From assembly GCF_001940525.2 (NCBI RefSeq), contig NZ_CP019437.1, forward strand, positions 1,462,501 through 1,526,500: a stretch of 64,000 nucleotides of DNA. Reading direction: 5' to 3'. The notes beneath the pieces were generated by a model. The model did not search any database. It had not been told where the DNA came from and was given only the letters and a program-made list of their open reading frames with translations. Positions 1 through 64,000 of this stretch are shown in pieces (position 1 is the stretch's first letter; each line of letters opens with the position of its first letter). A program made the position numbers and the translations under genes. This DNA comes from Thioclava nitratireducens. GTDB taxonomy: Bacteria > Pseudomonadota > Alphaproteobacteria > Rhodobacterales > Rhodobacteraceae.

Positions 1-15
1 CTGTCAGGAAGACTG

Positions 16-46
16 AGGGCCGCAACGCGATACGCGCGGCGGCCCT
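16..46 (-). terminator. hairpin downstream of purF
   Basis: Perfect 8-bp inverted repeat AGGGCCGC (16-23) / GCGGCCCT (39-46) lies about 40 bases past the purF stop. There is no clear T run on the minus strand after it, so a function as an intrinsic terminator is only possible. Confidence 0.35.
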
Positions 47-84
47 GAAGAAATCGTATCAGACGAACGGAAAGCGCCGCGCGC

Positions 85-1563
85 TTACTCGGCCGCCTTC
101 ATCTCGAAACCCTTTTCCAGCTGATCCGAAGGCGTGATCGGATACTCGCCGGAGAAGCAGGCATCGCAATATTGCGGGCAGGAATTGTCGCGGCCCTTGG
201 CCTCGCCCACCGCGCGATACAGCCCGTCGAGCGAGATGAACTTGAGGCTGTCCACGCCGACCCATTCGCGCATCTCTTCCTCGGTCATCTGCGCCGCCAG
301 CAGCTTGTCGCGGTTCGGCGTGTCGACGCCGTAGAAGCACGGCCATGCGGTCGGCGGCGAGGCGATCCGGAAATGCACCGATTTCGCGCCCGCATCGAGG
401 ATCATGTCCTTGATCTTGCGCGAGGTGGTGCCGCGCACGACCGAGTCGTCGACAAGGACCACCCGCTTGCCGCGGATGAGCGACTTGTTGACGTTGAGCT
501 TGAGGCGCACGCCCATGTTGCGGATCTGCTCGGTCGGCTCGATGAAGGTGCGGCCCATATACTGGTTGCGCGTGATCCCGAGCGCGAAGGGGATGCCGCT
601 TTCCTGACTGTAGCCGATCGCGGCGGGGGTGCCGCTGTCGGGCACGGGGCAGACCAGATCGGCCTCGACCGGGGCTTCGCGGGCCAGCTCGACGCCGATG
701 GCGCGACGGGTCTCGTAGACCGAGCGGCCGCCGATCATGCTGTCGGGGCGCGAGAAATAGACATGCTCGAAGATGCAGAAGCGCCCGGTCGAGGGGCCGA
801 AGGGACGCGAGCTTTCGATATGGCCGTCCTGAATGACCACCATCTCGCCCGGATCGATCTCGCGGACGAATTCCGCGCCGATGATGTCGAGCGCACAGGT
901 CTCGGAGCTGAGCACATAGCCATGTTCGCCGAGCTTCCCCAGCACCAACGGACGCACGCCCAGCGGGTCGCGCACACCGATCAGCTTGGTGCGCGTCATC
1001 GCGACGATGGAGAACGCGCCTTCCACGCGGCGCAGCGCGTCGGCGATCCGGTCGGCGTGCTTGCGCTGGATCGAGCGCGCCATCAAGTGGATGATGCATT
1101 CGCTGTCGGACGACGACTGGAAGATCGCGCCGCGCTCGATCAGTTCGCGGCGGAGCGCGTCGGCATTGGTGAGGTTGCCGTTATGCGCGACCGCGCAGCC
1201 GCCCATCGAGAACTCGCCGAAGAAGGGTTGGATATCGCGGATCACCGCCCCCTTGGAGCCTGCGGTGGAGTAGCGCACATGGCCGATGGCGATATCGCCT
1301 GGCAGCGTTTCCATCAGGCTCGACTTGGTGAAATTGTCCCGGACGTAGCCGAAGCGGTGAGCGGAATTGAAGCCGGTTGCGGCATCATGCGCGACGATAC
1401 CGCCCGCTTCCTGACCGCGGTGTTGCAGGGCGTGCAGACCAAGAGCCACGAAATTCGCGGCGTCGGAAATGCCGACCACACCAAAGACGCCGCATTCTTC
1501 CTTGAGCTTGTCGTCGTCGAAAGGATGGGCGAAGTGGGTCTTCTGGGCGGCGGGGCAGGACAT
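85..1563 (-). CDS. purF: amidophosphoribosyltransferase
   Basis: This enzyme makes 5-phosphoribosylamine from PRPP and glutamine, the first committed step of purine synthesis, in the cytoplasm. The start at 1563 is chosen because GGAG lies about 8 bases upstream and because it gives a normal 492-residue length; an in-frame ATG at 1617 is less likely. Residues 1-23 form a short propeptide, and Cys24 in EECGVFGV would become the N-terminal Ntn nucleophile of the glutaminase domain. The phosphoribosyltransferase domain carries the PRPP loop VVLVDDSVVRGTT. Cysteines in FCIFEHVYF, WPCFYG and CDACFSGEYP match the [4Fe-4S] ligands of the Bacillus-type enzyme. It is the last gene of a radA-cvpA-purF run, with a 106-base gap after cvpA. 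Confidence 0.97.
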   Translation of the reverse strand: MSCPAAQKTHFAHPFDDDKLKEECGVFGVVGISDAANFVALGLHALQHRGQEAGGIVAHDAATGFNSAHRFGYVRDNFTKSSLMETLPGDIAIGHVRYSTAGSKGAVIRDIQPFFGEFSMGGCAVAHNGNLTNADALRRELIERGAIFQSSSDSECIIHLMARSIQRKHADRIADALRRVEGAFSIVAMTRTKLIGVRDPLGVRPLVLGKLGEHGYVLSSETCALDIIGAEFVREIDPGEMVVIQDGHIESSRPFGPSTGRFCIFEHVYFSRPDSMIGGRSVYETRRAIGVELAREAPVEADLVCPVPDSGTPAAIGYSQESGIPFALGITRNQYMGRTFIEPTEQIRNMGVRLKLNVNKSLIRGKRVVLVDDSVVRGTTSRKIKDMILDAGAKSVHFRIASPPTAWPCFYGVDTPNRDKLLAAQMTEEEMREWVGVDSLKFISLDGLYRAVGEAKGRDNSCPQYCDACFSGEYPITPSDQLEKGFEMKAAE

Positions 1564-1618
1564 GGCATCAGCTCCGTATGACGCAAGGGGAGGGCGCTTG
1601 CGCTCATTTATATGCAAA

Positions 1619-1642
1619 CGCGAGAGGTGTTAACCCCTCGCG
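1619..1642 (-). promoter_or_regulatory. hairpin in cvpA-purF gap
   Basis: Inverted repeat CGCGAG (1619-1624) / CTCGCG (1637-1642), extended by GG/CC after one mismatch, with a TGTTAA loop. Read on the minus strand it is followed by TTTG and a TATAAA-like stretch, so it could be a partial terminator or attenuator between cvpA and purF, or part of a purF promoter. No known regulator site is recognised. Confidence 0.35.
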
Positions 1643-1669
1643 CCTGTAAAAACCGTCATGTGGCTGTCA

Positions 1670-2281
1670 TCAATTCGCCGTTGCCGGGGGCAATTCGTCC
1701 GTCCGGGCCGGGGCATCGGCACCCGGAGGCGCGGGGCAGGCGGCTACGAGTTGCTCGTAGCGTTGCACGATCCAGCCGGGCGCATCGGCGGGCATCGATT
1801 CGTCGAGCTGTCCGGAGGCGCGCGAGAACACCTTGGCCGAGCGCGAGTCGTCGACCACTGGCACGGGGTCGTTGCTCATCACGCGGTCGTAGACGACGAA
1901 GGCCACCGCGACGAGGATCACACCGCGCACCACGCCGAACAGGAAGCCAAGCCCCTGGTCGATCCCGCCAAGGGCCGAGCGTTGCACGGCGGAGGCGAAC
2001 AAGGGCGTCAGGATCGAGAAAACGACGAGCGCCACGGCGAAGACCACCGCGAAGCCGCCGATCATGCCCAGCTCGCAGCTTTGGCCGATGAACTTGTCGA
2101 GGCCGGGGATCTGCTGCACCAGAGGGCGCGCCTCGTTGGCGAAAATGTAAGCGACGATCGCCGCCGCGATCCAGCCGACGATGGCCAGCGCCTCACGCAC
2201 GAAGCCCCGCGAATAGGCGAGGATCGCCGAAAGAATGATGACGACCGCCACGATGGCATCGACAATGGTGAACCCGTCCAT
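1670..2281 (-). CDS. cvpA: CvpA family inner-membrane protein
   Basis: The protein has 203 residues. Hydrophobic segments near residues 5-22, 28-48, 68-90 and 100-120 fit the four-helix CvpA family (named for colicin V production). The N-terminus MDGFTIVDAIVAVVIILSA is typical of the family. The C-terminal third is polar and rich in Pro and Ala. CvpA proteins are linked to envelope integrity and, in some species, colicin V export; the molecular role is not settled. It lies 22 bases after radA and before purF, the same pairing with purF as in Escherichia coli, which suggests cotranscription. Family identification is firm. Confidence 0.93.
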   Translation of the reverse strand: MDGFTIVDAIVAVVIILSAILAYSRGFVREALAIVGWIAAAIVAYIFANEARPLVQQIPGLDKFIGQSCELGMIGGFAVVFAVALVVFSILTPLFASAVQRSALGGIDQGLGFLFGVVRGVILVAVAFVVYDRVMSNDPVPVVDDSRSAKVFSRASGQLDESMPADAPGWIVQRYEQLVAACPAPPGADAPARTDELPPATAN

Positions 2282-2303
2282 TTTCGCTCCTGTGTTCTCG
2301 GCG

Positions 2304-3668
2304 TTATCCGGCGCCGAACATCTCCCCGGTAAAAGTCACGAGATCGCCCAGCTTGCGCAGGGACATCCCGCTCGACCCTTCGGCTTTCGTTCCCGAGGGT
2401 GCGATCGCTTGTGAAAAACCAAGTTTCGCCGCTTCTTTCAACCTGTTTTCCGCTTGACCCACGGGACGCAGCGCACCCGACAGGCTGATTTCCCCGAAAA
2501 TCACCATGTCCGCTGGAAGCGCCACATCTTCGCGCGCACTGAGAAGCGCGGCGGCCGCGGCGAGGTCGGCTGCGGGCTCAACCACCCTCATCCCGCCCGC
2601 GACATTCAGGAACACGTCGAGCCCCGCGAAGGGGATGCCGCATCGCGATTCCAGCACCGCGAGAATGGTCGAGATCCGCCCGCTGTCGAGACCGACTACG
2701 GTACGACGGGGCGAAGCAAGCGTTGAGGGTGCAACCAGCGCTTGAATCTCCGTCAGCACCGGTCGCGTGCCTTCTATTCCTGCGAAAACTGCCGATCCCG
2801 GCGCGGGTTGGCCGCGCTCCGACAGGAACAGCGCCGAGGGGTTGGCGACCTCGGCCAGACCCGCCCCGGTCATCTCGAAGACACCGATCTCGGAGGCCGG
2901 GCCGAAGCGGTTCTTCACCGCGCGCAGGATGCGGAACTGGTGGCCGCGCTCGCCCTCGAAATAGAGCACCGTGTCGACCATGTGCTCGATCACGCGCGGG
3001 CCCGCGATCTGGCCTTCCTTGGTGACGTGACCCACGAGGATGACGGCGGTGCCGCGCTTTTTTGCGAAGCTCACCAATTCGTGTGCAGCGGCGCGCAGCT
3101 GGCTTACCGAACCCGGTGCGCTGTCGACATTGTCCGACCACATGGTCTGGATCGAATCGATGATGACGAGGTCGGGGCGCTCGGCTTCAAGCGTCGTCAG
3201 GATGTCGCGAAGCGAGGTTTCAGCGCCCAGCCCGACCGGCGCGTCCGCAAGGCCCAGCCGTTGCGCGCGCATCCGCACCTGGCTCGCCGCTTCCTCTCCC
3301 GAGATATAGAGTGCCTTCACGCCCTTGCGGGCGAAGCTGGCGGTCGCCTGCAGCAGAAGCGTCGATTTCCCGATGCCCGGATCGCCACCCACGAGCACCG
3401 CCGAAGCCGCCACGAGACCGCCTCCCAGAACCCTGTCCAACTCCTCCATGCCCGATTTCACGCGGGCGGGCGGGGTTTCCTTGGTGTCGAGCGCGGTGAG
3501 CGGGATCACCTTGCCCTTAGCGCCTTTCATCCCGGAGCCGGGCGTGATCGAGATCGGGGCTTCCTCGTGGATGGAGTTCCATGCGCCACAGGCGTCGCAA
3601 CGCCCGGACCATTTGGCATGCGTCGCGCCGCACTCGGCGCAGCGGAAGATCGCGGATTGCTTGGCCAT
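2304..3668 (-). CDS. radA: DNA repair protein RadA
   Basis: A RecA-like helicase that drives branch migration in recombinational repair. It has 454 residues, the usual length. The N-terminal zinc finger is visible as CAECG and CDACG around residues 10-30, the Walker A motif as GGDPGIGKST near residue 95, and the RadA-specific KNRFGP motif near residue 250. The C-terminal third is Lon-protease-like (SLSGALRPVGQAENRLKEA). The gene starts 4 bases after the hydrolase gene and is followed closely by cvpA, so it lies within one probable transcription unit. Confidence 0.97.
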   Translation of the reverse strand: MAKQSAIFRCAECGATHAKWSGRCDACGAWNSIHEEAPISITPGSGMKGAKGKVIPLTALDTKETPPARVKSGMEELDRVLGGGLVAASAVLVGGDPGIGKSTLLLQATASFARKGVKALYISGEEAASQVRMRAQRLGLADAPVGLGAETSLRDILTTLEAERPDLVIIDSIQTMWSDNVDSAPGSVSQLRAAAHELVSFAKKRGTAVILVGHVTKEGQIAGPRVIEHMVDTVLYFEGERGHQFRILRAVKNRFGPASEIGVFEMTGAGLAEVANPSALFLSERGQPAPGSAVFAGIEGTRPVLTEIQALVAPSTLASPRRTVVGLDSGRISTILAVLESRCGIPFAGLDVFLNVAGGMRVVEPAADLAAAAALLSAREDVALPADMVIFGEISLSGALRPVGQAENRLKEAAKLGFSQAIAPSGTKAEGSSGMSLRKLGDLVTFTGEMFGAG

Positions 3669-3672
3669 GAGG

Positions 3673-4488
3673 TCAGCTGCGTTCCAGATTGGCGGCGATC
3701 AGGCTCGCGCATTGTTCGGGATGAGTGGCTGGCAGCATATGGCCCGCGCCCTCGACGCAGGCGACGCCCACATCGGGCAGGCGCGCGGCAATCGCCTCGG
3801 CCACTTTCGGCATCGTCGGCGGCGAGCGGTCGCCATGGATGATCATTGCGGGCGCGTCGATCTGCTCGATCCCGTCGGGCCGTGCTATCTGCGCCGGATC
3901 CGCGAAATTGGCGCGAGAGATATTCTCGACCATCGGCATGCACGCGGTGAAACGTTCGCGCTGCGTTTCGGTATAGCTGTCCCACGGCTGGCCGGTGCCC
4001 CAGTCACGCATGAAGCCGCGTGCGGCCGGCTCGTAATCGCCCGCTTCCATCAATTGCTCGAAGTGATCCTGCTTGGCGCGCAGATCCTGCCAATCCGGGT
4101 CGTCCTCGGGCAGCGCCGCGAACAGCACCGGCTCGATCAGCGTCAGCGAGCGGACGGCCTCGGGCGCGCCGACCGCGATGCGCAGCGCGACCGAGGCGCC
4201 GAAACTATGCCCGATCAGATCGACAGGGCGCTCAATGAAGCTTGCAGCGATCCGTGTCACCTGCGTTTGGAAGCTCCCGGGCTCGCTCGCGTCGCCGCGC
4301 CAGGGTGCGGATTGCCCGTGGCTCGGCTGATCGAAGGCGGTCGCCGTGATCTGCTGGCCCAACGGCATCAGCGCCTTCGCCCAGAGGTTCGAACTGCCGA
4401 GCGTGCAATGGATCGCGATCGCCGGACGTTCGCCCTGACCGAAGCTCTGCCAGAAGACTTCGGCCCCTTGTCGTTGGTCGCGCGGCAT
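3673..4488 (-). CDS. alpha/beta fold hydrolase
   Basis: This is a 271-residue cytoplasmic-looking hydrolase. The nucleophile elbow GHSFGAS places the catalytic serine at residue 95, and the likely catalytic histidine lies in GAGHMLP near residue 250. The oxyanion region IHCTLGSSNLW near residue 27 has Cys-Thr where many relatives have His-Gly. The substrate cannot be read from the sequence. It abuts the upstream DsbA-like gene and sits 4 bases before radA, so it is probably cotranscribed with both. The two neighbours could work in aromatic or thiol metabolism, but this is only inference. Confidence 0.88.
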   Translation of the reverse strand: MPRDQRQGAEVFWQSFGQGERPAIAIHCTLGSSNLWAKALMPLGQQITATAFDQPSHGQSAPWRGDASEPGSFQTQVTRIAASFIERPVDLIGHSFGASVALRIAVGAPEAVRSLTLIEPVLFAALPEDDPDWQDLRAKQDHFEQLMEAGDYEPAARGFMRDWGTGQPWDSYTETQRERFTACMPMVENISRANFADPAQIARPDGIEQIDAPAMIIHGDRSPPTMPKVAEAIAARLPDVGVACVEGAGHMLPATHPEQCASLIAANLERS

Positions 4489-5088
4489 TCAGAGCGTCCC
4501 CAGGTAGTCGTCGAGCAACTCCAGGTGATCCTGCCCCCAGAACCGCTCATCGGTGTCGGTGACGATATAGAAGGGCGAGCCGAACACGCCGGCCTCGACC
4601 GCGTCCTCGAGGTTCTTCTCATAGGTGACCGCGCCGTCGAAGAGGCCGGTGGTCGCCAGATTGCCGTCGAAACCGTTGGCTTCCAGCGCCTCGCGGATCA
4701 CCTCGTCCGAGGCGATGTCCTTGTCCTCTGCCCAGCAGGCGCGCAGGATCGCGTTGACCAGCCCGCCGACATCGCCGCCGCCCGCTTTCTGCGCCGCGAT
4801 GATCGCATAAGACGACGGTGCGGGGTTCGGCGGATAGCCGGGAGGCGTGTAGTTCATCTCCATCCCGAGCCGCTTCGACCAGCGCTTGAGCTCTTGCATC
4901 CGGTATTCCATCCGGCTCTGGTGACGCTGCGCCGGGCGCACGCCGCCGGTGCGGTCGAACAGGCCCAGAAGGTCGAGCGGTTTGTAGGTCACGTCAGCGC
5001 CGTGACGCGCCGCGATCTCTTCGAATCGCGGGCCGCCGAGATAGGCCCACGGGCTGAACGTGCCGAAATAGTAGTCGATCCGTGCCAT
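4489..5088 (-). CDS. 2-hydroxychromene-2-carboxylate isomerase / DsbA-family protein
   Basis: The protein has 199 residues with a thioredoxin-like fold of the DsbA/GST-kappa class. MARIDYYFGTFSPWAYLGG at the N-terminus carries Ser-Pro in place of the CxxC dithiol, as in GST-kappa and hydroxychromene carboxylate isomerases, which bind glutathione. The C-terminal GVFGSPFYIV holds the conserved cis-proline loop, and the last segment FWGQDHLELLDDYLG is typical of the family. It is the first gene of the five-gene minus-strand run and diverges from prs. The physiological substrate is unknown; the isomerase name reflects family membership only. Confidence 0.88.
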   Translation of the reverse strand: MARIDYYFGTFSPWAYLGGPRFEEIAARHGADVTYKPLDLLGLFDRTGGVRPAQRHQSRMEYRMQELKRWSKRLGMEMNYTPPGYPPNPAPSSYAIIAAQKAGGGDVGGLVNAILRACWAEDKDIASDEVIREALEANGFDGNLATTGLFDGAVTYEKNLEDAVEAGVFGSPFYIVTDTDERFWGQDHLELLDDYLGTL

Positions 5089-5101
5089 TCATAACACTTT
5101 C

Positions 5102-5130
5102 TTGACAGTCGAAATTGCCGCCACGCTACC
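5102..5130 (+). promoter_or_regulatory. candidate prs promoter
   Basis: TTGACA at 5102-5107 is a perfect -35 hexamer, followed after 17 bases by GCTACC, a weak -10. It lies in the 111-base gap between the divergent oxidoreductase and prs genes. Confidence 0.4.
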
Positions 5131-5199
5131 CCGGTGCTAAGGCAGGCGCAATCAAGCGAATCCCGCCGGGGCTGCCCGGCGTCACGAAGGAACTGGCCC

Positions 5200-6219
5200 A
5201 TGTCCGTCGTCACCGAACCGAAGCTCATCTCCGGAAATTCCAACAAACCGCTCGCGCAATCGATCGCGCGCCGCATGTCGATGCATCGCGGCATGTCCGT
5301 CGGTTTGGTGGATGCGCGGGTCGAGCGTTTCAACGACGGCGAGATTTTCGTCGAGGTTTTCGAGAACGTGCGCGGCGAGGATATGTTCATCATTCAGCCG
5401 ACGTCGAACCCGGCCAATGACAATCTGATGGAGCTGCTGATCATCACCGACGCGCTCAAACGCTCCTCGGCAGATCGCATCACCGCCGTGATCCCCTATT
5501 TCGGCTATGCACGTCAGGACCGCCGCACCAAGGCCCGCACGCCGATCTCGGCCAAGTTGGTCGCGAACCTGCTGACCGAAGCGGGCGTTGACCGCATCCT
5601 GACGCTCGACCTGCACGCAGCCCAGATCCAGGGCTTCTTCGATATTCCGGTGGACAACCTCTACGCCTCGCCGGTCTTCGCGCTCGATATCCTGCACAAC
5701 TTCAAGGGCCAGACCGACGATATCATGGTCGTCTCGCCCGACGTGGGCGGCGTGGCCCGCGCCCGTGAGCTGGCCAAGCGGATCGACGCGCCGCTCTCCA
5801 TCGTCGACAAGCGCCGCGAAAAGGCGGGCGAGGTCGCGGGAATGACCGTGATCGGCGACGTGAAGGGCCAGAAATGCATCATCGTCGACGACATGGTCGA
5901 CACGGCAGGCACGCTGTGCAAGGCCGCCGACCTGCTGATCGAGCACGGCGCGACCGAGGTTCACGCCTATATCTCGCACGGCGTGCTGTCGGGCCCGGCG
6001 GTCGAGCGGGTGACCAATTCGGCACTGAAGACGCTGGTCATCACCGACTCGATCGAGCCGACCGAGGCCGTGAAAGCCTGCCCGAATATCCGCATCGTGC
6101 CGACGGCGCCGATGTTCGCACAAGCGATCCTGAACACCTGGTCGGGCACCTCGGTGTCCTCGCTCTTCGAGACAGACACGCTCGTCCCGATCTACGAGGG
6201 CATGTACACACGCGACTGA
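5200..6219 (+). CDS. prs: ribose-phosphate pyrophosphokinase
   Basis: PRPP synthetase transfers pyrophosphate from ATP to ribose 5-phosphate, feeding purine, pyrimidine, histidine, tryptophan and NAD synthesis. The start at 5200 ([19 protein letters not shown]) is preceded by GAAGGA and gives 339 residues; an in-frame start at 5134 would add an unrelated leader. Recognisable parts are the ATP-binding NDGEIFVE and FGYARQDR segments, the catalytic [13 protein letters not shown] stretch, and the PRPP-binding loop [12 protein letters not shown]. It makes the substrate used by purF, which lies about 4 kb away on the other strand. Confidence 0.97.
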
Positions 6220-6261
6220 GCGGTCGCGCCGCTGGACGCGCCGCGCTCGCTTGTTTGGATC

Positions 6262-6295
6262 GACCCGGGGTTCATGCTCCGGGTCATTTCATTTC
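6262..6295 (+). terminator. probable terminator after prs
   Basis: GACCCGG (6262-6268) pairs with CCGGGTC (6279-6285) and is followed by the T-rich ATTTCATTTC. It sits 43 bases after the prs stop. Confidence 0.6.
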
Positions 6296-6343
6296 GTCGG
6301 AAAGCCCGATGGACATCGGCGCATTCCGCGCCATTCTGGCGGC

Positions 6344-7189
6344 ATGCGCCTTTTCGCTCTCACCGCTCTCGTCATGATCGCTTTCGCGGCCAATTCGGTG
6401 CTCAACCGGATGGCGGTGCATGATGCTGGCTGGGGGCCCGCTGCGACGGGCTTCGTGCGGCTCGCCTCGGGGGCGCTTGTTCTGCTGCTTCTCGCGATGC
6501 GGGCGAAAGGAGTGCGGGGCCTGCGTCTGCCAAGGGCGGTTCTGAGCGCCGGGGTCGCGACGCTCGCGCTCTATATCTTCGGGTTTTCCATCGCGAGCGG
6601 GCTGATCGACGCTGGCGTCGGCGCGCTGACGCTGTTCGGGATGGTGCAGATCACCATGTTCGCGGGGGCGCTGTGGCTGCGCGAGGCGATCTCGCTCTGG
6701 CGCTGGATCGGGGCGGGGCTGGCCTTCGCAGGGCTTATGGTCCTGCTCCTGCCCGCCTCGGGCGACGCCCATATCGATCCGCGCGGTTTCGCGATGATGG
6801 CGCTCGCCGGGATCGGATGGGGGCTCTATTCGCTCAACGGGCGGCGCACGCACGATCCGCTGGTCGCGACCGCGCTTAACTTCGCGCTGGCCACACCGCT
6901 GGCGCTGATCTGGATGCTCGGCGCGGGCGACTGGGGGCAGGGCGCAAGCTGGGGCTGGGCACCCGCGATCCTCTCGGGTGCTGTGACCTCGGGGCTGGGC
7001 TATGCGCTGTGGTATCGCGTGTTGCCGCAAATCCCTGCGAGCCTCGCCGCGATCGCACAACTTTCCGTGCCTCTGATCGCGGCGCTGGGCGGGGCGGTGC
7101 TTCTGGCCGAAATCCCGTCGGCGCGCTTCTGGCTGGCCGCGGCGCTGGTGATCGGCGGCATCGCGCTCTCGCTGCGGCGGAAAACCTGA
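6344..7189 (+). CDS. EamA/DMT family transporter
   Basis: A 281-residue inner-membrane protein with about ten predicted hydrophobic helices arranged as two EamA repeats, the drug/metabolite transporter architecture. The start at 6344 (MRLFALTALVMIAFAANSVL) is chosen because it begins directly with the first helix; upstream in-frame starts would add a polar leader with no relation to the family. The second repeat ends with LAAIAQLSVPLIAALGGAVL, a typical EamA signature region. The C-terminus is short and basic (LSLRRKT). The substrate is unknown. It stands alone between prs and sodB. Confidence 0.88.
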   Translation: MRLFALTALVMIAFAANSVLNRMAVHDAGWGPAATGFVRLASGALVLLLLAMRAKGVRGLRLPRAVLSAGVATLALYIFGFSIASGLIDAGVGALTLFGMVQITMFAGALWLREAISLWRWIGAGLAFAGLMVLLLPASGDAHIDPRGFAMMALAGIGWGLYSLNGRRTHDPLVATALNFALATPLALIWMLGAGDWGQGASWGWAPAILSGAVTSGLGYALWYRVLPQIPASLAAIAQLSVPLIAALGGAVLLAEIPSARFWLAAALVIGGIALSLRRKT

Positions 7190-7222
7190 GCACAACCGTC
7201 GGATGTTCGCCGCGGAAACGTC

Positions 7223-7253
7223 TTGACCTCGGAACCTCCAGCGCTTCTTTAGT
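7223..7253 (+). promoter_or_regulatory. candidate sodB promoter
   Basis: TTGACC (7223-7228) is followed after 18-19 bases by CTTTAG/TTTAGT (7247-7253). This is a modest sigma-70-like match about 40 bases before the sodB start. Confidence 0.35.
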
Positions 7254-7291
7254 GTTTGACGTACGAACCTTCGAACTCAAGAGAGGACATC

Positions 7292-7891
7292 ATGGCTTTT
7301 GAACTTCCCGATCTTCCCTATGCCCACGACGCACTCGCGGATCTCGGCATGTCGAAGGAGACCCTCGAATATCACCACGACATTCACCACAAGGCCTATG
7401 TCGATAACGGCAACAAGGCGATTGCCGGCACCGAATGGGAAGGCAAGTCGGTCGAAGAGATCGTGAAAGGCACCTATCAGCCGAACGCCGTCGCGCAGAA
7501 CGGCATCTTCAACAACGCCTCGCAGCACTGGAACCACACCCAGTTCTGGGAAATGATGGGTCCGGGCAACTCGGCCATGCCGAGCGAGCTGGAAAAGGCG
7601 CTGACCGAAAGCTTCGGCTCGGTCGACAAGTTCAAGGAAGACTTCGCTGCCGCGGGCGCTGGCCAGTTCGGCTCGGGCTGGGCATGGCTCGTGAAGGACA
7701 GCGACGGTTCGCTGAAAGTGACCAAGACCGAGAACGGCGTGAACCCGCTGTGCTTCGGCCAGACCGCGCTTCTGGGCTGCGACGTGTGGGAGCACTCCTA
7801 TTACATCGACTTCCGCAACAAGCGCCCGGCCTATCTGTCGAACTTCCTCGACAAGCTGGTGAACTGGGAAAACGTCGCTTCGCGCATGTAA
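7292..7891 (+). CDS. sodB: superoxide dismutase [Fe]
   Basis: This enzyme converts superoxide to hydrogen peroxide and oxygen in the cytoplasm. It has 199 residues, with a start at 7292 after GAGAGG. Metal ligands are visible in HHDIHHKAYVDN (first His), NNASQHWNHTQFW (second His) and DVWEHSYYIDF (Asp and third His). The glutamine in NNASQHW is at the position that marks Fe-type enzymes; Mn-type enzymes carry it later in the chain. The C-terminal YLDNF-like segment YLSNFLDKLVNW is typical. It is monocistronic, with a strong terminator after it. Confidence 0.96.
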   Translation: MAFELPDLPYAHDALADLGMSKETLEYHHDIHHKAYVDNGNKAIAGTEWEGKSVEEIVKGTYQPNAVAQNGIFNNASQHWNHTQFWEMMGPGNSAMPSELEKALTESFGSVDKFKEDFAAAGAGQFGSGWAWLVKDSDGSLKVTKTENGVNPLCFGQTALLGCDVWEHSYYIDFRNKRPAYLSNFLDKLVNWENVASRM

Positions 7892-7914
7892 TCTCCGCGA
7901 AACGAGCGAATTGG

Positions 7915-7945
7915 AAGGGCGTCCCGTGGGGCGCCCTTTTTCTTT
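7915..7945 (+). terminator. sodB terminator
   Basis: Stem AAGGGCG (7915-7921) / CGCCCTT (7932-7938) followed by a T-rich run, a good intrinsic terminator. Confidence 0.85.
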
Positions 7946-8082
7946 GCGCGCTTCAGGACGCCCGTTTGTGAGCACGTTTGTGTGCCGGGGCGATTGCCGG
8001 GACGGAAAGACCGCTAAGCAGGAACCGCGACGCCGCCGGATCGGTTTTCTTGACAGAAACCCGTAACCAAGAGGAGGATACG

Positions 8083-8310
8083 ATGGCTGAACGCATTCGC
8101 TCCAATGACGGCAAGCGCGAAACCGAAGAGGTCCTCGGCGAGAAGCCCGAGAATATCGAGACGCCGGAAGGGCAAGGCAGCTTGGGCGGGAACCTGAACC
8201 GCAAGGTCGGCACCCGCGATGAGAAGAAGCAGCTCGACGAAACCTCCGCAGGCACGACGCGCCCGCTCGGTGGCGACGAGCGAGATAGCGGCGAAAAGGA
8301 GAAGATGTGA
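8083..8310 (+). CDS. small hydrophilic protein, unknown function
   Basis: 75 residues, strongly charged, with many Glu, Lys, Asp and Gly and no hydrophobic segment or cysteine, so probably soluble and perhaps disordered. The start at 8083 is preceded by a strong GAGGAGG site; a longer in-frame start at 7978 would run through the promoter region. The stop TGA overlaps by one base the ATG of the next gene, so the two are translationally coupled. Its composition resembles small stress-inducible hydrophilic proteins, but I do not recognise a family. Confidence 0.75.
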   Translation: MAERIRSNDGKRETEEVLGEKPENIETPEGQGSLGGNLNRKVGTRDEKKQLDETSAGTTRPLGGDERDSGEKEKM

Positions 8311-8765
8311 TGAAGAAACTCTCCAAGGGTACTTGGGTCGTCATCGCGGATGGCGAGAAGGCGCTGTTTCTGGAAAACATGATGGATGACGAGGATCCGA
8401 ACCTCGTCGTGCGGCGCGTCGACGAGCAGGACAACCCGCCCGATCACGAGCAGGGCACCGACAGCCCGGGTCGGATGGCTGATGACGGCCCCGGCCAGCG
8501 CTCGGCTTTTCAGGAGACGGACTGGCACGAACTGGCGAAGATGCGCTTCGCTGACGATCTGGCCGAACATCTTTACAAGATGGTCCACAAGGGTCGGATC
8601 GAGCGGCTGGTGATCGTCGCGGCACCCCGTGTTCTGGGGGAAATCCGTCACGCGCTGCACAAGGAAGTCGCCGACGTCGTGGTGGCCGAGATCGACAAGA
8701 CGCTGACCAATCACCCCCGCGACGAGATCGAGAAGCTGGTGAAAGAAGAGCTTGCGACCGTCTGA
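8310..8765 (+). CDS. host attachment family protein
   Basis: The protein has 151 residues and matches the family named for a protein required for attachment to host cells. Features are the N-terminal beta strand TWVVIADGEKALFLEN, a polar middle with DSPGRM, and a C-terminal half FADDLAEHLYKMVHKGRIERLVIVAAP resembling the release-factor-1-like (baeRF) fold. The ATG at 8310 is used, with AGGAG upstream; a GTG at 8307 would add one residue. There is no signal peptide, so despite the name it is probably cytoplasmic. It is coupled to the small acidic protein upstream. The actual function in free-living bacteria is unknown. Confidence 0.85.
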   Translation: MKKLSKGTWVVIADGEKALFLENMMDDEDPNLVVRRVDEQDNPPDHEQGTDSPGRMADDGPGQRSAFQETDWHELAKMRFADDLAEHLYKMVHKGRIERLVIVAAPRVLGEIRHALHKEVADVVVAEIDKTLTNHPRDEIEKLVKEELATV

Positions 8766-8790
8766 TCGCGCCTCGCTGCGATTGACAGAC

Positions 8791-8826
8791 AAAGCGCCGC
8801 GCGGTTGTTCGCGCGGCGCTTTTTTG
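8791..8826 (+). terminator. strong intrinsic terminator
   Basis: Stem of 13 bp, AAAGCGCCGCGCG (8791-8803) with CGCGCGGCGCTTT (8810-8822), loop GTTGTT, then a T run. It ends the 8083-8765 pair. Confidence 0.9.
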
Positions 8827-8927
8827 ATGGGGCTTTCCCGAAGGAGCGCTGCGGGGAAGCGGCGAGACCCGCGGGAGGTCAGTGACCGCACCTGTAATGC
8901 GGGCACATCGCGCGCGCATCGGCAGAG

Positions 8928-8962
8928 CGCAAGAAAACGCCGCGCGAGATGGGCGCGGCGTT
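8928..8962 (-). terminator. terminator of the DUF1206 gene
   Basis: Stem AACGCCGCGC (8936-8945) / GCGCGGCGTT (8953-8962). On the minus strand it is followed by TTCTT. It lies just past the stop of the DUF1206 gene. The 95 bases between this and the opposing terminator show no gene. Confidence 0.8.
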
Positions 8963-8985
8963 CCGTCGACGGGGCAGGGCGCGCC

Positions 8986-9831
8986 TCAGTCGTCGCTCTC
9001 GAGGCTCTGCTTGAGCGTTTCGATGTCCGGGTCGCTGGCACGCGGCACGATCCGGTAGACCGCGTTGACGAAGCAGAACACCGCGAAGCCCAGCAATCCG
9101 ACGCAGATCGCCCCGGTCAGGAATTGCCCGAACGGGTGGCCCCGCACCCAGTCAAAGACCTTGCCCAGACCACCCGCGCTCGACGGATCGTAGCGGTAGG
9201 CGGCATAAACGATAAGCGCGCCGATGATCGCGACCACCACGCCCTGCGCCGCAAGCCCCGCCTGCAGGACGAAATTGGCGCGACGGGTGACTTCGTTGGC
9301 CATCAGATGCTTCAGATAGGCCTTGGTGAGCCCCTTGTAGAGATAGTAACCGCCAGCCCCGATCACGATCAGGCCGATCACGCCGAGCGCGATACGACCC
9401 ATCGGCGCGCTCAGGATCGTCGAGACCAGCTTGTTCGTCCCGCCATCGCTGCTCGCCCGCGCGACGAGCGCCGTGACCGCAATGCCGCCGATGCCGAGAT
9501 GGACGAGACCGCTGACCACGAGGCCGATACGGGCGATCCACCCCTTCATCTCGGAGCCATAGGCCTCGAGATCCCAGACCGCGTCCACCACGCGCCAGAT
9601 TGCGTAAGCCGCCATGCCAAGGGCGATGCCGACGAGCACCACGGCGCCCCAGCCGCTTGAGAGCTTCTCCATCACCTGTTTGGTGCCCTCGGCGCTGCCG
9701 CCATGAAACAGCGACCAGAGCGAGACACCCGCGACGACGAGATAGACCAGACCGCGCCCGCCGTAGCCTGTGCGCATTACGGGCACTGCCCAAGCGAAAT
9801 CGTCGGGATCGTGGCTGTTGGTGGCGGACAT
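8986..9831 (-). CDS. DUF1206 domain-containing membrane protein
   Basis: A 281-residue integral membrane protein with six hydrophobic segments forming three two-helix DUF1206 repeats. Each begins with a related start: RTGYGGRGLVYLVVAGVSL, RIGLVVSGLVHLGIGGIAV and RRANFVLQAGLAAQGVVVA. The start at 9831 (MSATNSHDPDDF) is chosen because a longer in-frame start at 10014 would put a polar 61-residue leader in front and reach into the rarD promoter. A short acidic tail (DPDIETLKQSLESDD) follows the last helix. Members of this family have no established function. The gene is monocistronic and divergent from rarD. Confidence 0.88.
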   Translation of the reverse strand: MSATNSHDPDDFAWAVPVMRTGYGGRGLVYLVVAGVSLWSLFHGGSAEGTKQVMEKLSSGWGAVVLVGIALGMAAYAIWRVVDAVWDLEAYGSEMKGWIARIGLVVSGLVHLGIGGIAVTALVARASSDGGTNKLVSTILSAPMGRIALGVIGLIVIGAGGYYLYKGLTKAYLKHLMANEVTRRANFVLQAGLAAQGVVVAIIGALIVYAAYRYDPSSAGGLGKVFDWVRGHPFGQFLTGAICVGLLGFAVFCFVNAVYRIVPRASDPDIETLKQSLESDD

Positions 9832-9964
9832 TGGCGGTCTCTCTCGGCGTTGTGAATTGACGCAGACCCAATGCGTGGACAAGCGCACAGGTTCCGCCGC
9901 GCCGTGGTCTTTCCTTTCGCCCGCCGATCGGTCAGGGTCACGCGGTTGAGAGAAGGGAATTTCG

Positions 9965-10906
9965 ATGAACGAGGCGGTCAAAGGCTTCTGGGCGATGGTG
10001 ACGACCTGCGTCATCTGGGGGCTGTCGGGTCTCTATTACAAGATGCTCGACGGGATGCCGCCGATCGAAGTGCTCGCCCATCGCACCTTATGGTCCTTCC
10101 TGTTCTTCGCCGTGATCCTCGGGTTGAAAGGCCGCCTCGGCGAGCTTTGGGCCGCGCTGGCCGAACGTCGCGGGCGCGGGGCGTTAGTGATCGCGACCGC
10201 GGCGTTTATGATATCGGCCAATTGGTTCACCTTCATCTGGTCGGTCCATTTCGGCCACGCGGTTCAGGCGTCGCTCGGCTATTACATCTTCCCGCTCGTC
10301 GCCGTCGTTCTCGGGCTGATCGTCTATCGCGAGGCGCTGAGCACGCGGCAATGGTTGGCCGTCGCGCTGGCCGCCACGGCGGTCATCGTCCTGACGATCG
10401 GGCTGGGTGTCGCGCCCTGGGTTTCGCTGATCCTTGCCGCGACCTTCGGCACCTATGGGCTGATCAAGAAGGGGTTGCGCGCGGGCGCGATGGTCTCGGT
10501 CTGCGCCGAGGTGCTGCTGCTCTCGCCAGTCGCGCTGATCGTGCTCTGGGGCTATCACGCGGGATGGTGGGGCAGCGCGCCCGGCGCGGGCCATTTCGGC
10601 GGCGATTGGAAGACCACGGTTCTTTTGATCTTCTCCGGCCCGCTCACCGGCACACCCTTGCTGCTGTTCGCCTATGCGGCGCAGCGGGTGCGGATGGCAA
10701 CCGTGGGTCTGGTGCAATATCTCAACCCGACGCTGCAATTCGCGGTGGCGACGCTGGCCTTCGGCGAGACGGTCACCATCTGGCACGCGATCGCGCTGGC
10801 GCTGATCTGGACGGCGCTCGCGCTCTATTCGAGCGTCAATCTGAAGATGCGCCGACCGCAGCCGGCGGCACAGCCCGCGACGCAGCGCGGTTTAGGCGAA
10901 AGCTGA
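9965..10906 (+). CDS. rarD: EamA family transporter RarD
   Basis: A 313-residue inner-membrane protein with about ten helices in two EamA repeats. The N-terminus MNEAVKGFWAMVTTCVIWG and the motif LAHRTLWSFLFF near residue 40 match RarD, a permease family once linked to chloramphenicol sensitivity; the transported substrate is unknown. AAQRVRMATVGLVQYLNPTL near residue 240 is the typical RarD second-repeat motif. The 3' end overlaps the convergent LOG gene by 15 bases. Confidence 0.9.
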   Translation: MNEAVKGFWAMVTTCVIWGLSGLYYKMLDGMPPIEVLAHRTLWSFLFFAVILGLKGRLGELWAALAERRGRGALVIATAAFMISANWFTFIWSVHFGHAVQASLGYYIFPLVAVVLGLIVYREALSTRQWLAVALAATAVIVLTIGLGVAPWVSLILAATFGTYGLIKKGLRAGAMVSVCAEVLLLSPVALIVLWGYHAGWWGSAPGAGHFGGDWKTTVLLIFSGPLTGTPLLLFAYAAQRVRMATVGLVQYLNPTLQFAVATLAFGETVTIWHAIALALIWTALALYSSVNLKMRRPQPAAQPATQRGLGES

Positions 10907-11446
10907 GACGAGCGCGGTTTCCAGCTCCGCCACGCTATCGACCGTCACCACCAGCTCGCGCAGCGACGAATCCGCGAAGCCCTGCTCGATGATATGGTCG
11001 ATCAGGGACCCGAGCGGCGCCCAGTAGCCCTCGGTGTTGAGCAGGAAGATCGGCTTCTCGTGCAGGCCGATCTGACGCCATGTCAGCACTTCGAACAGCT
11101 CGTCGAGCGAGCCCGCTCCGCCCGGCAGTACCACCACCGCATCGGCATTCATGAACATTACCTTCTTGCGCTCGTGCATCGTCTCGGTGACGACGAATGT
11201 GGTCAGGTCGCGCTTGCCGACCTCGCGGGGGAAGAGATGCTCGGGGATCACGCCGAAGGTGCGCCCGCCCGCGGTTTGCGCCGCGCGGGCGACCTCTCCC
11301 ATCAGCCCGACATCGCCCGCCCCATAGACCAGCTGCCAGTCGCGCGTGGCCAGCATCTCGCCGGTGTCTCGCGCCGCTGCCGCATAAGCAGGCTTCGCGC
11401 CCGCACGCGAGCCGCAATAGACACAGACGGAACGGGGAATGGTCAT
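10892..11446 (-). CDS. LOG family protein (TIGR00730 Rossmann fold)
   Basis: The protein has 184 residues and matches the LONELY GUY family, phosphoribohydrolases that release the base from nucleoside 5'-monophosphates such as cytokinin ribotides. The signature PGGAGSLDELFEVLTWRQIG near residue 108 corresponds to PGGxGTxxE, and VCVYCGSR at the N-terminus and ARAAQTAGG in the middle are typical. Bacterial members may act on AMP, so a role in hormone synthesis is not implied. The 3' end overlaps rarD tail to tail by 15 bases. Confidence 0.9.
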   Translation of the reverse strand: MTIPRSVCVYCGSRAGAKPAYAAAARDTGEMLATRDWQLVYGAGDVGLMGEVARAAQTAGGRTFGVIPEHLFPREVGKRDLTTFVVTETMHERKKVMFMNADAVVVLPGGAGSLDELFEVLTWRQIGLHEKPIFLLNTEGYWAPLGSLIDHIIEQGFADSSLRELVVTVDSVAELETALVSAFA

Positions 11447-11581
11447 GACGGTGTCTCCGGAAATGCATTGTTATTGAGCGGTGATACCGGGGTTGCTAAG
11501 TTCCCTCAAGGGATCGGGTCACCTAGCCGCAGATAACAACAGGCGGCAGGGCCCTGGGGATGACGTTAAGGCGGGACTTAG

Positions 11582-11665
11582 ATGAATGAAAACGTAACGG
11601 ATCAACCGGCCGGGGGCACCGGGCTCGGTGTGGTGAAAGGGGGGCGGCGGCGCTGCTCCTCGTGA
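11582..11665 (+). other. out-of-frame 5' end of the LysM gene (apparent frameshift)
   Basis: An ATG at 11582 opens a frame (MNENVTDQPAGGTGLGVVKG...) that hits a TGA at 11666. Adding one G to the six-G run at 11639-11644 would join it to the LysM frame and give a continuous membrane segment (AAALLLVILGLVLWGVL), exactly what an N-terminal anchor should look like. The frame change needed is -1. It may be a sequencing or assembly error, a real mutation, or a slippage site; the sequence alone does not decide. Confidence 0.6.
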
Positions 11666-13143
11666 TCTTGGGGCTGGTGCTTTGGGGCGTCCTGCGCCCG
11701 GTGGAGCGCGAAGGGGCGCAACCGTCGGGCACGGAGACGAGTGCCGCGACCGGTTCGGCCGAGGCTGATAAGGAGGCCGGCGGTATGAATGCGGCGGCGA
11801 ACAACGCAGCGCAAACCGCGCAAACGGGGAGCGCCGATGCGACCTCCGGGACCGCTGCGCCGCAGACGCGAAGCGCGGAGACGGTGGCGCAGGAGGCTGA
11901 AGAAGCGGCGAGCGCCGCGGCGCCGCTGGCCCAGGAACCCACCGACAAGCTGGTTGAAACGGTCAAGGATCCGGGTGCGGAGGCCGCGTCGGGAAGCTCT
12001 GCCACGGGCGCGGATATGGCGACTGACGGCACCACCGCGAAGGCGGCACGTGACGGCAAGCCGCTCGCCCAGGTGCAATTCGACGCGCTGCGGGCCGCAC
12101 CCGACGGCTCGGTGACGCTCGCCGGGCGGGCGGAGCCGGGCGCGAAGCTCGATATTCTCGTCGACGGCAAGGTCGTGGCGAGCACGCAGGCCGATGGCGG
12201 CGGCAGCTTCGCCTCGCTCTTCGATCTGCCGCCCGCCGACGGCCCGCGCGCGCTCTCGCTGCGGGTCACCGGCGCGGATGGCTCCGCGCGCGACAGCGCC
12301 GAGACGCTCGTGCTGCGCGGACAGCCGAAAACCGAGAGGATTGCCTCTGCAGAGGAGAGCGTACCCTCCCAGACGCCCGTTGGGCCGGCTGCGGACGGTG
12401 CGACAGATAGTAGCGCCGATGCGACGGCCTCGGCGGCAGATGGTACGGCGATGAGCGGAAGCGCCGCGACTGGGACCGATGTTGGCACGTCCGCCGGAAC
12501 TGCGACCACGACGGCCGCTACGGCGACCGAGGCGACACAATCGACGCCCACGCCGCCCGCAGCGCCGCTCATCGCCGATGCAGACGGTGCGCGGCTGCTC
12601 GCCCCGAAAAGCGATGACCTGGTGATCGACACGATCTCCTTCGGCTCGGGCGAGGTCGCACGCAGCGAAGGCCGTGGCGCACCCGAGGGCACGACGCTCA
12701 GCGCCTATCTCGACGACACGCTCGTCGCCGAGGCGCAGCCGGGCGCGGATGGGCGTTGGTCGCTCGACCTGCCGGGCTTGGGCACGGGCGAGCATAAATT
12801 GCGGATCGATGCGCAGGACGCCACGGGCAAGGTCGTCGCGCGGGCCGAGACCGGCTTCGATCAGCCCGACGAAATCCTCGTGGCGAATGCCGCCGATCCG
12901 ACCGGTGCGCAGGCAGCCTCCGTGCGAGCGACCGGCGAGGTCGGCGACGCGGTGAAGGTCGTGCAGATCGTGAAGGGCAATACGCTTTGGGCGATCGCGC
13001 GCGAGGTTTATGGCGACGGGTTCCTCTATGTCCGGGTCTTCGACGCCAATCGCGACCAGATCCGCGACCCCGACCTGATCTATCCGGGGCAGGTCTTCAA
13101 TATCCCGTCGCCCGAGACGGACGTCTCGGGGGCTGCGCAGTAG
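11662..13143 (+). CDS. LysM domain protein, N-terminal anchor
   Basis: The frame is open from a GTG at 11662 for 493 residues; the true start is probably the ATG at 11582 in another frame (see the separate entry). In order it has a hydrophobic anchor (residues 1-11 here, longer if the frameshift is repaired), a long Ala/Thr/Ser/Asp-rich linker, two Ig-like stretches (about 130-220 and 310-400; AGRAEPGAKLDILVDGKVVA and the related APEGTTLSAYLDDTLVAEAQ), and a C-terminal LysM domain (about 434-484, VQIVKGNTLWAIAREVYGDG). LysM binds peptidoglycan, so an inner-membrane-anchored periplasmic protein is likely. The partner is unknown. Confidence 0.85.
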   Translation: MILGLVLWGVLRPVEREGAQPSGTETSAATGSAEADKEAGGMNAAANNAAQTAQTGSADATSGTAAPQTRSAETVAQEAEEAASAAAPLAQEPTDKLVETVKDPGAEAASGSSATGADMATDGTTAKAARDGKPLAQVQFDALRAAPDGSVTLAGRAEPGAKLDILVDGKVVASTQADGGGSFASLFDLPPADGPRALSLRVTGADGSARDSAETLVLRGQPKTERIASAEESVPSQTPVGPAADGATDSSADATASAADGTAMSGSAATGTDVGTSAGTATTTAATATEATQSTPTPPAAPLIADADGARLLAPKSDDLVIDTISFGSGEVARSEGRGAPEGTTLSAYLDDTLVAEAQPGADGRWSLDLPGLGTGEHKLRIDAQDATGKVVARAETGFDQPDEILVANAADPTGAQAASVRATGEVGDAVKVVQIVKGNTLWAIAREVYGDGFLYVRVFDANRDQIRDPDLIYPGQVFNIPSPETDVSGAAQ

Positions 13144-13211
13144 CGCACACACCGCTTGCATGGCTGGACTCCTTCGCGCCGCCGAGTAGGTTGCGCGCAG
13201 GTTCCACCCGT

Positions 13212-13262
13212 GGAGGGGCGCTGCCCCGCTCCCTGACGGGAGCCCCCGGGATATTTTCGTCA
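13212..13262 (-). repeat. dispersed two-hairpin repeat, copy A
   Basis: Read on the minus strand: CTTGACGAAAATATCCCGGGG, then hairpin GCTCCC-GTCA-GGGAGC (13228-13243), then hairpin GGGGC-AGC-GCCCC (13215-13227). It occupies the gap between the LysM gene and the ABC exporter. The same order occurs at about 30046-30098 and 47043-47091. Confidence 0.75.
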
Positions 13263-13281
13263 AGAGGAAGAGGAGGGCGCG

Positions 13282-15129
13282 ATGCCTCCGGCACAGATCA
13301 CGACCAAGGGCAAGATGAATGCCGAGGAGCGCGCCCGAGGTTGGCGCACGATCCGCGCGGTGCTGCCCTATCTCTGGGCGCATGAAGCCCCGTGGGTGAA
13401 GCGGCGTGTCGTCTTCGCAATGGTGATGCTGGTCTTCGCCAAGATCATCTCGGTCGCAACGCCCTTCGTCTATCGCGAGGCGGTCAACGCGCTCTCGGGC
13501 GAGGGAACCTCGGCGGCCTGGGCACTGGGCATGGGGGCGGTGGCGATCACCGTGGCCTATGGCGTCGCACGGCTGATGACGGTGGCCTTCGGCGAGCTGC
13601 GCGATGCGATCTTCGTGAAGGTGGCGCAACGCGCGCTGCGCCATCTGGCGCTGCAGACCTTCACCCATATGCATCAGCTCTCCTTACGCTATCACATCAC
13701 CCGCAAGACCGGCGGCCTCAGCCGGATCATCGAGCGCGGGGTGAAAGGCGTCGAGTTCCTGCTGCGCTTCATGCTGTTCTCAGTCGGCCCGCTGATCGTC
13801 GAACTGACGCTGGTGGCGATCATCTTCGCGGTCGTGTTCGACTGGCGCTACGCGGCGGTCGTGCTGGTCACCATCGCGGCCTATATCAAGTTCACCTTCA
13901 AGGTCACCGAGTGGCGCGTGAACATCCGGCGCGAGATGAACAAGGCCGACACGGCGGCGAACCAGAAGGCGATCGACAGCCTGTTGAACTTCGAGACGGT
14001 CAAGTATTTCGGTGCGGCCAAGCGCGAGGCGGACCGCTACGACGAGTCGATGAAGGGCTACGAGACGATGGCGGTGAAGACCGGCCAGTCGCTCGCGGCG
14101 CTCAATGCCGGCCAGACGCTGATCATTACGATCGGGCTGGTTACGGTGATGATCATGGCCGCGATGCAGGTGCAGGCGGGTACGCTGACGGTCGGCGATT
14201 TCGTCATGGTGCAGGCCTACATGATCCAGATCACCATGCCGCTGGGCTTCCTCGGCACGGTCTATCGCGAGATCCGGCAGGCGCTCGTCGATATGGGCGA
14301 AATGTTCGATTTGTTGCAGCAACCGGCCGAAATTCAGGACAAAGAGGGTGCCGATGTTCTGAAAGTGAAAGGCGGGCATATCAGTTTCGACCGGGTCGAA
14401 TTCGCCTATGACCCGACGCGGCCGATCCTGAAGGGGATTTCCTTCGACGTGCCTGCGGGGCAGACCGTGGCGCTGGTCGGGCCCTCGGGCTCGGGCAAAT
14501 CGACGATCGGGCGTTTGCTGTTCCGGTTCTACGAGGTGACTGGCGGTGCGATCCGCATTGACGGTCAGGACCTGCGCGACGTGACGCAGGAAAGCCTGCA
14601 GCAATCGATCGGCGTGGTGCCGCAGGATACCGTGCTGTTCAATGACACGATCCGCTACAACATCGCTTACGGCCGCGCCGATGCAACGGACGAGGAGATC
14701 GTGGCGGCTGCGAAAGCGGCGCGGATCCATGACTTCGTGACCAGCCTGCCGGAAGGCTATGACACGGCGGTGGGCGAGCGCGGTCTGAAGCTTTCGGGCG
14801 GTGAGAAACAGCGGGTTGGCATCGCGCGCACGATTCTGAAGAACCCGCCGATCTTGTTGCTCGATGAGGCGACCTCGGCGCTCGATACCCAGACCGAGCG
14901 CGACATCCAGATGAGCCTGAAGGCGATGGGCGAGGGGCGCTCGGTGATCACCATTGCGCACCGTTTGTCGACGGTGGCGGATGCCGACCAGATCCTCGTG
15001 CTCGACAAGGGCGAAATCGTCGAACGCGGCCGCCACGAGGAGTTGCTGGCGCAGCGCGGGCGTTATGCCTCGATGTGGGCGCGGCAATCGGCGGAAGAGG
15101 AAGACGAGGCGGAGCAGGGGGCGGCGTAA
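13282..15129 (+). CDS. Atm1/HMT-type ABC exporter (fused permease and ATPase)
   Basis: A 615-residue half-transporter acting as a homodimer in the inner membrane. Six helices occupy residues about 40-320; the stretch TGGLSRIIERGVKGVEFLLRF and the motif NFETVKYFGAAKREADRY are characteristic of the ABCB7/Atm1/HMT1 group, which exports glutathione-linked or sulfur-containing compounds and heavy-metal conjugates. The ATPase domain has Walker A GPSGSGKST (near residue 400), signature LSGGEKQR, Walker B ILLLDEATSALD and the H-loop TIAHRLST. AGGAGG lies just before the start. Substrate assignment rests on family only. Confidence 0.92.
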   Translation: MPPAQITTKGKMNAEERARGWRTIRAVLPYLWAHEAPWVKRRVVFAMVMLVFAKIISVATPFVYREAVNALSGEGTSAAWALGMGAVAITVAYGVARLMTVAFGELRDAIFVKVAQRALRHLALQTFTHMHQLSLRYHITRKTGGLSRIIERGVKGVEFLLRFMLFSVGPLIVELTLVAIIFAVVFDWRYAAVVLVTIAAYIKFTFKVTEWRVNIRREMNKADTAANQKAIDSLLNFETVKYFGAAKREADRYDESMKGYETMAVKTGQSLAALNAGQTLIITIGLVTVMIMAAMQVQAGTLTVGDFVMVQAYMIQITMPLGFLGTVYREIRQALVDMGEMFDLLQQPAEIQDKEGADVLKVKGGHISFDRVEFAYDPTRPILKGISFDVPAGQTVALVGPSGSGKSTIGRLLFRFYEVTGGAIRIDGQDLRDVTQESLQQSIGVVPQDTVLFNDTIRYNIAYGRADATDEEIVAAAKAARIHDFVTSLPEGYDTAVGERGLKLSGGEKQRVGIARTILKNPPILLLDEATSALDTQTERDIQMSLKAMGEGRSVITIAHRLSTVADADQILVLDKGEIVERGRHEELLAQRGRYASMWARQSAEEEDEAEQGAA

Positions 15130-15244
15130 CGCGTGAAGGGCGGCGCCTTACCCTTGGGTGGGCGCGGCCATCCCGACGAGGCTTGGCGCTTTATCTTGGA
15201 AGCCCGTAAGTCAGGCGTACTCGCGCTGACATCGCCAATGCGCC

Positions 15245-15280
15245 TGCCCGGGGGGAGGGTCGGGCGCGGCCCGGGCATTT
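15245..15280. terminator. hairpin between convergent genes
   Basis: TGCCCGGG (15245-15252) pairs with CCCGGGCA (15270-15277), followed on the plus strand by TTTCC. It lies in the 159-base gap between the ABC exporter and the convergent RND permease and may terminate either. The T run is poor. Confidence 0.35.
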
Positions 15281-15288
15281 CCGCAGCT

Positions 15289-18200
15289 TCACTCCGCCGC
15301 GTCGGGCCGTGTCACCAGATGCGGCTTCACGCCGCCTTCGGGCGCATCGTCATCCCAGATGATCTCGCGGCCACGCATCTTGCGCATCGCGCGTTCCAGC
15401 GCCAGATCGCGCGCAGCCCGGCTGTCAGCCCCTTGCATCAGCGCCGAAAGCGCGCGGGTCGAGCGGTAGGCACCGGTCTTGAACCAGACGCGAAGCGCAA
15501 GCAGCGCGGGCGTCAGCACAAGCGTTAGCACCGTCGCGGTGCCGAGCCCGAACACCACCGCCGTCGCCAGTTGCTTCCACCAGAGCGCGGTCGGGCTGTC
15601 GATCGAATAGCCGCCATTGAAGAAGTCGAGCGACAGGCCGAACATCATCGGCGCGAGCCCCGCCATCGTGGTGATCGTGGTCAGCAGCACGGGCCGAAGA
15701 CGCGCCTCAGCGGTGCGGATGATTGCCTCGATCTCGGGCATGTAGCGCGAGAATTCCTGATAGGTGTCGATCAGGATGATGTTGTTGTTCACCACGATCC
15801 CGGCCAGCGCGACGATGCCCACGCCGGTCATGATGATCGAGAATTGCTGGCCCATCACAAGCATCCCGATCAGCACGCCCGCAGTCGACAGGATCACCGC
15901 CAGCAACACCAGCACCGAATTGTAGAAGCTGTTGAACTGCGCGAGCAGGATCACGAACATCAGCGCCAGCGCGCCGCCGAAGGCGGTCATCAGGAAATCC
16001 TGACTCTCGTTCTGCTCGACCAGATCGCCTGACCATTCGTAGCTGACGCCCGGCGGCAGCGCGGCCTCCGTCTCGAGCCACTTCCCAAGCGCCGCGATCC
16101 GCTCGTTGCTTGTGATCGGCTGCCCGTCTTCGTTGGTGAGCCCTTCCTGAACGCCGGCCTTGATGTCGTAGAAGCGGGTCTGGTCGATCCGATCGATCTG
16201 CCCGATCTTCGGCTGCGGCGTGCGAGTGATGAAATTCGCAAGCGGTACCAGCCCCTCGGAGGTGCGCAGCTTCAGCGTATCAAGTGTCGACAGCACCCGG
16301 TCTTCCTCGGGCAGGCGCACGCGAATCTCGATCTCTTCGTCCGACGATGGTACGCGCATCGTGTCGAGCAGGATGCCGCGCGTGACCAGCTGCACCATGC
16401 CGCCGACGGTCGCCACATCCGCGCCGAAGCGGCCCGCGCGAGTGACGTCCACGTCGATCACCCAGTCGATACCGGGCAGGGGGCGCGTGTCTTCGATGTC
16501 GGTCACGCCTTTCATCTGCGCCATATGCGCCTCGACCTTCCGCACCGCTTGATCGAGCGCGGCGAAATCATTGCCCTCGAGCCGCAGCTGGATCGGCTTG
16601 CCCGAGGACGGCCCGCGATCCTGCGCGAGATATTCGGACTGGATCCCCGGGATGGTGGCGATCTTTGCCATGATCTTCTCCATCACCACATCGCCATCGA
16701 GCGAAGGATCGTTCTTGCGCTCTTCCCAGGGGATCATCTCGATCTGTATCTGGCCGATCGTATCGCGCGGGGTCTGCGCGCCGCCGGTGTTCTGGTTCAG
16801 CCCGCCTTCGCCCGCGAAGGAGAAGACCGCGCCGACGCCGGGCGTGCCGATCACCATGTTCTCGGCTTGCTGAAGGAGCGCGTCCTTCTCTGTCAGCGAG
16901 AGGTTGCCGCGACCGCGGATATAGACGATCGCCTGTTCCACCTCGCTATCGGTGAAGAATTGGGTGCCGTTATTGTTCTTGCCGTAATAGCCGAAGGTCA
17001 TGAATACGCCCGCCACGATCACCGCGACCACGATCAGCGGCATCACCGGATTTCCTGCGATGGCGGCGGTGAAATGCCCGAAGGGGCGGCGGCGATACCC
17101 CGCATCGATGGGCTTCGGTTTGCCTTGGGGCTTGGCCGCCGTGAAGGTGATCGAGCTGAGCATCGCCGCGAGCACGAAGAGGATCACGCCGGGCAGCGAG
17201 GCCAGCAGATCGCCCGAGGCGGTATGCGTGCCTGTGAAGAAGGCCGGGTTGAGCGTCAGCAGCGCGCCGAGGAACACGAGTGCGGCGGAGACCAGGGCCA
17301 GAAGCAGGCGCAGCCAATAGGGGCGCCCTTTGAGGTGCGCGGCCCCGTTATCCAGTCGTCGGCTCACGCGGCCCGCGACGCCGCCCACGACAGGAAGATA
17401 GATCAGCGCCACGACCAGCGACGCCGAGAGCACGAAGATGATCGTGACCGGCAGCATGCCCATGAACTCGCCTGGCACGCCCGGCCAGAACAGCATTGGC
17501 AGGAAGGCGCAGAGCGTCGTCGCGGTGGAGGAGACGACCGGCCAGAACATGCGTTTCGCGGCTTCCGTATAGGCGGCCATCGGGCCGGAGCCCTCGGAAA
17601 TACGCTTGTCGGCATATTCCACCACCACGATCGCACCATCGACCAGCATCCCCACGGCGAGGATCAGGCCGAACATCACGATATTCGAGATCGGCACGCC
17701 CATCGCGCCCAGCAGCAGGAAAGTCAGCAAAAACGACGTCGGGATCGCGAAGCCCACCAAGAGCGCAGAGCGCGTGCCCAGCGTCGCAAGCACCACGATC
17801 ATCACCAGCGCGATCGCGGTCAGCACCGAGCCTTCGAGCTGGCTGACCATTGCGCCCACGGTTTTCGACTGATCGAGCGAGATGCCGACATCGACCGCGC
17901 GTTGCAGTGGCTCGGGCCACTGGCTCTCCGCCTCGGCCACGGTCTTTCGCAGCAGGTCCACCGTGTCGATGACGTTGTAGCCCTTGCGCTTGACGATCTG
18001 CAGCGCCACCGTCGGCTCGCCGTTGAAGCGCGCGGTGCCGGTGCGATCCTCGAATGTCAGGCGGATATCGGCCAGATCGCCGAGTGTCACGACGCTTTCG
18101 CCGTTCTTCTTCACCGGCAGGGCGTAGACATCCTGCGCGGTCTCGAAGGTCGCAGGGATCTTCACCGAAAACGCGCCCCCATCGGTCTCGACCTCGCCCG

Positions 18201-18843
18201 CCGCGATCAGCTGGTTGTTGGCCTGGACGACATTGATCAACTCGGGCGCTGTGACGTTATAGGCCTCTAGCTTCAGCGGATCGATCACCACTTCCAGCAT
18301 CTCGTCGCGCTGGCCTGCGATCTGGGCTTCCAGCACTGGCTCCAGCCCCTCGACCTCGTCCTGCAACTCGCGGGCGAGCTTTTGCAGGGTGCGCTCGGGC
18401 GCATTGCCCGACAGCGTCACCACGACGATCGGAAATTCCGAGAAGTTGATCTCGTTGATCGAATATTTCTCCGCGCCGTCGGGGAATTTCGCTTCGGCGG
18501 TGTTCATCGCGTCGCGGACATCGGCGAGGATTTTGGTCTTGTCCCAGCCGAAGTCGAATTCGAGCATGAGCCCCGCGTAATTCTCCTTCGCGATGCCGGT
18601 CATCTTGTCCAGACCGTCGAGCCCGGCCAGTTCGGTCTCCATCGGCTTGACCAGCAGCTTCTCGGAATCGGTGGCCGAGATGCCGGGGAAGGGGACCGAG
18701 ATGAACAGCATCGGGATCTCGATATCCGGCTCGCCCTCCTTGGGCAGGCTCAGATAGGCGGTCAGCCCCGCGAGGATCGAGATCGCCACGAAGGCGATCA
18801 CCATCCGCGCGCGCGCCGCGGCCCAATCGACGATGCCGGTCAT
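15289..18843 (-). CDS. RND efflux transporter permease subunit
   Basis: A proton-driven inner-membrane pump of 1184 residues, longer than the usual 1030-1050. The N-terminal helix, the first periplasmic porter domain and the TM4 motif LVDGAIVVVEYADKRISEG are clear; the motif has one Asp where many pumps have Asp-Asp. The extra length is partly in the cytoplasmic linker between TM6 and TM7 (about residues 490-600), where two additional hydrophobic stretches (LRLLLALVSAALVFLGALL and GVILFVLAAMLSS) appear. The start overlaps the stop of the adaptor gene by 4 bases (ATGA), so they form one unit. Substrates are unknown. Confidence 0.93.
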   Translation of the reverse strand: MTGIVDWAAARARMVIAFVAISILAGLTAYLSLPKEGEPDIEIPMLFISVPFPGISATDSEKLLVKPMETELAGLDGLDKMTGIAKENYAGLMLEFDFGWDKTKILADVRDAMNTAEAKFPDGAEKYSINEINFSEFPIVVVTLSGNAPERTLQKLARELQDEVEGLEPVLEAQIAGQRDEMLEVVIDPLKLEAYNVTAPELINVVQANNQLIAAGEVETDGGAFSVKIPATFETAQDVYALPVKKNGESVVTLGDLADIRLTFEDRTGTARFNGEPTVALQIVKRKGYNVIDTVDLLRKTVAEAESQWPEPLQRAVDVGISLDQSKTVGAMVSQLEGSVLTAIALVMIVVLATLGTRSALLVGFAIPTSFLLTFLLLGAMGVPISNIVMFGLILAVGMLVDGAIVVVEYADKRISEGSGPMAAYTEAAKRMFWPVVSSTATTLCAFLPMLFWPGVPGEFMGMLPVTIIFVLSASLVVALIYLPVVGGVAGRVSRRLDNGAAHLKGRPYWLRLLLALVSAALVFLGALLTLNPAFFTGTHTASGDLLASLPGVILFVLAAMLSSITFTAAKPQGKPKPIDAGYRRRPFGHFTAAIAGNPVMPLIVVAVIVAGVFMTFGYYGKNNNGTQFFTDSEVEQAIVYIRGRGNLSLTEKDALLQQAENMVIGTPGVGAVFSFAGEGGLNQNTGGAQTPRDTIGQIQIEMIPWEERKNDPSLDGDVVMEKIMAKIATIPGIQSEYLAQDRGPSSGKPIQLRLEGNDFAALDQAVRKVEAHMAQMKGVTDIEDTRPLPGIDWVIDVDVTRAGRFGADVATVGGMVQLVTRGILLDTMRVPSSDEEIEIRVRLPEEDRVLSTLDTLKLRTSEGLVPLANFITRTPQPKIGQIDRIDQTRFYDIKAGVQEGLTNEDGQPITSNERIAALGKWLETEAALPPGVSYEWSGDLVEQNESQDFLMTAFGGALALMFVILLAQFNSFYNSVLVLLAVILSTAGVLIGMLVMGQQFSIIMTGVGIVALAGIVVNNNIILIDTYQEFSRYMPEIEAIIRTAEARLRPVLLTTITTMAGLAPMMFGLSLDFFNGGYSIDSPTALWWKQLATAVVFGLGTATVLTLVLTPALLALRVWFKTGAYRSTRALSALMQGADSRAARDLALERAMRKMRGREIIWDDDAPEGGVKPHLVTRPDAAE

Positions 18844-20018
18844 TGCGCGGCCCCGTCGGTGGCGTCTGCGGCACCGCCATCGGTTTGCGGCGCGGGCGTC
18901 ATGGGGTCGGGCGTGTCTTTGGCCGCATCGCCCGGCGCGTGATCGACGAGGGTCACGGCCACGGGCGAGCCCTCGGTGACGTAGTCCTGCCCGACCACGA
19001 TCACCGTGGCGCTTTCCGGCAGGCCAGCCAGCCAGACGCCCTCGGGCGTGTCGCGCAGGAAGTCTACCGGGGCGAAACGGGCCACGCCGTCCACCGCCAG
19101 CCGCACGCCCAGCTTGCCCTGATCGTTCAGCGTCATCGCGGAGGCGGGCAGGAAATGAGCCTTGGTCCCGTCGGCGGCGACGATCATCTCGACCGTCTGG
19201 CCCTCGCGGATCGATTGGTCGCCATTGGGCGCCTCGGCTTCGATCCGGAAGGTGCGCGTGGCGGCATCCGCCGATTGCGAGACAAAGGTGACCTTGCCCA
19301 TCACCTCGCGCCCGGTCGCAAGCCGTGCGCCGACCATCGCGCCGGACTGCACACGGTCGATCTCGGTTTCAGGGACGTAGCCCACCAGCTTGATCGGATC
19401 GAGCTGGATCACGGTGGCGCAAAGCCCGCCCGCCGAGAGTAGCGAGCCGAGTTCAGCGGTATCTTCCTCGATCAGCCCGGCGAAGGGCGCCGTGATTTCG
19501 AGCCGCGCCAATTCGGTCTGCGCGGCCTCGACGGCGGCGGTAGCCGCTTCGAGCGCCGATTGCGCGGAAGCGGTTGCGGTTTCAGAGCGGTAGCCGCCTT
19601 CCTTCAGCCTCTCGGCGGCGGTGGCGTTCAGCCGGGCCTCGGTCAGCCGTGCCTGCGCCTCGGCCAGTGCGGCCGGGCGCGTGCCGGGGTCGAGCTTGCA
19701 CAGCAGTTGTCCCTTTTCGACCTGCGCGCCTTTGCCCAGCGGTTCGGAAATTACCTTGCCCGTCGTCTCGGCGCGCACTTCGACGCGGCGCGCAGCCTCG
19801 GTCTGCCCGCGCGTCAGAACGCCTTGGTCGAGCGGCTGCGCGGTCGAGACCATCGCCTGCACCGGCACGGCGGGGGTGCCGGTCTCCTCTACCTGCTGCG
19901 CTTTCTCGGCAGGCGTCGCGGCATCGCCGAGATAGCCCATCAGGCGGTCGCGCTCGAACACCAGAAGGTAGAGCGCGACAAGAACGAGGATCGCGTTGAG
20001 GATCGGGACCGGACGCAT
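18840..20018 (-). CDS. RND efflux periplasmic adaptor subunit
   Basis: A 392-residue membrane fusion protein that links the permease encoded next to it with an outer-membrane channel. The first 25 residues (PILNAILVLVALYLLVFERD) form a signal anchor. A lipoyl-like half-motif follows (RVEVRAETTGKVISEPLGKG near residue 80), then an alpha-helical hairpin rich in Ala, Glu and Arg, the second lipoyl half (LEITAPFAGLIEEDTAELGS) and beta-barrel domains. The C-terminal tail is Pro/Ala/Asp-rich. No outer-membrane factor gene lies nearby, so a shared TolC-like protein is presumably used. Confidence 0.92.
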   Translation of the reverse strand: MRPVPILNAILVLVALYLLVFERDRLMGYLGDAATPAEKAQQVEETGTPAVPVQAMVSTAQPLDQGVLTRGQTEAARRVEVRAETTGKVISEPLGKGAQVEKGQLLCKLDPGTRPAALAEAQARLTEARLNATAAERLKEGGYRSETATASAQSALEAATAAVEAAQTELARLEITAPFAGLIEEDTAELGSLLSAGGLCATVIQLDPIKLVGYVPETEIDRVQSGAMVGARLATGREVMGKVTFVSQSADAATRTFRIEAEAPNGDQSIREGQTVEMIVAADGTKAHFLPASAMTLNDQGKLGVRLAVDGVARFAPVDFLRDTPEGVWLAGLPESATVIVVGQDYVTEGSPVAVTLVDHAPGDAAKDTPDPMTPAPQTDGGAADATDGAAQ

Positions 20019-20215
20019 CGGCGGGCTCCTGTAAATGGGCGCGGCGTTCCGCCTTAATTGGGGACTGAACCGCAGAGTTCAACTTACCGAGAGCGAGGCG
20101 TGATCTCAAGGCTTGCATTCCTCAGCGATGCGCGGACCGGAGCGGTCCGTGCGGCCCTTGGCAGCGCCCGGGGAGCCGTGTAAGAGGGGCGCCAAAGCTA
20201 CGAGGAGACCCGCGC

Positions 20216-20893
20216 GTGAGTGATACCGACAGTTTCATCGACGAAGTCACCGAGGCGGTGCGTCAGGACAAGCTCTGGGCGGCGTTCAAGAAATGGGGCT
20301 GGATCGGCGCGGTGATCATCATCGCGATCGTCGGCGGCACCGCCTGGAACGCGTGGCAGAAGGAAAAAACGCAAGCCGAGGCGCGCGCCTTCGGCGATAT
20401 GGTGATGGCTGCCGTCAACGGCGACACCACGGGCGCGGACCTCGCGAAGATCACCCCCGACGGTCCCGGCCGCACCGCGGTTCTCAAGATCATGCAGGGC
20501 GACGCCGCTATCGAGGCGGGCAAGCCCGACGAGGCGATCAAGTTCTTCGATGCGGTCAGCGCCGAGCCGGGGCTGCCGGCTTCGATCAGCGATCTCGCCA
20601 AGCTCAAGGCAGTGATCGCGGCGGGCGACAAGATGGACGCCGCCAAACGCGACGCGACGCTGCAGGAACTGGCCACCCCCGGAGCGCCTTACCGCCTTCT
20701 GGCAATGGAGCAGCAGGCGGCGGCGGCCCTGTCCTCGGGCGACAAGGAGGGCGCAATCTCGATCGCTCAGCAGATTCTTGAGGACGCCGGCCTCACGCCG
20801 GGCTTGCAACAACGCGCGACAGAGTTGATTGTGGCGCTGGGTGGCGAAGTGCCGACCCAGCCGGGGCAGGGCGCTCCGGCACTGCAAGAGTAA
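20216..20893 (+). CDS. YfgM-like tetratricopeptide membrane protein
   Basis: The protein has 225 residues with a GTG start at 20216, preceded by GAGGAG. A cytoplasmic N-terminus (residues 1-30) is followed by one membrane helix (WGWIGAVIIIAIVGGTAWNAW) and a periplasmic helical domain with TPR-like repeats (KPDEAIKFFDAVSAEPGLP, KEGAISIAQQILEDAG). In Escherichia coli, YfgM interacts with the SecYEG translocon and periplasmic chaperones. The order here, followed by bamB and der, matches that in E. coli, which supports the assignment although sequence identity is probably low. Confidence 0.87.
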   Translation: MSDTDSFIDEVTEAVRQDKLWAAFKKWGWIGAVIIIAIVGGTAWNAWQKEKTQAEARAFGDMVMAAVNGDTTGADLAKITPDGPGRTAVLKIMQGDAAIEAGKPDEAIKFFDAVSAEPGLPASISDLAKLKAVIAAGDKMDAAKRDATLQELATPGAPYRLLAMEQQAAAALSSGDKEGAISIAQQILEDAGLTPGLQQRATELIVALGGEVPTQPGQGAPALQE

Positions 20894-20964
20894 AGGGTTG
20901 AACCGGCGCGCCTTTCGGATGCGCAGGAGCTGCAAGAGAGCCGAGACAGGCAGGGGGAACAGGC

Positions 20965-22287
20965 GTGAAGCTGAGCAAGACGATCTGCGTGCTGAGTGTG
21001 GCGGCTTTCGTGGCAGGCTGTACCAAGGAAACCATCCTCCCCGGCGAGCGTCTCTCGCCCCGCGACGCGCTGCGCGCCGAAGAAGGGCTGCCGCTGGCTG
21101 ATGCGCCCGCCCAGCAGTCGCTGCCGATCTCGCTTCCACGTCAGGTGAGCAATGCAGAATGGCCGCAACGTGCGGGTTCCGCGACCCATAGCCTGTTCAA
21201 CGCGGCGATCGGAAACGGCACGACGCCGGTCTGGTCCGCCGATATTGGTGCGGGCAATGCGCGCCGCTACCGCATCACCGCCGATCCGATCGTGGGCGGT
21301 GGCAAGATTTACACCCTAGACAGCCAGGCCCGCGTCACCGCAACCGCGACGAATGGCGGGCGCGTCTGGCAGGCCGACATCACGCCGCCCGGCGACCGCG
21401 AGGGCGACGCCTCGGGCGGCGGGATCGCCTATGCCAACGGCACGGTCTACGTGACGTCCGATTTCGCCGAGCTCGTCGCGATCGACGCGGCCACCGGCGG
21501 CATCAAGTGGCGGCAATATTTCGACGCAGGCATCGGCGGTGCGCCGACCGTGAAGAATGGCGTGGTCTACGTGGTCGCCCGCGACTCCTCGGCCTGGGCG
21601 ATCCGCGCCAGCGACGGCAAGGAAATCTGGCAGGTGCCGGGTGCGCCGTCCGCTTCGGGCATGACCGGCGTCTCCTCGCCCGCGGTGACCGACCGCATGG
21701 TGATCTTCCCGTTCTCCTCGGGCTTCCTGAGCGGCGTTCTGCCGCAAAGCGGGATGCAGATGTGGAACTCCAAAGTGCCGGGCGCACGTCCGGGCGTGGG
21801 CTATGCCAATATCGTCGATCTGACGGGCGATCCGGTTGTGGTGGGCGATACCGTCTACGCGGGCTCCTCGGCGGGCAAGCTGGCGGCCTTCGACGTGAAT
21901 TCCGGCGATCGTATCTGGACCGCGACCGAAGGGGCCAACAGCCCCGTGCAGGTTGCGGGCGGCTCGATCTTCCTCGTTTCGGATCAGGGCAAGATCGTGC
22001 GGCTTGATGCCAAGACCGGCGATCAGATCTGGTCGAAGGATCTGCCGTACTACACCAAGGACAAGCCGAAGCGTCAGCGCGACATCGTCGCGAGCTACGG
22101 GCCCGTTCTTGCCGGCAACAAGCTGTTCGTCGCGTCTTCCGACGGCGTTCTGCGCGTGTTCAGCCCGATCGACGGCAGCCTCATCGGCCAGGCGAAGATC
22201 CCGGGCGGGGCTGCGACCGATCCGGTCGTGGCGGGACGCACCCTCTACGTCGTCGGCGGCGATGGGAAACTGCACGCTTTTCAGTGA
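20965..22287 (+). CDS. bamB: BamB-like PQQ-repeat beta-propeller lipoprotein
   Basis: The protein has 440 residues and a GTG start at 20965. The N-terminus has a lipoprotein signal with lipobox VAGC, so Cys13 would be lipidated. The rest is a beta-propeller built of PQQ-like repeats, seen in LVAIDAATGGIKWRQYFDAG, SAWAIRASDGKEIWQVPGA, LAAFDVNSGDRIWTATEGA and IVRLDAKTGDQIWSKDLPY. BamB is a periplasmic scaffold of the outer-membrane beta-barrel assembly machine that binds BamA. The gene lies between the yfgM-like gene and der, as in other proteobacteria. Confidence 0.92.
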   Translation: MKLSKTICVLSVAAFVAGCTKETILPGERLSPRDALRAEEGLPLADAPAQQSLPISLPRQVSNAEWPQRAGSATHSLFNAAIGNGTTPVWSADIGAGNARRYRITADPIVGGGKIYTLDSQARVTATATNGGRVWQADITPPGDREGDASGGGIAYANGTVYVTSDFAELVAIDAATGGIKWRQYFDAGIGGAPTVKNGVVYVVARDSSAWAIRASDGKEIWQVPGAPSASGMTGVSSPAVTDRMVIFPFSSGFLSGVLPQSGMQMWNSKVPGARPGVGYANIVDLTGDPVVVGDTVYAGSSAGKLAAFDVNSGDRIWTATEGANSPVQVAGGSIFLVSDQGKIVRLDAKTGDQIWSKDLPYYTKDKPKRQRDIVASYGPVLAGNKLFVASSDGVLRVFSPIDGSLIGQAKIPGGAATDPVVAGRTLYVVGGDGKLHAFQ

Positions 22288-22336
22288 GCCCTTTAGGGTG
22301 TAAGGGGGCCGCTTACGACCGCCCAAGGAGGGCATC

Positions 22337-23851
22337 ATGAGCTTTACCCTGGCCATCGTGGGCCGCCCGAATGTCGGAAAATCGACGCTGTTCAACCGGC
22401 TTGTCGGCAAGCGACTCGCGCTTGTCGACAACATGCCCGGCGTCACGCGTGACCTTCGCGAGGGCGATGCGCGTCTGGGAGATTTGCGTTTCATCGTGAT
22501 CGACTCGGCCGGTCTGGAACTGGCCGAAGACGACAGCCTTCAAGGCCGTATGCGGCGCCTGACTGAACGCGCCGTCGAAGAGGCCGATATCTGCCTGTTC
22601 ATGGTCGACGCGCGCGTGGGCGTGACGCCGGCCGACGAGATTTTCGCCGATATCCTGCGCAAGAAGAACGCCAACGTGATCCTCGCGGCCAACAAGGCCG
22701 AAGGGGCGGCAGGCGATGCCGGCGCGATGGAGGCATGGAGCCTTGGTCTCGGCGAGCCGCTGCGGATTTCGGCCGAGCACGGCGAAGGTTTGGACGATCT
22801 TTACACCGCCCTGGTGCCGCTGGCGGACGAATTCGCCGAGCGCAATGCCGCCAACGCGCCGGTCACGGATGTGGTCATCGACGAGGAGCTTGAGGAAGGC
22901 GACATTCCCGCCTACCAGCCGCCCTCCGCCACGAAACCGCTGCAGCTTGCCGTGATCGGACGCCCGAATGCGGGCAAGTCTACGCTGATCAACAAGATTC
23001 TGAACGAAGACCGCCTGCTGACCGGCCCCGAGGCAGGCATCACCCGCGATGCGATCTCGGTCACGGCCGATTTCATGGGCACGCCGATGCGGATCTGGGA
23101 CACGGCGGGGATGCGCAAGAAGGCGCGCGTCACCGACAAGGTCGAGAAGCTGAGCGTGGCCGATGGGTTGCGCGCCGTGCGCTTCGCCGAGGTGGTCGTG
23201 GTGCTGCTCGACGTCAATATTCCGTTCGAGACGCAGGATCTCCGGATCGCCGATTTCGCCGAGACCGAGGGCCGTGCGGTCGTGGTCGCCGCGAACAAGT
23301 GGGATCTCGAAGAAGACAAGCCCGAGAAGCTGAAGGAACTGCGCGAAGCGTTCGAACGCCTGCTGCCGCAGCTCAAGGGCGCGCCTCTGGTGACCGTCTC
23401 GGCCAAGACCGGCAAGGGGCTCGACCGGCTGCACAATGCGATCCTGAAGGCCCATGAGGTCTGGAACCGCCGCGTGCCGACCGCGAAGCTGAACAACTGG
23501 CTGACCGCGATGACCGAGGCGCACCCGCCACCCGCGCCCGGCGGTCGCCGGATCAAGCTGCGCTACATAACCCAGGCGAAGACCCGTCCGCCGGGCTTCG
23601 TGGTGAAATCGACCCATACCGACAAGATCCCGGAGAGCTACGAGCGTTACCTGATCAACGGCCTGCGCGAGAGCTTCGACATGCCGGGCACGCCGATCCG
23701 CCTCTACATGCGCGATCAGGGCAAGACGAACCCTTACAAGGATCGCAAGAAGTCGATCCCGTCGCGTCTGAAAAAGCACGTCGATGCGAAGAAGCGCTCC
23801 GCCCACAAAGAATCGGCGCGTAAAGCGCGCGAGGCGAAGAAGGGCGAGTGA
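22337..23851 (+). CDS. der: ribosome biogenesis GTPase Der (EngA)
   Basis: A tandem-GTPase of 504 residues needed for 50S subunit maturation. The first G domain starts with [14 protein letters not shown] (residues 9-22) and its G4 motif reads NKAE instead of NKxD. The second domain starts with [14 protein letters not shown] near residue 210, with [11 protein letters not shown] and G4 motif NKWD. The C-terminal KH-like domain carries [16 protein letters not shown], and the protein ends in a very basic tail. AAGGAGGG precedes the ATG. A strong terminator follows. Confidence 0.97.
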
Positions 23852-23870
23852 GCGACTGAGCTGGAATGAA

Positions 23871-23912
23871 AACGCCCGCCGGGGGATATCGAGACTCCGG
23901 CGGGCGTTTCTA
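23871..23912 (+). terminator. der terminator
   Basis: Stem AACGCCCGCCGG (23871-23882) with CCGGCGGGCGTT (23897-23908), followed by TCTAATT. A strong intrinsic hairpin; it may also stop the opposing small gene. Confidence 0.85.
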
Positions 23913-23934
23913 ATTCAGGCGATGTGGACGCGGC

Positions 23935-24147
23935 TTAGAGAAAGCCCAGCCGATCGAGCGCCGCCCGGGCGCGCGCGCGCTCCTCGGTCGAGCCCGAGAG
24001 CGCACCCGCATTGATCTCCGCCATCAGTTTCGAGAGCGTCTTTTCCCGACGCATCGCAATGATCTGCTCGGGGATCTGGTCCTCGCCGATCTCAAGGATG
24101 CGGGTCATCAAGACGCTGTCCCGCTTACGCGTGATCGTTACCGACAT
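23935..24147 (-). CDS. hypothetical small protein
   Basis: The frame codes for 70 residues, MSVTITRKRDSVLMTRILEI..., ending ARAALDRLGFL. It is highly charged and predicted mostly helical, with no cysteine, signal peptide or membrane segment. I do not recognise a family. It lies 84 bases after serS on the same strand and faces der. The codon usage looks like that of neighbouring genes, with G or C at most third positions, which supports real coding. A later ATG (Met14) is possible, giving 57 residues. Confidence 0.65.
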   Translation of the reverse strand: MSVTITRKRDSVLMTRILEIGEDQIPEQIIAMRREKTLSKLMAEINAGALSGSTEERARARAALDRLGFL

Positions 24148-24231
24148 ATGCAGTTTCCCCTGCGACTCACTTCGTACACGGAAACGTTAACAACGTTCCC
24201 GCCCCGAGTCTCGCGTCGCCGCGTCGCAGCG

Positions 24232-25521
24232 TCAGACCAGTTTCCCGTCCACCAGCCGCGTCTTGCCGCCCAGATAAGGGTGCAGGCATGCGGGCAGGGT
24301 GACCGAGCCGTCCTCTTCTTGACCGTTCTCCAGCACCGCGATCAGGCAGCGCCCGACCGCGAGGCCCGAGCCGTTGAGCGTCGCGATGAACTCGGGCTTG
24401 CCGCCGCCTTCGGGCTTGTAGCGCCCGTTCATCCGCCGCGCCTGGAAGGTGCCGCAGGTGGAAACCGAGGAAATCTCGCGATAGGTGTTCTGCCCCGGAA
24501 GCCAGACCTCGAGATCGTAAGTTTTCTGCGCGCCGAACCCCATGTCGCCGGTGCAGAGCACGATGCGGCGATAGGGCAGTTCCAGCGCCTCCAGCACCGC
24601 CTCGGCGCATTTGGTCATGCGCTCGTGCTCGTCGATGGCGGTCTCGGGGGTGCAGAGCGTGACCATCTCGACTTTCTCGAACTGGTGCTGACGCAGCATG
24701 CCCGAAGTATCCTTGCCCGCCGAGCCCGCCTCCGAACGGAAGCAGTTGGTATGGGCGCACATGCGCTGGGGCAGGGCGGAGGCCTCCATCACCTCGCCAT
24801 TGGCGTAGTTCGTCAGAGTGACCTCGGCGGTGGGGATCAGCCACCAGCCGTTGGTGGTCTGATAGCTGTCCTCGGCGAATTTCGGGAGTTGGCCGGTGCC
24901 CATCATCGCCTCGTCGCGCACCAGCACGGGGGTGATGTTCTCGGACAGCCCGTGTTTGTCGACATGCAGGTCGAGCATGAATTGCGCGAGCGCCCGGTGG
25001 ACGCGGGCGACTCCGCCCTTGAGTACAACGAAGCGCGAGCCCGACAGCTTCGCCGCCGTCTCGAAATCCATCTCGCCACCCACGGCGGACAGCTCGAAAT
25101 GCTCCTTCGGGTCGAAGGCGAACGCGCGCGGCGTGCCCCAGCGGCTGACCTCGACATTCTCGTCCTCGTCCGCGCCGGTGGGCACGTCGGCCAGCGGCAG
25201 GTTCGGGATCGTCATCAGCAAATCGCGGACCTTCGCGTCAAGCTCGCCCGCCTCGGTCTGCATCTGCGCCACTTCGGCCTTCTTCTCGGCCACCAGCGCG
25301 CGCAGGCGCTCGAACTCGGCTTCGTCGCCCTTCGCTTTCGCGGCGCCGACCTGCTTCGACGCGGCGTTCTGATCGGCTTTCGCGGTCTCGGCTGCGTGGA
25401 TCGCCGTGCGGCGTGCTTCGTCCATTGCGAGAATCTCGCGCGAGAGCGGCGAGAGCCCGCGCCGCGCCAGTTGCGCGTCGAATTCTTCGGGGTTTTCGCG
25501 GATTGCGCGGATATCGTGCAT
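24232..25521 (-). CDS. serS: serine--tRNA ligase
   Basis: Seryl-tRNA synthetase charges tRNA-Ser (and tRNA-Sec where present) in the cytoplasm. It has 429 residues, the usual length. The N-terminal [22 protein letters not shown] opens the long antiparallel coiled coil (residues about 25-110) that contacts the tRNA. The class II catalytic core includes motif 2 ([27 protein letters not shown]) and motif 3 ([18 protein letters not shown]). It is transcribed away from the RND operon that follows. Confidence 0.97.
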
Positions 25522-25634
25522 CTCACCATCTCCAAGACTGTTGCGGGAACGGCTTTAGCGCATGAAAGTGAAAGCGAAAACCCCCGGCGATGCGGCCATG
25601 ACACAGGTCAAGGCAATAGAAACTGTGCGGTGCT

Positions 25635-25656
25635 TGTATTCTGTCGGGTGAATACA
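25635..25656. promoter_or_regulatory. putative operator upstream of the RND pair
   Basis: TGTATTC (25635-25641) and GAATACA (25650-25656) form a perfect 7-bp inverted repeat with an 8-base spacer. GAATACATATTC directly after (25650-25661) adds a second, overlapping inverted repeat. This is the size and symmetry of a TetR/MarR-type operator, in the 200-base gap between serS and the efflux adaptor gene. No regulator gene is adjacent. Confidence 0.45.
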
Positions 25657-25721
25657 TATTCAATAACCGGAATATAAAACCGCAGGCGCAGGGGCGCGCC
25701 GGTAAGGGAAGGGAACCCGAG

Positions 25722-26711
25722 ATGACGTTGAAGCTTCTGCCATTGGCATTCGCCGCGTTGATCCTGCCGGGAATCGCGCTGGCGCAGGACGGGGCGATCA
25801 CGGTCGAACCGCAGGTCGTGACCGATTGGAAATCTGTCTATGGGCAGGTCGAGGCGAAGAACACGATCGCGGCGCGTGCACGGATTTCCGGCACGATCAC
25901 CGCGCTGGACGTGACCGAGGGCGACGAGGTGAAAGCCGGTCAGGAGATCGGCAAGATCACCGACCAGACGCTCGATTATCAGATCGGCGCGGTTGATGCG
26001 CAGATCAATGCGCTCGAAGCGCAGTTGGAGAATGCCAAGACCGAGCTCAAGCGCGGGCAGGAATTGCAGGCCCGCGGCGTGTCGACTTCGCAGAATGTCG
26101 ATCAGTTGCAGACGCAGGTGAATGTCTACGAGGGCCAGATCGCGGCGCAGAAAGCGCAGCGCAAGGTCTATGTGCAGCAGCAGGAATTCGGCACCGTTAC
26201 GGCGCCGATCGACGGCAAGGTCGTGACCGTTCCGGTCACCAAGGATGCCGTCATCATGGGCGGCGAGACGATCGCGACGATCGGCGGCGGCGGGTTTTTC
26301 CTGCGTCTGTCGATCCCCGAGCGCCACGCCGACACGCTGCACACCGGCGACACGATCCTGATCACCGATCCCGACGGGAAGGAGATCGAGGGCAAGCTCG
26401 CCAAGATTTACCCCGAGATCGAGGGTGGCCGGGTGCAGGCCGATGTGGAAGTGCCCGATCTGGATTCGCGCTTCGTCGGCGCGCGGCTTCTGGTGAAGCT
26501 GCCGATGGGCGAGCGAGAGGCGCTTCTCGTGCCGCAGGGATACGTCTTCAACCGCACGGGGCTCGATTTTGTCCGCGTGAAGGAAGAGGGGGGCACCTAT
26601 CTGCGTACGGTCGTGCCGGGGGTGCATGTCACGAGCGATGGCAAGGACATGGTCGAAGTTCTTACCGGTCTGAACGCCGGCGACACGGTGGTGCCGAACG
26701 ATGAGCAATAA
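25722..26711 (+). CDS. RND efflux periplasmic adaptor subunit
   Basis: A 329-residue membrane fusion protein. A cleavable signal peptide ends at about residue 22 (GIALA|QDG). The first lipoyl half ARISGTITALDVTEGDEVKAG, a short coiled hairpin (INALEAQLENAKTELKRGQE), the second lipoyl half (TVTAPIDGKVVTVPVTKDA) and a beta barrel follow. The last 11 bases overlap the start of the permease gene, so the two products are made together. It differs from the 18840-20018 adaptor by being shorter and having a cleaved signal peptide rather than an anchor. Confidence 0.92.
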   Translation: MTLKLLPLAFAALILPGIALAQDGAITVEPQVVTDWKSVYGQVEAKNTIAARARISGTITALDVTEGDEVKAGQEIGKITDQTLDYQIGAVDAQINALEAQLENAKTELKRGQELQARGVSTSQNVDQLQTQVNVYEGQIAAQKAQRKVYVQQQEFGTVTAPIDGKVVTVPVTKDAVIMGGETIATIGGGGFFLRLSIPERHADTLHTGDTILITDPDGKEIEGKLAKIYPEIEGGRVQADVEVPDLDSRFVGARLLVKLPMGEREALLVPQGYVFNRTGLDFVRVKEEGGTYLRTVVPGVHVTSDGKDMVEVLTGLNAGDTVVPNDEQ

Positions 26712-29700
26712 CCAAGGCACCGGGCCGGAGATGCCCGAGGACGACGAAATCCACGGCAAGCTGGGTATCGCGGGCGGTCTGACGAAATCCTTCATCCGCT
26801 CGGCGCTGACGCCGCTGATGATCCTCGCCGCCGTGGCGGTCGGTCTGGTCGCGCTGATCTCTCTGCCGCGCGAGGAAGAGCCGCAGATCTCCGTGCCGAT
26901 GGTGGATATCCACCTGCAGGCCCCGGGTCTGAAGGCGCAGGACGCGATGAAGCTGGTGACCGAGCCGATGGAAACCATCGTGCAGGGAATCAACGAGGTC
27001 GAACACGTCTATTCGCGCACTCAGGACGACTATTCGCTCGTGATGGCGCGCTTCAAGGTCGGCACCTCTTCGGATGCCGCCATCCTGCGCGTGCATGAAA
27101 AAGTCCGCGCCAACATGGACAGGATCCCAAAGGGTATCCCCGATCCGGTGATCGTGGGTCGCGGGATCGACGATGTGGCGATCGTCTCGCTGACGCTGAC
27201 CGGCAAGGACGGCGCGCAGGTCGACAGCGATGAACTCACCCGCGTCGCGCGCGAATTGCAGACCGAGGTCACGAAAATCGAGAATGTCGGCCTGACCTAT
27301 CTGGTGGGCGACGCAACGAGCGAGATCCGTATCGAGCCCGAGCCCGACAAGCTCGCGCTCTACGGGGTCACGCTGCAGCAGCTGTCTAACAAGGTCACGC
27401 AGGCGAACCGCGCTTTCAACACCGGAAATATCCGCCATGAGGGCAAGCAGATCAGCCTCTCGGCTGGCGAGACGCTGACCGCGCCTTCCGAGATCGCGGG
27501 GCTCCTGCTGACCACCCGCGACAATCGCCCCGTCTATGTCGCCGATGTCGCGAAGGTCTCCTACGTGCCCGATGCCTCGGATCATATCGTCTCGAACGTC
27601 CAGCGCGACGCGGACGGCAAGATCGAGCGCACGCCGGCCGTCACCCTCGCCATCGCCAAGCGGGCGGGATCCAACGCCGTGGTCGTGGCCGAGCATGTCC
27701 TCGACCGCATCCACGAGCTGCACGGCCAGCTGATCCCCGACAATGTCGAGGTGAAGGTCACCCGCGACTATGGCGAGACAGCGAACGAGAAGGCAAACGA
27801 GCTGCTGTTCCACCTTGGCCTCGCGACGATCTCTATCGTGGGTCTGGTGCTGCTGGCGATCGGCTGGCGCGAATCCATCGTGGTGGCGGTGGTCATCCCG
27901 GTGACGATCCTGCTGACGCTGTTTGCCGCCTATATCATGGGCTTCACCCTCAACCGCGTGTCGCTTTTCGCGCTGATCTTCGCGATCGGTATCCTCGTCG
28001 ATGACGCCATCGTGGTGATCGAGAATATCGCGCGACATTGGGCGATGAAAACGCCCGGCTCGCGCGTGACCAAGGCGATCGAGGCCGTGGCCGAAGTAGG
28101 CAACCCCACCATTGTCGCGACCCTCACCGTTGTGGCCGCGCTGCTGCCGATGCTGTTCGTGTCGGGACTGATGGGGCCTTACATGTCGCCCATCCCGGCG
28201 GTGGCCTCGGCGGCGATGATCTTCTCCTTCTTCGTGGCGGTGATCATCACCCCGTGGCTGATGGTGAAGGTCGCGGGCAAGGCGCAGCTGCATGGCCATC
28301 ACGGCGATGACGACACCTATGGCGGTGAACATGCGGGCGGCAGGCTCGGCCGGATGTACAGCGCCGTGGCGCGCCCGATCCTGAAAACGAAAGCGCGCTC
28401 GGGGCTGTTCCTGCTGGTGGTGTCGGTGCTGTCCTTCGGCTCGCTGGGGCTTCTCTACACCAAGCATGTCACGGTGAAGCTGCTGCCCTTCGACAACAAG
28501 TCCGAACTCTCGGTCGTGGTCGATATGCCTGCGGGCACCTCGGTCGAGGGTACGGATGCGGTCGCCCAGCAGGTGGCCGAGATCGTGACCAAACTGCCCG
28601 AGGTGCTCTCGGTGCAAACCCATGCGGGTACCTCCGCGCCGTTCAACTTCAACGGGCTGGTGCGCCACTACTACCTGCGTGCGCAGCCCAATCAGGGCGA
28701 TGTCGAACTTCAACTCGCGCCGAAAGGGGAACGCGATCGCACCAGCCACGAAATCGCTCTGGAGATCCGTGACAAGATCAAGGCGATCAAGCTGCCCGAA
28801 GGCGCAAGCCTGAAGACGGTCGAACCGCCGCCCGGTCCGCCGGTGATCGCGACGCTTCTGGCCGAGGTCTATGGCCCCACGCCCGAGGCGCGCCGTGACG
28901 CGGCCCGCCGGATCGAGGACGCCTTCAAGCAGGTGCCCTATATCGTCGACGTGGATAACAGCTTCGGCATCCAGCCCGACAAGCTGCGCGCCACGGTCAA
29001 TTCCGACGATCTGGAGTTCTATTCGGTCTCCGAAGGCGATGTCTGGGACACGCTCGGGATGCTGAACGGTTCGACCACCGTGGGCTATTCCCATCGCGGG
29101 CAGGAGCGCCAGCCGATCCCGATCGTGATGGAGCGTTCGAAATCGAACAAGGTGATGAACGAGGAAACGCTCTCGACGCCGATCCCGGCCAACGTCCTGC
29201 CCGGCGCGCGCGGCGTCGTGGAGCTTGGCGACGTGGTCAGCGTGGACAAGGAGAAGGCGTCCTATCCGATCTTCCGCCATAACGGGCGCGAGGCCGAGAT
29301 GGTCACCGCGGAACTCGCCGGCAAGTTCGAGGCTCCGCTCTACGGGATGCTTGCCGTCGATGACGCAATCAACAACATGGATTGGCCGAAAGGCGAGAAG
29401 CCTGTCGTATCGCTGCATGGCCAGCCACAGGACGAAAGCCACGTGACGCTTCTGTGGGACGGCGAATGGGAGGTGACCTGGGTGACCTTCCGCGACATGG
29501 GCGCAGCCTTCGCCGTGGCGCTGCTTGGGATCTACATCCTCGTCGTCGCGCAGTTCGGCTCGTTCCGGCTACCGCTGGTGATCCTGACGCCGGTGCCGCT
29601 GACCTTCCTCGGTATCATGCTGGGCCACTGGATCTTCCACGCGCCATTCTCGGCCACGTCGATGATCGGCTTCATCGCGCTGGCGGGGATCATCGTGCGT

Positions 29701-29958
29701 AACTCGATCCTGCTGGTGGACTTCATCCGCCACGGCAGCCATGAGGGCAAATCGCCGATCGAGGTACTGATCGAGGCGGGCGCCATCCGCTTCAAGCCGA
29801 TCCTGCTGACCGCGATCGCGGCGATGATCGGTGCGGTGGTGATTTTGGCCGACCCGATCTTCCAGGGTCTTGCGATCTCGCTCTTGTTCGGCCTGCTCAG
29901 CTCGACCCTGCTGACGGTGCTCGTGATCCCGGCGATCTACCGGATCTTCAAGACCTGA
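26701..29958 (+). CDS. RND efflux transporter permease subunit
   Basis: An inner-membrane proton antiporter of 1085 residues with an extended polar N-terminus (about 35 residues before the first helix). Helix 4 carries the Asp-Asp pair (GILVDDAIVVIEN) of proton-driven pumps. The first porter domain begins at LISLPREEEPQISVPMVDI. A His/Asp-rich insertion (HGHHGDDDTYGGEH) lies in the cytoplasmic linker after helix 6, near residues 530-545. The final helices end at GLLSSTLLTVLVIPAIYRI. It is encoded with the adaptor upstream, and no outer-membrane channel gene follows. The substrate is unknown. Confidence 0.93.
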   Translation: MSNNQGTGPEMPEDDEIHGKLGIAGGLTKSFIRSALTPLMILAAVAVGLVALISLPREEEPQISVPMVDIHLQAPGLKAQDAMKLVTEPMETIVQGINEVEHVYSRTQDDYSLVMARFKVGTSSDAAILRVHEKVRANMDRIPKGIPDPVIVGRGIDDVAIVSLTLTGKDGAQVDSDELTRVARELQTEVTKIENVGLTYLVGDATSEIRIEPEPDKLALYGVTLQQLSNKVTQANRAFNTGNIRHEGKQISLSAGETLTAPSEIAGLLLTTRDNRPVYVADVAKVSYVPDASDHIVSNVQRDADGKIERTPAVTLAIAKRAGSNAVVVAEHVLDRIHELHGQLIPDNVEVKVTRDYGETANEKANELLFHLGLATISIVGLVLLAIGWRESIVVAVVIPVTILLTLFAAYIMGFTLNRVSLFALIFAIGILVDDAIVVIENIARHWAMKTPGSRVTKAIEAVAEVGNPTIVATLTVVAALLPMLFVSGLMGPYMSPIPAVASAAMIFSFFVAVIITPWLMVKVAGKAQLHGHHGDDDTYGGEHAGGRLGRMYSAVARPILKTKARSGLFLLVVSVLSFGSLGLLYTKHVTVKLLPFDNKSELSVVVDMPAGTSVEGTDAVAQQVAEIVTKLPEVLSVQTHAGTSAPFNFNGLVRHYYLRAQPNQGDVELQLAPKGERDRTSHEIALEIRDKIKAIKLPEGASLKTVEPPPGPPVIATLLAEVYGPTPEARRDAARRIEDAFKQVPYIVDVDNSFGIQPDKLRATVNSDDLEFYSVSEGDVWDTLGMLNGSTTVGYSHRGQERQPIPIVMERSKSNKVMNEETLSTPIPANVLPGARGVVELGDVVSVDKEKASYPIFRHNGREAEMVTAELAGKFEAPLYGMLAVDDAINNMDWPKGEKPVVSLHGQPQDESHVTLLWDGEWEVTWVTFRDMGAAFAVALLGIYILVVAQFGSFRLPLVILTPVPLTFLGIMLGHWIFHAPFSATSMIGFIALAGIIVRNSILLVDFIRHGSHEGKSPIEVLIEAGAIRFKPILLTAIAAMIGAVVILADPIFQGLAISLLFGLLSSTLLTVLVIPAIYRIFKT

Positions 29959-29980
29959 TCCGGTCACTGACCTGAAACGC

Positions 29981-30017
29981 AAAACCGCCCGCACGTTTCT
30001 CTCGTGCGGGCGGTTTT
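29981..30017 (+). terminator. terminator of the second RND pair
   Basis: A 15-bp perfect stem, AAAACCGCCCGCACG (29981-29995) with CGTGCGGGCGGTTTT (30003-30017), ends the adaptor-permease unit. It would also work from the other strand. Confidence 0.9.
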
Positions 30018-30045
30018 CGTTGCGCGGTCGACGCGCCCCCTTTCC

Positions 30046-30098
30046 CTTCGCAGAAATATCCCGGGGTTGAATGGCGAAGCCAGAAGGCGCAGCGCCCC
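30046..30098 (+). repeat. dispersed two-hairpin repeat, copy B
   Basis: GAAATATCCCGGGG (30053-30066) is followed by hairpin TGGC-GAA-GCCA (30072-30082) and then GGCGC-A-GCGCC (30086-30096). The last base touches the stop codon of the minus-strand permease gene, so on that strand the hairpins could act in 3'-end formation. Confidence 0.7.
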
Positions 30099-30860
30099 TT
30101 ACCCCGGCTGCCGTTCGGCCCAACTTGCGAAGACTTTCTCCAGCGCGACGACGGCGTAATAGAGAAGGATTCCGAGGAAGGCCAAGGCGATCAGCACTGC
30201 GAACATCAGCGGGTAATCCCCGTTGGTCTGGCCCGACAGGAACAGCGCGCCGAGGCCCTTGCCGTGGGGCGAGATGATCTCGACGAGGTTGGTGCCGATG
30301 AAGGCCAGCGTCACCGAGACTTTCAACGCGCCGAAGAACTCGGGCAGGGTTTTGGGCAGGGCGATCTTGCGGAAGATGGTGAATTTCGAGGCCCCCAGCG
30401 CGCCGAGGATATCGCGATATTCGGGCTCCAGCGTGGACAGGCCGATCCCTACTGACACGGCGATCGGGAAGAAGGAGATCATGAAGGCCATAAGCACGGT
30501 GTTGAAGTCATGCGCGCCGATGAACAGCAGCGCCAGCACCGGCACGACTGTCGCCTTCGGCACCGCGTTGAAGCCCACCAGAAGCGGATAAAGTGCATCG
30601 CGCGCGGTGCGCGAAAAGCCCATGAGCATGCCGAGGAAGGTGCCAAACACGATCGAGATCGCAAGCCCTGCTACCGTCCGCCATAGCGTCTGCCAGCTAT
30701 CGACCAGGAACAGGTTCCAGTAGCGCATATAGGCGGCGGGCAGGTCCGACGGCGAGGCCATGACGTAGTTCGGCCAGCCATTCGCCCAGACGATGAATTC
30801 CCAGATCGCGAGGAAAGCGACGATCGACAGGATCGGGGTGAAGATTTTCTTGGCGTCCAT
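30099..30860 (-). CDS. NitT/TauT-type ABC transporter permease
   Basis: A 253-residue inner-membrane protein with about six helices and the BPD_transp_1 fold. The EAA-like loop is seen as EYRDILGALGASKFTIFRKIALPKT in the middle (about residues 150-175). The N-terminus begins with MDAKKIFTPILSIVAFLAIW. It forms an importer with the ATPase and binding protein encoded upstream; the start overlaps the ATPase stop by one base (TGATG). Family relatives carry nitrate, taurine, sulfonates or pyrimidine precursors, and the substrate here is not determined. Confidence 0.92.
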   Translation of the reverse strand: MDAKKIFTPILSIVAFLAIWEFIVWANGWPNYVMASPSDLPAAYMRYWNLFLVDSWQTLWRTVAGLAISIVFGTFLGMLMGFSRTARDALYPLLVGFNAVPKATVVPVLALLFIGAHDFNTVLMAFMISFFPIAVSVGIGLSTLEPEYRDILGALGASKFTIFRKIALPKTLPEFFGALKVSVTLAFIGTNLVEIISPHGKGLGALFLSGQTNGDYPLMFAVLIALAFLGILLYYAVVALEKVFASWAERQPG

Positions 30861-31648
30861 CAGTGTACCCCCGCGTCGCGGCGCTGCGCGATCCGGATTT
30901 GGTCGCGCAGGAGATGCAGCATCTCGACGGCTTTCGGCTCGTAGAGAACGTCGATCGTGCGATCCTTCGGCAGGTCCACATCCAGCACGTATTGCGTATG
31001 CGCCGGGCGGCCCGAGAGGACGATGACCTGATCGCCGAGGAACACGCTCTCGCGCAGGTCATGGGTGATCAGAACGGCGGTGAAAGGCTCGGCGGCGCGT
31101 AGGTCGCGCATCGTCTGCCACAGATCCTCGCGGGTGAAATTGTCGAGCGCGCCAAAGGGCTCGTCCATGATCAGCACATCCGGCTTGTGCACGATGGCGC
31201 GACAGAGCGAGGCGCGCTGGCGCATCCCGCCGGACAGTTCCGACGGGCGCTTGGTCTCGAACCCCTTCAGGCCCACCATCTCCAGCAAGTGCTCGGCGCG
31301 CGCGGCCTTCTCGGATTTCGCCATGCCCGGAGCCACGATCTCCAGAGGCAGCATCACGTTCTCGATGATCGAGCGCCATTCCAGCATCACCGGGTTCTGG
31401 AACGCCATGCCGACGGTCTTGCGCGGGCTGGTGACCTTCTCGCCATGAAGCCAGACCTCGCCCCGGTCGGGTTTCATCAGCCCCGCCACCAGACGGGTGA
31501 GGGTGGATTTGCCGCAGCCCGAGGGGCCGACCACGGCGCAGAACTCGCCCTGCGGTACGCGGATGTCCAGTTGGTCGAGCACGGGCAGGGGGCCATGCTT
31601 GGTTTGATAGGCGTGGGTCACGCCGCGAATGTCGATGAGATTTTCCAT
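30860..31648 (-). CDS. NitT/TauT-type ABC transporter ATP-binding protein
   Basis: A 262-residue cytoplasmic ATPase. The start at 31648 (MENLIDIRGVTHAYQTKHG) begins at the first conserved strand; an in-frame ATG at 31690 would add 14 residues and is less likely. Walker A is GPSGCGKSTL, the Q-loop lies in GMAFQNPVMLEWRS, the signature is LSGGMRQRASLCRA, Walker B is VLIMDEPFGALD and the H-loop is LITHDLRES. The arrangement and the short D-loop are typical of the nitrate/sulfonate/taurine group. It is the middle gene of the binding-protein, ATPase, permease operon. Confidence 0.93.
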   Translation of the reverse strand: MENLIDIRGVTHAYQTKHGPLPVLDQLDIRVPQGEFCAVVGPSGCGKSTLTRLVAGLMKPDRGEVWLHGEKVTSPRKTVGMAFQNPVMLEWRSIIENVMLPLEIVAPGMAKSEKAARAEHLLEMVGLKGFETKRPSELSGGMRQRASLCRAIVHKPDVLIMDEPFGALDNFTREDLWQTMRDLRAAEPFTAVLITHDLRESVFLGDQVIVLSGRPAHTQYVLDVDLPKDRTIDVLYEPKAVEMLHLLRDQIRIAQRRDAGVH

Positions 31649-31720
31649 GAGGGTCCGGCGCGAGAAGGCAGAGAATAGGGGCGGGTGCATCCACGGCGCC
31701 CGCCCCTGCAGGATGTCGGA

Positions 31721-32734
31721 TCAGTCGATCTTCCGCTCTGCCGCGTCGGGCAGGTACGCGCTGTCGAAATAGAGAGCCGCATCGGGCGCGTTCTGGAACT
31801 CGTAGACGGTTTTCGTCTGCTCGATCGCGGTGGCCATCCGGTCCGCGTCGATCCCGCCCATACCGTTTTCCTTGACGTAATCGGTCAGGACATTGGCATC
31901 GATTGCCATTTGAAGTCGCTCGGTCTCCAGATCCTTGTCGGCGGCTGGGTTGCGTTTGAGAAGCGCGTCGATCGCCTTGCCCGGATCAGAGATAGCGGCT
32001 TTCCAGCCCTCGGCGGTCGCCTTGATGAAGCCGGTAATCTCTTCAGGATGCGCCTTCGCGTAATCCGTGTTCACGATGATCGCATTACCGTAAAGCGCCA
32101 CGCCGTAATCGGCCATCAGCAGCACCGACTGGTCCTCCATGCCCACGCCCAGACGCTTGAGATTGAGCGTCGAGGAGAAGGAGAAGCCGGTGACTGCATC
32201 GACCTTGCCCTCGGCCAGCATCGGCTCGCGCGTGGGGAAGCCGACCGGTTCGACCTTGATCTTGTCCATGTCGAGGCTGGCTTCCTTGGCGAAGATCGGG
32301 AACTGTGCCCAGGCGCCATCCGGGGGCGGCGCGCCCAGCACTTTGCCTTCGAGGTCTTTGGGCTCGTTCACGCCCTGCGACTTGCGGCCGACCACCGCGA
32401 AGGGCGGCTTGTCATAAACCATCATCACGGCGGTGACGGGCGCGCCGGGGTTCTGGTCGAGGAATTTCATCAGTGAGTTGATATCGGCGAAGCCCACCGG
32501 ATAGGCGCCGGTTGCCACTTTCGGGATCGCGTCGAGCGAGCCCTTGCCCTCGGAGATTTCGACCTCCAGCCCGGCCTCGCCATAGAACCCCTCGTCGATA
32601 GCGAGGAAATAGGGCGCCGAGGGGCCTTCGAATTTCCAGTCCAGCGCGAAAGGCATCTTGGTTTCGGCCTGTGCCAGCGTGGCTGAGAGGCCGAGCGCGA
32701 GCGCCGCGAAAAGTCCCGGTTTGATGTGCAGCAT
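31721..32734 (-). CDS. NMT1/SsuA-like periplasmic substrate-binding protein
   Basis: The protein has 337 residues. The start at 32734 has GAGGGA upstream. A Sec signal peptide ends near residue 24 (LAQA|ETKMPF). The mature part starts with a beta strand and ALDWKFEGPSAPYFLAIDEG, the usual opening of NMT1/THI5-like proteins that bind pyrimidine precursors, sulfonates or related compounds. The mention of thiamine precursors is only a family possibility: no TPP riboswitch is seen in the 174 bases upstream. First gene of the importer operon. Confidence 0.9.
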   Translation of the reverse strand: MLHIKPGLFAALALGLSATLAQAETKMPFALDWKFEGPSAPYFLAIDEGFYGEAGLEVEISEGKGSLDAIPKVATGAYPVGFADINSLMKFLDQNPGAPVTAVMMVYDKPPFAVVGRKSQGVNEPKDLEGKVLGAPPPDGAWAQFPIFAKEASLDMDKIKVEPVGFPTREPMLAEGKVDAVTGFSFSSTLNLKRLGVGMEDQSVLLMADYGVALYGNAIIVNTDYAKAHPEEITGFIKATAEGWKAAISDPGKAIDALLKRNPAADKDLETERLQMAIDANVLTDYVKENGMGGIDADRMATAIEQTKTVYEFQNAPDAALYFDSAYLPDAAERKID

Positions 32735-32880
32735 GATATCCCTCACTCCGTTAATCCGTTTTCGCCCCGATCCTGACCGGCGGCGCGCGGGGGTAAACTC
32801 AAACCGCGTGTGTCATGCGAGTTGGCAGGTCGCTCACGGTTCCGTGATTAAGTTTTGTGCGGGGTGCTGCGTAAATGCAA

Positions 32881-32908
32881 GAAAATTGGGCGCCACATCG
32901 GCGCGCCC
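32881..32908 (-). terminator. terminator of the cpdB-like gene
   Basis: Directly after the stop, the minus strand reads a GC-rich hairpin (GGGCgcGCC-GATGT-GGCGCCC, with a two-base bulge) followed by AATTTTC. Confidence 0.65.
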
Positions 32909-34825
32909 TCAGAGGGCGATCTCGAGTGGAAGGAACCCGTTCGCATTGACCGGTCCGGGTTCGGCCTGCAATCCGACTTGCGCGAGCTCCGACAGGTAAG
33001 CCGATGCGCCGGGGCCCGTATGATACAAGGCGCGCGCGCCGGGCAGGGGAGCGAACCGCCAGATCGGCGGCGCGTCGATGCGGAGCGGTCCTTGCTGCGC
33101 ATCGATTTCCTGCAGCAGCAGGTCGCGCACGCGCATCGGCTCCGGAGCGAGGGAGACGGGGCGACCCCGCTGCTTGAACCCGCCGCCGCCGGAGAGGCGG
33201 AAATCGTTGCTCACGACGATGAACCGGTCTGTATCACTGACGCGAGCACCCTCGTGGCGCAGGTCGCGGATGCGTCCCCGTGCGGCCGTGTTCAGGCTGC
33301 CATCCGGGCGGAAGCGCGGTGGCTGCGACAGGTCGATCTCGTAGGTAAGCCCCGCGATCACGTCGAAATGGTAACTCGCGAAGGCGAAATCGCAGAGCAT
33401 CCGCAACCGCCCGTCGGCGCGCTGCTGGTTGTAGATCGAGACCGCCTGTTCGAGCCAGTCGCGCAGTTCCGCGCCACTGAGTTCGACCGCGGCGACCATG
33501 TTGTTGAACAGGTAGATGTCGTCGAGATGGCTCATCCGCAGCGGGCCGGCAGGGATGTCGATGAAATGCGCAGAGCCTGCCGTGCCGCCCGATTTGAAGC
33601 TCGACGCAGCGCCGAGTAGGGGCAGGTCCGCTTCGGGGCGTCCAGCGAGCTTTTCGCGGGCATATCGCCGTTTCGCCGCGATGGTCAGGGCGAGTGTCCG
33701 GTCCGGCGCGATCTGGGTGAAATAGCTGTGCAGTGGCTCTGCGGTGGTGCCGATGGGGCGGCGGATGTGATCGAGCGTGCGGCGATGGGCGCGGGCCGAG
33801 GAGGCAAGCACGGCCGCGCTGTCCGGCCCGCTCTCGCCCTGCGCTGGGCGCAACTCCGCCCGGTGCGCCGCGAGTGCCCAGCCTTCCTTCCGTTTTTCCA
33901 GAACGAGATCGAGCACTCCCAGATGCGTCCCGCCGGCCCCGGCGTTGAGCGCGGGCTTGCCGTGAAGCGTGCCCAGAACCGGATCGATCCCCGCGAAACT
34001 CGGACGGGAAGGATCGGGAAAGCGCAGGTGGTCATGCCCAGCCAGCACGATGTCGATCCCGTCGAGCTGCGCGATCGTGACTGCCGCCCGCTCGGCGGCG
34101 GGGGCCGAGCCTTGCGGCGCGTTCTGATCCAGCGGCAGCGGAGAAATCCCCGTATGGGCGAGGGCGACGACCAGATCGGCCCCGGCTGCACGGATCAGAC
34201 GCAGCTGCGCCTTCATCGCCTCCAGAAGTGAGGAGGTCGAAAGCTCGGCCTCGGATCGCGTCTCGAGCCACGCAAGGCTGGGCGGCGGCAGCACGCCAAT
34301 CACCGCGACCCGCAGATGTCGCTCGGTACCGTGACTGTCGCGAAAGCGGCGTTCGATCATCGCCCAAGGCCGGATCGGCGTATCCGACGAGGCATGCAGA
34401 TTGGCGCAGACGGTGGGAAAATCCGCGGTTTCCAGAGCGCGCTCGAGCGACGCCAGCCCGAAATCGAATTCGTGATTTCCAAGCGCGGCCGCGTCGTAGC
34501 CCAAAGCGTTCATTGCCGCGATCATCGGATTTTCGCCGTCGTGGCTGTCCGCCGTCTCTCCCGGCTCGCTCCAGAGCTGGGTCAGGGGCGTGCCTTGAAG
34601 GAAGTCGCCGCAATCGAACAGCAGGCAGTTCGGGGCTTCGCTGCGCGCTTGCGCAATCTCCGAGGCCAGCGCTGCCAAGCCTCTGCGCGGGGCCGGGCGG
34701 TCATTGAAGTAATCGTAGCCCCGCGCTTGACCATGCAAATCGGTCGTCTCAAGAACCCTCAGCGCGAGTGTGACGCGCTGATCCGAAAACTGGCCGGGCC
34801 AATCCCGGTCAGACAGTTTCCCCAT
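32909..34825 (-). CDS. cpdB: 2',3'-cyclic-nucleotide 2'-phosphodiesterase/3'-nucleotidase
   Basis: A 638-residue metallophosphoesterase plus 5'-nucleotidase C-terminal domain. The start at 34825 has AGGGG upstream; the frame stays open to 35059 but that leader looks non-coding. Metal-binding motifs are LETTDLHGQARGYDYF, FDCGDFLQG, GNHEFDFG, and AGHDHLRFP near residue 265. The substrate-binding domain contains VSDTDRFIVVSNDFRLSGGGG. E. coli CpdB is periplasmic, but no signal peptide is seen here in either start choice, so this one may be cytoplasmic. It stands downstream of the importer on the same strand and is divergent from nudC. Confidence 0.9.
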   Translation of the reverse strand: MGKLSDRDWPGQFSDQRVTLALRVLETTDLHGQARGYDYFNDRPAPRRGLAALASEIAQARSEAPNCLLFDCGDFLQGTPLTQLWSEPGETADSHDGENPMIAAMNALGYDAAALGNHEFDFGLASLERALETADFPTVCANLHASSDTPIRPWAMIERRFRDSHGTERHLRVAVIGVLPPPSLAWLETRSEAELSTSSLLEAMKAQLRLIRAAGADLVVALAHTGISPLPLDQNAPQGSAPAAERAAVTIAQLDGIDIVLAGHDHLRFPDPSRPSFAGIDPVLGTLHGKPALNAGAGGTHLGVLDLVLEKRKEGWALAAHRAELRPAQGESGPDSAAVLASSARAHRRTLDHIRRPIGTTAEPLHSYFTQIAPDRTLALTIAAKRRYAREKLAGRPEADLPLLGAASSFKSGGTAGSAHFIDIPAGPLRMSHLDDIYLFNNMVAAVELSGAELRDWLEQAVSIYNQQRADGRLRMLCDFAFASYHFDVIAGLTYEIDLSQPPRFRPDGSLNTAARGRIRDLRHEGARVSDTDRFIVVSNDFRLSGGGGFKQRGRPVSLAPEPMRVRDLLLQEIDAQQGPLRIDAPPIWRFAPLPGARALYHTGPGASAYLSELAQVGLQAEPGPVNANGFLPLEIAL

Positions 34826-35057
34826 GTGATCCCCTTGGCCCGTAATTGACCTTTTATCGTTTAAATGCCGCCCCTTGGCGGTCGTGTGTCCCACACGCAA
34901 GCTAGAGTAGAGGTCGGTCGTTTGCCAAGTTTTAAATTGACGTAACGCGTTTGCGAGGTCCGGGCACGTGGCGGCTCTGGCTTGCGCGTCACCTGATCGG
35001 CACTGGTCTCCGGCTGGCGCCCCGTGGCATGGGTAGGGCGATCCGCAGGAGTTTTTC

Positions 35058-36089
35058 ATGCCGCCCGATTCCCTCGCCGACGCGCGAAAGCCGATTTCTC
35101 AACCCGCCCGGTTGTCTCAAGGACGCGTGCTCGATTCGCGGGGCTTGGCCTTTGCGGAAGCGCCGGGTGCGCTCGAGCGGGCGGCCCATCTGCGGGGCGA
35201 TGCAGAGCGGCTCGCGGATCTGCGCGCAGGCGAAGCGGCGCGGGTGGTTGCGCTTTGGCGCGGGCGTCCGCTGTTCGGGCCCGAAGGGCTGCACCTTCTG
35301 CGCGCGGGCGAGGCGGCGCTCGAGGCTATGCCGGGACCGGAGATTTTCCTCGGGTGCCACGACGGGTGTGCTCTGTTTTCCCGCGATGTCTCGGCTTTCG
35401 AGCCCGAGGGTGAACGACCCGACGGGGCGGCCTTCTTCGACGCCTCCGAGCAGCGCCATCCCGATCTGCCCGACGATATCGTCTTCGCCGAGCTGCGTGG
35501 CCGGATGGGGTTTCTGAGCCCGGTCGAGGCGGAGATCGCCGCCACCGCGCGCGGGCTCGTGGAATGGCACCGGACGCATCGTTTCTGCTCCACCTGCGGC
35601 GCCGAAAGCGAGCCGGAGCAGGCGGGGTGGCATCGGCGCTGCCCGGTTTGTGAGCGGCACCATTTTCCGCGGACCGACCCGGTCGTGATCATGCTGATCA
35701 CCGACGGCAACCGGCTCCTGCTGGGGCGCGGCCCGCATTGGCCCGAGACGATGTATTCCTGCCTCGCGGGCTTCATGGAGCCGGGAGAGACGGTCGAGGC
35801 CGCCGTGCGCCGCGAGGTGTTCGAGGAAAGCGGCGTCGAGGTGGGAGAGGTCTCTCTCGTCGCTTCGCAGCCGTGGCCGTTCCCGGCCTCTTTGATGCTG
35901 GGGTGTCGCGGCGTGGCGACGACCACCGATATCACCATCGACCCGGTCGAGATCGCCGATGCACGCTGGATCAACCGGGAGCGTCTGCTGCAGGTTGTGG
36001 CTGGGCGCGACCCTGAGATCTCCGCGCCACGCCAGGGCGCGATCGCCGGTTGGCTGATGCGCGAGTGGCTTGCAGATCGGCTGGAATGA
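35058..36089 (+). CDS. nudC: NAD(+) diphosphatase
   Basis: A 343-residue Nudix hydrolase that cleaves NADH/NAD and can remove NAD caps from RNA. The ATG at 35058 is preceded by AGGAG. An N-terminal domain (about 1-165) is followed by a zinc ribbon (CSTCG, CPVCE), then the Nudix box GFMEPGETVEAAVRREVFEESGVEVGE beginning near residue 240 and the NudC-specific SQPWPFPASLM. The C-terminal segment DARWINRERL is also typical. The 67 bases to the SRPBCC gene have no terminator, so those two may be cotranscribed. Confidence 0.95.
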   Translation: MPPDSLADARKPISQPARLSQGRVLDSRGLAFAEAPGALERAAHLRGDAERLADLRAGEAARVVALWRGRPLFGPEGLHLLRAGEAALEAMPGPEIFLGCHDGCALFSRDVSAFEPEGERPDGAAFFDASEQRHPDLPDDIVFAELRGRMGFLSPVEAEIAATARGLVEWHRTHRFCSTCGAESEPEQAGWHRRCPVCERHHFPRTDPVVIMLITDGNRLLLGRGPHWPETMYSCLAGFMEPGETVEAAVRREVFEESGVEVGEVSLVASQPWPFPASLMLGCRGVATTTDITIDPVEIADARWINRERLLQVVAGRDPEISAPRQGAIAGWLMREWLADRLE

Positions 36090-36156
36090 GGCCAGTTTGC
36101 CGCGCACGGCGCGCCGCTCCCCGGTGCCCTGACTGCTGATCCGAGGAATTCGTCTC

Positions 36157-36624
36157 ATGAAATTGTCGACCCGCACCGATATTTCCGCGCCCGCCGGTTT
36201 CGTCTTCGGACGGCTCGCGGATTTCGGGAGCTTCGAGCGGGTGGCGATGCGCCGCGGGATCACGCTGAAACGGCTCGATACGCTAAACGAACCGGGCGCA
36301 GGCATGTCTTGGGATATCGGTTTCCGTTTTCGTGGCAAGCAGCGCCAGATGATCACCGATGTGAAGCGTTTCGAAGTGCCGGAACTGATCGTCTACGAGG
36401 GCGTTTCGAACAGTTTCGAGGCGGTGATGGATTTCGATCTCACGGATCTGTCGCGAACCCGGACGCGGTTGCAGGTGGGGCTGGAGTTGAAGCCGCGCAG
36501 TCTCGGCGCGCGGCTGATGATCCAGTCGGCCAAGCTCGGCAAGGGCAACCTCGAACGCCGCTTCAAGGAACGGATCGAGCAATTCGCGCAGGATATCGAG
36601 CGTCAGCACGAGAAGATCGCCTGA
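36157..36624 (+). CDS. SRPBCC family protein
   Basis: A 155-residue START/Bet v 1-like ligand-binding protein. The opening MKLSTRTDISAPAGFVFGRLADFGSFE is the usual beta strand followed by the first helix, and the long C-terminal helix (RFKERIEQFAQDIERQHEKIA) closes the cavity. No active site can be named. It follows nudC by 67 bases and is 12 bases from the convergent pheA. A general role in lipid or ligand binding is likely but not shown. Confidence 0.87.
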   Translation: MKLSTRTDISAPAGFVFGRLADFGSFERVAMRRGITLKRLDTLNEPGAGMSWDIGFRFRGKQRQMITDVKRFEVPELIVYEGVSNSFEAVMDFDLTDLSRTRTRLQVGLELKPRSLGARLMIQSAKLGKGNLERRFKERIEQFAQDIERQHEKIA

Positions 36625-36636
36625 CGCCCGGCCCCC

Positions 36637-37494
36637 TCAGCTCTTGCGTTCCGGTGCGGCCGGGTAGACGCCCAGAATTTCCAGATAACTGGTGAAGTAA
36701 TCCAGTTCCTCGAGCGCGCGCGCCAGCGCCGGATCGTCGGGATGGCCTTCGACATCGGCGTAGAACTGCGTCGCGGTGAAATGCCCGCCGACCATGTAGC
36801 TTTCGAGCTTGGTCATGTTCACGCCATTGGTCGCGAACCCGCCCATTGCCTTGTAGAGGGCTGCCGGGATGTTGCGCACCCGGAAGACGAAAGTGGTCAT
36901 CATCTTCTCGCCACGCGGGCGGGTGTCGGGCTCGGTGCCCATGATCAGGAAGCGCGTGGTGTTATGCGCGTGATCCTCGATATGCCGGGCGAGGATGTTG
37001 AGGCCATACGTCTCGGCGGCCATGTCGGAGGCCAGCACGCCGACGCTGCGGGTCTGTGCCTGCACGAGTTCGGCGGCCGCGCCCGCACTGTCGGCGGCGG
37101 CCTCGCCCCGGATCCCGTAGCGCGCGAGGAAGCTTGCCGCCTGCGGCAGAAGCACCAGATGCGCGCGGACCTTTTCCAGCTCATCGATCTCCACGCCGGG
37201 CAGGGCCATCAGGCTGATATGCACGCGCACGAAGGCCTCGTCGAGGATATGCAGCCCCGATTCCGGCAGCAGGCGGTGAATGTCGGCCACCCGCCCGTAG
37301 GTGGAGTTCTCCACCGGCAGCATCGCGAGATCGGCGTCGCCTTTCTTCACCGAGGCGATCACGTCCTCGAAGGTGCGGCAAGGGACCGGTTCGAGGTCCG
37401 GACGCGCGTCGCGGCAAGCCTGATGCGAATACGCGCCCAACTCGCCCTGAAAAGCGATCCGTCCGGTTCTCGGCGTTTGTCCTTGGCTGCTCAT
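36637..37494 (-). CDS. pheA: prephenate dehydratase
   Basis: A 285-residue enzyme converting prephenate to phenylpyruvate in phenylalanine biosynthesis. The start at 37494 (MSSQGQTPRTGRIAFQGELG) is used; an in-frame start at 37584 would add an unrelated leader. The catalytic domain has GAYSHQACRDA, LPVENSTYGRVADIH and the essential NTTRFLIMG motif. An ACT domain follows (TFVFRVRNIPAALYKAM and LESYMVGG), so feedback inhibition by phenylalanine is expected. No chorismate mutase domain is fused, unlike in E. coli. Confidence 0.95.
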   Translation of the reverse strand: MSSQGQTPRTGRIAFQGELGAYSHQACRDARPDLEPVPCRTFEDVIASVKKGDADLAMLPVENSTYGRVADIHRLLPESGLHILDEAFVRVHISLMALPGVEIDELEKVRAHLVLLPQAASFLARYGIRGEAAADSAGAAAELVQAQTRSVGVLASDMAAETYGLNILARHIEDHAHNTTRFLIMGTEPDTRPRGEKMMTTFVFRVRNIPAALYKAMGGFATNGVNMTKLESYMVGGHFTATQFYADVEGHPDDPALARALEELDYFTSYLEILGVYPAAPERKS

Positions 37495-37702
37495 GGGCAA
37501 TCCCCCCCCGCACTGATCTCGTCTCGCGCCCCTGCCTAGCCCGTGCCTGCGCGGAAGGGAAGAGCCGGGGCGCAGAGGGCTCACGCTGCGTCATCCCCCG
37601 GTCACTCTTCGGAAATCCGATCACATCTGGTAAAGTTCGCTTGATCTAAAGGGCCCTGTGCGGATAGATGCGCGGGACGACGACGCATATCAGGGACGAG
37701 AC

Positions 37703-38251
37703 ATGTTCAACACGATGACCTTCACCAAGGCGGCGGGCGCGTTTCTGGGCGCGTTGCTGTTCTTCCTGCTTACGGCCTGGGCCTCCAGCGCGCTCTACAC
37801 CGTCGGCGAAAGCCACGACGCTTCGGGCGGGAGCGAGCACGCGATGAAGGACATGATGTCCGCAGCGCCCGGCGATCTACTGGCCGCGCCGGAAGAAGGC
37901 GATGGCGCCGCGAAGGAAGAGCAAGTCGCACAGGTCGAACTGGGCACCGGCGATGCCGCCAAGGGCGAGAAGATCTTTGGCAAGTGCAAGGCCTGCCATT
38001 CGCTCGAAGGCAAGAACGGTGTCGGCCCGCATCTCGACGGTGTGGTCGGTCGCCCGATCGCTTCGGTCGCGGATTACTCCTATTCGGACGCGCTCAAGAG
38101 CCATGGCGGCGAATGGACGCTCGAAGCGCTCAACGAGTGGCTGACCAACCCGAAAGACTTCATCCCGGGCAACAAGATGTCCTTCGCCGGTCTCAAGAAG
38201 CCCGAAGACCGCAACGACGTGATTGCCTACCTGCAAGAGCATTCGAACTGA
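37703..38251 (+). CDS. membrane-anchored c-type cytochrome (CycM/c552-like)
   Basis: A 182-residue cytochrome. The start at 37703 is preceded by GGGACGAG. An N-terminal hydrophobic helix (residues 8-28, AAGAFLGALLFFLLTAWASS) probably stays as a membrane anchor. A linker rich in Ala, Glu and Asp leads to a class I cytochrome c domain with the haem-binding CKACHS motif near residue 94 and the Met ligand in PGNKMSFAG near residue 158. Such cytochromes carry electrons from the bc1 complex to cytochrome c oxidase in Paracoccus and Bradyrhizobium. A good terminator follows. Confidence 0.92.
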   Translation: MFNTMTFTKAAGAFLGALLFFLLTAWASSALYTVGESHDASGGSEHAMKDMMSAAPGDLLAAPEEGDGAAKEEQVAQVELGTGDAAKGEKIFGKCKACHSLEGKNGVGPHLDGVVGRPIASVADYSYSDALKSHGGEWTLEALNEWLTNPKDFIPGNKMSFAGLKKPEDRNDVIAYLQEHSN

Positions 38252-38274
38252 GGCAAGCCCTCTCGAAATCTCTC

Positions 38275-38300
38275 AAGGCCGCCTCTTTGGGCGGCCTTTT
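38275..38300 (+). terminator. cytochrome c gene terminator
   Basis: Stem AAGGCCGCC (38275-38283) / GGCGGCCTT (38290-38298), loop TCTTTG, followed by T residues. Confidence 0.85.
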
Positions 38301-38402
38301 GCATTTCCCGCCGTGCTTTACAGATTCGTAACTTGCTCCCTGTGCGCTAAGGCTTTTAGCTAGGCAGACGCGAAAACGCTTTGGAGCAGGGAGCAGGAGT
38401 GC

Positions 38403-40319
38403 ATGGCAAAAGCGCGAGTGGCGAGTAAAGCGATCGATCTGGATTGGACGCAGGTGGCGCCGCGCGCGCTGAGCGGGCTGGTTGCAGCGGGTCTGATCTG
38501 GGCGGGGCTGGCCTTCGGCGCACATGCACAGGATAGCACCCAGGGCAGCGACACGATCATCTCCTACGGGATCGCGACGCTGGGGCATCTGAAGTATCCC
38601 GCCGATTACGCCCATCTCGACTACGTCAATCCGGATGCGCCCAAGGGCGGGGAAATTTCGGAATGGGCGCCGGGCGGCTTCGACAACTACAATCCCTATT
38701 CGATCCAGGGCCGAGCGGCCGCACTGTCCTCGGTGCCGCTGGAGTCGTTGATGGAAGGTACCGCCGACACGGTTGGCGAGCTTTACTGCCTGCTCTGTAA
38801 AAGCCTCGAATATCCGCCGAGCAAGGATTGGGTCACCTTCACCCTGCGCGACGGGATCAAGTTCTCCGACGGCACGCCGCTGACTGCGCAGGATGTGGTC
38901 TTCTCCTACGAGCAGCTGCGCGACAAGGGGCTGAGCTCTTTCCGTGCGGTGATCGCCCAGCAGGTCAAATCCGCTAAGGCGATCGACGACAAGCACATCC
39001 GTTTCGACTTCCAGCCCGATTACCCGCGCCGCGATATCATCCAATCGGTTGCGTCGCTGCCGATCTTCTCCAAGGCGCAGTTCGAAAAGGAGAGCATCGA
39101 CCTGTCGCAGACCTCCCCGGTGCCCTTCATCGGCTCGGGCCCCTACATGTTCGACAGCGTCAAAAGCAATCGCGCGATCACCTGGAAGCGGAATCCCGAC
39201 TATTGGGGCAAGGACCTTCCGATCAACAAGGGCCGCTCGAATTTCGACAAGATCCGCGTCGAGTATTTCGGCGATTACCAGTCGGCCTTCGAGGGCTTCA
39301 AATCGGGCACCTACACCTTCCGCAACGAAGCGAGTTCGATCATCTGGGCCACCGCCTACGACTTCCCGGCGATGCAGTCGGGCGAGGTCGTGAAGGCGGA
39401 ACTGCCCAACGGCAACATCGCCTCTGGGCAGGGCTTCGCGATCAATCTGCGCGAGCCGAAATTCGACGATATCCGCGTGCGCGAGGCGCTCGGTCTCGTC
39501 TTCAACTTCGAGTGGTCGAACGACACGCTTTTCTACGGGCTCTATGATCGGGTCGAGAGCTTCTGGGAAAACTCCAAGCTGCAGGCGCAGGGCAAGCCCT
39601 CGGCGGAGGAGAAGAAAATCCTCGAACCGCTCGCCAAGGATCTGCCTGACGGCATCCTGACCGACGACGCGGTGATCCAGCCGGTCTCGGGCAAGCGCCA
39701 ACTCGACCGCAAGAACATGCGCAAGGCGGCGAAACTGCTCGAAGAGGCGGGCTGGACCGTCGGCGATGACGGGATGCGCCGCAACGACAAGGGCGAGAAG
39801 CTGACCGTTGCGATCCTCAACGACAGCCAGACCTTCGACCGCGTCATCAACCCTTATGTGCAGAACCTGCGCGCGCTCGGCATCGATGCCAGAATGGACC
39901 GCGTCGACGACAGCGAGTATGAAAACCGCCGTCGCAGCCACGACTTCGACATGATCACCACCCATCTGGGGCAGGACGAAATCCCCGGCTCGAACCTGCA
40001 GCAGTATTTCGGCTCGGGCTCGACCGATGACGTGTTCAACGCGATGGGGCTGAAGAACCCGGCGATCGACAAGATGATCCGCATGGTCGAAGAGGCGAAT
40101 ACAGAAGAAGAGCTGTTGCCGCGTGTCCATGCGCTGGACCGCAGCCTGCGCGCCCTGCGCTTCTGGGTGCCGCAGTGGTTCAAGCCCACCTACACGGTCG
40201 CCTATTACGACATGTACGATCACCCGGAAAAACTGCCGCCCTACGCTCTGGGAGAACTGGATTTCTGGTGGTATGACGCCGACAAGGCCAAGAAACTGAA
40301 AGCGAGCGGCGCGCTCTGA
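38403..40319 (+). CDS. yejA: periplasmic oligopeptide/microcin C-type binding protein
   Basis: A 638-residue extracellular solute-binding protein of family 5. The signal peptide is long, with a basic N-terminus and a hydrophobic core that ends in AHA|QDST near residue 43. The mature protein opens with ISYGIATLGHLKYPADYAHL and YVNPDAPKGGEI, typical of YejA. It binds peptides or microcin C-like compounds in E. coli. It heads an operon yejABEF plus a glycosyltransferase. A GGAG stretch lies before the ATG. Confidence 0.93.
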   Translation: MAKARVASKAIDLDWTQVAPRALSGLVAAGLIWAGLAFGAHAQDSTQGSDTIISYGIATLGHLKYPADYAHLDYVNPDAPKGGEISEWAPGGFDNYNPYSIQGRAAALSSVPLESLMEGTADTVGELYCLLCKSLEYPPSKDWVTFTLRDGIKFSDGTPLTAQDVVFSYEQLRDKGLSSFRAVIAQQVKSAKAIDDKHIRFDFQPDYPRRDIIQSVASLPIFSKAQFEKESIDLSQTSPVPFIGSGPYMFDSVKSNRAITWKRNPDYWGKDLPINKGRSNFDKIRVEYFGDYQSAFEGFKSGTYTFRNEASSIIWATAYDFPAMQSGEVVKAELPNGNIASGQGFAINLREPKFDDIRVREALGLVFNFEWSNDTLFYGLYDRVESFWENSKLQAQGKPSAEEKKILEPLAKDLPDGILTDDAVIQPVSGKRQLDRKNMRKAAKLLEEAGWTVGDDGMRRNDKGEKLTVAILNDSQTFDRVINPYVQNLRALGIDARMDRVDDSEYENRRRSHDFDMITTHLGQDEIPGSNLQQYFGSGSTDDVFNAMGLKNPAIDKMIRMVEEANTEEELLPRVHALDRSLRALRFWVPQWFKPTYTVAYYDMYDHPEKLPPYALGELDFWWYDADKAKKLKASGAL

Positions 40320-40351
40320 GCGACCGCCGATAAACGAGCAGAGGGCCGGAC

Positions 40352-41509
40352 ATGGGCGCCTATATCCTGCGGCGATTGCTGATGGTGATCCCCACCTTGC
40401 TGGGAATCATGATCATCAACTTCACGCTGACGCAATTCGTCCCCGGCGGGCCGATCGAGCAGGTCATTGCCCGCGTTCAGGGCGAGGCGGATTCGATGCG
40501 CAACATCTCGGGCGGTGGGGATGCGGGCACGCAGAACCAGGGCGGCGTCGAGGATAGCGGCTATCAGGGGGCGCGCGGCATCTCTCCGGAGCTGCTCAAT
40601 CAGCTCGAAGTGCAGATGGGCTTCGCGCGGATCGTCTGCGATGACGGGTTCACCGGCACGCCCGATCTGGCGGACCCGGCCTGCCACAAGGAGAAGATCC
40701 CGGCCTGGCAGCGCTTCGCGATCATGATGAAGGGCTACCTGACCTTCGATTTCGGCAACAGTTTCTTCCGCAACGAGAGCGTCGTGAACCTTGTGATCGA
40801 CAAGATGCCGGTCTCGATCACGCTGGGCCTGTGGTCGACGATCCTCGCCTATATCATTTCGATCCCGCTGGGCATCCGCAAAGCGGTGCGCGATGGCACC
40901 CCGTTCGACACCTGGACCTCCGGCGCGATCATCGTGGGCTACGCGATCCCGGGCTTCCTGTTCGCGGTGATGCTGATGGTGCTGTTCGCGGGTGGCAGCT
41001 ATTTCAAGATATTCCCGCTGCGTGGTCTGACATCGGACAATTTCGACCAGCTCTCGATGATCGGCAAGGCGCTCGATTACCTGTGGCACATCGCGCTGCC
41101 GGTGACGGCGACGACGATCGCGAGCTTCGCGACCATGACGCTGCTGACGAAGAACTCCTTCCTCGACGAGATCAACAAGCAATATGTGATGACTGCCCGC
41201 GCCAAGGGCTTGGCCGAGAAGAAGGTGCTTTACGGGCACGTCTTTCGCAACGCGATGCTGATCGTGATCGCGGGCTTCCCGGCGCAGTTCCTCGGCATCT
41301 TCTTCGGTGCCTCGATCATCGTGGAGACGATCTTCTCGCTCGACGGGCTGGGCCTTCTGGGCTTCCAGGCGGCGGTGGAGCGCGACTACCCGGTAATCTT
41401 CGGCACGCTCTACATGTTCGGGCTGATCTCGCTCGTCGTGAACATCATCTCCGACATGATGTATGTGTTCGTTGATCCGCGGATCGATTTCGAGAAGAGG
41501 TCCGGCTGA
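40352..41509 (+). CDS. yejB: peptide ABC transporter permease
   Basis: A 385-residue inner-membrane permease of the DppB/OppB class. The first helix (LLMVIPTLLGIMIINFTL) is followed by a long periplasmic segment (about residues 40-130) that is an expansion typical of YejB. The remaining five helices carry the EAA-like loop YVMTARAKGLAEKKVLYGHV near residue 285. It starts 32 bases after yejA, and its last base is the first of yejE (TGATG overlap). It pairs with YejE as the channel of the importer. Confidence 0.94.
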   Translation: MGAYILRRLLMVIPTLLGIMIINFTLTQFVPGGPIEQVIARVQGEADSMRNISGGGDAGTQNQGGVEDSGYQGARGISPELLNQLEVQMGFARIVCDDGFTGTPDLADPACHKEKIPAWQRFAIMMKGYLTFDFGNSFFRNESVVNLVIDKMPVSITLGLWSTILAYIISIPLGIRKAVRDGTPFDTWTSGAIIVGYAIPGFLFAVMLMVLFAGGSYFKIFPLRGLTSDNFDQLSMIGKALDYLWHIALPVTATTIASFATMTLLTKNSFLDEINKQYVMTARAKGLAEKKVLYGHVFRNAMLIVIAGFPAQFLGIFFGASIIVETIFSLDGLGLLGFQAAVERDYPVIFGTLYMFGLISLVVNIISDMMYVFVDPRIDFEKRSG

Positions 41510-42621
41510 TGGCATTGTCTCCTCTCAACCAACGCCGCTGGCGCAACTTCAAGGCCAATCGCCGCGCCTTCTGGTCGGCGATCATCTTCGCGATCCTGTT
41601 CGTGGCCTCGATGTTCGCGGAGTTCATCGCGAACGACAAACCCATCGTGGTCAGCTACCGCGGCGAGCTGTATTTCCCGATCTACAACTTCTACCCCGAG
41701 ACCGCCTTCGGCGGCGATTTCCGCACCGAGGCGATCTATCGCGACCCGACCGTGCAATGCCTGATCGAGACGGGCGGCACCGAGGGTTGCTTCGACGCGG
41801 ACGACCCGAAGGCTTTCGCCAACGAGGCGCTGAAGACGGGCGAGGTCGATGGCGAGAAGATCGAGAAGGGCTGGCTCCTTTGGCCGCCGATCCCCTACAG
41901 CTACAACACGATCAACGATGTGGGCACCGCGCCCTCGGCCCCCGATGCCGATCACTGGTTAGGCACGGATGACACCGCGCGCGATGTGCTGGCGCGGGTG
42001 ATCTACGGCTTCCGCACCTCGGTGCTGTTCGCGCTGATCGTGACCGGGATCGGCTCGATCATCGGGATCGCTGCAGGCGCTGTGCAGGGCTATTTCGGTG
42101 GCAAGGTGGACCTGTTCTTCCAGCGCATTCTGGAGATCTGGTCCTCCACGCCCGCGCTCTACGTGATCATCATCCTCTTCGCGATCCTGGGCCGAAGTTT
42201 CTGGCTGCTTGTCATGGTCTCGATCCTCTTCGGCTGGCCCGCGCTGGTCGGCGTCGTCCGGGCCGAGTTCCTGCGGGCACGCAATTTCGAATATGTCCGC
42301 GCTGCCCGTGCGCTTGGCGTATCGGACCGGGTGATCATGTTCCGCCACATCCTGCCCAATGCGATGGTGGCCACGCTGACCATGCTGCCCTTCGTGATCA
42401 CCGGCGCGATCGGCGCGCTCGCCTCGCTCGACTATCTGGGCTACGGGCTGCCGTCCTCCGCGCCGTCGCTTGGGGAGCTTGCGCTGCAAGGCAAGCAGCA
42501 CCTGCAAGCGCCGTGGCTGGCCTTCTCGGCCTTCTTCACCTTCGCCATCATGCTCTCGCTTCTGGTCTTCGTCTTCGAGGGCATCCGTGACGCGTTCGAT
42601 CCCAGAAAGGTGTTCCGATGA
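41509..42621 (+). CDS. yejE: peptide ABC transporter permease
   Basis: A 370-residue DppC-class permease. A first helix (SAIIFAILFVASMFAEFIAN) is followed by a large periplasmic insertion with YFPIYNFYPETAFGGDFRTE, typical of YejE. The core has the EAA loop YVRAARALGVSDRVIMFRHI near residue 265. The gene begins on the last base of yejB, and its stop overlaps the yejF start by 4 bases. It forms the membrane channel with YejB. Confidence 0.94.
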   Translation: MALSPLNQRRWRNFKANRRAFWSAIIFAILFVASMFAEFIANDKPIVVSYRGELYFPIYNFYPETAFGGDFRTEAIYRDPTVQCLIETGGTEGCFDADDPKAFANEALKTGEVDGEKIEKGWLLWPPIPYSYNTINDVGTAPSAPDADHWLGTDDTARDVLARVIYGFRTSVLFALIVTGIGSIIGIAAGAVQGYFGGKVDLFFQRILEIWSSTPALYVIIILFAILGRSFWLLVMVSILFGWPALVGVVRAEFLRARNFEYVRAARALGVSDRVIMFRHILPNAMVATLTMLPFVITGAIGALASLDYLGYGLPSSAPSLGELALQGKQHLQAPWLAFSAFFTFAIMLSLLVFVFEGIRDAFDPRKVFR

Positions 42622-44228
42622 AACCGGTTCTCGAGGTCGAAAACCTGAAGGTCGCCTTCAGCTCCGAGGGCAAATTCACCCCGGCCGTGAAAGGCGTGAG
42701 CTTCACCGTGAACGCGGGCGAGACCGTCGCGCTGGTGGGCGAGTCCGGTTCGGGCAAATCCGTGACCGCGCTCTCGACCGTGGCGCTGGTCGGCGGCAAT
42801 TCCAAGGTCGAAGGCTCGATCCGCTACGAGGGTCGCGAGATGGTCGGCGCCTCGGAACGTGAACTGATGCGGGTGCGCGGCAACGATATCAGCTTCATCT
42901 TTCAGGAGCCGATGACCTCGCTCAATCCGCTGCACACGCTGGAAAAGCAGATCGGCGAAAGCCTCGCGCTACACCAGGGCGTGACCGGCGAGCAGGCCAA
43001 GAAACGCATCGTCGACTTGCTCGACAAGGTCGGCATACAGAACCCGGCAGACCGGCTGCAGGACTATCCGCACCAGCTTTCGGGCGGGCAGCGCCAGCGC
43101 GTGATGATCGCGATGGCGCTCGCCAATGGGCCGGACCTGCTGATCGCGGACGAACCCACCACCGCGCTCGACGTGACGATTCAGGCGCAGATCCTCGAAC
43201 TGCTGGCCGATCTGAAACGCGACATGGGGATGAGCCTTCTGTTCATCAGCCACGACCTCGGTGTGGTGCGCCGCATCGCGGACCGGGTCTGCGTCATGCA
43301 GCATGGCGAGATCGTGGAGCAGGGGAAGACCGAAGACATCTTCGCCAATCCCAAGCACCCCTATACGAAGAAGCTGCTGGAGGCCGAACCCACCGGCCGC
43401 GCCGAACCGGTGCCCGAGAACGCGCCCGAACTGGTGCGGACCGAGCATCTGAAAATCTGGTTCCCGATCCAGCGCGGTTTGCTGCGCAAGACCATCGGTC
43501 ACGTGAAGGCGGTCAACGACGCCTCGCTTTCGGTGAGGGCAGGGGAGACGCTGGGCATCGTGGGCGAATCCGGCTCGGGCAAGACCACGCTCGCGCTCGC
43601 GATCATGCGGCTCATTCCCTCCGAAGGGCCGATCATCTACGAGAACCAGGACATCTCCAGCTGGCAGGCGAACAAGCTGCGCGCGCTGCGCCGCGACATG
43701 CAGATCGTGTTCCAGGATCCCTTCGGCTCGCTCTCGCCGCGTATGACGGTAGAGCAGATCATCGGCGAAGGTCTGACCGTCCACGGCGTCGAGCCGGGCC
43801 GCAACCGCCGCGAGATGGTCGCCGAGATCATGGAGGAAACCGGGCTCGATCCATCGATGATGGAGCGCTACCCGCATGAATTCTCGGGCGGGCAGCGCCA
43901 GCGGATCGCCATCGCCCGCGCGATGATCCTGCGTCCCAAGGTGGTGGTGCTGGACGAGCCGACCTCCGCGCTCGACATGACGGTGCAGGTGCAAATCGTG
44001 GACCTGCTGCGCGACTTGCAGAAACGCCACGGGCTTGCCTATCTGTTCATCAGTCACGACCTGCGGGTGGTGCGCGCGCTCAGCCACAAGATCATGGTGA
44101 TGAAGCGCGGCGACGTCGTCGAGGCGGGCAACGCGGCGGAGGTCTTCGCCAATCCGCAGACCGCCTATACGCGCCAGCTGATGGTGGCCGCTTTGGGGGA
44201 GAGTTCGCTGACCCCCGAGATTGCATGA
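42618..44228 (+). CDS. yejF: peptide ABC transporter ATP-binding protein (two ATPase domains)
   Basis: A 536-residue protein with two fused ABC ATPases. Domain 1 has Walker A GESGSGKS (near residue 40), signature [15 protein letters not shown] and Walker [13 protein letters not shown]. Domain 2 repeats the pattern ([36 protein letters not shown]). Each is followed by the C-terminal oligopeptide-transporter extension region ([11 protein letters not shown] and [11 protein letters not shown]). It powers YejABE. The end overlaps the next gene by 4 bases (ATGA). Confidence 0.95.
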
Positions 44229-45451
44229 AGATCCTCTTCGTTCACCAGAACTTCCCGGGCCAGTTCGTACATCTGGCACCGGCTCTGGCCGCGCGCGGGC
44301 ATGACGTTCTGGCTCTGACGGTCGAGACGAACCAGCGCCCCTCGCCGGTGAAGGTGGTGAAATACCGCAAGCCCGAGCCGGTCGAGATGTCCTCGCGGCT
44401 CACGCGCCTTTACGCCGAAAGCGCCGCGCGCGGGGCAAAGGTCGCGCTGGCCGCCCGGCAGCTGCGCGACAGGCACGGCTATGTGCCGGACGTGATCTTC
44501 GGCCATTCCGGCTGGGGTGAGACGCTGTTCCTGCGCGAGGTCTGGCCCGAGGCGAAACTGCTGGTCTATGCCGAGCTGATGTATCGCACGACCGGGATGG
44601 ACACCGATTTCGACGCGGAATTCCAGAAGCCCGGCCTCGAGACCCGGATCTCCACCACCGCGCGCTCGGCCCATCTGATCCAGTCGATGGTACAGGCCGA
44701 TGCGGGGCTTGCCCCGACCGAGTTTCAGGCCGAGACCTTCCCGCCGGAGCTGTGCGCCAAGCTCACCATCTGCCATGACGGGGTGGACTGCGCGCGGCTC
44801 GCGCCGAACCCGCAGGCGCGTTTCACCGTGCCGGAAACCACGCTCACCTTCCGCCCCGGCGACGAGGTTCTGACCTTCGTGAACCGCTCGCTCGAGCCCT
44901 ATCGCGGCTATCACTCCTTCATGCGCGCGCTGCCCGATGTGCTTGCGGCGCGGCCCGAGGCGCATGTGCTGATCGTGGGCGAGGAGGGGCAAAGCTATGG
45001 CGGCCCGCCGAAGGACGCCAAAAGCTGGAAGCAGAAATTCCTGGGCGAGGTGCGCGACCGGCTGGATATGAGCCGCGTGCATTTTCTGGGCCGCATCCCT
45101 TACGGCGATTACGTCGACATGCTCCATGTCAGCCGCACCCATGCCTATCTGACCTATCCCTTCGTGCTCAGCTGGTCGCTGATGGAATCGATGGCTGCCG
45201 GATGTGCGATCGTGGCCTCGGATACCGCGCCGGTGCGCGAGGTGATCACCGACGGGCAGACCGGGCGGCTGGTGGATTTCTTCGATATTCCCGGTTGGTC
45301 GAAGGCGCTGGCCGAAGGGCTGGCGAACCCGCAGACATTCGCCCCGATGCGCGAGGCAGCCCGCACCCATATGTGCGAGCGTTACGATCTGCGCACCCAT
45401 TGCCTGCCGCGCCTGATCGCCTTCGTCGAGGGCGCGATCGCCACCGCCTGA
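44225..45451 (+). CDS. family 4 glycosyltransferase
   Basis: A 408-residue GT-B fold enzyme. The opening [21 protein letters not shown] and GHSGWGETLFLREVWPEAKL correspond to the N-terminal domain of the bacterial family 4 group; the C-terminal domain has the donor-binding loop NRSLEPYRGYHSFMRALPDV, then YLTYPFVLSWSLMESMAAGC with the EX7E-like acidic residues. There is no signal peptide or membrane helix, so it probably works at the cytoplasmic face. The ATG overlaps the yejF stop, so translation is coupled to a peptide importer, an unusual pairing. The donor and acceptor sugars are unknown. Confidence 0.9.
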   Translation: MKILFVHQNFPGQFVHLAPALAARGHDVLALTVETNQRPSPVKVVKYRKPEPVEMSSRLTRLYAESAARGAKVALAARQLRDRHGYVPDVIFGHSGWGETLFLREVWPEAKLLVYAELMYRTTGMDTDFDAEFQKPGLETRISTTARSAHLIQSMVQADAGLAPTEFQAETFPPELCAKLTICHDGVDCARLAPNPQARFTVPETTLTFRPGDEVLTFVNRSLEPYRGYHSFMRALPDVLAARPEAHVLIVGEEGQSYGGPPKDAKSWKQKFLGEVRDRLDMSRVHFLGRIPYGDYVDMLHVSRTHAYLTYPFVLSWSLMESMAAGCAIVASDTAPVREVITDGQTGRLVDFFDIPGWSKALAEGLANPQTFAPMREAARTHMCERYDLRTHCLPRLIAFVEGAIATA

Positions 45452-45504
45452 TCGCGATGCCGACACCAGACGGACTCGACTCCGCATCCTGCGAGACCTA
45501 AAAA

Positions 45505-45519
45505 GAACAAAGCGCGAAC
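45505..45519. promoter_or_regulatory. LexA (SOS) box
   Basis: GAAC (45505-45508), seven bases, GAAC (45516-45519): an exact match to the direct-repeat GTTC-N7-GTTC site (read on the other strand) recognised by LexA in Rhodobacter and other Alphaproteobacteria. It lies 29 bases before the imuB start, so SOS control of the cassette is expected. Confidence 0.85.
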
Positions 45520-45547
45520 AAATGACTCGAACTCTAGGCTCAGCGAC

Positions 45548-47026
45548 ATGCTCGACGGGCGCACACGGCGTATTCTCACTCTCTGGTTTCCCCGGCTGGC
45601 GAGCGACCGGGTTCTTCGGGCACGAGCCGTTGAGGGGCCCTTCGCGCTGGTCCTGCGCGAGGGCAATACCGACCGGCTGCACTGCTTGAACGCCGCGGCC
45701 GAGGGGCAGGGGCTGGCGCGCGGCATGGCGCTGTCCGAAGCCCGCGCCTTCTGCCCCACGCTGCAGACCGCGCCCGCCGATCCCGCCCGCGAGGCGCAAT
45801 TCCTCGAGACGCTGCGCCGCTGGGCCACGCGCTATTGCCCTTGGGTGGGCTTGGACGGCGAGGACGGTCTGGTGCTCGACATCACCGGCTCGGATCACCT
45901 TTGGGGCGGTGAAGAGCCGATGATGGCCGAGATGATCGCCCGGCTGGAGCGCGCCCGGATCACCGCGCGGCTTGGCCTTGCCGACACCCGCGGCGCGGCT
46001 TGGGCGCTGGCGCATTTCGCGCCCGGTCGGGCCGCACCCGGCGCGCGGCTCTCGGCTCTGGGCAAGCTGCCGGTGGCCGCGCTGCGCCTGCCGCATGAGA
46101 CGGTGACAGGGTTGCAGCGGCTGGGACTGCGCGAGATCGGCGATCTGACCCGCACGCCGCGAGCACCGCTCGTGCGCCGTTTTGGCGCGGGGCTGATGGC
46201 GCGGCTCGATCAGGCCTTGGGCGATCTGCCCGAACAGGTCTCGCCCGTGGCCGATCCGCCCCATTACGGGACCCGCCTGACCCTGCCCGAACCGATCGGC
46301 CAGCAGGCCGATGTGATGGCGGGGATCGAACGGCTGCTCGATCGGCTCTGCGCCAAACTCAAGGAAAACGAAGTTGGCGCACGGGTGCTCTGCCTTACCC
46401 TGCGCCGCGTCGATCAGGCCAGCCAGGAGGTCGAGCTGCGCTTGGCCACCCCGCTCAGCGACCCCAGCCGGATCGCGGCCCTCTTCGCGCGCGGCATCGA
46501 GGATATCGACGCGGGCTTCGGGATCGATCAGATGCGCCTCGCGGCCACGCAGGTCGAGGCGCTCCCCGCCCGCCAGATCGGCACCATCGCCACCGAGCGG
46601 CGCGACAGGCTGGGCGATCTGATCACCCGGATCGGGCTGCGCATCGGGCTGGAGAACGTCCAGCGCTACCTGCCCGCCGACAGCCATATCCCCGAGCGCA
46701 GCTTCCTGATTGCGCCTGCCGCCTTCACCGACCCCGAGGGCAACTGGCACCAGCCGCACCCTCGCCCGCTGCGGCTGTTCCCGCCGGAGCCGCTCATGTC
46801 CGACGCCCCCGATCCGCCGCGCCGCTTCCGCTGGCGCCGCCAGTCGCTCAGCGCGGAACGCATCGAGGGGCCGGAACGGCTGACCCCGGAATGGTGGTTC
46901 GACGATCCCAACTGGCGGCGCGGGATGCGCGACTATTGGCGCGTCGAGACCGGGCAGGGGCTGCGGCTCTGGATGTTCCACACGCCGCAGGATCCCGGCT
47001 GGTATGTCGAGGGGGTCTTCGCATGA
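45548..47026 (+). CDS. imuB: error-prone repair protein ImuB (catalytically inactive Y-family polymerase)
   Basis: A 492-residue Y-family polymerase-like protein that acts as adaptor of the SOS mutasome by binding the sliding clamp and DnaE2. The start is TLWFPRLASDRVLRARAV, where active DinB polymerases would have the catalytic Asp of the DxD-type strand; LVLDITGSDHLWGGE replaces the second acidic cluster, so no polymerase activity is expected. The helix-hairpin-helix region LRLPHETVTGLQRLGLREIG and the C-terminal RRFRWRRQSLSAERIEGPER are typical. It is preceded by a LexA box and overlaps dnaE2 by 4 bases. No imuA is directly upstream. Confidence 0.92.
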   Translation: MLDGRTRRILTLWFPRLASDRVLRARAVEGPFALVLREGNTDRLHCLNAAAEGQGLARGMALSEARAFCPTLQTAPADPAREAQFLETLRRWATRYCPWVGLDGEDGLVLDITGSDHLWGGEEPMMAEMIARLERARITARLGLADTRGAAWALAHFAPGRAAPGARLSALGKLPVAALRLPHETVTGLQRLGLREIGDLTRTPRAPLVRRFGAGLMARLDQALGDLPEQVSPVADPPHYGTRLTLPEPIGQQADVMAGIERLLDRLCAKLKENEVGARVLCLTLRRVDQASQEVELRLATPLSDPSRIAALFARGIEDIDAGFGIDQMRLAATQVEALPARQIGTIATERRDRLGDLITRIGLRIGLENVQRYLPADSHIPERSFLIAPAAFTDPEGNWHQPHPRPLRLFPPEPLMSDAPDPPRRFRWRRQSLSAERIEGPERLTPEWWFDDPNWRRGMRDYWRVETGQGLRLWMFHTPQDPGWYVEGVFA

Positions 47027-50000
47027 CCGCTCCCTTCGCCTTGGTCGAAATATCCCGGGGGGCGCCCGACGGGCGCGGGGGCAGCGCCCCCTCGGCGGTC
47101 GTGACCACCGCCAACACGCCCGCCATTCCGCTCGCCTATGCCGAGCTTTGCACCACCTCCAACTTCACCTTCCTCACCGGGGCCTCGCATCCCGAGGAGC
47201 TGATGGTGCGCGCCGCCGAACTGGGGCTGGAGGCCATCGCGATCACCGACCGCAACTCGCTCGCGGGCGTGGTTCGGGCGTTTTCGGCGCTCAAGGAACT
47301 CAAGCGCGAGATCGGTGAGGCGCTGCGTATCCGCTCGGAACTGCAGCGCGACGAAAGCTCTCGCCAGCCCATCGGCTCGCCACAGGATCTGGCCCGGCCG
47401 ACAACCGCAAAACTGCCGAAGCTGATCGTCGGCGCGCGGCTGGTGCTGAGCGATTGCCCGGTCGAATGGGTGGCGCTGCCTACCGACCGCGCGGCCTATC
47501 ACCGGTTGAGCCAGCTTCTTACCCGCGGCAAGCGCCGGGCGGGGAAGGGGGAGTGTCACCTGACCCGGGCGGATCTGCTGGAGGGCTGCGCGGGGATGAT
47601 CCTGATCGCTTTGCCGCCCGCCGATCTGGCCCGTGCCTACCGCCCGCTACAAGAGATGCGGCGGCGCTATCCGGGGCAGGTCTTCCTTGGCGCGCCGCCG
47701 CGTTATGACGGCTCGGATCAGCGCTGGTTCGACGCTTGCGCAGCGCTCGCGCTGAGGGCCTCGACGCCGATGGTGGCGACCGGCGACGTGCTGATGCATC
47801 GTGGGTCGCGCCGGCAGCTGGCCGATGTGCTGACCTGCCTGCGCGAGGGCTGCACGATCGACGCGCTTGGTACCCGCGCGCTGCCCAATGCCGAACGGCG
47901 TCTGAAGGGGGCCGAGGACATGGCGCGGCTTTATCGCCGCCACCCCGCAGCCCTGCGTCGCAGCTGCGAGATCGCGGCGCGCTGCGGCTTCGATCTCGAC
48001 GAACTCAGCTACGAATATCCCGACGAGGTCGCTCAGAACGAGCCCGCGCAGGATCGGCTCGACCGGCTCGCCCGCGAGGGGCTGGCGCGGCGCTCTCCGG
48101 GGGGCATCTCGGAGCGGCATGCAGGCCTGCTGGAGAAGGAACTCCGCCTCGTCTCCGAACTGGGCTTCGCCGCCTATTTCCTCACCGTCCATGACATCGT
48201 GAGCTTCGCCCGCAGCCGCGGTATCCTGTGTCAGGGGCGCGGCTCGGCGGCCAATTCGATCATCTGCTGGGCGCTCGGGATCACCGATGTCAGCCCCGAC
48301 CAGATCGGCATGGTCTTCGAGCGGTTCATCTCGAAATATCGCGGCGAGCCGCCCGATATCGACGTCGATTTCGAGCATGAGCGCCGCGAGGAAGTCATCC
48401 AGTGGATCTACGAACGCTACGGCCGCGACCGCGCGGGGCTTTGCGCGACCGTGATCCATTTCCGCACCCGCGCCGCGATCCGCGAAGTGGGCAAGGTGAT
48501 GGGGCTGAGCGCCGATGTCACGGCAAGCCTCGCGGGCCAGATCTGGGGCATTTCCGGTAAGGGGCCGGACCACGCGCGGATGGGTGAGCTGGGCCTCGAC
48601 CCCACCGATCGGCGGCTGTCACAGACGCTGAAACTGATCGGCGAGATCATCGGATTTCCGCGCCATCTCAGCCAGCATGTCGGTGGCTTCGTCATCACGA
48701 AAGGCCGCCTCGACGCGCTTTGTCCGATCGAGAATGCCGCGATGGAGGGGCGTACCTGCATCGAATGGGACAAGGATGACATCGACACGCTGGGCATCCT
48801 GAAGGTCGATATTCTCAGCCTCGGGATGCTCACCTGTATCCGCAAGAGCTTCGAGCTGCTGGCGGGGCACGAGAAGCTGGATATGTCGCTCGCCACCGTC
48901 CCGCAGGAGGACGCGCCGACCTATGAGATGCTGTGCCGCGCAGATGCGGTGGGGGTGTTTCAGGTGGAGAGCCGGGCGCAGATGAACTTCCTGCCGAGGA
49001 TGCGCCCGCAGACGTTCTATGACCTCGTGATCGAGGTCGCCATCGTCCGTCCCGGCCCCATTCAGGGCGGCATGGTCCACCCCTATATCAACCGCCGTCA
49101 GGGCCGCGAAAAGGTCGATTTTCCCTCGAAGGAGCTGGAAGGCGTGCTGGGCAAAACCCTCGGCGTGCCGCTGTTTCAGGAACAGGCGATGCAGATCGCG
49201 GTGGTCGCTGCGGGCTTCACGCCCGAAGAGGCCGACCGCCTGCGCCGCTCGCTCGCGACCTTCCGCAAGATGGGCACGATCGGCACCTTTCGCGACCGGT
49301 TCGTGGAGGGAATGTTGGCGCGCGGCTACACGCCCGATTTCGCCGATCGCTGCTTTTCCCAGATCGAGGGGTTCGGCGAATACGGCTTCCCCGAAAGCCA
49401 CGCGGCGGCCTTCGCGCATCTCACCTATGTCTCCTCCTGGCTGAAGTGCCACCACCCCGCAATCTTCGCCTGCGCGCTGCTGAACTCGCAGCCGATGGGC
49501 TTTTATGCGCCTGCCCAGATCGTGCGCGACGCGCGCGAACACGGGATCGAGGTGCGGCCCGTTTGCGTGAACCATTCGGGCTGGGACAGCTCGCTGGAAC
49601 GCCGCGCGGACGGGGCCCTGGCGCTGCGCCTGGGCTTTCGTCAGATCAAGGGATTTCGCGAGGAGGATGCGGGCTGGATCGTCGCAGCCAGGGGCAATGG
49701 CTACCCCGATCCGGAGAGCCTGTGGCTGCGCGCGGGCACGCCTCCACATGTGCTCGAACGGCTCGCCGAGGCCGATGGATTTGCCGGAATCGGCCTCACG
49801 CGGCGCGATGCGCTCTGGGCCGTGAAGGCGATCCGGGCCCCCGCGCCGCTGCCGCTTTTCGCAGATCCGATGGACGGGGAAGGGGGCCTCGAACCGGCTG
49901 TGGAACTGCCCGCGATGCATCTGGGAGAGGAGGTCGTGGAGGATTACGTGGCCCTCAGATTGAGCCTCCGCGCCCATCCGATGGAGCTGCTGCGCCCCGC

Positions 50001-50436
50001 CATTCCCGGCCTCACGCCGCATTGCGAATTGATCGGCACGCCGCAAAAGCGGGTCACGGTTTGCGGCCTCGTGATCACCCGCCAGCGCCCCGGAACGGCT
50101 TCCGGCGTGATCTTCATCACGCTGGAAGACGAGACTGACGTGAGCAATGTCGTGGTCTGGCCGAAGCTCTATGAACGGTTCCGCCGGGCGGTGATGGGCG
50201 GGCGTCTTCTGCGGGTCTCGGGGCGGCTCGAACGGGAGGGGGCCGTGGTCCATCTGATCGCCGAAAAGATCGAGGATCTCTCCCCGCGACTGGCCGATCT
50301 GGGGCACCCGCTCGACGACGTTCTGGGCCTCACCGCACCCCAAGCGGATGACGCCCCCAGACCCCGTCCGCAGACCACCGCACGTCATCCGCGAGAGCAG
50401 GCGAAACGACTTTTCCCGAGCCGGGATTTCCACTGA
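47023..50436 (+). CDS. dnaE2: error-prone DNA polymerase DnaE2
   Basis: The protein has 1137 residues. The ATG at 47023 overlaps the imuB stop (ATGA) and is chosen over upstream starts that lie in imuB. The PHP domain begins at YAELCTTSNFTFLTGASHP (about residue 40); the polymerase active site is PDIDVDFEHERREE with Asp445, Asp447 and Asp449. A C-terminal OB fold (VTVCGLVITRQRPGTASGVI) is also recognisable. The enzyme performs SOS mutagenesis and lesion bypass with ImuB. The N-terminal 25 or so residues (VEISRGAPDGRGGSAPSA) are encoded by a dispersed repeat and are not conserved in structure. It is the last gene of the cassette. Confidence 0.95.
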   Translation: MTAPFALVEISRGAPDGRGGSAPSAVVTTANTPAIPLAYAELCTTSNFTFLTGASHPEELMVRAAELGLEAIAITDRNSLAGVVRAFSALKELKREIGEALRIRSELQRDESSRQPIGSPQDLARPTTAKLPKLIVGARLVLSDCPVEWVALPTDRAAYHRLSQLLTRGKRRAGKGECHLTRADLLEGCAGMILIALPPADLARAYRPLQEMRRRYPGQVFLGAPPRYDGSDQRWFDACAALALRASTPMVATGDVLMHRGSRRQLADVLTCLREGCTIDALGTRALPNAERRLKGAEDMARLYRRHPAALRRSCEIAARCGFDLDELSYEYPDEVAQNEPAQDRLDRLAREGLARRSPGGISERHAGLLEKELRLVSELGFAAYFLTVHDIVSFARSRGILCQGRGSAANSIICWALGITDVSPDQIGMVFERFISKYRGEPPDIDVDFEHERREEVIQWIYERYGRDRAGLCATVIHFRTRAAIREVGKVMGLSADVTASLAGQIWGISGKGPDHARMGELGLDPTDRRLSQTLKLIGEIIGFPRHLSQHVGGFVITKGRLDALCPIENAAMEGRTCIEWDKDDIDTLGILKVDILSLGMLTCIRKSFELLAGHEKLDMSLATVPQEDAPTYEMLCRADAVGVFQVESRAQMNFLPRMRPQTFYDLVIEVAIVRPGPIQGGMVHPYINRRQGREKVDFPSKELEGVLGKTLGVPLFQEQAMQIAVVAAGFTPEEADRLRRSLATFRKMGTIGTFRDRFVEGMLARGYTPDFADRCFSQIEGFGEYGFPESHAAAFAHLTYVSSWLKCHHPAIFACALLNSQPMGFYAPAQIVRDAREHGIEVRPVCVNHSGWDSSLERRADGALALRLGFRQIKGFREEDAGWIVAARGNGYPDPESLWLRAGTPPHVLERLAEADGFAGIGLTRRDALWAVKAIRAPAPLPLFADPMDGEGGLEPAVELPAMHLGEEVVEDYVALRLSLRAHPMELLRPAIPGLTPHCELIGTPQKRVTVCGLVITRQRPGTASGVIFITLEDETDVSNVVVWPKLYERFRRAVMGGRLLRVSGRLEREGAVVHLIAEKIEDLSPRLADLGHPLDDVLGLTAPQADDAPRPRPQTTARHPREQAKRLFPSRDFH
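47043..47091 (+). repeat. dispersed two-hairpin repeat, copy C (inside dnaE2)
   Basis: GAAATATCCCGGGG (47047-47060) is followed by hairpin GCGCCC-GAC-GGGCGC (47062-47076) and hairpin GGGGGC-AGC-GCCCCC (47077-47091). It lies within the first 25 codons of dnaE2 and is translated in frame. The coding region proper, beginning at YAELCTTSNF, follows about 50 bases later. Confidence 0.75.
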
Positions 50437-50719
50437 AATCCGGTCTCTATCGGCCGCCGCGCGACACATTTCCCGCTGCGGCGATTCGCCTCGCTTTGAA
50501 CGCAATTGTTCCCGCTAGGTCAGGAAATGCTTGTGGATAAGCTTGAATGTTGACGCAGGGTAATCCGCGTAAGTATCTGAAATAATTTCAAAATGATCGA
50601 CTTGCGCGTCCTGTGGATACTATTTCCGTTGCAATATTTCTGCGTAGGTTCAGCCTAAAAGAGAACAAAATTTCGTCAGAAGGCGGAACCGCGTTCATAT
50701 CGCAACTTTGGGAGGGAGC
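50437..50719 (+). promoter_or_regulatory. AT-richer intergenic region before the giant gene
   Basis: 283 bases without a gene, with clearly lower GC than the surroundings. TTGACG (50550-50555) followed after 18 bases by TATCTG (50574-50579) is a weak promoter candidate. GGGAGGGA at 50710-50717 is the ribosome-binding site of the giant gene. No terminator for dnaE2 is seen. Confidence 0.4.
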
Positions 50720-53700
50720 TTGCCGAAACCGGTGAGCTTCAGGCGCGTCTTGTCTTTGTTCGGCTTGACCAGTGTGACCAAATTCCTGCGTCGGACCCGC
50801 TCCGACGTGCAGGATGACGTCGGTCTGGCCAATGAAGGCGCGCTCCACGAAGCCGATAACACCCTTCACCGCGAAGAAAATTACCGCATCGAGGCCCTCG
50901 AGCCGCGGCTTTTGCTCTCGGCGGACCCGGTGTTCGCCGAATTGGCCCGCGTTGCGGCGACCGCACATCAAATCGACCCGATCGAAGGGCTTTCCGCCCT
51001 AGTTCAGACCGTCGATGACCTGCATCAGCAGGACGAATTGGCAGCCGATCACGATCCCGAGGAAGGCCCGCAAAGCGATGTGGCCTGGCCCGAGGATTGG
51101 GCGCATGAGCCGGAAGTGGCACCGCTCGAAGCGGTCGCCGAACCGGCACGCGAACAGGCTGCAGCGCTGCTGGAAACGGCAGCGGACCAGCTTCATTCCG
51201 GCGGTTTCCTGACTGCCGTTCAGGTGCAGCAGCTGCTGGAATCGGCGCTGTCGTGGCTGGAAGATATGCCCCATGCAGGGCAGGACCCGATTGGCAGTTC
51301 CGTGGCGGACCTGACGGGTCACGAGGCGACCGGCCCCCCGGATGCGAACTCTAATGCACTGGAAAATAACGAAAACACTGACAATCCGGACGCCGGGTCT
51401 GTCACTGCTGGCTCCGACGATACCAGCGAAAATCAAGGGGATAGCCCGGCTGACGAGGGCGCAGAGCCGCAATATCTGCTTCTCGACGCCACCGCGGACA
51501 GCACCGATACCGGCGCTGCGGATATCACCGAGGCTCAGGTCGCCCCGATCTTCCAGGAAGCCCTCGCTCAGTGGGCCAGCCGCACCGACGCGGCGATCCT
51601 GTCGCAACTCACCTTCACCATCACCGATCTCGAGGACGGCGCACTCGCCCGTATCACCGGCACGCTGATCGAGATCGACGCCGACGCTGCCGGGGCCGGT
51701 TGGTTCATCGATGCGACGCCCGCCGACAGCTCCGAATTCGATCTGCTCGCAGGCGACCGTCTGGTGGCGACGGACGGTGCGGCCTCCGAGGGCGTCGACC
51801 TCTACACGGTTCTGCTTCACGAGATCGGCCACGCACTCGGCCTAGACCATAATGCGGACGCTGCGGTGATGAGCGCGACGCTCGGCACCGGCGAGCGCAT
51901 CGGTCTTCCCGACGCGGCCCCGAGCCTCGGCGCTCCGGTCGCCGGCGCGATCTCGGAAGCGGGTGGCGCGCTCGACGGCACCGCCGACAGCAACCTGACC
52001 TACACCGTGAACCTCGACGGCACCGTCTCCGTCAACGGCACGACCTATGGCACGTCCGGCGCCCCGATCACCTCGATCGCGGCAGGGGCCGGCCTCAGCG
52101 ACACGATCGAGGGGCCGGATGCCGCGACGGTCTGGACGATCACCGGCATCAACGAAGGGTCGCTGAGCTGGAACGGCCTCACCATCACCTTCACTGGGGT
52201 CGAGCGTCTCGAGGGTGGCACCGATGCCGATGCCTTCGCGATCGACGGGCCGGGCTTCGTCACTGCAGGCTTCGCGGGCAATGCCGGGCTGATGGAAATC
52301 TCGGTCGGCGATTTCGTGAGCCTCGCGACCAGTGACGGCGTCGGCGCGCCGATTGGCTATACCACCAATACCGGGCTCGACGGTGTGCTCTACGAAGTGG
52401 GCACCGGCACGACGACCGCCGTCACCGGCGGTCTCGAGGTCACCACCATCGCGCTCACCAGCGGCTCGTTCTTCGCGGGCAGCGGTGCGAACGGCTACTT
52501 CACCCGCGGCCAGCCCAACAGCTCGGTCGGCTTCGCGGTCGACAACCTCAGCTTCTCGGTCAAGATGATCCGCGAGACCGCGACGGGCCGCCAGTGGGTG
52601 ATCGCCAATGGCGCGGTCGATGCGCTGGGTCTGGTGAATGTCGACGGCGTGACCGCAACGCTCTCGAACGGCACGCTGGAACTGGTGACCTCGCAACTGA
52701 CCGACCCCAACGATACGCTGAGCGCCAAGCTCGTCGTCTCCGAGATCGACAGCGTAGCGACGGGCGCGACCGCGCCGCTCGCGAAAGTGTCGGGCAACGT
52801 GACGCTGGCCATCGGCGGCGAGGTTCTGATCGCGGGCGGGTTCAGCTTCACCAAAACTATCGTCAGCGGCCTGACCGGCGCGACCGACACGATCGGCGAT
52901 CTGATGGTCTTCGGCTTCGACTCGGTCAACTTCTTCGCGGGCACCGGCGCGGTCTTCGACACAAGCGGCCCGGTCACCGTCGACACCTCCAACGCCTTCG
53001 GTTTCTCGGTCACCGGCTTCACCGGCACCTTCGCGGTGCTGAGCACGGGCGGCACCACCTATACCGGCATCGACTTCTCCTTTGCCAACGCGACCCCGGT
53101 CGGCATTACCGGGCTGACCGCCGAGGTGAGCAATGTCGCGGTGCAAGTGAACACCGCGTCGGGCGTCGCTACCCCGCTGAATTGGGATCAAGGCGCCCTG
53201 AGCGATGCCGGGCTGACATTGAACGGTGCGCTCACCAAGGTCGAAGCCACCGCGACGCTGGTCGTGAAGGACGCGGTCTATGTCAGCGGCACCTTCGCCC
53301 TGGAAAGCTCCGCCAAGACCGGCGTGACCTTCAACGGTGCATCTGAGGATGGCGATTACTTCACCCTCTCGATCATCGGCGGGCGCCTCTTCGCGGGCGT
53401 CGGCGCCGAAGTCTCGGGCGGCAGCTACGACCTGACCAATGCCACCGGCTTCGAAATCCCGACGCTCAATCTCACCCTGGCCATGTTCACCGTGACCTCG
53501 GCTGGGGCGAACCTAGGCCAGAAGGTCACCGCGCTGGAACTCTCGACCGCGGCGACGCTGCACGGGATCAGCAACGTGACCGCGACCGTCGATGCGCTCG
53601 ACGTGACCTATGCCAGCATGGCGTTCGACTGGACGCAGGTCGGTGGGCCGAGCTTCAGCTTCGACAGCACCTTCTCGGGCTTCACGATCGATGTGCGCGC

Positions 53701-56700
53701 GGTCTTCGCGATCAAGAGCACCGTCCTGCTCGCAGGCGATATCGCGATCACGGTGACGAAGCAGACCATCGCCGCGGCGGATAATCCGCTTGGTACCGAT
53801 CTGACCGATGCGCAGGTGATGACCTTCGCACTGGCGGACGGCTACATCTTCGTGGGCAGCGGCGGCAGCTTCACCACCGATGTCGACGGCAAGGTCAACG
53901 GGCTGACCCGCGATGGCGACAGCAAGCTGGTCGGCACCGGCTTCGGCGCGGAAGGCGTGCTGTTCGAATTCGCCTCGGTGAAGAATGTCGATGGCACGAC
54001 CGGCGCCGTTCTGAACGCCTGGAGCGCGATCAAGCTCCATGTCGGCACGGTGGAAGTCGCGGGCATTCCGGGCTTCACGCTTGCAGTCAGCGATTTCGTG
54101 GTCGAAGTGAATGCGCCCGATACCAAGGGCGGGATGAACCCGACGGTGATGACCTGGAAGGGGCTCGATCTGGGCACGACGCTTGCGCTGACCGACGCCA
54201 CGGACGGCTTCGACAATACCGAGCGCTTCTTCATCGGCGCCACCATCGACGAGCTGAACATCTCGGACACCATGCTGCTGACCGGCGGCTTCTCGGTCGA
54301 GAAGACCGCGGGCACCTCGGTCGGCGGCGTAACCGGAGATCTGCTCTACATCACGCTTACCGATCTGGACCTCTTCGCGGGCTCGGGCGCAACCATCGGC
54401 GCAAGCGGGCTCGACACCACGAATGCCATCGGCTTCTCGGCGATGGGTGGCAATTTCTACATCGGCATCCTGACCACCACCGACCCGACCCCGATCAGCT
54501 ATACCGGCGTGTCGGCGAGCCTCGCGAGCCTCGGTCTGGTGAATGTCGAAGGCGTGACGCTGGACCTTGCGAGCCTGAAAGTGCTCTACAACTCGGTCAG
54601 CGATAACACCCTCTCCACTCTCGACTGGTCGAGCCTGTCCGGCCTCGAAGAGGTGACCGACACGGTAAGCCTCGCGGTCTCGGGCAAGCTGACGCTGGCG
54701 GTGAGCGATTTCGTCTATCTGCGCGCGACCTTCGGGCTGAAGGCGATCGACGTGACGGCGCAGGCGGGCAGCACCGAGACGCTCGATCTGCTCGATATCA
54801 CCGCGGGCAAGCTGACCTTCGTGAAGCTCAGCGATGTCGAGTTCTTCGCGGGCACCGGTGCGTCGACCACCACCGATGAGGCGACCGGCACGACCACGCT
54901 CGCCCTCGCGAGCGATGCTGCGGGTCTCTATGCGGCGGGTGGTAATCTTGCGCTTGGCCTGCTGACCGACACGACGACCGGCGTGAAATACACCGGGGTG
55001 ATCGGCTCGTTGAGCGCGCTGGAGGCCAAGGGCATCGACGCGGTTCAGATCAAGCTGTCGGGCATGGCACTGGCCTCGAACTCGACCACGGCGCTGACCG
55101 GCCCGCGCCTCGACTGGTCGACCGTGAACGATACCTACGTGACCACGGCGCTTGGCGATCTGGGCCCGGGTGATCAGCTGGCCGTGTCTGGTACGCTGTC
55201 CGTCGAGATTTCCGAGACGGTCTTTGCGCTCGCCACCTTCAACTTCTCGGCCTCGACCGAGACTATCGACGACACCATCCAGGCGGCGATCACCGATGCG
55301 CAGGTCACGCGGCTGACCCTGACGAATGTGAATTTCTTCGCCGGTGTCGGCGGTGCCTTCGATGACGCCAATGCGCCCACCGCGATTGCCGATCAGGGCA
55401 TCGGCTTCCTTGCCTCGGGCGGCACGCTCGAACTGATCGTGGTGAAAGAGCAAGTCGGCACCGCCACGCCCAAGAGCTGGAGCGCGCTGTCGCTCTCGGT
55501 CGATTACGTCGGGATGCGCGGACTGCCCACAGAATTCGCGCTCGGGGTCACCGGGCTCTACTTCCGCATGAACACGGCCTCGGTCGGCGCGACCAAGCTG
55601 GATTGGTCGGCCATTGTCGACGCAACCGAGAACCCCGGGATCGCTCAGATCAATGCCGATACCGGCATCGCCTTCGGCGGCACGCTCGATCTGGCGCTCG
55701 ACGGCTTCGTGCTGGTCTATGGCACGGTCAAAGGCTCGATCTCGACCGCCGATATCAACGACGGCGAGATCACCCTGACCGCCGCAGATATCACCAGCTT
55801 CAAGATCACCGAGGCGCAGATATTCGTCGGTGCTGGCGGCGCGTTCGATCGTGATGCGACCACGAACGAGGTGACCGGGCTGCTCGATCAGGGCACCGGC
55901 ATCCATGCTTCGATGGTGGCGGGCGATGCCTTGGAATTCGCGCAGGTGACCCGCCTCGGCGTGCTGACCGATAATGGGGCGACCAACGACAACGACGCGG
56001 CCACGCAATGGGACGATGAGACCGTCACCATCGGCTGGACCGCCTTGCGCGTCACCGTCGCGAGCCTCGGCCTGCGCGGCATCGACGCCTTCCAGATCGC
56101 GCTGGCCGATCTCGCGGTCGACGGGAATTTCGCGGCCATCGACGGCACCTTCCTGAACTGGGCGTCGCTGGGTGCAGTCACCGGGCTCGACATGCTGAGC
56201 CTCGCCGATGCCACCGACGGCCTGACCCGCGATGATGGCTTCTCGGTCTCCGGCACCGTGACGGAGCTGAACGTGGCGGGCGTGATCGTCGCCTCGGGTA
56301 CCTTCGGCATCAAGAGCTTCACGAGCGACATCATCGTGCCTTCCGGCATGACGACCGAGACCGTGCTGGGTGCGAATATCCTGATCTTCACCCTGTCCGA
56401 TCTGAACCTCTTCGCAGGTGTCGGTGGGGCGCTTCTGTCCGACGGCACGATCGATCCCGATCAGGGCACCGGCTTCGTGGCCGAGAACGCCTCGCTGCAA
56501 CTGGTGCTGGTGAAGGAAGATCCGGCAGGCGTGACCCTCCCGGCAGTGCCGCGCAGCTGGACCGCAGTTGCGCTCGACGTAGCCACGGTGCGTCTGCAGG
56601 GGCTGCCGAACACGGTCACCGTGCAGGGCCTCGACCTCTATTTCGGCTTCAACGGCGCGGATGCGGTGAATGGCGAGCGGATCGACTGGGCCGCGACCGG

Positions 56701-59700
56701 CGTGACCGAGATCGGCGACCTCGCCTCGGGCGATCTGTTCGACGTCACCGAGATGGGCGCAAGCTTCAACATCGCCTTCGGTGGCTATGTCGAGTTCACC
56801 GTCGACGGCTTCGTCACCGTCGCTGGCACGATGGCGGGCCAGATCCGGACCGAGACGCTCGACGACGGCAACGGGCTGATCGTCGAGGGCGCCTCGGTGA
56901 TGACCTTCGCGCTGACCGGCGGCTATTTCTTCGCGGGGCAGGGCGGGGTGTTCACCCGCACCGATGGCAAGATCACGGATGTCAGCACGACCGAGGGTAC
57001 CGGCATCTATGCGAACAACGTGGGCATCGAGTTCGCCTCGGTCACCCAGACCGCCGACAACCCGCTGACGACAGGTGTGGTCGAGACCCGCACGGTCAAA
57101 AGTTGGTCGGCAATCCTCGTGACCTCGCAAAGCGTCGGCGTGACCGGCCTTACGGGCTTCACGCTGCGGATATCGGACGTCGCGGTTGAAGCCAACTTCG
57201 GCTACACCGACCCGCTGAACGCGGCCAACAACTCGGTGATGAACTGGAAGGGCCTCGATCTGGGCCTGACAATCACCGACAGCACGGATGGCTATGACGC
57301 GACCGCGATCCTGTCGGTGACCGGCACCGTGTCGGAGCTGAACGTCGCGGGCATCGTGATCGCGACGGGCACCTTCTCGATCAAGAGCCTGCTCGCCGAT
57401 GTGGCGGTCGCCACCGCAATCGACGCCGATGGCACGCTGAGCGGGGCGAAGGTTCTGATCTTCACCCTGAGCGATCTGAACTTCTTCGCCGGTGTGGACG
57501 GTGCGCTCAAGAATGATGGCACGATCGATCCCGATCAGGGTATGGGCTTCGTGGCGCAGGGCGGCTCGATCGAGCTGGTGATGGTGTCAGAAGACCCGGC
57601 CACCGTGACCTCGCCCGCCGTGGCTCGCAGCTGGATGGCCCTGTCGCTGCGCGTCGATCAACTGGGTCTGCAGGGCCTGCCGCTGACCGCGACGGTGAAG
57701 GATCTCTACTTCGCGATGAACGGCGCCGATGCGGACGGAAACAAGCTCGACTGGGGCGCGACCGGGGTCGATCAAATCAACGCGCTGGCCGACATCACCA
57801 ATCTCGATGCGGGCTTCGGCATCGAATTCGGCGCCTATGTCGAATTGCAGATCGAAGGGGCGATCCTGCTGGCGGGCGGTCTGTCGGGTGTGATCCGCGA
57901 TCTCACCGTCGACGATCCGCAGGGCGGCACGATCAGCGCCAAGGCCTTCTCCTTCTCGATCGACGGCGCCTATGTCTTCGTCGGCGCGGGCGGCGAGTTC
58001 ACCTATGACGAATTCGACCGGGTCGACGCGGTCGCCAATGCGGGCACGGGCTTCGCGGCCGAAGGGCTCGCCTTCGACCTGATCTCAGTGACCGAGGTGG
58101 TCGATCTGGTCGCAAACCCGAGCGCCGTCGCGCGCAGCTGGACCGCGATGTCCGCCCATGCCGACACGATCTCGCCGCGCGGCCTGCCGCAGGGGCTGGA
58201 CCTGACGGTGACCTCGCTCGACTTCACGGTGAACGGGCGCGACGCCACCAATAGCGACCAACTCGACTGGGCGCCGATCATTCAGGATCTGGGCGTCGAC
58301 GCGGTTGCGCCCGAAGACGGCACGGATCTGGTGATCTCGGGCGGTCTGGATTTGGATATCTTCGGCTTCGTCACCGGCTCGGCCACCTTCGACATCGTGA
58401 TGCGCAACCAGATCGAGGCAGAGCTGGATAGCACCAATGCGGGTCTCGAAAACGCGAGCCTCATGCTGATCGGCCTGCATGTGCAGGACCTCTTCGTCGG
58501 CCAGCCCGGCGGTGTAGGCCTGTCGGTGGCTTCCGCCGATATCGCGCTCGCGCTGATCAAGGCGACCCCGCCTGCGAACAGCACGCTGCCCGTGACCGCC
58601 ACGCCTTCGGCGACCGCGGTGCTGGGCAATATCCAGGGCGGCACGCTCGCCGGTCTGCCCGAGGGAATGGAGCTGACGGTCAACGCCTTCTCGCTCGACT
58701 ATTACGCAACGAAGCCTGCCGGGAACGGTATCACCACCTTCTTCGACTGGAACTCGATCGATCTGGACGGCACGCCCGCGCAGGGGGATCCCGCGAACGA
58801 TCCGGCGGGTCCGGTCTCCTTCACCTATGGCCCGAACGACGAAGTGGTCACTTTCGACGCCAGTGCAGACAGCACGCAGGTCGTGGGCTACCTGACGCTC
58901 AACGCCTTCGGCTTCGTCGATGTGGGCGCGAAGTTCACTCTGTCGCAGAATATCGTCGATGTGGATGTGAACCACGATGGCACCTTCGATATCGCGACCG
59001 ACATGAACGATGCGGTGCTGACCCGGATCAGCCTGAGGATTAATCCTGCGGACGAGGGTGGCGACGCCCCGGCCGATTACGAGGCCAAGTTCTTCATCGG
59101 CATCCCAGACGGTCCCGGCATCACCATCGAAAGCGCCGATATCCTGCTCGCCTCGATCAAGGCGGCCAATCCGCTCACCGACACCCGGGCCTTCACCGCG
59201 CTCAAGGCCGATATCGCCTCGGCCTCGCTGACCGGGGTCGATCTGGTGGACATCACGCTCGACACGCTGTCGCTCGAGATGAACAAGGCGAATGATGCGA
59301 CCGGCGTGATCGGCGTGCTCGACTGGGGCCAGTCGATCAATCTCGACTCGACCGAATGGACCGATGGCGACACCGGCATCACCGGTCAGGACCTGCTCGC
59401 CGCGACGAATGGCAATGACGTCGATCCGGCCACCACTGACACGGTCCTCGATATGAGCCAGTCGGGCTTCTCGCTCTTCGCGGGTGCGACGATCGTGATC
59501 GAGGACTTCGTCTTCATCCAGGGCCAGATCACGCTGACCAAGACCGACAAGGTCGCAGCCCGCATGGTCGGTTCGACCACCTCCTTCGAAGCTTCGGTGC
59601 TGTCGATCGGTATCTCGGATGCCGTGGTCTTCGCCGGGGTCGGCACGCCGACGATCACCAATGGCGAAGTCGATGCCACCTCCGATGCGACGGGTGTCGC

Positions 59701-62700
59701 GCTCTCGCTGCAGCGCATGGGCCTGCATATCGTCAAGGAAATGCCGCTCGATCCGGCGAACCCGACAGCCACTCCGCTCAAGAGCTGGATGGTCGTGAAG
59801 GCGACGGGCGGGGCCTCGTTGATCGGCGTCGACAATGTCACGGTCGATGGCTCGCTCACGCTGATCATGAACCGCGGCGGCAACGAAACGACGCCCTACA
59901 ATACGCTCGACTTCACCTATGGCGGGGTGGGCGGCACCTGGGACATCACGGTCGGCGCCGAGACGATCACCTTCGACGAACTGACCGTGGCGACGCTGGA
60001 AGTGTCGGGCTCCCTGACCATCGGCTTCGACTCCTATGTCTTCATCCAGGGCGAGTTCGCCTTCACCCAGTCGAGCGAGATTTATTCCGCCCTCGTCGCG
60101 GGCACGAGCACGAGCCGCAATCTCAAGGCGGTGACGGTCGGCGCACAGCATGTGAACATTTTCGTCGGCACCGGCTACGACCTGACCAAGGCCTTCGGCG
60201 ATCAGGGCGATGCGGTCGGCCTGAAGATCACCGATGCTTATCTCGCGCTCGCCATGTTCAAGACGGTCGACGCAAATGGCGTGGCGCTGGCCGCGACCGA
60301 TCCGGCGGCGGCTTCGTACATGGCGCTGAAGGCGGGCGGCACGGTCGAGTTGGTGGGCATCGACGGGTTGACGCTCTCGGGCTACGGGCTCGAGGTCGAG
60401 CTGAACCAGGGCAAACTTCTGAGCACGCAGGCCAAGGAAGCGCTGAACCTCGCAAGCTTCGATGGCGGCAGTTTCGACGTGAAGGTGAGCGACACCGATA
60501 CCGTGACGCTCGATGCCAATGGCGCGATCCTTGCAGCGTCCGGCTTCGTCGTGCTGGGCTTCGAGGATTACGTCTTCCTCGCGGGGCAGGTGGCCTTCCA
60601 GAAGGGCGCGACCCTGACCGTCGGCACGGCGCCGAACCAGAAGACTTTCGCTGCGACCGAAATCTCGGGCGATGGCATCAGCGCCTTTGTCGGCACCGGC
60701 GGGCCGTATTTCGAGGTCGATACTTCGGGCGACACCCCGGTCGTGCAGCCGATGGCCGATACTTCGGGGGCACAGGGGCTGGTCCTGACCAACTTCTCCT
60801 TCCGCCTCGCCATGCTGAGCCAGGTCGATGCCAATGGCGTCGCGGTCGTGGGCGGCGAGAAATACACCGCGCTCTATGCGTCGATAGCAGAGGTCGCGCT
60901 TGCCGGAATTCCAGGTGTCGCGATCAGTGCGAGCGGCGTCGAACTCAAGCTCAACCAAGGCAAGTCGGGCACCGCAGGAGCGGGCGCCCAGACGATCCTC
61001 ACGGGCTTCGACTTTACGGAGGTGACGGGCCTCGACCCCGGTGCCACGGCCTTTGCAGATATGACCCCGCTGCAGGCGTTCTACGACCTCAGCTACAAGG
61101 GCAATTTCCTTTCGGTCTCGGCTTATGGAGATCCGGTGGGATCGGGGATCGAGCTTCTCGTGAACCTCTCGGGCGATACGCCCACCAGCGCAGACGATGC
61201 CGACTTTGCCTTCTCCGGCGATCTGTCCTTCGAAAAGACCACGAGCGCGACGGGCGCGGTCTACTCGAAAATCTCGCTGACCGACATCACCCTGACATTC
61301 GGCGATTATGAATTCACCGGCAACGCGCTGCTATACCTGATGCCGCAGGGCATGGCGGGCAGCTTCTCGGTTACGCTTCCCGATATCGCGTTCGACGACG
61401 GCACCAATGCCTACCAGATCGGCAATGGCACGACGGCGACGCTCGAGATCAACACCTCCATTCAGGCGGTTTATGTCGAGTTCGCGAATGGCGACATCCT
61501 CGACCTGCCGCGCGGGCAGTTCCTGCGGGTCGAAGTCGAGAACGCCGCCTTCTCTGTCGACTTCAACGCGACTGATAACGACAATGACGGCACGATCGAC
61601 GTGGGCAACGCCCCCGAGATCAGCCTGAGCGGCACGCTGATGTTCTCGCAGCTGACGACCGGGGTTGCGCCGACCCAGACCAAGCGCATGACCATCGCCT
61701 TCACCGGGGTCTCGGGCGGCTATACGGACTCGAATGGCGACGGCTTCACCATCCAAGACGCGAAGGGCGTGATCCTGATCTATTCGGGCTCGGCCACCCT
61801 GTCGCAGAACGGGGTCGCCGCGCAGATCGAGGCGAGCGCGCAAGGCTCGGCGGCGGGCTTCTCTGCCTCGGCCAGCGCGATCATCCGCATCAACACCACG
61901 TCGCGCACCGACATCTACGAAGAGGTCGACGTGGGCGATGCGACCTACATTCTCGACTTCCGGGGTCAGGCCAATGTGAACCAGATCGCGCTGGCCGAGG
62001 TGAAGCTGAGCTACGAGCCTTACTTCACCATCGAAGGCAGCCTGAGCGACATACTCCCGGCCGAACTGCCTGCGGGCGCGACCAGCGGCAAGATTGGGCG
62101 CAACATCTCGATCTTCCTCGGCGACGCGGGCGATCCGAACGATCCCAATGACGATATCGGCCTGCTGATCTCGAACACCACGATCGCGATCTTCGAATTC
62201 GGCACCTCCGCCAACCGCAAATTCGCGGTCTATGCGAAGGGCGAGGTTCAGGCGCTGGGCATTCCGGGACTCAATATCTCGGGCACGGTCGAAGTGTGGC
62301 TCAACACGTCGGGCACCGCCTTCTCGACCACCGTGACCGGCTTCCCGCTGCTCGAAGGCGGCACCTCGGCCACTCCGGTCGCGATCACCTTCGTCGCCCC
62401 GCAGATGGAGCGCGTGAAGGGCTCGGTCGAGATCAGCTTCGGCGTGGCCGAGACCGGCGATCTGCTGGTGATCAGCTCCAACGACGTTCTGTTCAACAAG
62501 ACGCCCGATGGCCGGATCTCGGTCGATGCGCCCGAGACCTCGATCACCGTGACGCCGCCGGGAGCCGACAGCTTCGGCATCGAAGGCGCGGCCCAGTTCA
62601 GCTTCGGCGGCGCGACCGGCTTCCAGCTGACCGATATGCGGGTGACGGGCTACACGCTCTTTGGCGAGACCGTCTCGGTGACGCCGACGACGAACCTGCG

Positions 62701-64000
62701 CCCGCTGACCGCCGATATTGCCTCGCCGCTCAATGGCCAGATCATCAATCTCGACGGCTTCACCTATATCGACGTCACTTTCTACAACACCAACCGTCTG
62801 GATGCGGATGCCTACCCGGCCTATCCGCTGGGCATCGACCCGGAATCGATCACCGATATCGACCCCGAGTTCACGATCACCGCGCGCTATGGCGACACGA
62901 CGGCGGCGATCATGGTCGATGGGGCAGGGGTGCTGGTCGAAGGCACGGCGCGCCCGACCTATCGCTACAAGATCACCACGCCTTTGAGCCTGTCCGCGAA
63001 CACCACCTATGAGGTGCAGTTCCTCGCCAATTCCTGGCGCGATGCCGCCGGAGCGCAAAGCGCTGCCGAATACGAGCGCTTCACGATCCGCAAGACGCCG
63101 GTTCAGAATGCGCCCGCGGCGAACCCGGCGACCGATCCGCAGGATTTGACCACGATCACCGCCGCGCCTTCGATCGAGCTGGCCTCGCCCTTCAATGGCG
63201 CGGTGATCGACAAGTCGATGCTGAACTCGAAGGGCTATATCGACGTCACCTTCGTGCTGCCCAATGGCGAGATCCTCGATGGAGGCTCGATCAATGGCGA
63301 CGAGATCCGCTTCGTGCGCACGGGCGGCGCGTCGAACGTCAATCTGCTGACGAACACCAACGGCACCTATACGGTCGAGAAGATCGGCAAGACGACCTAT
63401 CGCTATTACGTCTTCGCCGAGCCGCCCGCCGCGACCGCCACCGGCACGGGTGTGGTCGGCACGCCGACTTCGACCTCGACCTCGCAGGCGAACCCGGCCT
63501 TCAATGTGGGCGATGTGCAGGTCGAGTTCATCACCGGCACCTGGAAATACACCGATCGCGGCGCCAATCTGGACAGCACCTCCGACGATGTCGTCTACTG
63601 GTTCGGCGGCGAGAACGGCTCGGTCGCGTCGCCCGCGAAGACCACCGCCTATGTGCAGATCTTCAAGGTGCAGGAACTGCCGGCGGCCGAGGCTGCGACC
63701 CCGATCAAGGTCGGTCCGGTCTCGATCCTCGCGCCGAAGGTCGGTCTTGCGAAGCTCGGCTTCAAGGACGGTCTGCTGGTCCTGACGATCTCGGTCGGAG
63801 CGGAAAGCGCTTCGCTCGCCTTCGGTGGCACCGCGACCCAGAATGCCGATGGCACCCAGACCAATAGCGGCGGCACCCAGATCACCCTTACCAACCTGCT
63901 GGTGAAGTTCGATATCGGCATCGATGTGATGGGCGTGATTTCGGGCGGCGGCGACGATCCGGTCGTCTCGCTCACCGGCAAATGGTCGATCACCGCCGAC
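50720..64000 (+). CDS. giant LEPR-XLL repeat protein with metzincin motif (5' part, runs off the window)
   Basis: One frame stays open from about 50720 to the window end, at least 4,427 codons, and continues. The start is TTG at 50720 four bases after GGAGG; GTG at 50732 is the alternative. Residues 60-70 read LEPRLLLSADP, the LEPR-XLL motif found near the N-terminus of very large surface or secreted proteins. An acidic linker follows. Residues 367-377 read HEIGHALGLDH, the HExxHxxGxxH zinc site of metzincins, with a Met-turn at Met384 (AAVMSATLG). From residue 584 to about 3330 come at least 17 diverged repeats, then other beta-rich modules. No Cys was seen in the stretches I translated. No conventional signal peptide is visible; export through type I secretion is inferred. 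Confidence 0.88.
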   Translation, partial: MPKPVSFRRVLSLFGLTSVTKFLRRTRSDVQDDVGLANEGALHEADNTLHREENYRIEALEPRLLLSADPVFAELARVAATAHQIDPIEGLSALVQTVDDLHQQDELAADHDPEEGPQSDVAWPEDWAHEPEVAPLEAVAEPAREQAAALLETAADQLHSGGFLTAVQVQQLLESALSWLEDMPHAGQDPIGSSVADLTGHEATGPPDANSNALENNENTDNPDAGSVTAGSDDTSENQGDSPADEGAEPQYLLLDATADSTDTGAADITEAQVAPIFQEALAQWASRTDAAILSQLTFTITDLEDGALARITGTLIEIDADAAGAGWFIDATPADSSEFDLLAGDRLVATDGAASEGVDLYTVLLHEIGHALGLDHNADAAVMSATLGTGERIGLPDAAPSLGAPVAGAISEAGGALDGTADSNLTYTVNLDGTVSVNGTTYGTSGAPITSIAAGAGLSDTIEGPDAATVWTITGINEGSLSWNGLTITFTGVERLEGGTDADAFAIDGPGFVTAGFAGNAGLMEISVGDFVSLATSDGVGAPIGYTTNTGLDGVLYEVGTGTTTAVTGGLEVTTIALTSGSFFAGSGANGYFTRGQPNSSVGFAVDNLSFSVKMIRETATGRQWVIANGAVDALGLVNVDGVTATLSNGTLELVTSQLTDPNDTLSAKLVVSEIDSVATGATAPLAKVSGNVTLAIGGEVLIAGGFSFTKTIVSGLTGATDTIGDLMVFGFDSVNFFAGTGAVFDTSGPVTVDTSNAFGFSVTGFTGTFAVLSTGGTTYTGIDFSFANATPVGITGLTAEVSNVAVQVNTASGVATPLNWDQGALSDAGLTLNGALTKVEATATLVVKDAVYVSGTFALESSAKTGVTFNGASEDGDYFTLSIIGGRLFAGVGAEVSGGSYDLTNATGFEIPTLNLTLAMFTVTSAGANLGQKVTALELSTAATLHGISNVTATVDALDVTYASMAFDWTQVGGPSFSFDSTFSGFTIDVRAVFAIKSTVLLAGDIAITVTKQTIAAADNPLGTDLTDAQVMTFALADGYIFVGSGGSFTTDVDGKVNGLTRDGDSKLVGTGFGAEGVLFEFASVKNVDGTTGAVLNAWSAIKLHVGTVEVAGIPGFTLAVSDFVVEVNAPDTKGGMNPTVMTWKGLDLGTTLALTDATDGFDNTERFFIGATIDELNISDTMLLTGGFSVEKTAGTSVGGVTGDLLYITLTDLDLFAGSGATIGASGLDTTNAIGFSAMGGNFYIGILTTTDPTPISYTGVSASLASLGLVNVEGVTLDLASLKVLYNSVSDNTLSTLDWSSLSGLEEVTDTVSLAVSGKLTLAVSDFVYLRATFGLKAIDVTAQAGSTETLDLLDITAGKLTFVKLSDVEFFAGTGASTTTDEATGTTTLALASDAAGLYAAGGNLALGLLTDTTTGVKYTGVIGSLSALEAKGIDAVQIKLSGMALASNSTTALTGPRLDWSTVNDTYVTTALGDLGPGDQLAVSGTLSVEISETVFALATFNFSASTETIDDTIQAAITDAQVTRLTLTNVNFFAGVGGAFDDANAPTAIADQGIGFLASGGTLELIVVKEQVGTATPKSWSALSLSVDYVGMRGLPTEFALGVTGLYFRMNTASVGATKLDWSAIVDATENPGIAQINADTGIAFGGTLDLALDGFVLVYGTVKGSISTADINDGEITLTAADITSFKITEAQIFVGAGGAFDRDATTNEVTGLLDQGTGIHASMVAGDALEFAQVTRLGVLTDNGATNDNDAATQWDDETVTIGWTALRVTVASLGLRGIDAFQIALADLAVDGNFAAIDGTFLNWASLGAVTGLDMLSLADATDGLTRDDGFSVSGTVTELNVAGVIVASGTFGIKSFTSDIIVPSGMTTETVLGANILIFTLSDLNLFAGVGGALLSDGTIDPDQGTGFVAENASLQLVLVKEDPAGVTLPAVPRSWTAVALDVATVRLQGLPNTVTVQGLDLYFGFNGADAVNGERIDWAATGVTEIGDLASGDLFDVTEMGASFNIAFGGYVEFTVDGFVTVAGTMAGQIRTETLDDGNGLIVEGASVMTFALTGGYFFAGQGGVFTRTDGKITDVSTTEGTGIYANNVGIEFASVTQTADNPLTTGVVETRTVKSWSAILVTSQSVGVTGLTGFTLRISDVAVEANFGYTDPLNAANNSVMNWKGLDLGLTITDSTDGYDATAILSVTGTVSELNVAGIVIATGTFSIKSLLADVAVATAIDADGTLSGAKVLIFTLSDLNFFAGVDGALKNDGTIDPDQGMGFVAQGGSIELVMVSEDPATVTSPAVARSWMALSLRVDQLGLQGLPLTATVKDLYFAMNGADADGNKLDWGATGVDQINALADITNLDAGFGIEFGAYVELQIEGAILLAGGLSGVIRDLTVDDPQGGTISAKAFSFSIDGAYVFVGAGGEFTYDEFDRVDAVANAGTGFAAEGLAFDLISVTEVVDLVANPSAVARSWTAMSAHADTISPRGLPQGLDLTVTSLDFTVNGRDATNSDQLDWAPIIQDLGVDAVAPEDGTDLVISGGLDLDIFGFVTGSATFDIVMRNQIEAELDSTNAGLENASLMLIGLHVQDLFVGQPGGVGLSVASADIALALIKATPPANSTLPVTATPSATAVLGNIQGGTLAGLPEGMELTVNAFSLDYYATKPAGNGITTFFDWNSIDLDGTPAQGDPANDPAGPVSFTYGPNDEVVTFDASADSTQVVGYLTLNAFGFVDVGAKFTLSQNIVDVDVNHDGTFDIATDMNDAVLTRISLRINPADEGGDAPADYEAKFFIGIPDGPGITIESADILLASIKAANPLTDTRAFTALKADIASASLTGVDLVDITLDTLSLEMNKANDATGVIGVLDWGQSINLDSTEWTDGDTGITGQDLLAATNGNDVDPATTDTVLDMSQSGFSLFAGATIVIEDFVFIQGQITLTKTDKVAARMVGSTTSFEASVLSIGISDAVVFAGVGTPTITNGEVDATSDATGVALSLQRMGLHIVKEMPLDPANPTATPLKSWMVVKATGGASLIGVDNVTVDGSLTLIMNRGGNETTPYNTLDFTYGGVGGTWDITVGAETITFDELTVATLEVSGSLTIGFDSYVFIQGEFAFTQSSEIYSALVAGTSTSRNLKAVTVGAQHVNIFVGTGYDLTKAFGDQGDAVGLKITDAYLALAMFKTVDANGVALAATDPAAASYMALKAGGTVELVGIDGLTLSGYGLEVELNQGKLLSTQAKEALNLASFDGGSFDVKVSDTDTVTLDANGAILAASGFVVLGFEDYVFLAGQVAFQKGATLTVGTAPNQKTFAATEISGDGISAFVGTGGPYFEVDTSGDTPVVQPMADTSGAQGLVLTNFSFRLAMLSQVDANGVAVVGGEKYTALYASIAEVALAGIPGVAISASGVELKLNQGKSGTAGAGAQTILTGFDFTEVTGLDPGATAFADMTPLQAFYDLSYKGNFLSVSAYGDPVGSGIELLVNLSGDTPTSADDADFAFSGDLSFEKTTSATGAVYSKISLTDITLTFGDYEFTGNALLYLMPQGMAGSFSVTLPDIAFDDGTNAYQIGNGTTATLEINTSIQAVYVEFANGDILDLPRGQFLRVEVENAAFSVDFNATDNDNDGTIDVGNAPEISLSGTLMFSQLTTGVAPTQTKRMTIAFTGVSGGYTDSNGDGFTIQDAKGVILIYSGSATLSQNGVAAQIEASAQGSAAGFSASASAIIRINTTSRTDIYEEVDVGDATYILDFRGQANVNQIALAEVKLSYEPYFTIEGSLSDILPAELPAGATSGKIGRNISIFLGDAGDPNDPNDDIGLLISNTTIAIFEFGTSANRKFAVYAKGEVQALGIPGLNISGTVEVWLNTSGTAFSTTVTGFPLLEGGTSATPVAITFVAPQMERVKGSVEISFGVAETGDLLVISSNDVLFNKTPDGRISVDAPETSITVTPPGADSFGIEGAAQFSFGGATGFQLTDMRVTGYTLFGETVSVTPTTNLRPLTADIASPLNGQIINLDGFTYIDVTFYNTNRLDADAYPAYPLGIDPESITDIDPEFTITARYGDTTAAIMVDGAGVLVEGTARPTYRYKITTPLSLSANTTYEVQFLANSWRDAAGAQSAAEYERFTIRKTPVQNAPAANPATDPQDLTTITAAPSIELASPFNGAVIDKSMLNSKGYIDVTFVLPNGEILDGGSINGDEIRFVRTGGASNVNLLTNTNGTYTVEKIGKTTYRYYVFAEPPAATATGTGVVGTPTSTSTSQANPAFNVGDVQVEFITGTWKYTDRGANLDSTSDDVVYWFGGENGSVASPAKTTAYVQIFKVQELPAAEAATPIKVGPVSILAPKVGLAKLGFKDGLLVLTISVGAESASLAFGGTATQNADGTQTNSGGTQITLTNLLVKFDIGIDVMGVISGGGDDPVVSLTGKWSITAD
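52469..60694 (+). repeat. 17 diverged tandem repeats in the giant protein
   Basis: A motif of the form [F/L/I/V]F[A/V/I]G followed by Gly-rich residues recurs in frame at 52469, 52931, 53387, 53846, 54371, 54842, 55334, 55820, 56408, 56927, 57482, 57974, 58490, 59090, 59627, 60158 and 60683. The spacing is 456-600 bases (152-200 residues). Most units also contain a W-[S/T/M]-A-[L/V/I] strand about 60-80 residues later and an [L/F/I/M]xW (often LDW) about 120 residues later. Units starting at 56408 and 57482 are the most alike. Confidence 0.85.
62720..63640 (+). repeat. two Ig-like modules near the window end
   Basis: The protein segments beginning ASPLNGQIINLDGFTYIDVT (residue 4001) and ASPFNGAVIDKSMLNSKGYI (residue 4155) share the opening ASPxNG and a YIDVTF strand. 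They are about 154 residues apart and look like bacterial Ig-like modules with a sulfur-free beta fold. This is a different repeat class from the 17 upstream. Confidence 0.6.

Follow-up and report, generated by a model that had tools for sequence, protein, structure and literature searches.

The window analyzed here is a 64,000-nucleotide stretch of Thioclava nitratireducens DNA, spanning positions 1462501-1526500 of a 4.24 Mb genome. On its plus strand, one frame contains no stop from 50648 to the end of the window at 64000. We followed this frame into contiguous genome stretches (positions beyond 64000 are given in extended window coordinates) and found that its stop ends at 89002. The preliminary description reported more than 4,400 stop-free codons and named an early stop after 64000 as a reason for doubt. 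No such stop was found on extension, and the frame is longer than had been claimed, with 12,764 codons counted from the first possible start, TTG 50708. The start chosen in the preliminary description, TTG 50720, is preceded by GGGAGGGAG, and the alternative TTG 50750 matches the shorter N-termini of the orthologues from Thioclava pacifica and Sinirhodobacter. Because several TTG starts are possible, we give the length of the giant as ~12,750-12,764 residues. The part of the gene inside the window (50720..64000, +) is about its first third.

The corresponding frame comprises 12,896 codons in T. pacifica and 12,719 in Sinirhodobacter sp. WL0062. Selection was assessed over the full length of the gene. 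Against the two orthologues, dN/dS was 0.32 and 0.30 over 12,204 and 12,480 aligned codons, and pN/pS was <0.55 in each 1000-residue block in both comparisons. The GC content by codon position is similar to that of two neighboring genes. Given the low pN/pS in all blocks, the dN/dS of ~0.3 and the codon-position GC, we conclude that the giant frame is a real gene under selection; the dN/dS test rules out a frame artefact. The same purifying selection supports translation of the frame, which the preliminary description had listed as open to challenge. The encoded protein contains no cysteine and few lysines.

Close to the N-terminus, at residues 80-96 of the open frame, the giant carries the LEPR-XLL motif (...NYRIEALEPRLLLSADP..., 50885..50935, +), which matches the LEPR-8K profile NF012209 with 27.4 bits (cut-off 17). 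It is followed by a matrixin (M10) domain (51521..51886, +; PF00413, 32.2 bits, cut-off 24) with the zinc site HEIGHALGLDH (51818..51850, +) and the Met of the Met-turn just downstream. This N-terminal copy combines HExxHxxGxxH, a Met-turn and a matrixin fold, and may be catalytic; taken alone, the best Foldseek E-value for the domain was only 3.8e-3. The site is kept in both close orthologues, as HEIGHALGYDH and HEIGHALGHDH. The LEPR-XLL tag on a very large protein and the complete metzincin site, both proposed in the preliminary description, are therefore confirmed by profiles, motif and fold, and the loss of the site in close relatives that it had anticipated as an objection was not seen in these two. 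We extracted LEPR N-termini from 60 loci, of which 5 did not fit the LEPR pattern. HExxHxxGxx[HD] occurs in only 9 of the remaining 55, in a stretch of ~500 residues or less behind the tag, so an N-terminal zinc site is not general among these proteins.

Self-comparison revealed an internally repetitive region at about residues 500-3400 (52205..60907, +). The C-terminal half contains RTX repeats, with PF00353 above cut-off and 22 GGxGxD motifs within residues 7001-12000 (71708-86707, +), as expected from the calcium-binding C-terminus suggested in the preliminary description. Near the end lie a P-domain (PF01483; 88103-88408, +) and a second, shorter matrixin-like domain (88604-88783, +), whose zinc motif HEFGHILGLAD (88706-88738) starts 98 residues before the C-terminus, beyond the window. 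The third ligand of this copy is Asp in the window's protein and in T. pacifica, so that the M10 zinc site is incomplete there, and His in Sinirhodobacter. HExxHxxGxxD recalls what we take to be snapalysin-type chemistry, an assignment that we set aside since Sinirhodobacter carries His. HExxHxxGxx[HDE] was detected near the end of the frame preceding the cassette described below in 11 of the best 80 of at least 562 loci, many of which are partial. The giant is presumably a surface or matrix protein, cysteine-free and RTX-bearing, of ~12,760 residues; outside the cell it may serve as matrix material, as an adhesin or as a surface layer.

Four co-directional genes follow the giant, separated by 36, 1, -8 and 12 bases if the first possible starts are used. 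Profile matches identify them as GAF-HlyD (653 aa; 89039-91000, +), M50-HlyD (716 aa; 91002-93152, +), a SecA-like protein (664 aa; 93145-95139, +) and HlyD (268 aa; 95152-95958, +). The preliminary description had suggested looking here for type I secretion genes. This guess was not borne out: a Pfam scan recognized no ABC exporter, and no SecY or SecY2, among the four cassette proteins and the next four proteins, and we rejected a type I exporter downstream of the giant on operon content. The window's genome has three outer membrane factor matches at two places, none of them beside the cassette.

A simple hydropathy scan indicated one transmembrane-like segment between the GAF and HlyD parts of GAF-HlyD, and five such segments in M50-HlyD. 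The latter carries HELGH and LRFDGYY; across 27 homologues, neither HELxH nor the Asp of LRFDGYY varies, and the protein thus has the HExxH and distal Asp of an M50 site-2 protease (H210, E211, H214, D312). At E 0.01, profiles matched subsets of the 27 members: PqqD in 12, M50 (PF02163) in 13 and HlyD_3 in 19. On the member nearest to the window's M50-HlyD, PF02163 scored only 16.3 bits (cut-off 27.2) and PqqD gave no match at E 0.01. The window's protein reached 159.7 bits with NF041824, under the cut-off of 300. In a structure model of modest quality (pLDDT 70.5, pTM 0.44), the C-terminal half resembles MexA, AcrA and MacA at E 1e-11 or weaker. No PqqD fold was discernible in the N-terminal part, where the model is poorest and of too low quality.

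The SecA-like protein scored 324.7, 187.6 and 89.7 bits with PF07517, PF21090 and PF01043, respectively. It has the DEAD, P-loop and preprotein cross-linking domains of SecA, and its ATPase motifs, including TGEGKT and VDEADS, are intact. Its match to 1m6n (802 residues), which we take to be Bacillus subtilis SecA, stops at chain residue 604, and the protein lacks the portion that follows the beginning of the helical scaffold in full-length SecA and SecA2. This portion presumably holds the two-helix finger, and we assume that it corresponds to the region that contacts SecY in known SecA. The window's genome also encodes a full-length SecA, 41% identical to the SecA-like protein over the matched part, and both forms are present in 15 of 15 further genomes (accessory frames of 660-804 aa, full-length SecA of 842-1073 aa). 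In a tree obtained by a quick search with SH-aLRT support only, a single branch (SH-aLRT 100%) separates 15 SecA-like from 16 full-length proteins. L225 was flagged as a long branch. The tree includes the window's own SecA-like protein and leaves out L223, missed by the motif filter, and the second short SecA of G310, which had no locus. The accessory SecA is labeled "prepilin peptidase" in some records (P0138, P0165, P0213), apparently in error.

Using only an alignment of 27 M50-HlyD proteins, we compiled the best 80 of at least 562 confirmed loci, to which the counts in this and the next paragraph refer. The closest named relative among them is T. pacifica (M50-HlyD 92% identical). GAF-HlyD lies ahead of M50-HlyD in all 62 loci with room upstream, a SecA-like gene lies behind it in 60 of the 61 with room downstream, and both flank it in 49 of the 50 with room on both sides. 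HlyD (E <1e-20) was detected anywhere in the locus in 57 of the 80. Among the matches listed, the named hosts include alpha-, beta-, gamma- and deltaproteobacteria, Nitrospira and a Rokubacterium. On a different contig, T. pacifica carries a second set, where a 4,619-codon frame with LEKRYLLSAD is followed by the cassette in the same order (identities: GAF-HlyD 37%, M50-HlyD 38%, a divergent SecA-like frame 27% over 276 residues, HlyD 41%).

Recurring neighbors fall into a DUF3467 cluster (14 loci), a TolC-type outer membrane efflux protein (OEP) cluster (8) and a SapC cluster (6), each confirmed with Pfam for one member. DUF3467-type genes were seen near the cassette in L053, L054, L062, L063, L071, L072 and others, and SapC-type genes in L067, L089, L110, L111, L112 and L114; by its name, SapC hints at a surface layer. 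Four further neighbor clusters resemble antisense frames. The presence of TolC-family genes (PF02321) was confirmed for L091, whose cluster is the eight-locus one, and for L050 of Sulfuritalea sp. In the latter, the OEP gene sits between the HlyD match and GAF-HlyD, and the genome's LEPR frame has 19,202 codons. Pfam was run on nine neighbor frames, and those of L061 and L102 had no family match. We recognized no ABC exporter in the clusters common to at least four of the 80 loci, which were partly Pfam-scanned.

LEPR-XLL giants are linked with the cassette in gene order and across genomes. LEPR-8K was detected in 55 of the 80 genomes (21/40 and 34/40) that carry the best 80 of at least 562 loci, many of them metagenome-assembled. 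A first alphaproteobacterial sample of 240 genomes contained M50-HlyD in 11, with identities of 25-31% apart from that of the window itself, and LEPR-8K in five, including the window's own. For larger comparisons we called an M50-HlyD match strong at E 1e-90 and used it as a stand-in for the whole cassette. This cut-off, chosen after seeing the tables, falls in a gap from 4.6e-92 to 1.0e-47 among Rhodobacteraceae and in a small gap from 8.2e-91 to 1.3e-72 in the phylum sample. With this post hoc threshold, among 248 Rhodobacteraceae genomes (one per genus), LEPR-8K was present in 21 of 23 with strong M50-HlyD versus 5 of 225 others (Fisher p 1e-23), and LEPR-8K frames of at least 1,500 aa in 21 of 23 versus 1 of 225. 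The phylum sample (398 genomes) gave M50-HlyD of any strength in 52 of 54 LEPR genomes versus 40 of 344 others (p 4e-37). Here, LEPR-8K was detected in 35 of 39 genomes with strong, 17 of 53 with only weak and 2 of 306 with no M50-HlyD, under the same post hoc cut-off.

Within the Rhodobacteraceae, the estimated end of the LEPR frame is 0.9-2.8 kb from M50-HlyD in 19 of 23 same-contig pairs, the exceptions being G328, G402, G456 and G518. In 18 of the 19 close pairs, both are on the same strand with the LEPR frame first; in G369, they are on opposite strands, tail to tail. Five genomes have two strong M50-HlyD and two LEPR matches each: in G356, G383, G471 and G520, each M50-HlyD shares a contig with a LEPR frame, and in G550 none does. 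Of the two genomes with strong M50-HlyD and no LEPR match, G498 has a giant-like 3' end before the cassette on a short contig, and G563 has all four cassette genes matched on a 13 kb contig without a LEPR frame. In the five LEPR genomes without strong M50-HlyD, four frames are <1,200 aa and that of G409 is 1,664 aa. No cassette gene was matched on the 9 kb contig of G409. In G449, the LEPR frame lies beside an HlyD match, and neither M50-HlyD nor SecA was matched in the 20 kb read.

Some LEPR loci show fewer of the cassette genes. L086 (G289) and L247 (G731) comprise a LEPR frame, GAF-HlyD, M50-HlyD and HlyD, with SecA unmatched in the stretch read. From the phylum sample we also examined 16 loci picked by hand. 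Twelve of them (L247 included) came from LEPR genomes and four from genomes without LEPR, and all except L247 were chosen at weak M50-HlyD matches. SecA was matched in none of the 16, and none contained an ABC motif pair, as judged with a crude pattern on frames of at least 180 aa. Several of L240-L246 and L248-L255 have what looks like a SecA-less sister cassette, a large frame followed by OEP or OmpA, HlyD, HlyD and M50-HlyD. Pfam confirmed parts of it in L244 and L246, from LEPR genomes, and in L254, from a genome without LEPR, where the giant has beta-propeller and Ig-like domains. The LEPR frame of G731 (L247:261-8813:-) contains DUF4347 and many Ig-like repeats, with no matrixin match. 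The existence of LEPR loci without SecA implies that SecA cannot be the sole possible motor, and that the M50-HlyD core is the constant partner of LEPR, with the SecA-like protein marking one large branch.

In a comparison of 54 N-termini with LEPR, the position two residues ahead of this motif was occupied by Glu (49) or Asp (5). The three residues behind LEPRxLL were mostly Ser (46), Ala (48) and Asp (46); the motif positions themselves served to select these N-termini. The 40 residues preceding the motif have a mean net charge of +4.9 (>0 in 47 of 54), and a stretch of 40 residues behind it a mean of -5.4 (<0 in all 54). A MAFPF-type start ahead of the basic stretch was seen in 14 of the 54 (for example, L126, L154, L159 and L175). 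By its sequence, the LEPR N-terminus has the appearance of a basic leader and a motif for recognition and possibly cleavage, followed by the beginning of an acidic mature protein. We infer that M50-HlyD reads or cuts this leader.

Taken as a whole, the cassette probably encodes an export machine that is dedicated to LEPR-XLL giants and apparently new to the literature, to judge from its domains, the conserved gene order and the association across genomes. In the mechanism that we propose, the N-terminal leader, a basic stretch followed by E-x-LEPR-x-LLSAD, would tag the giant. The PqqD-like N-terminus of M50-HlyD would bind the leader, and the membrane metalloprotease domain of this protein may cleave it close to LLSA/D. 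As the putative energy source, the SecA-like ATPase would feed the chain from the cytoplasm; it retains both nucleotide-binding domains and the preprotein-binding domain and ends before the two-helix finger. GAF-HlyD, M50-HlyD and HlyD would act as adaptors and together build a duct through the periplasm to an outer-membrane channel of the TolC type, and the GAF domain, predicted to lie across the membrane from the HlyD part, could gate export. Outside the cell, calcium would fold the RTX part, and the matrixin domains may trim or release the giant. Going further, we tentatively raise as a serious possibility that this is a new Gram-negative secretion type. A finger-less SecA would then stand in for the ABC or RND pump of a tripartite HlyD/TolC duct, PqqD-M50-HlyD would read and cut the LEPR leader, and the SecA-less sister cassette would share the duct.

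Alternatively, the giant could leave the cell by ordinary RTX type I secretion, through an unlinked ABC-HlyD-TolC exporter that recognizes a C-terminal signal, with the cassette assisting or doing other work. The RTX repeats, the cysteine-free and lysine-poor composition, the adjoining HlyD members and the outer membrane factor genes elsewhere in the genome are what such a substrate would show. However, neither the eight proteins scanned behind the giant nor the shared neighbor clusters of the best 80 of at least 562 loci yielded an ABC exporter, the crude pattern returned no ABC motif pair at the 16 further loci, and LEPR genes closely track M50-HlyD. We consider this route unlikely. An improbable reading, in our estimate, is also passage through SecYEG, where the accessory SecA would help or partner the housekeeping SecA while the M50 and HlyD proteins take care of processing and outer-membrane passage, as a Gram-negative counterpart of accessory Sec. 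It would explain how some cassettes manage without their own SecA, and it fits the retained ATPase and preprotein-binding domains and the full-length SecA of the window's genome and of the 15 others. Yet the SecA-like protein lacks the C-terminal part that contacts SecY in known SecA, we recognized no classical signal peptide by eye, and no SecY is among the eight proteins scanned.

The GAF domain and the invariant M50 site would also suit a module for sensing and proteolysis, with a GAF sensor, a site-2-type protease and a SecA-like unfoldase, that controls the neighboring surface protein and does not export it. Against this, the cassette has three distinct adaptors of the HlyD type, and other lineages carry TolC-family genes within or next to it, which points to a duct. 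We regard this reading as very improbable.

The proposed export machine resembles several known systems. Accessory Sec (SecA2/SecY2) of Gram-positives serves large adhesins, and the present locus likewise pairs a second SecA with one large adjoining surface protein, but it is Gram-negative, has HlyD adaptors and a C-terminally short SecA-like protein, and shows no SecY2 in the proteins scanned. With type I secretion (HlyB/HlyD/TolC) of RTX giants it shares HlyD adaptors, RTX repeats, a cysteine-free substrate and, in some lineages, TolC, but in place of a linked ABC exporter it has an M50-HlyD membrane protein and a SecA-like ATPase. Because a linked ABC exporter, the C-terminal part of SecA and SecY2 were not found, we assign the machine to neither system. 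M50 metalloproteases of RiPP pathways (NF041824, daptide; NF058609, epipeptide) are similar in being HExxH membrane proteases, with a PqqD-like start in part of the M50-HlyD family; M50-HlyD differs in its fusion to a MexA/AcrA-type adaptor and in its tie to giants, not small peptides. Relative to the LEPR-XLL proteins gathered under NF012209, the giant has the same E-x-LEPR-x-LLSAD tag and great length, but it is linked to a cassette and has matrixin copies at both ends.

The genes around the giant and its cassette were also noted. Two genes lie directly upstream of the giant (45548-50436, +), one resembling Y-family polymerases (IMS, ImuB type) and the other of the DNA polymerase III alpha type (DnaE2 type); they are probably a pair for SOS mutagenesis. 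Downstream of the cassette (96556-101809) are GH26-like, CelA-like glycosyltransferase and sugar epimerase genes on the minus strand, followed by a LuxR-type regulator on the plus strand; this region is possibly an exopolysaccharide locus.

We found no description of LEPR-XLL export or of the cassette in the literature. LEPR-XLL proteins were named only in passing in the papers covered, including a mention of a Vibrio LEPR-XLL protein of ~8000 aa with RTX and serralysin domains (PMC10868602). Since preprints and most subscription journals were outside this search, novelty is provisional. LEPR-XLL giants are among the largest bacterial proteins, with frames of up to 19,202 and 19,427 codons. 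The cassette gives their tag a candidate reader and the question of their export a knockout test, and it makes one ask how a SecA that lacks the two-helix finger could move a protein.
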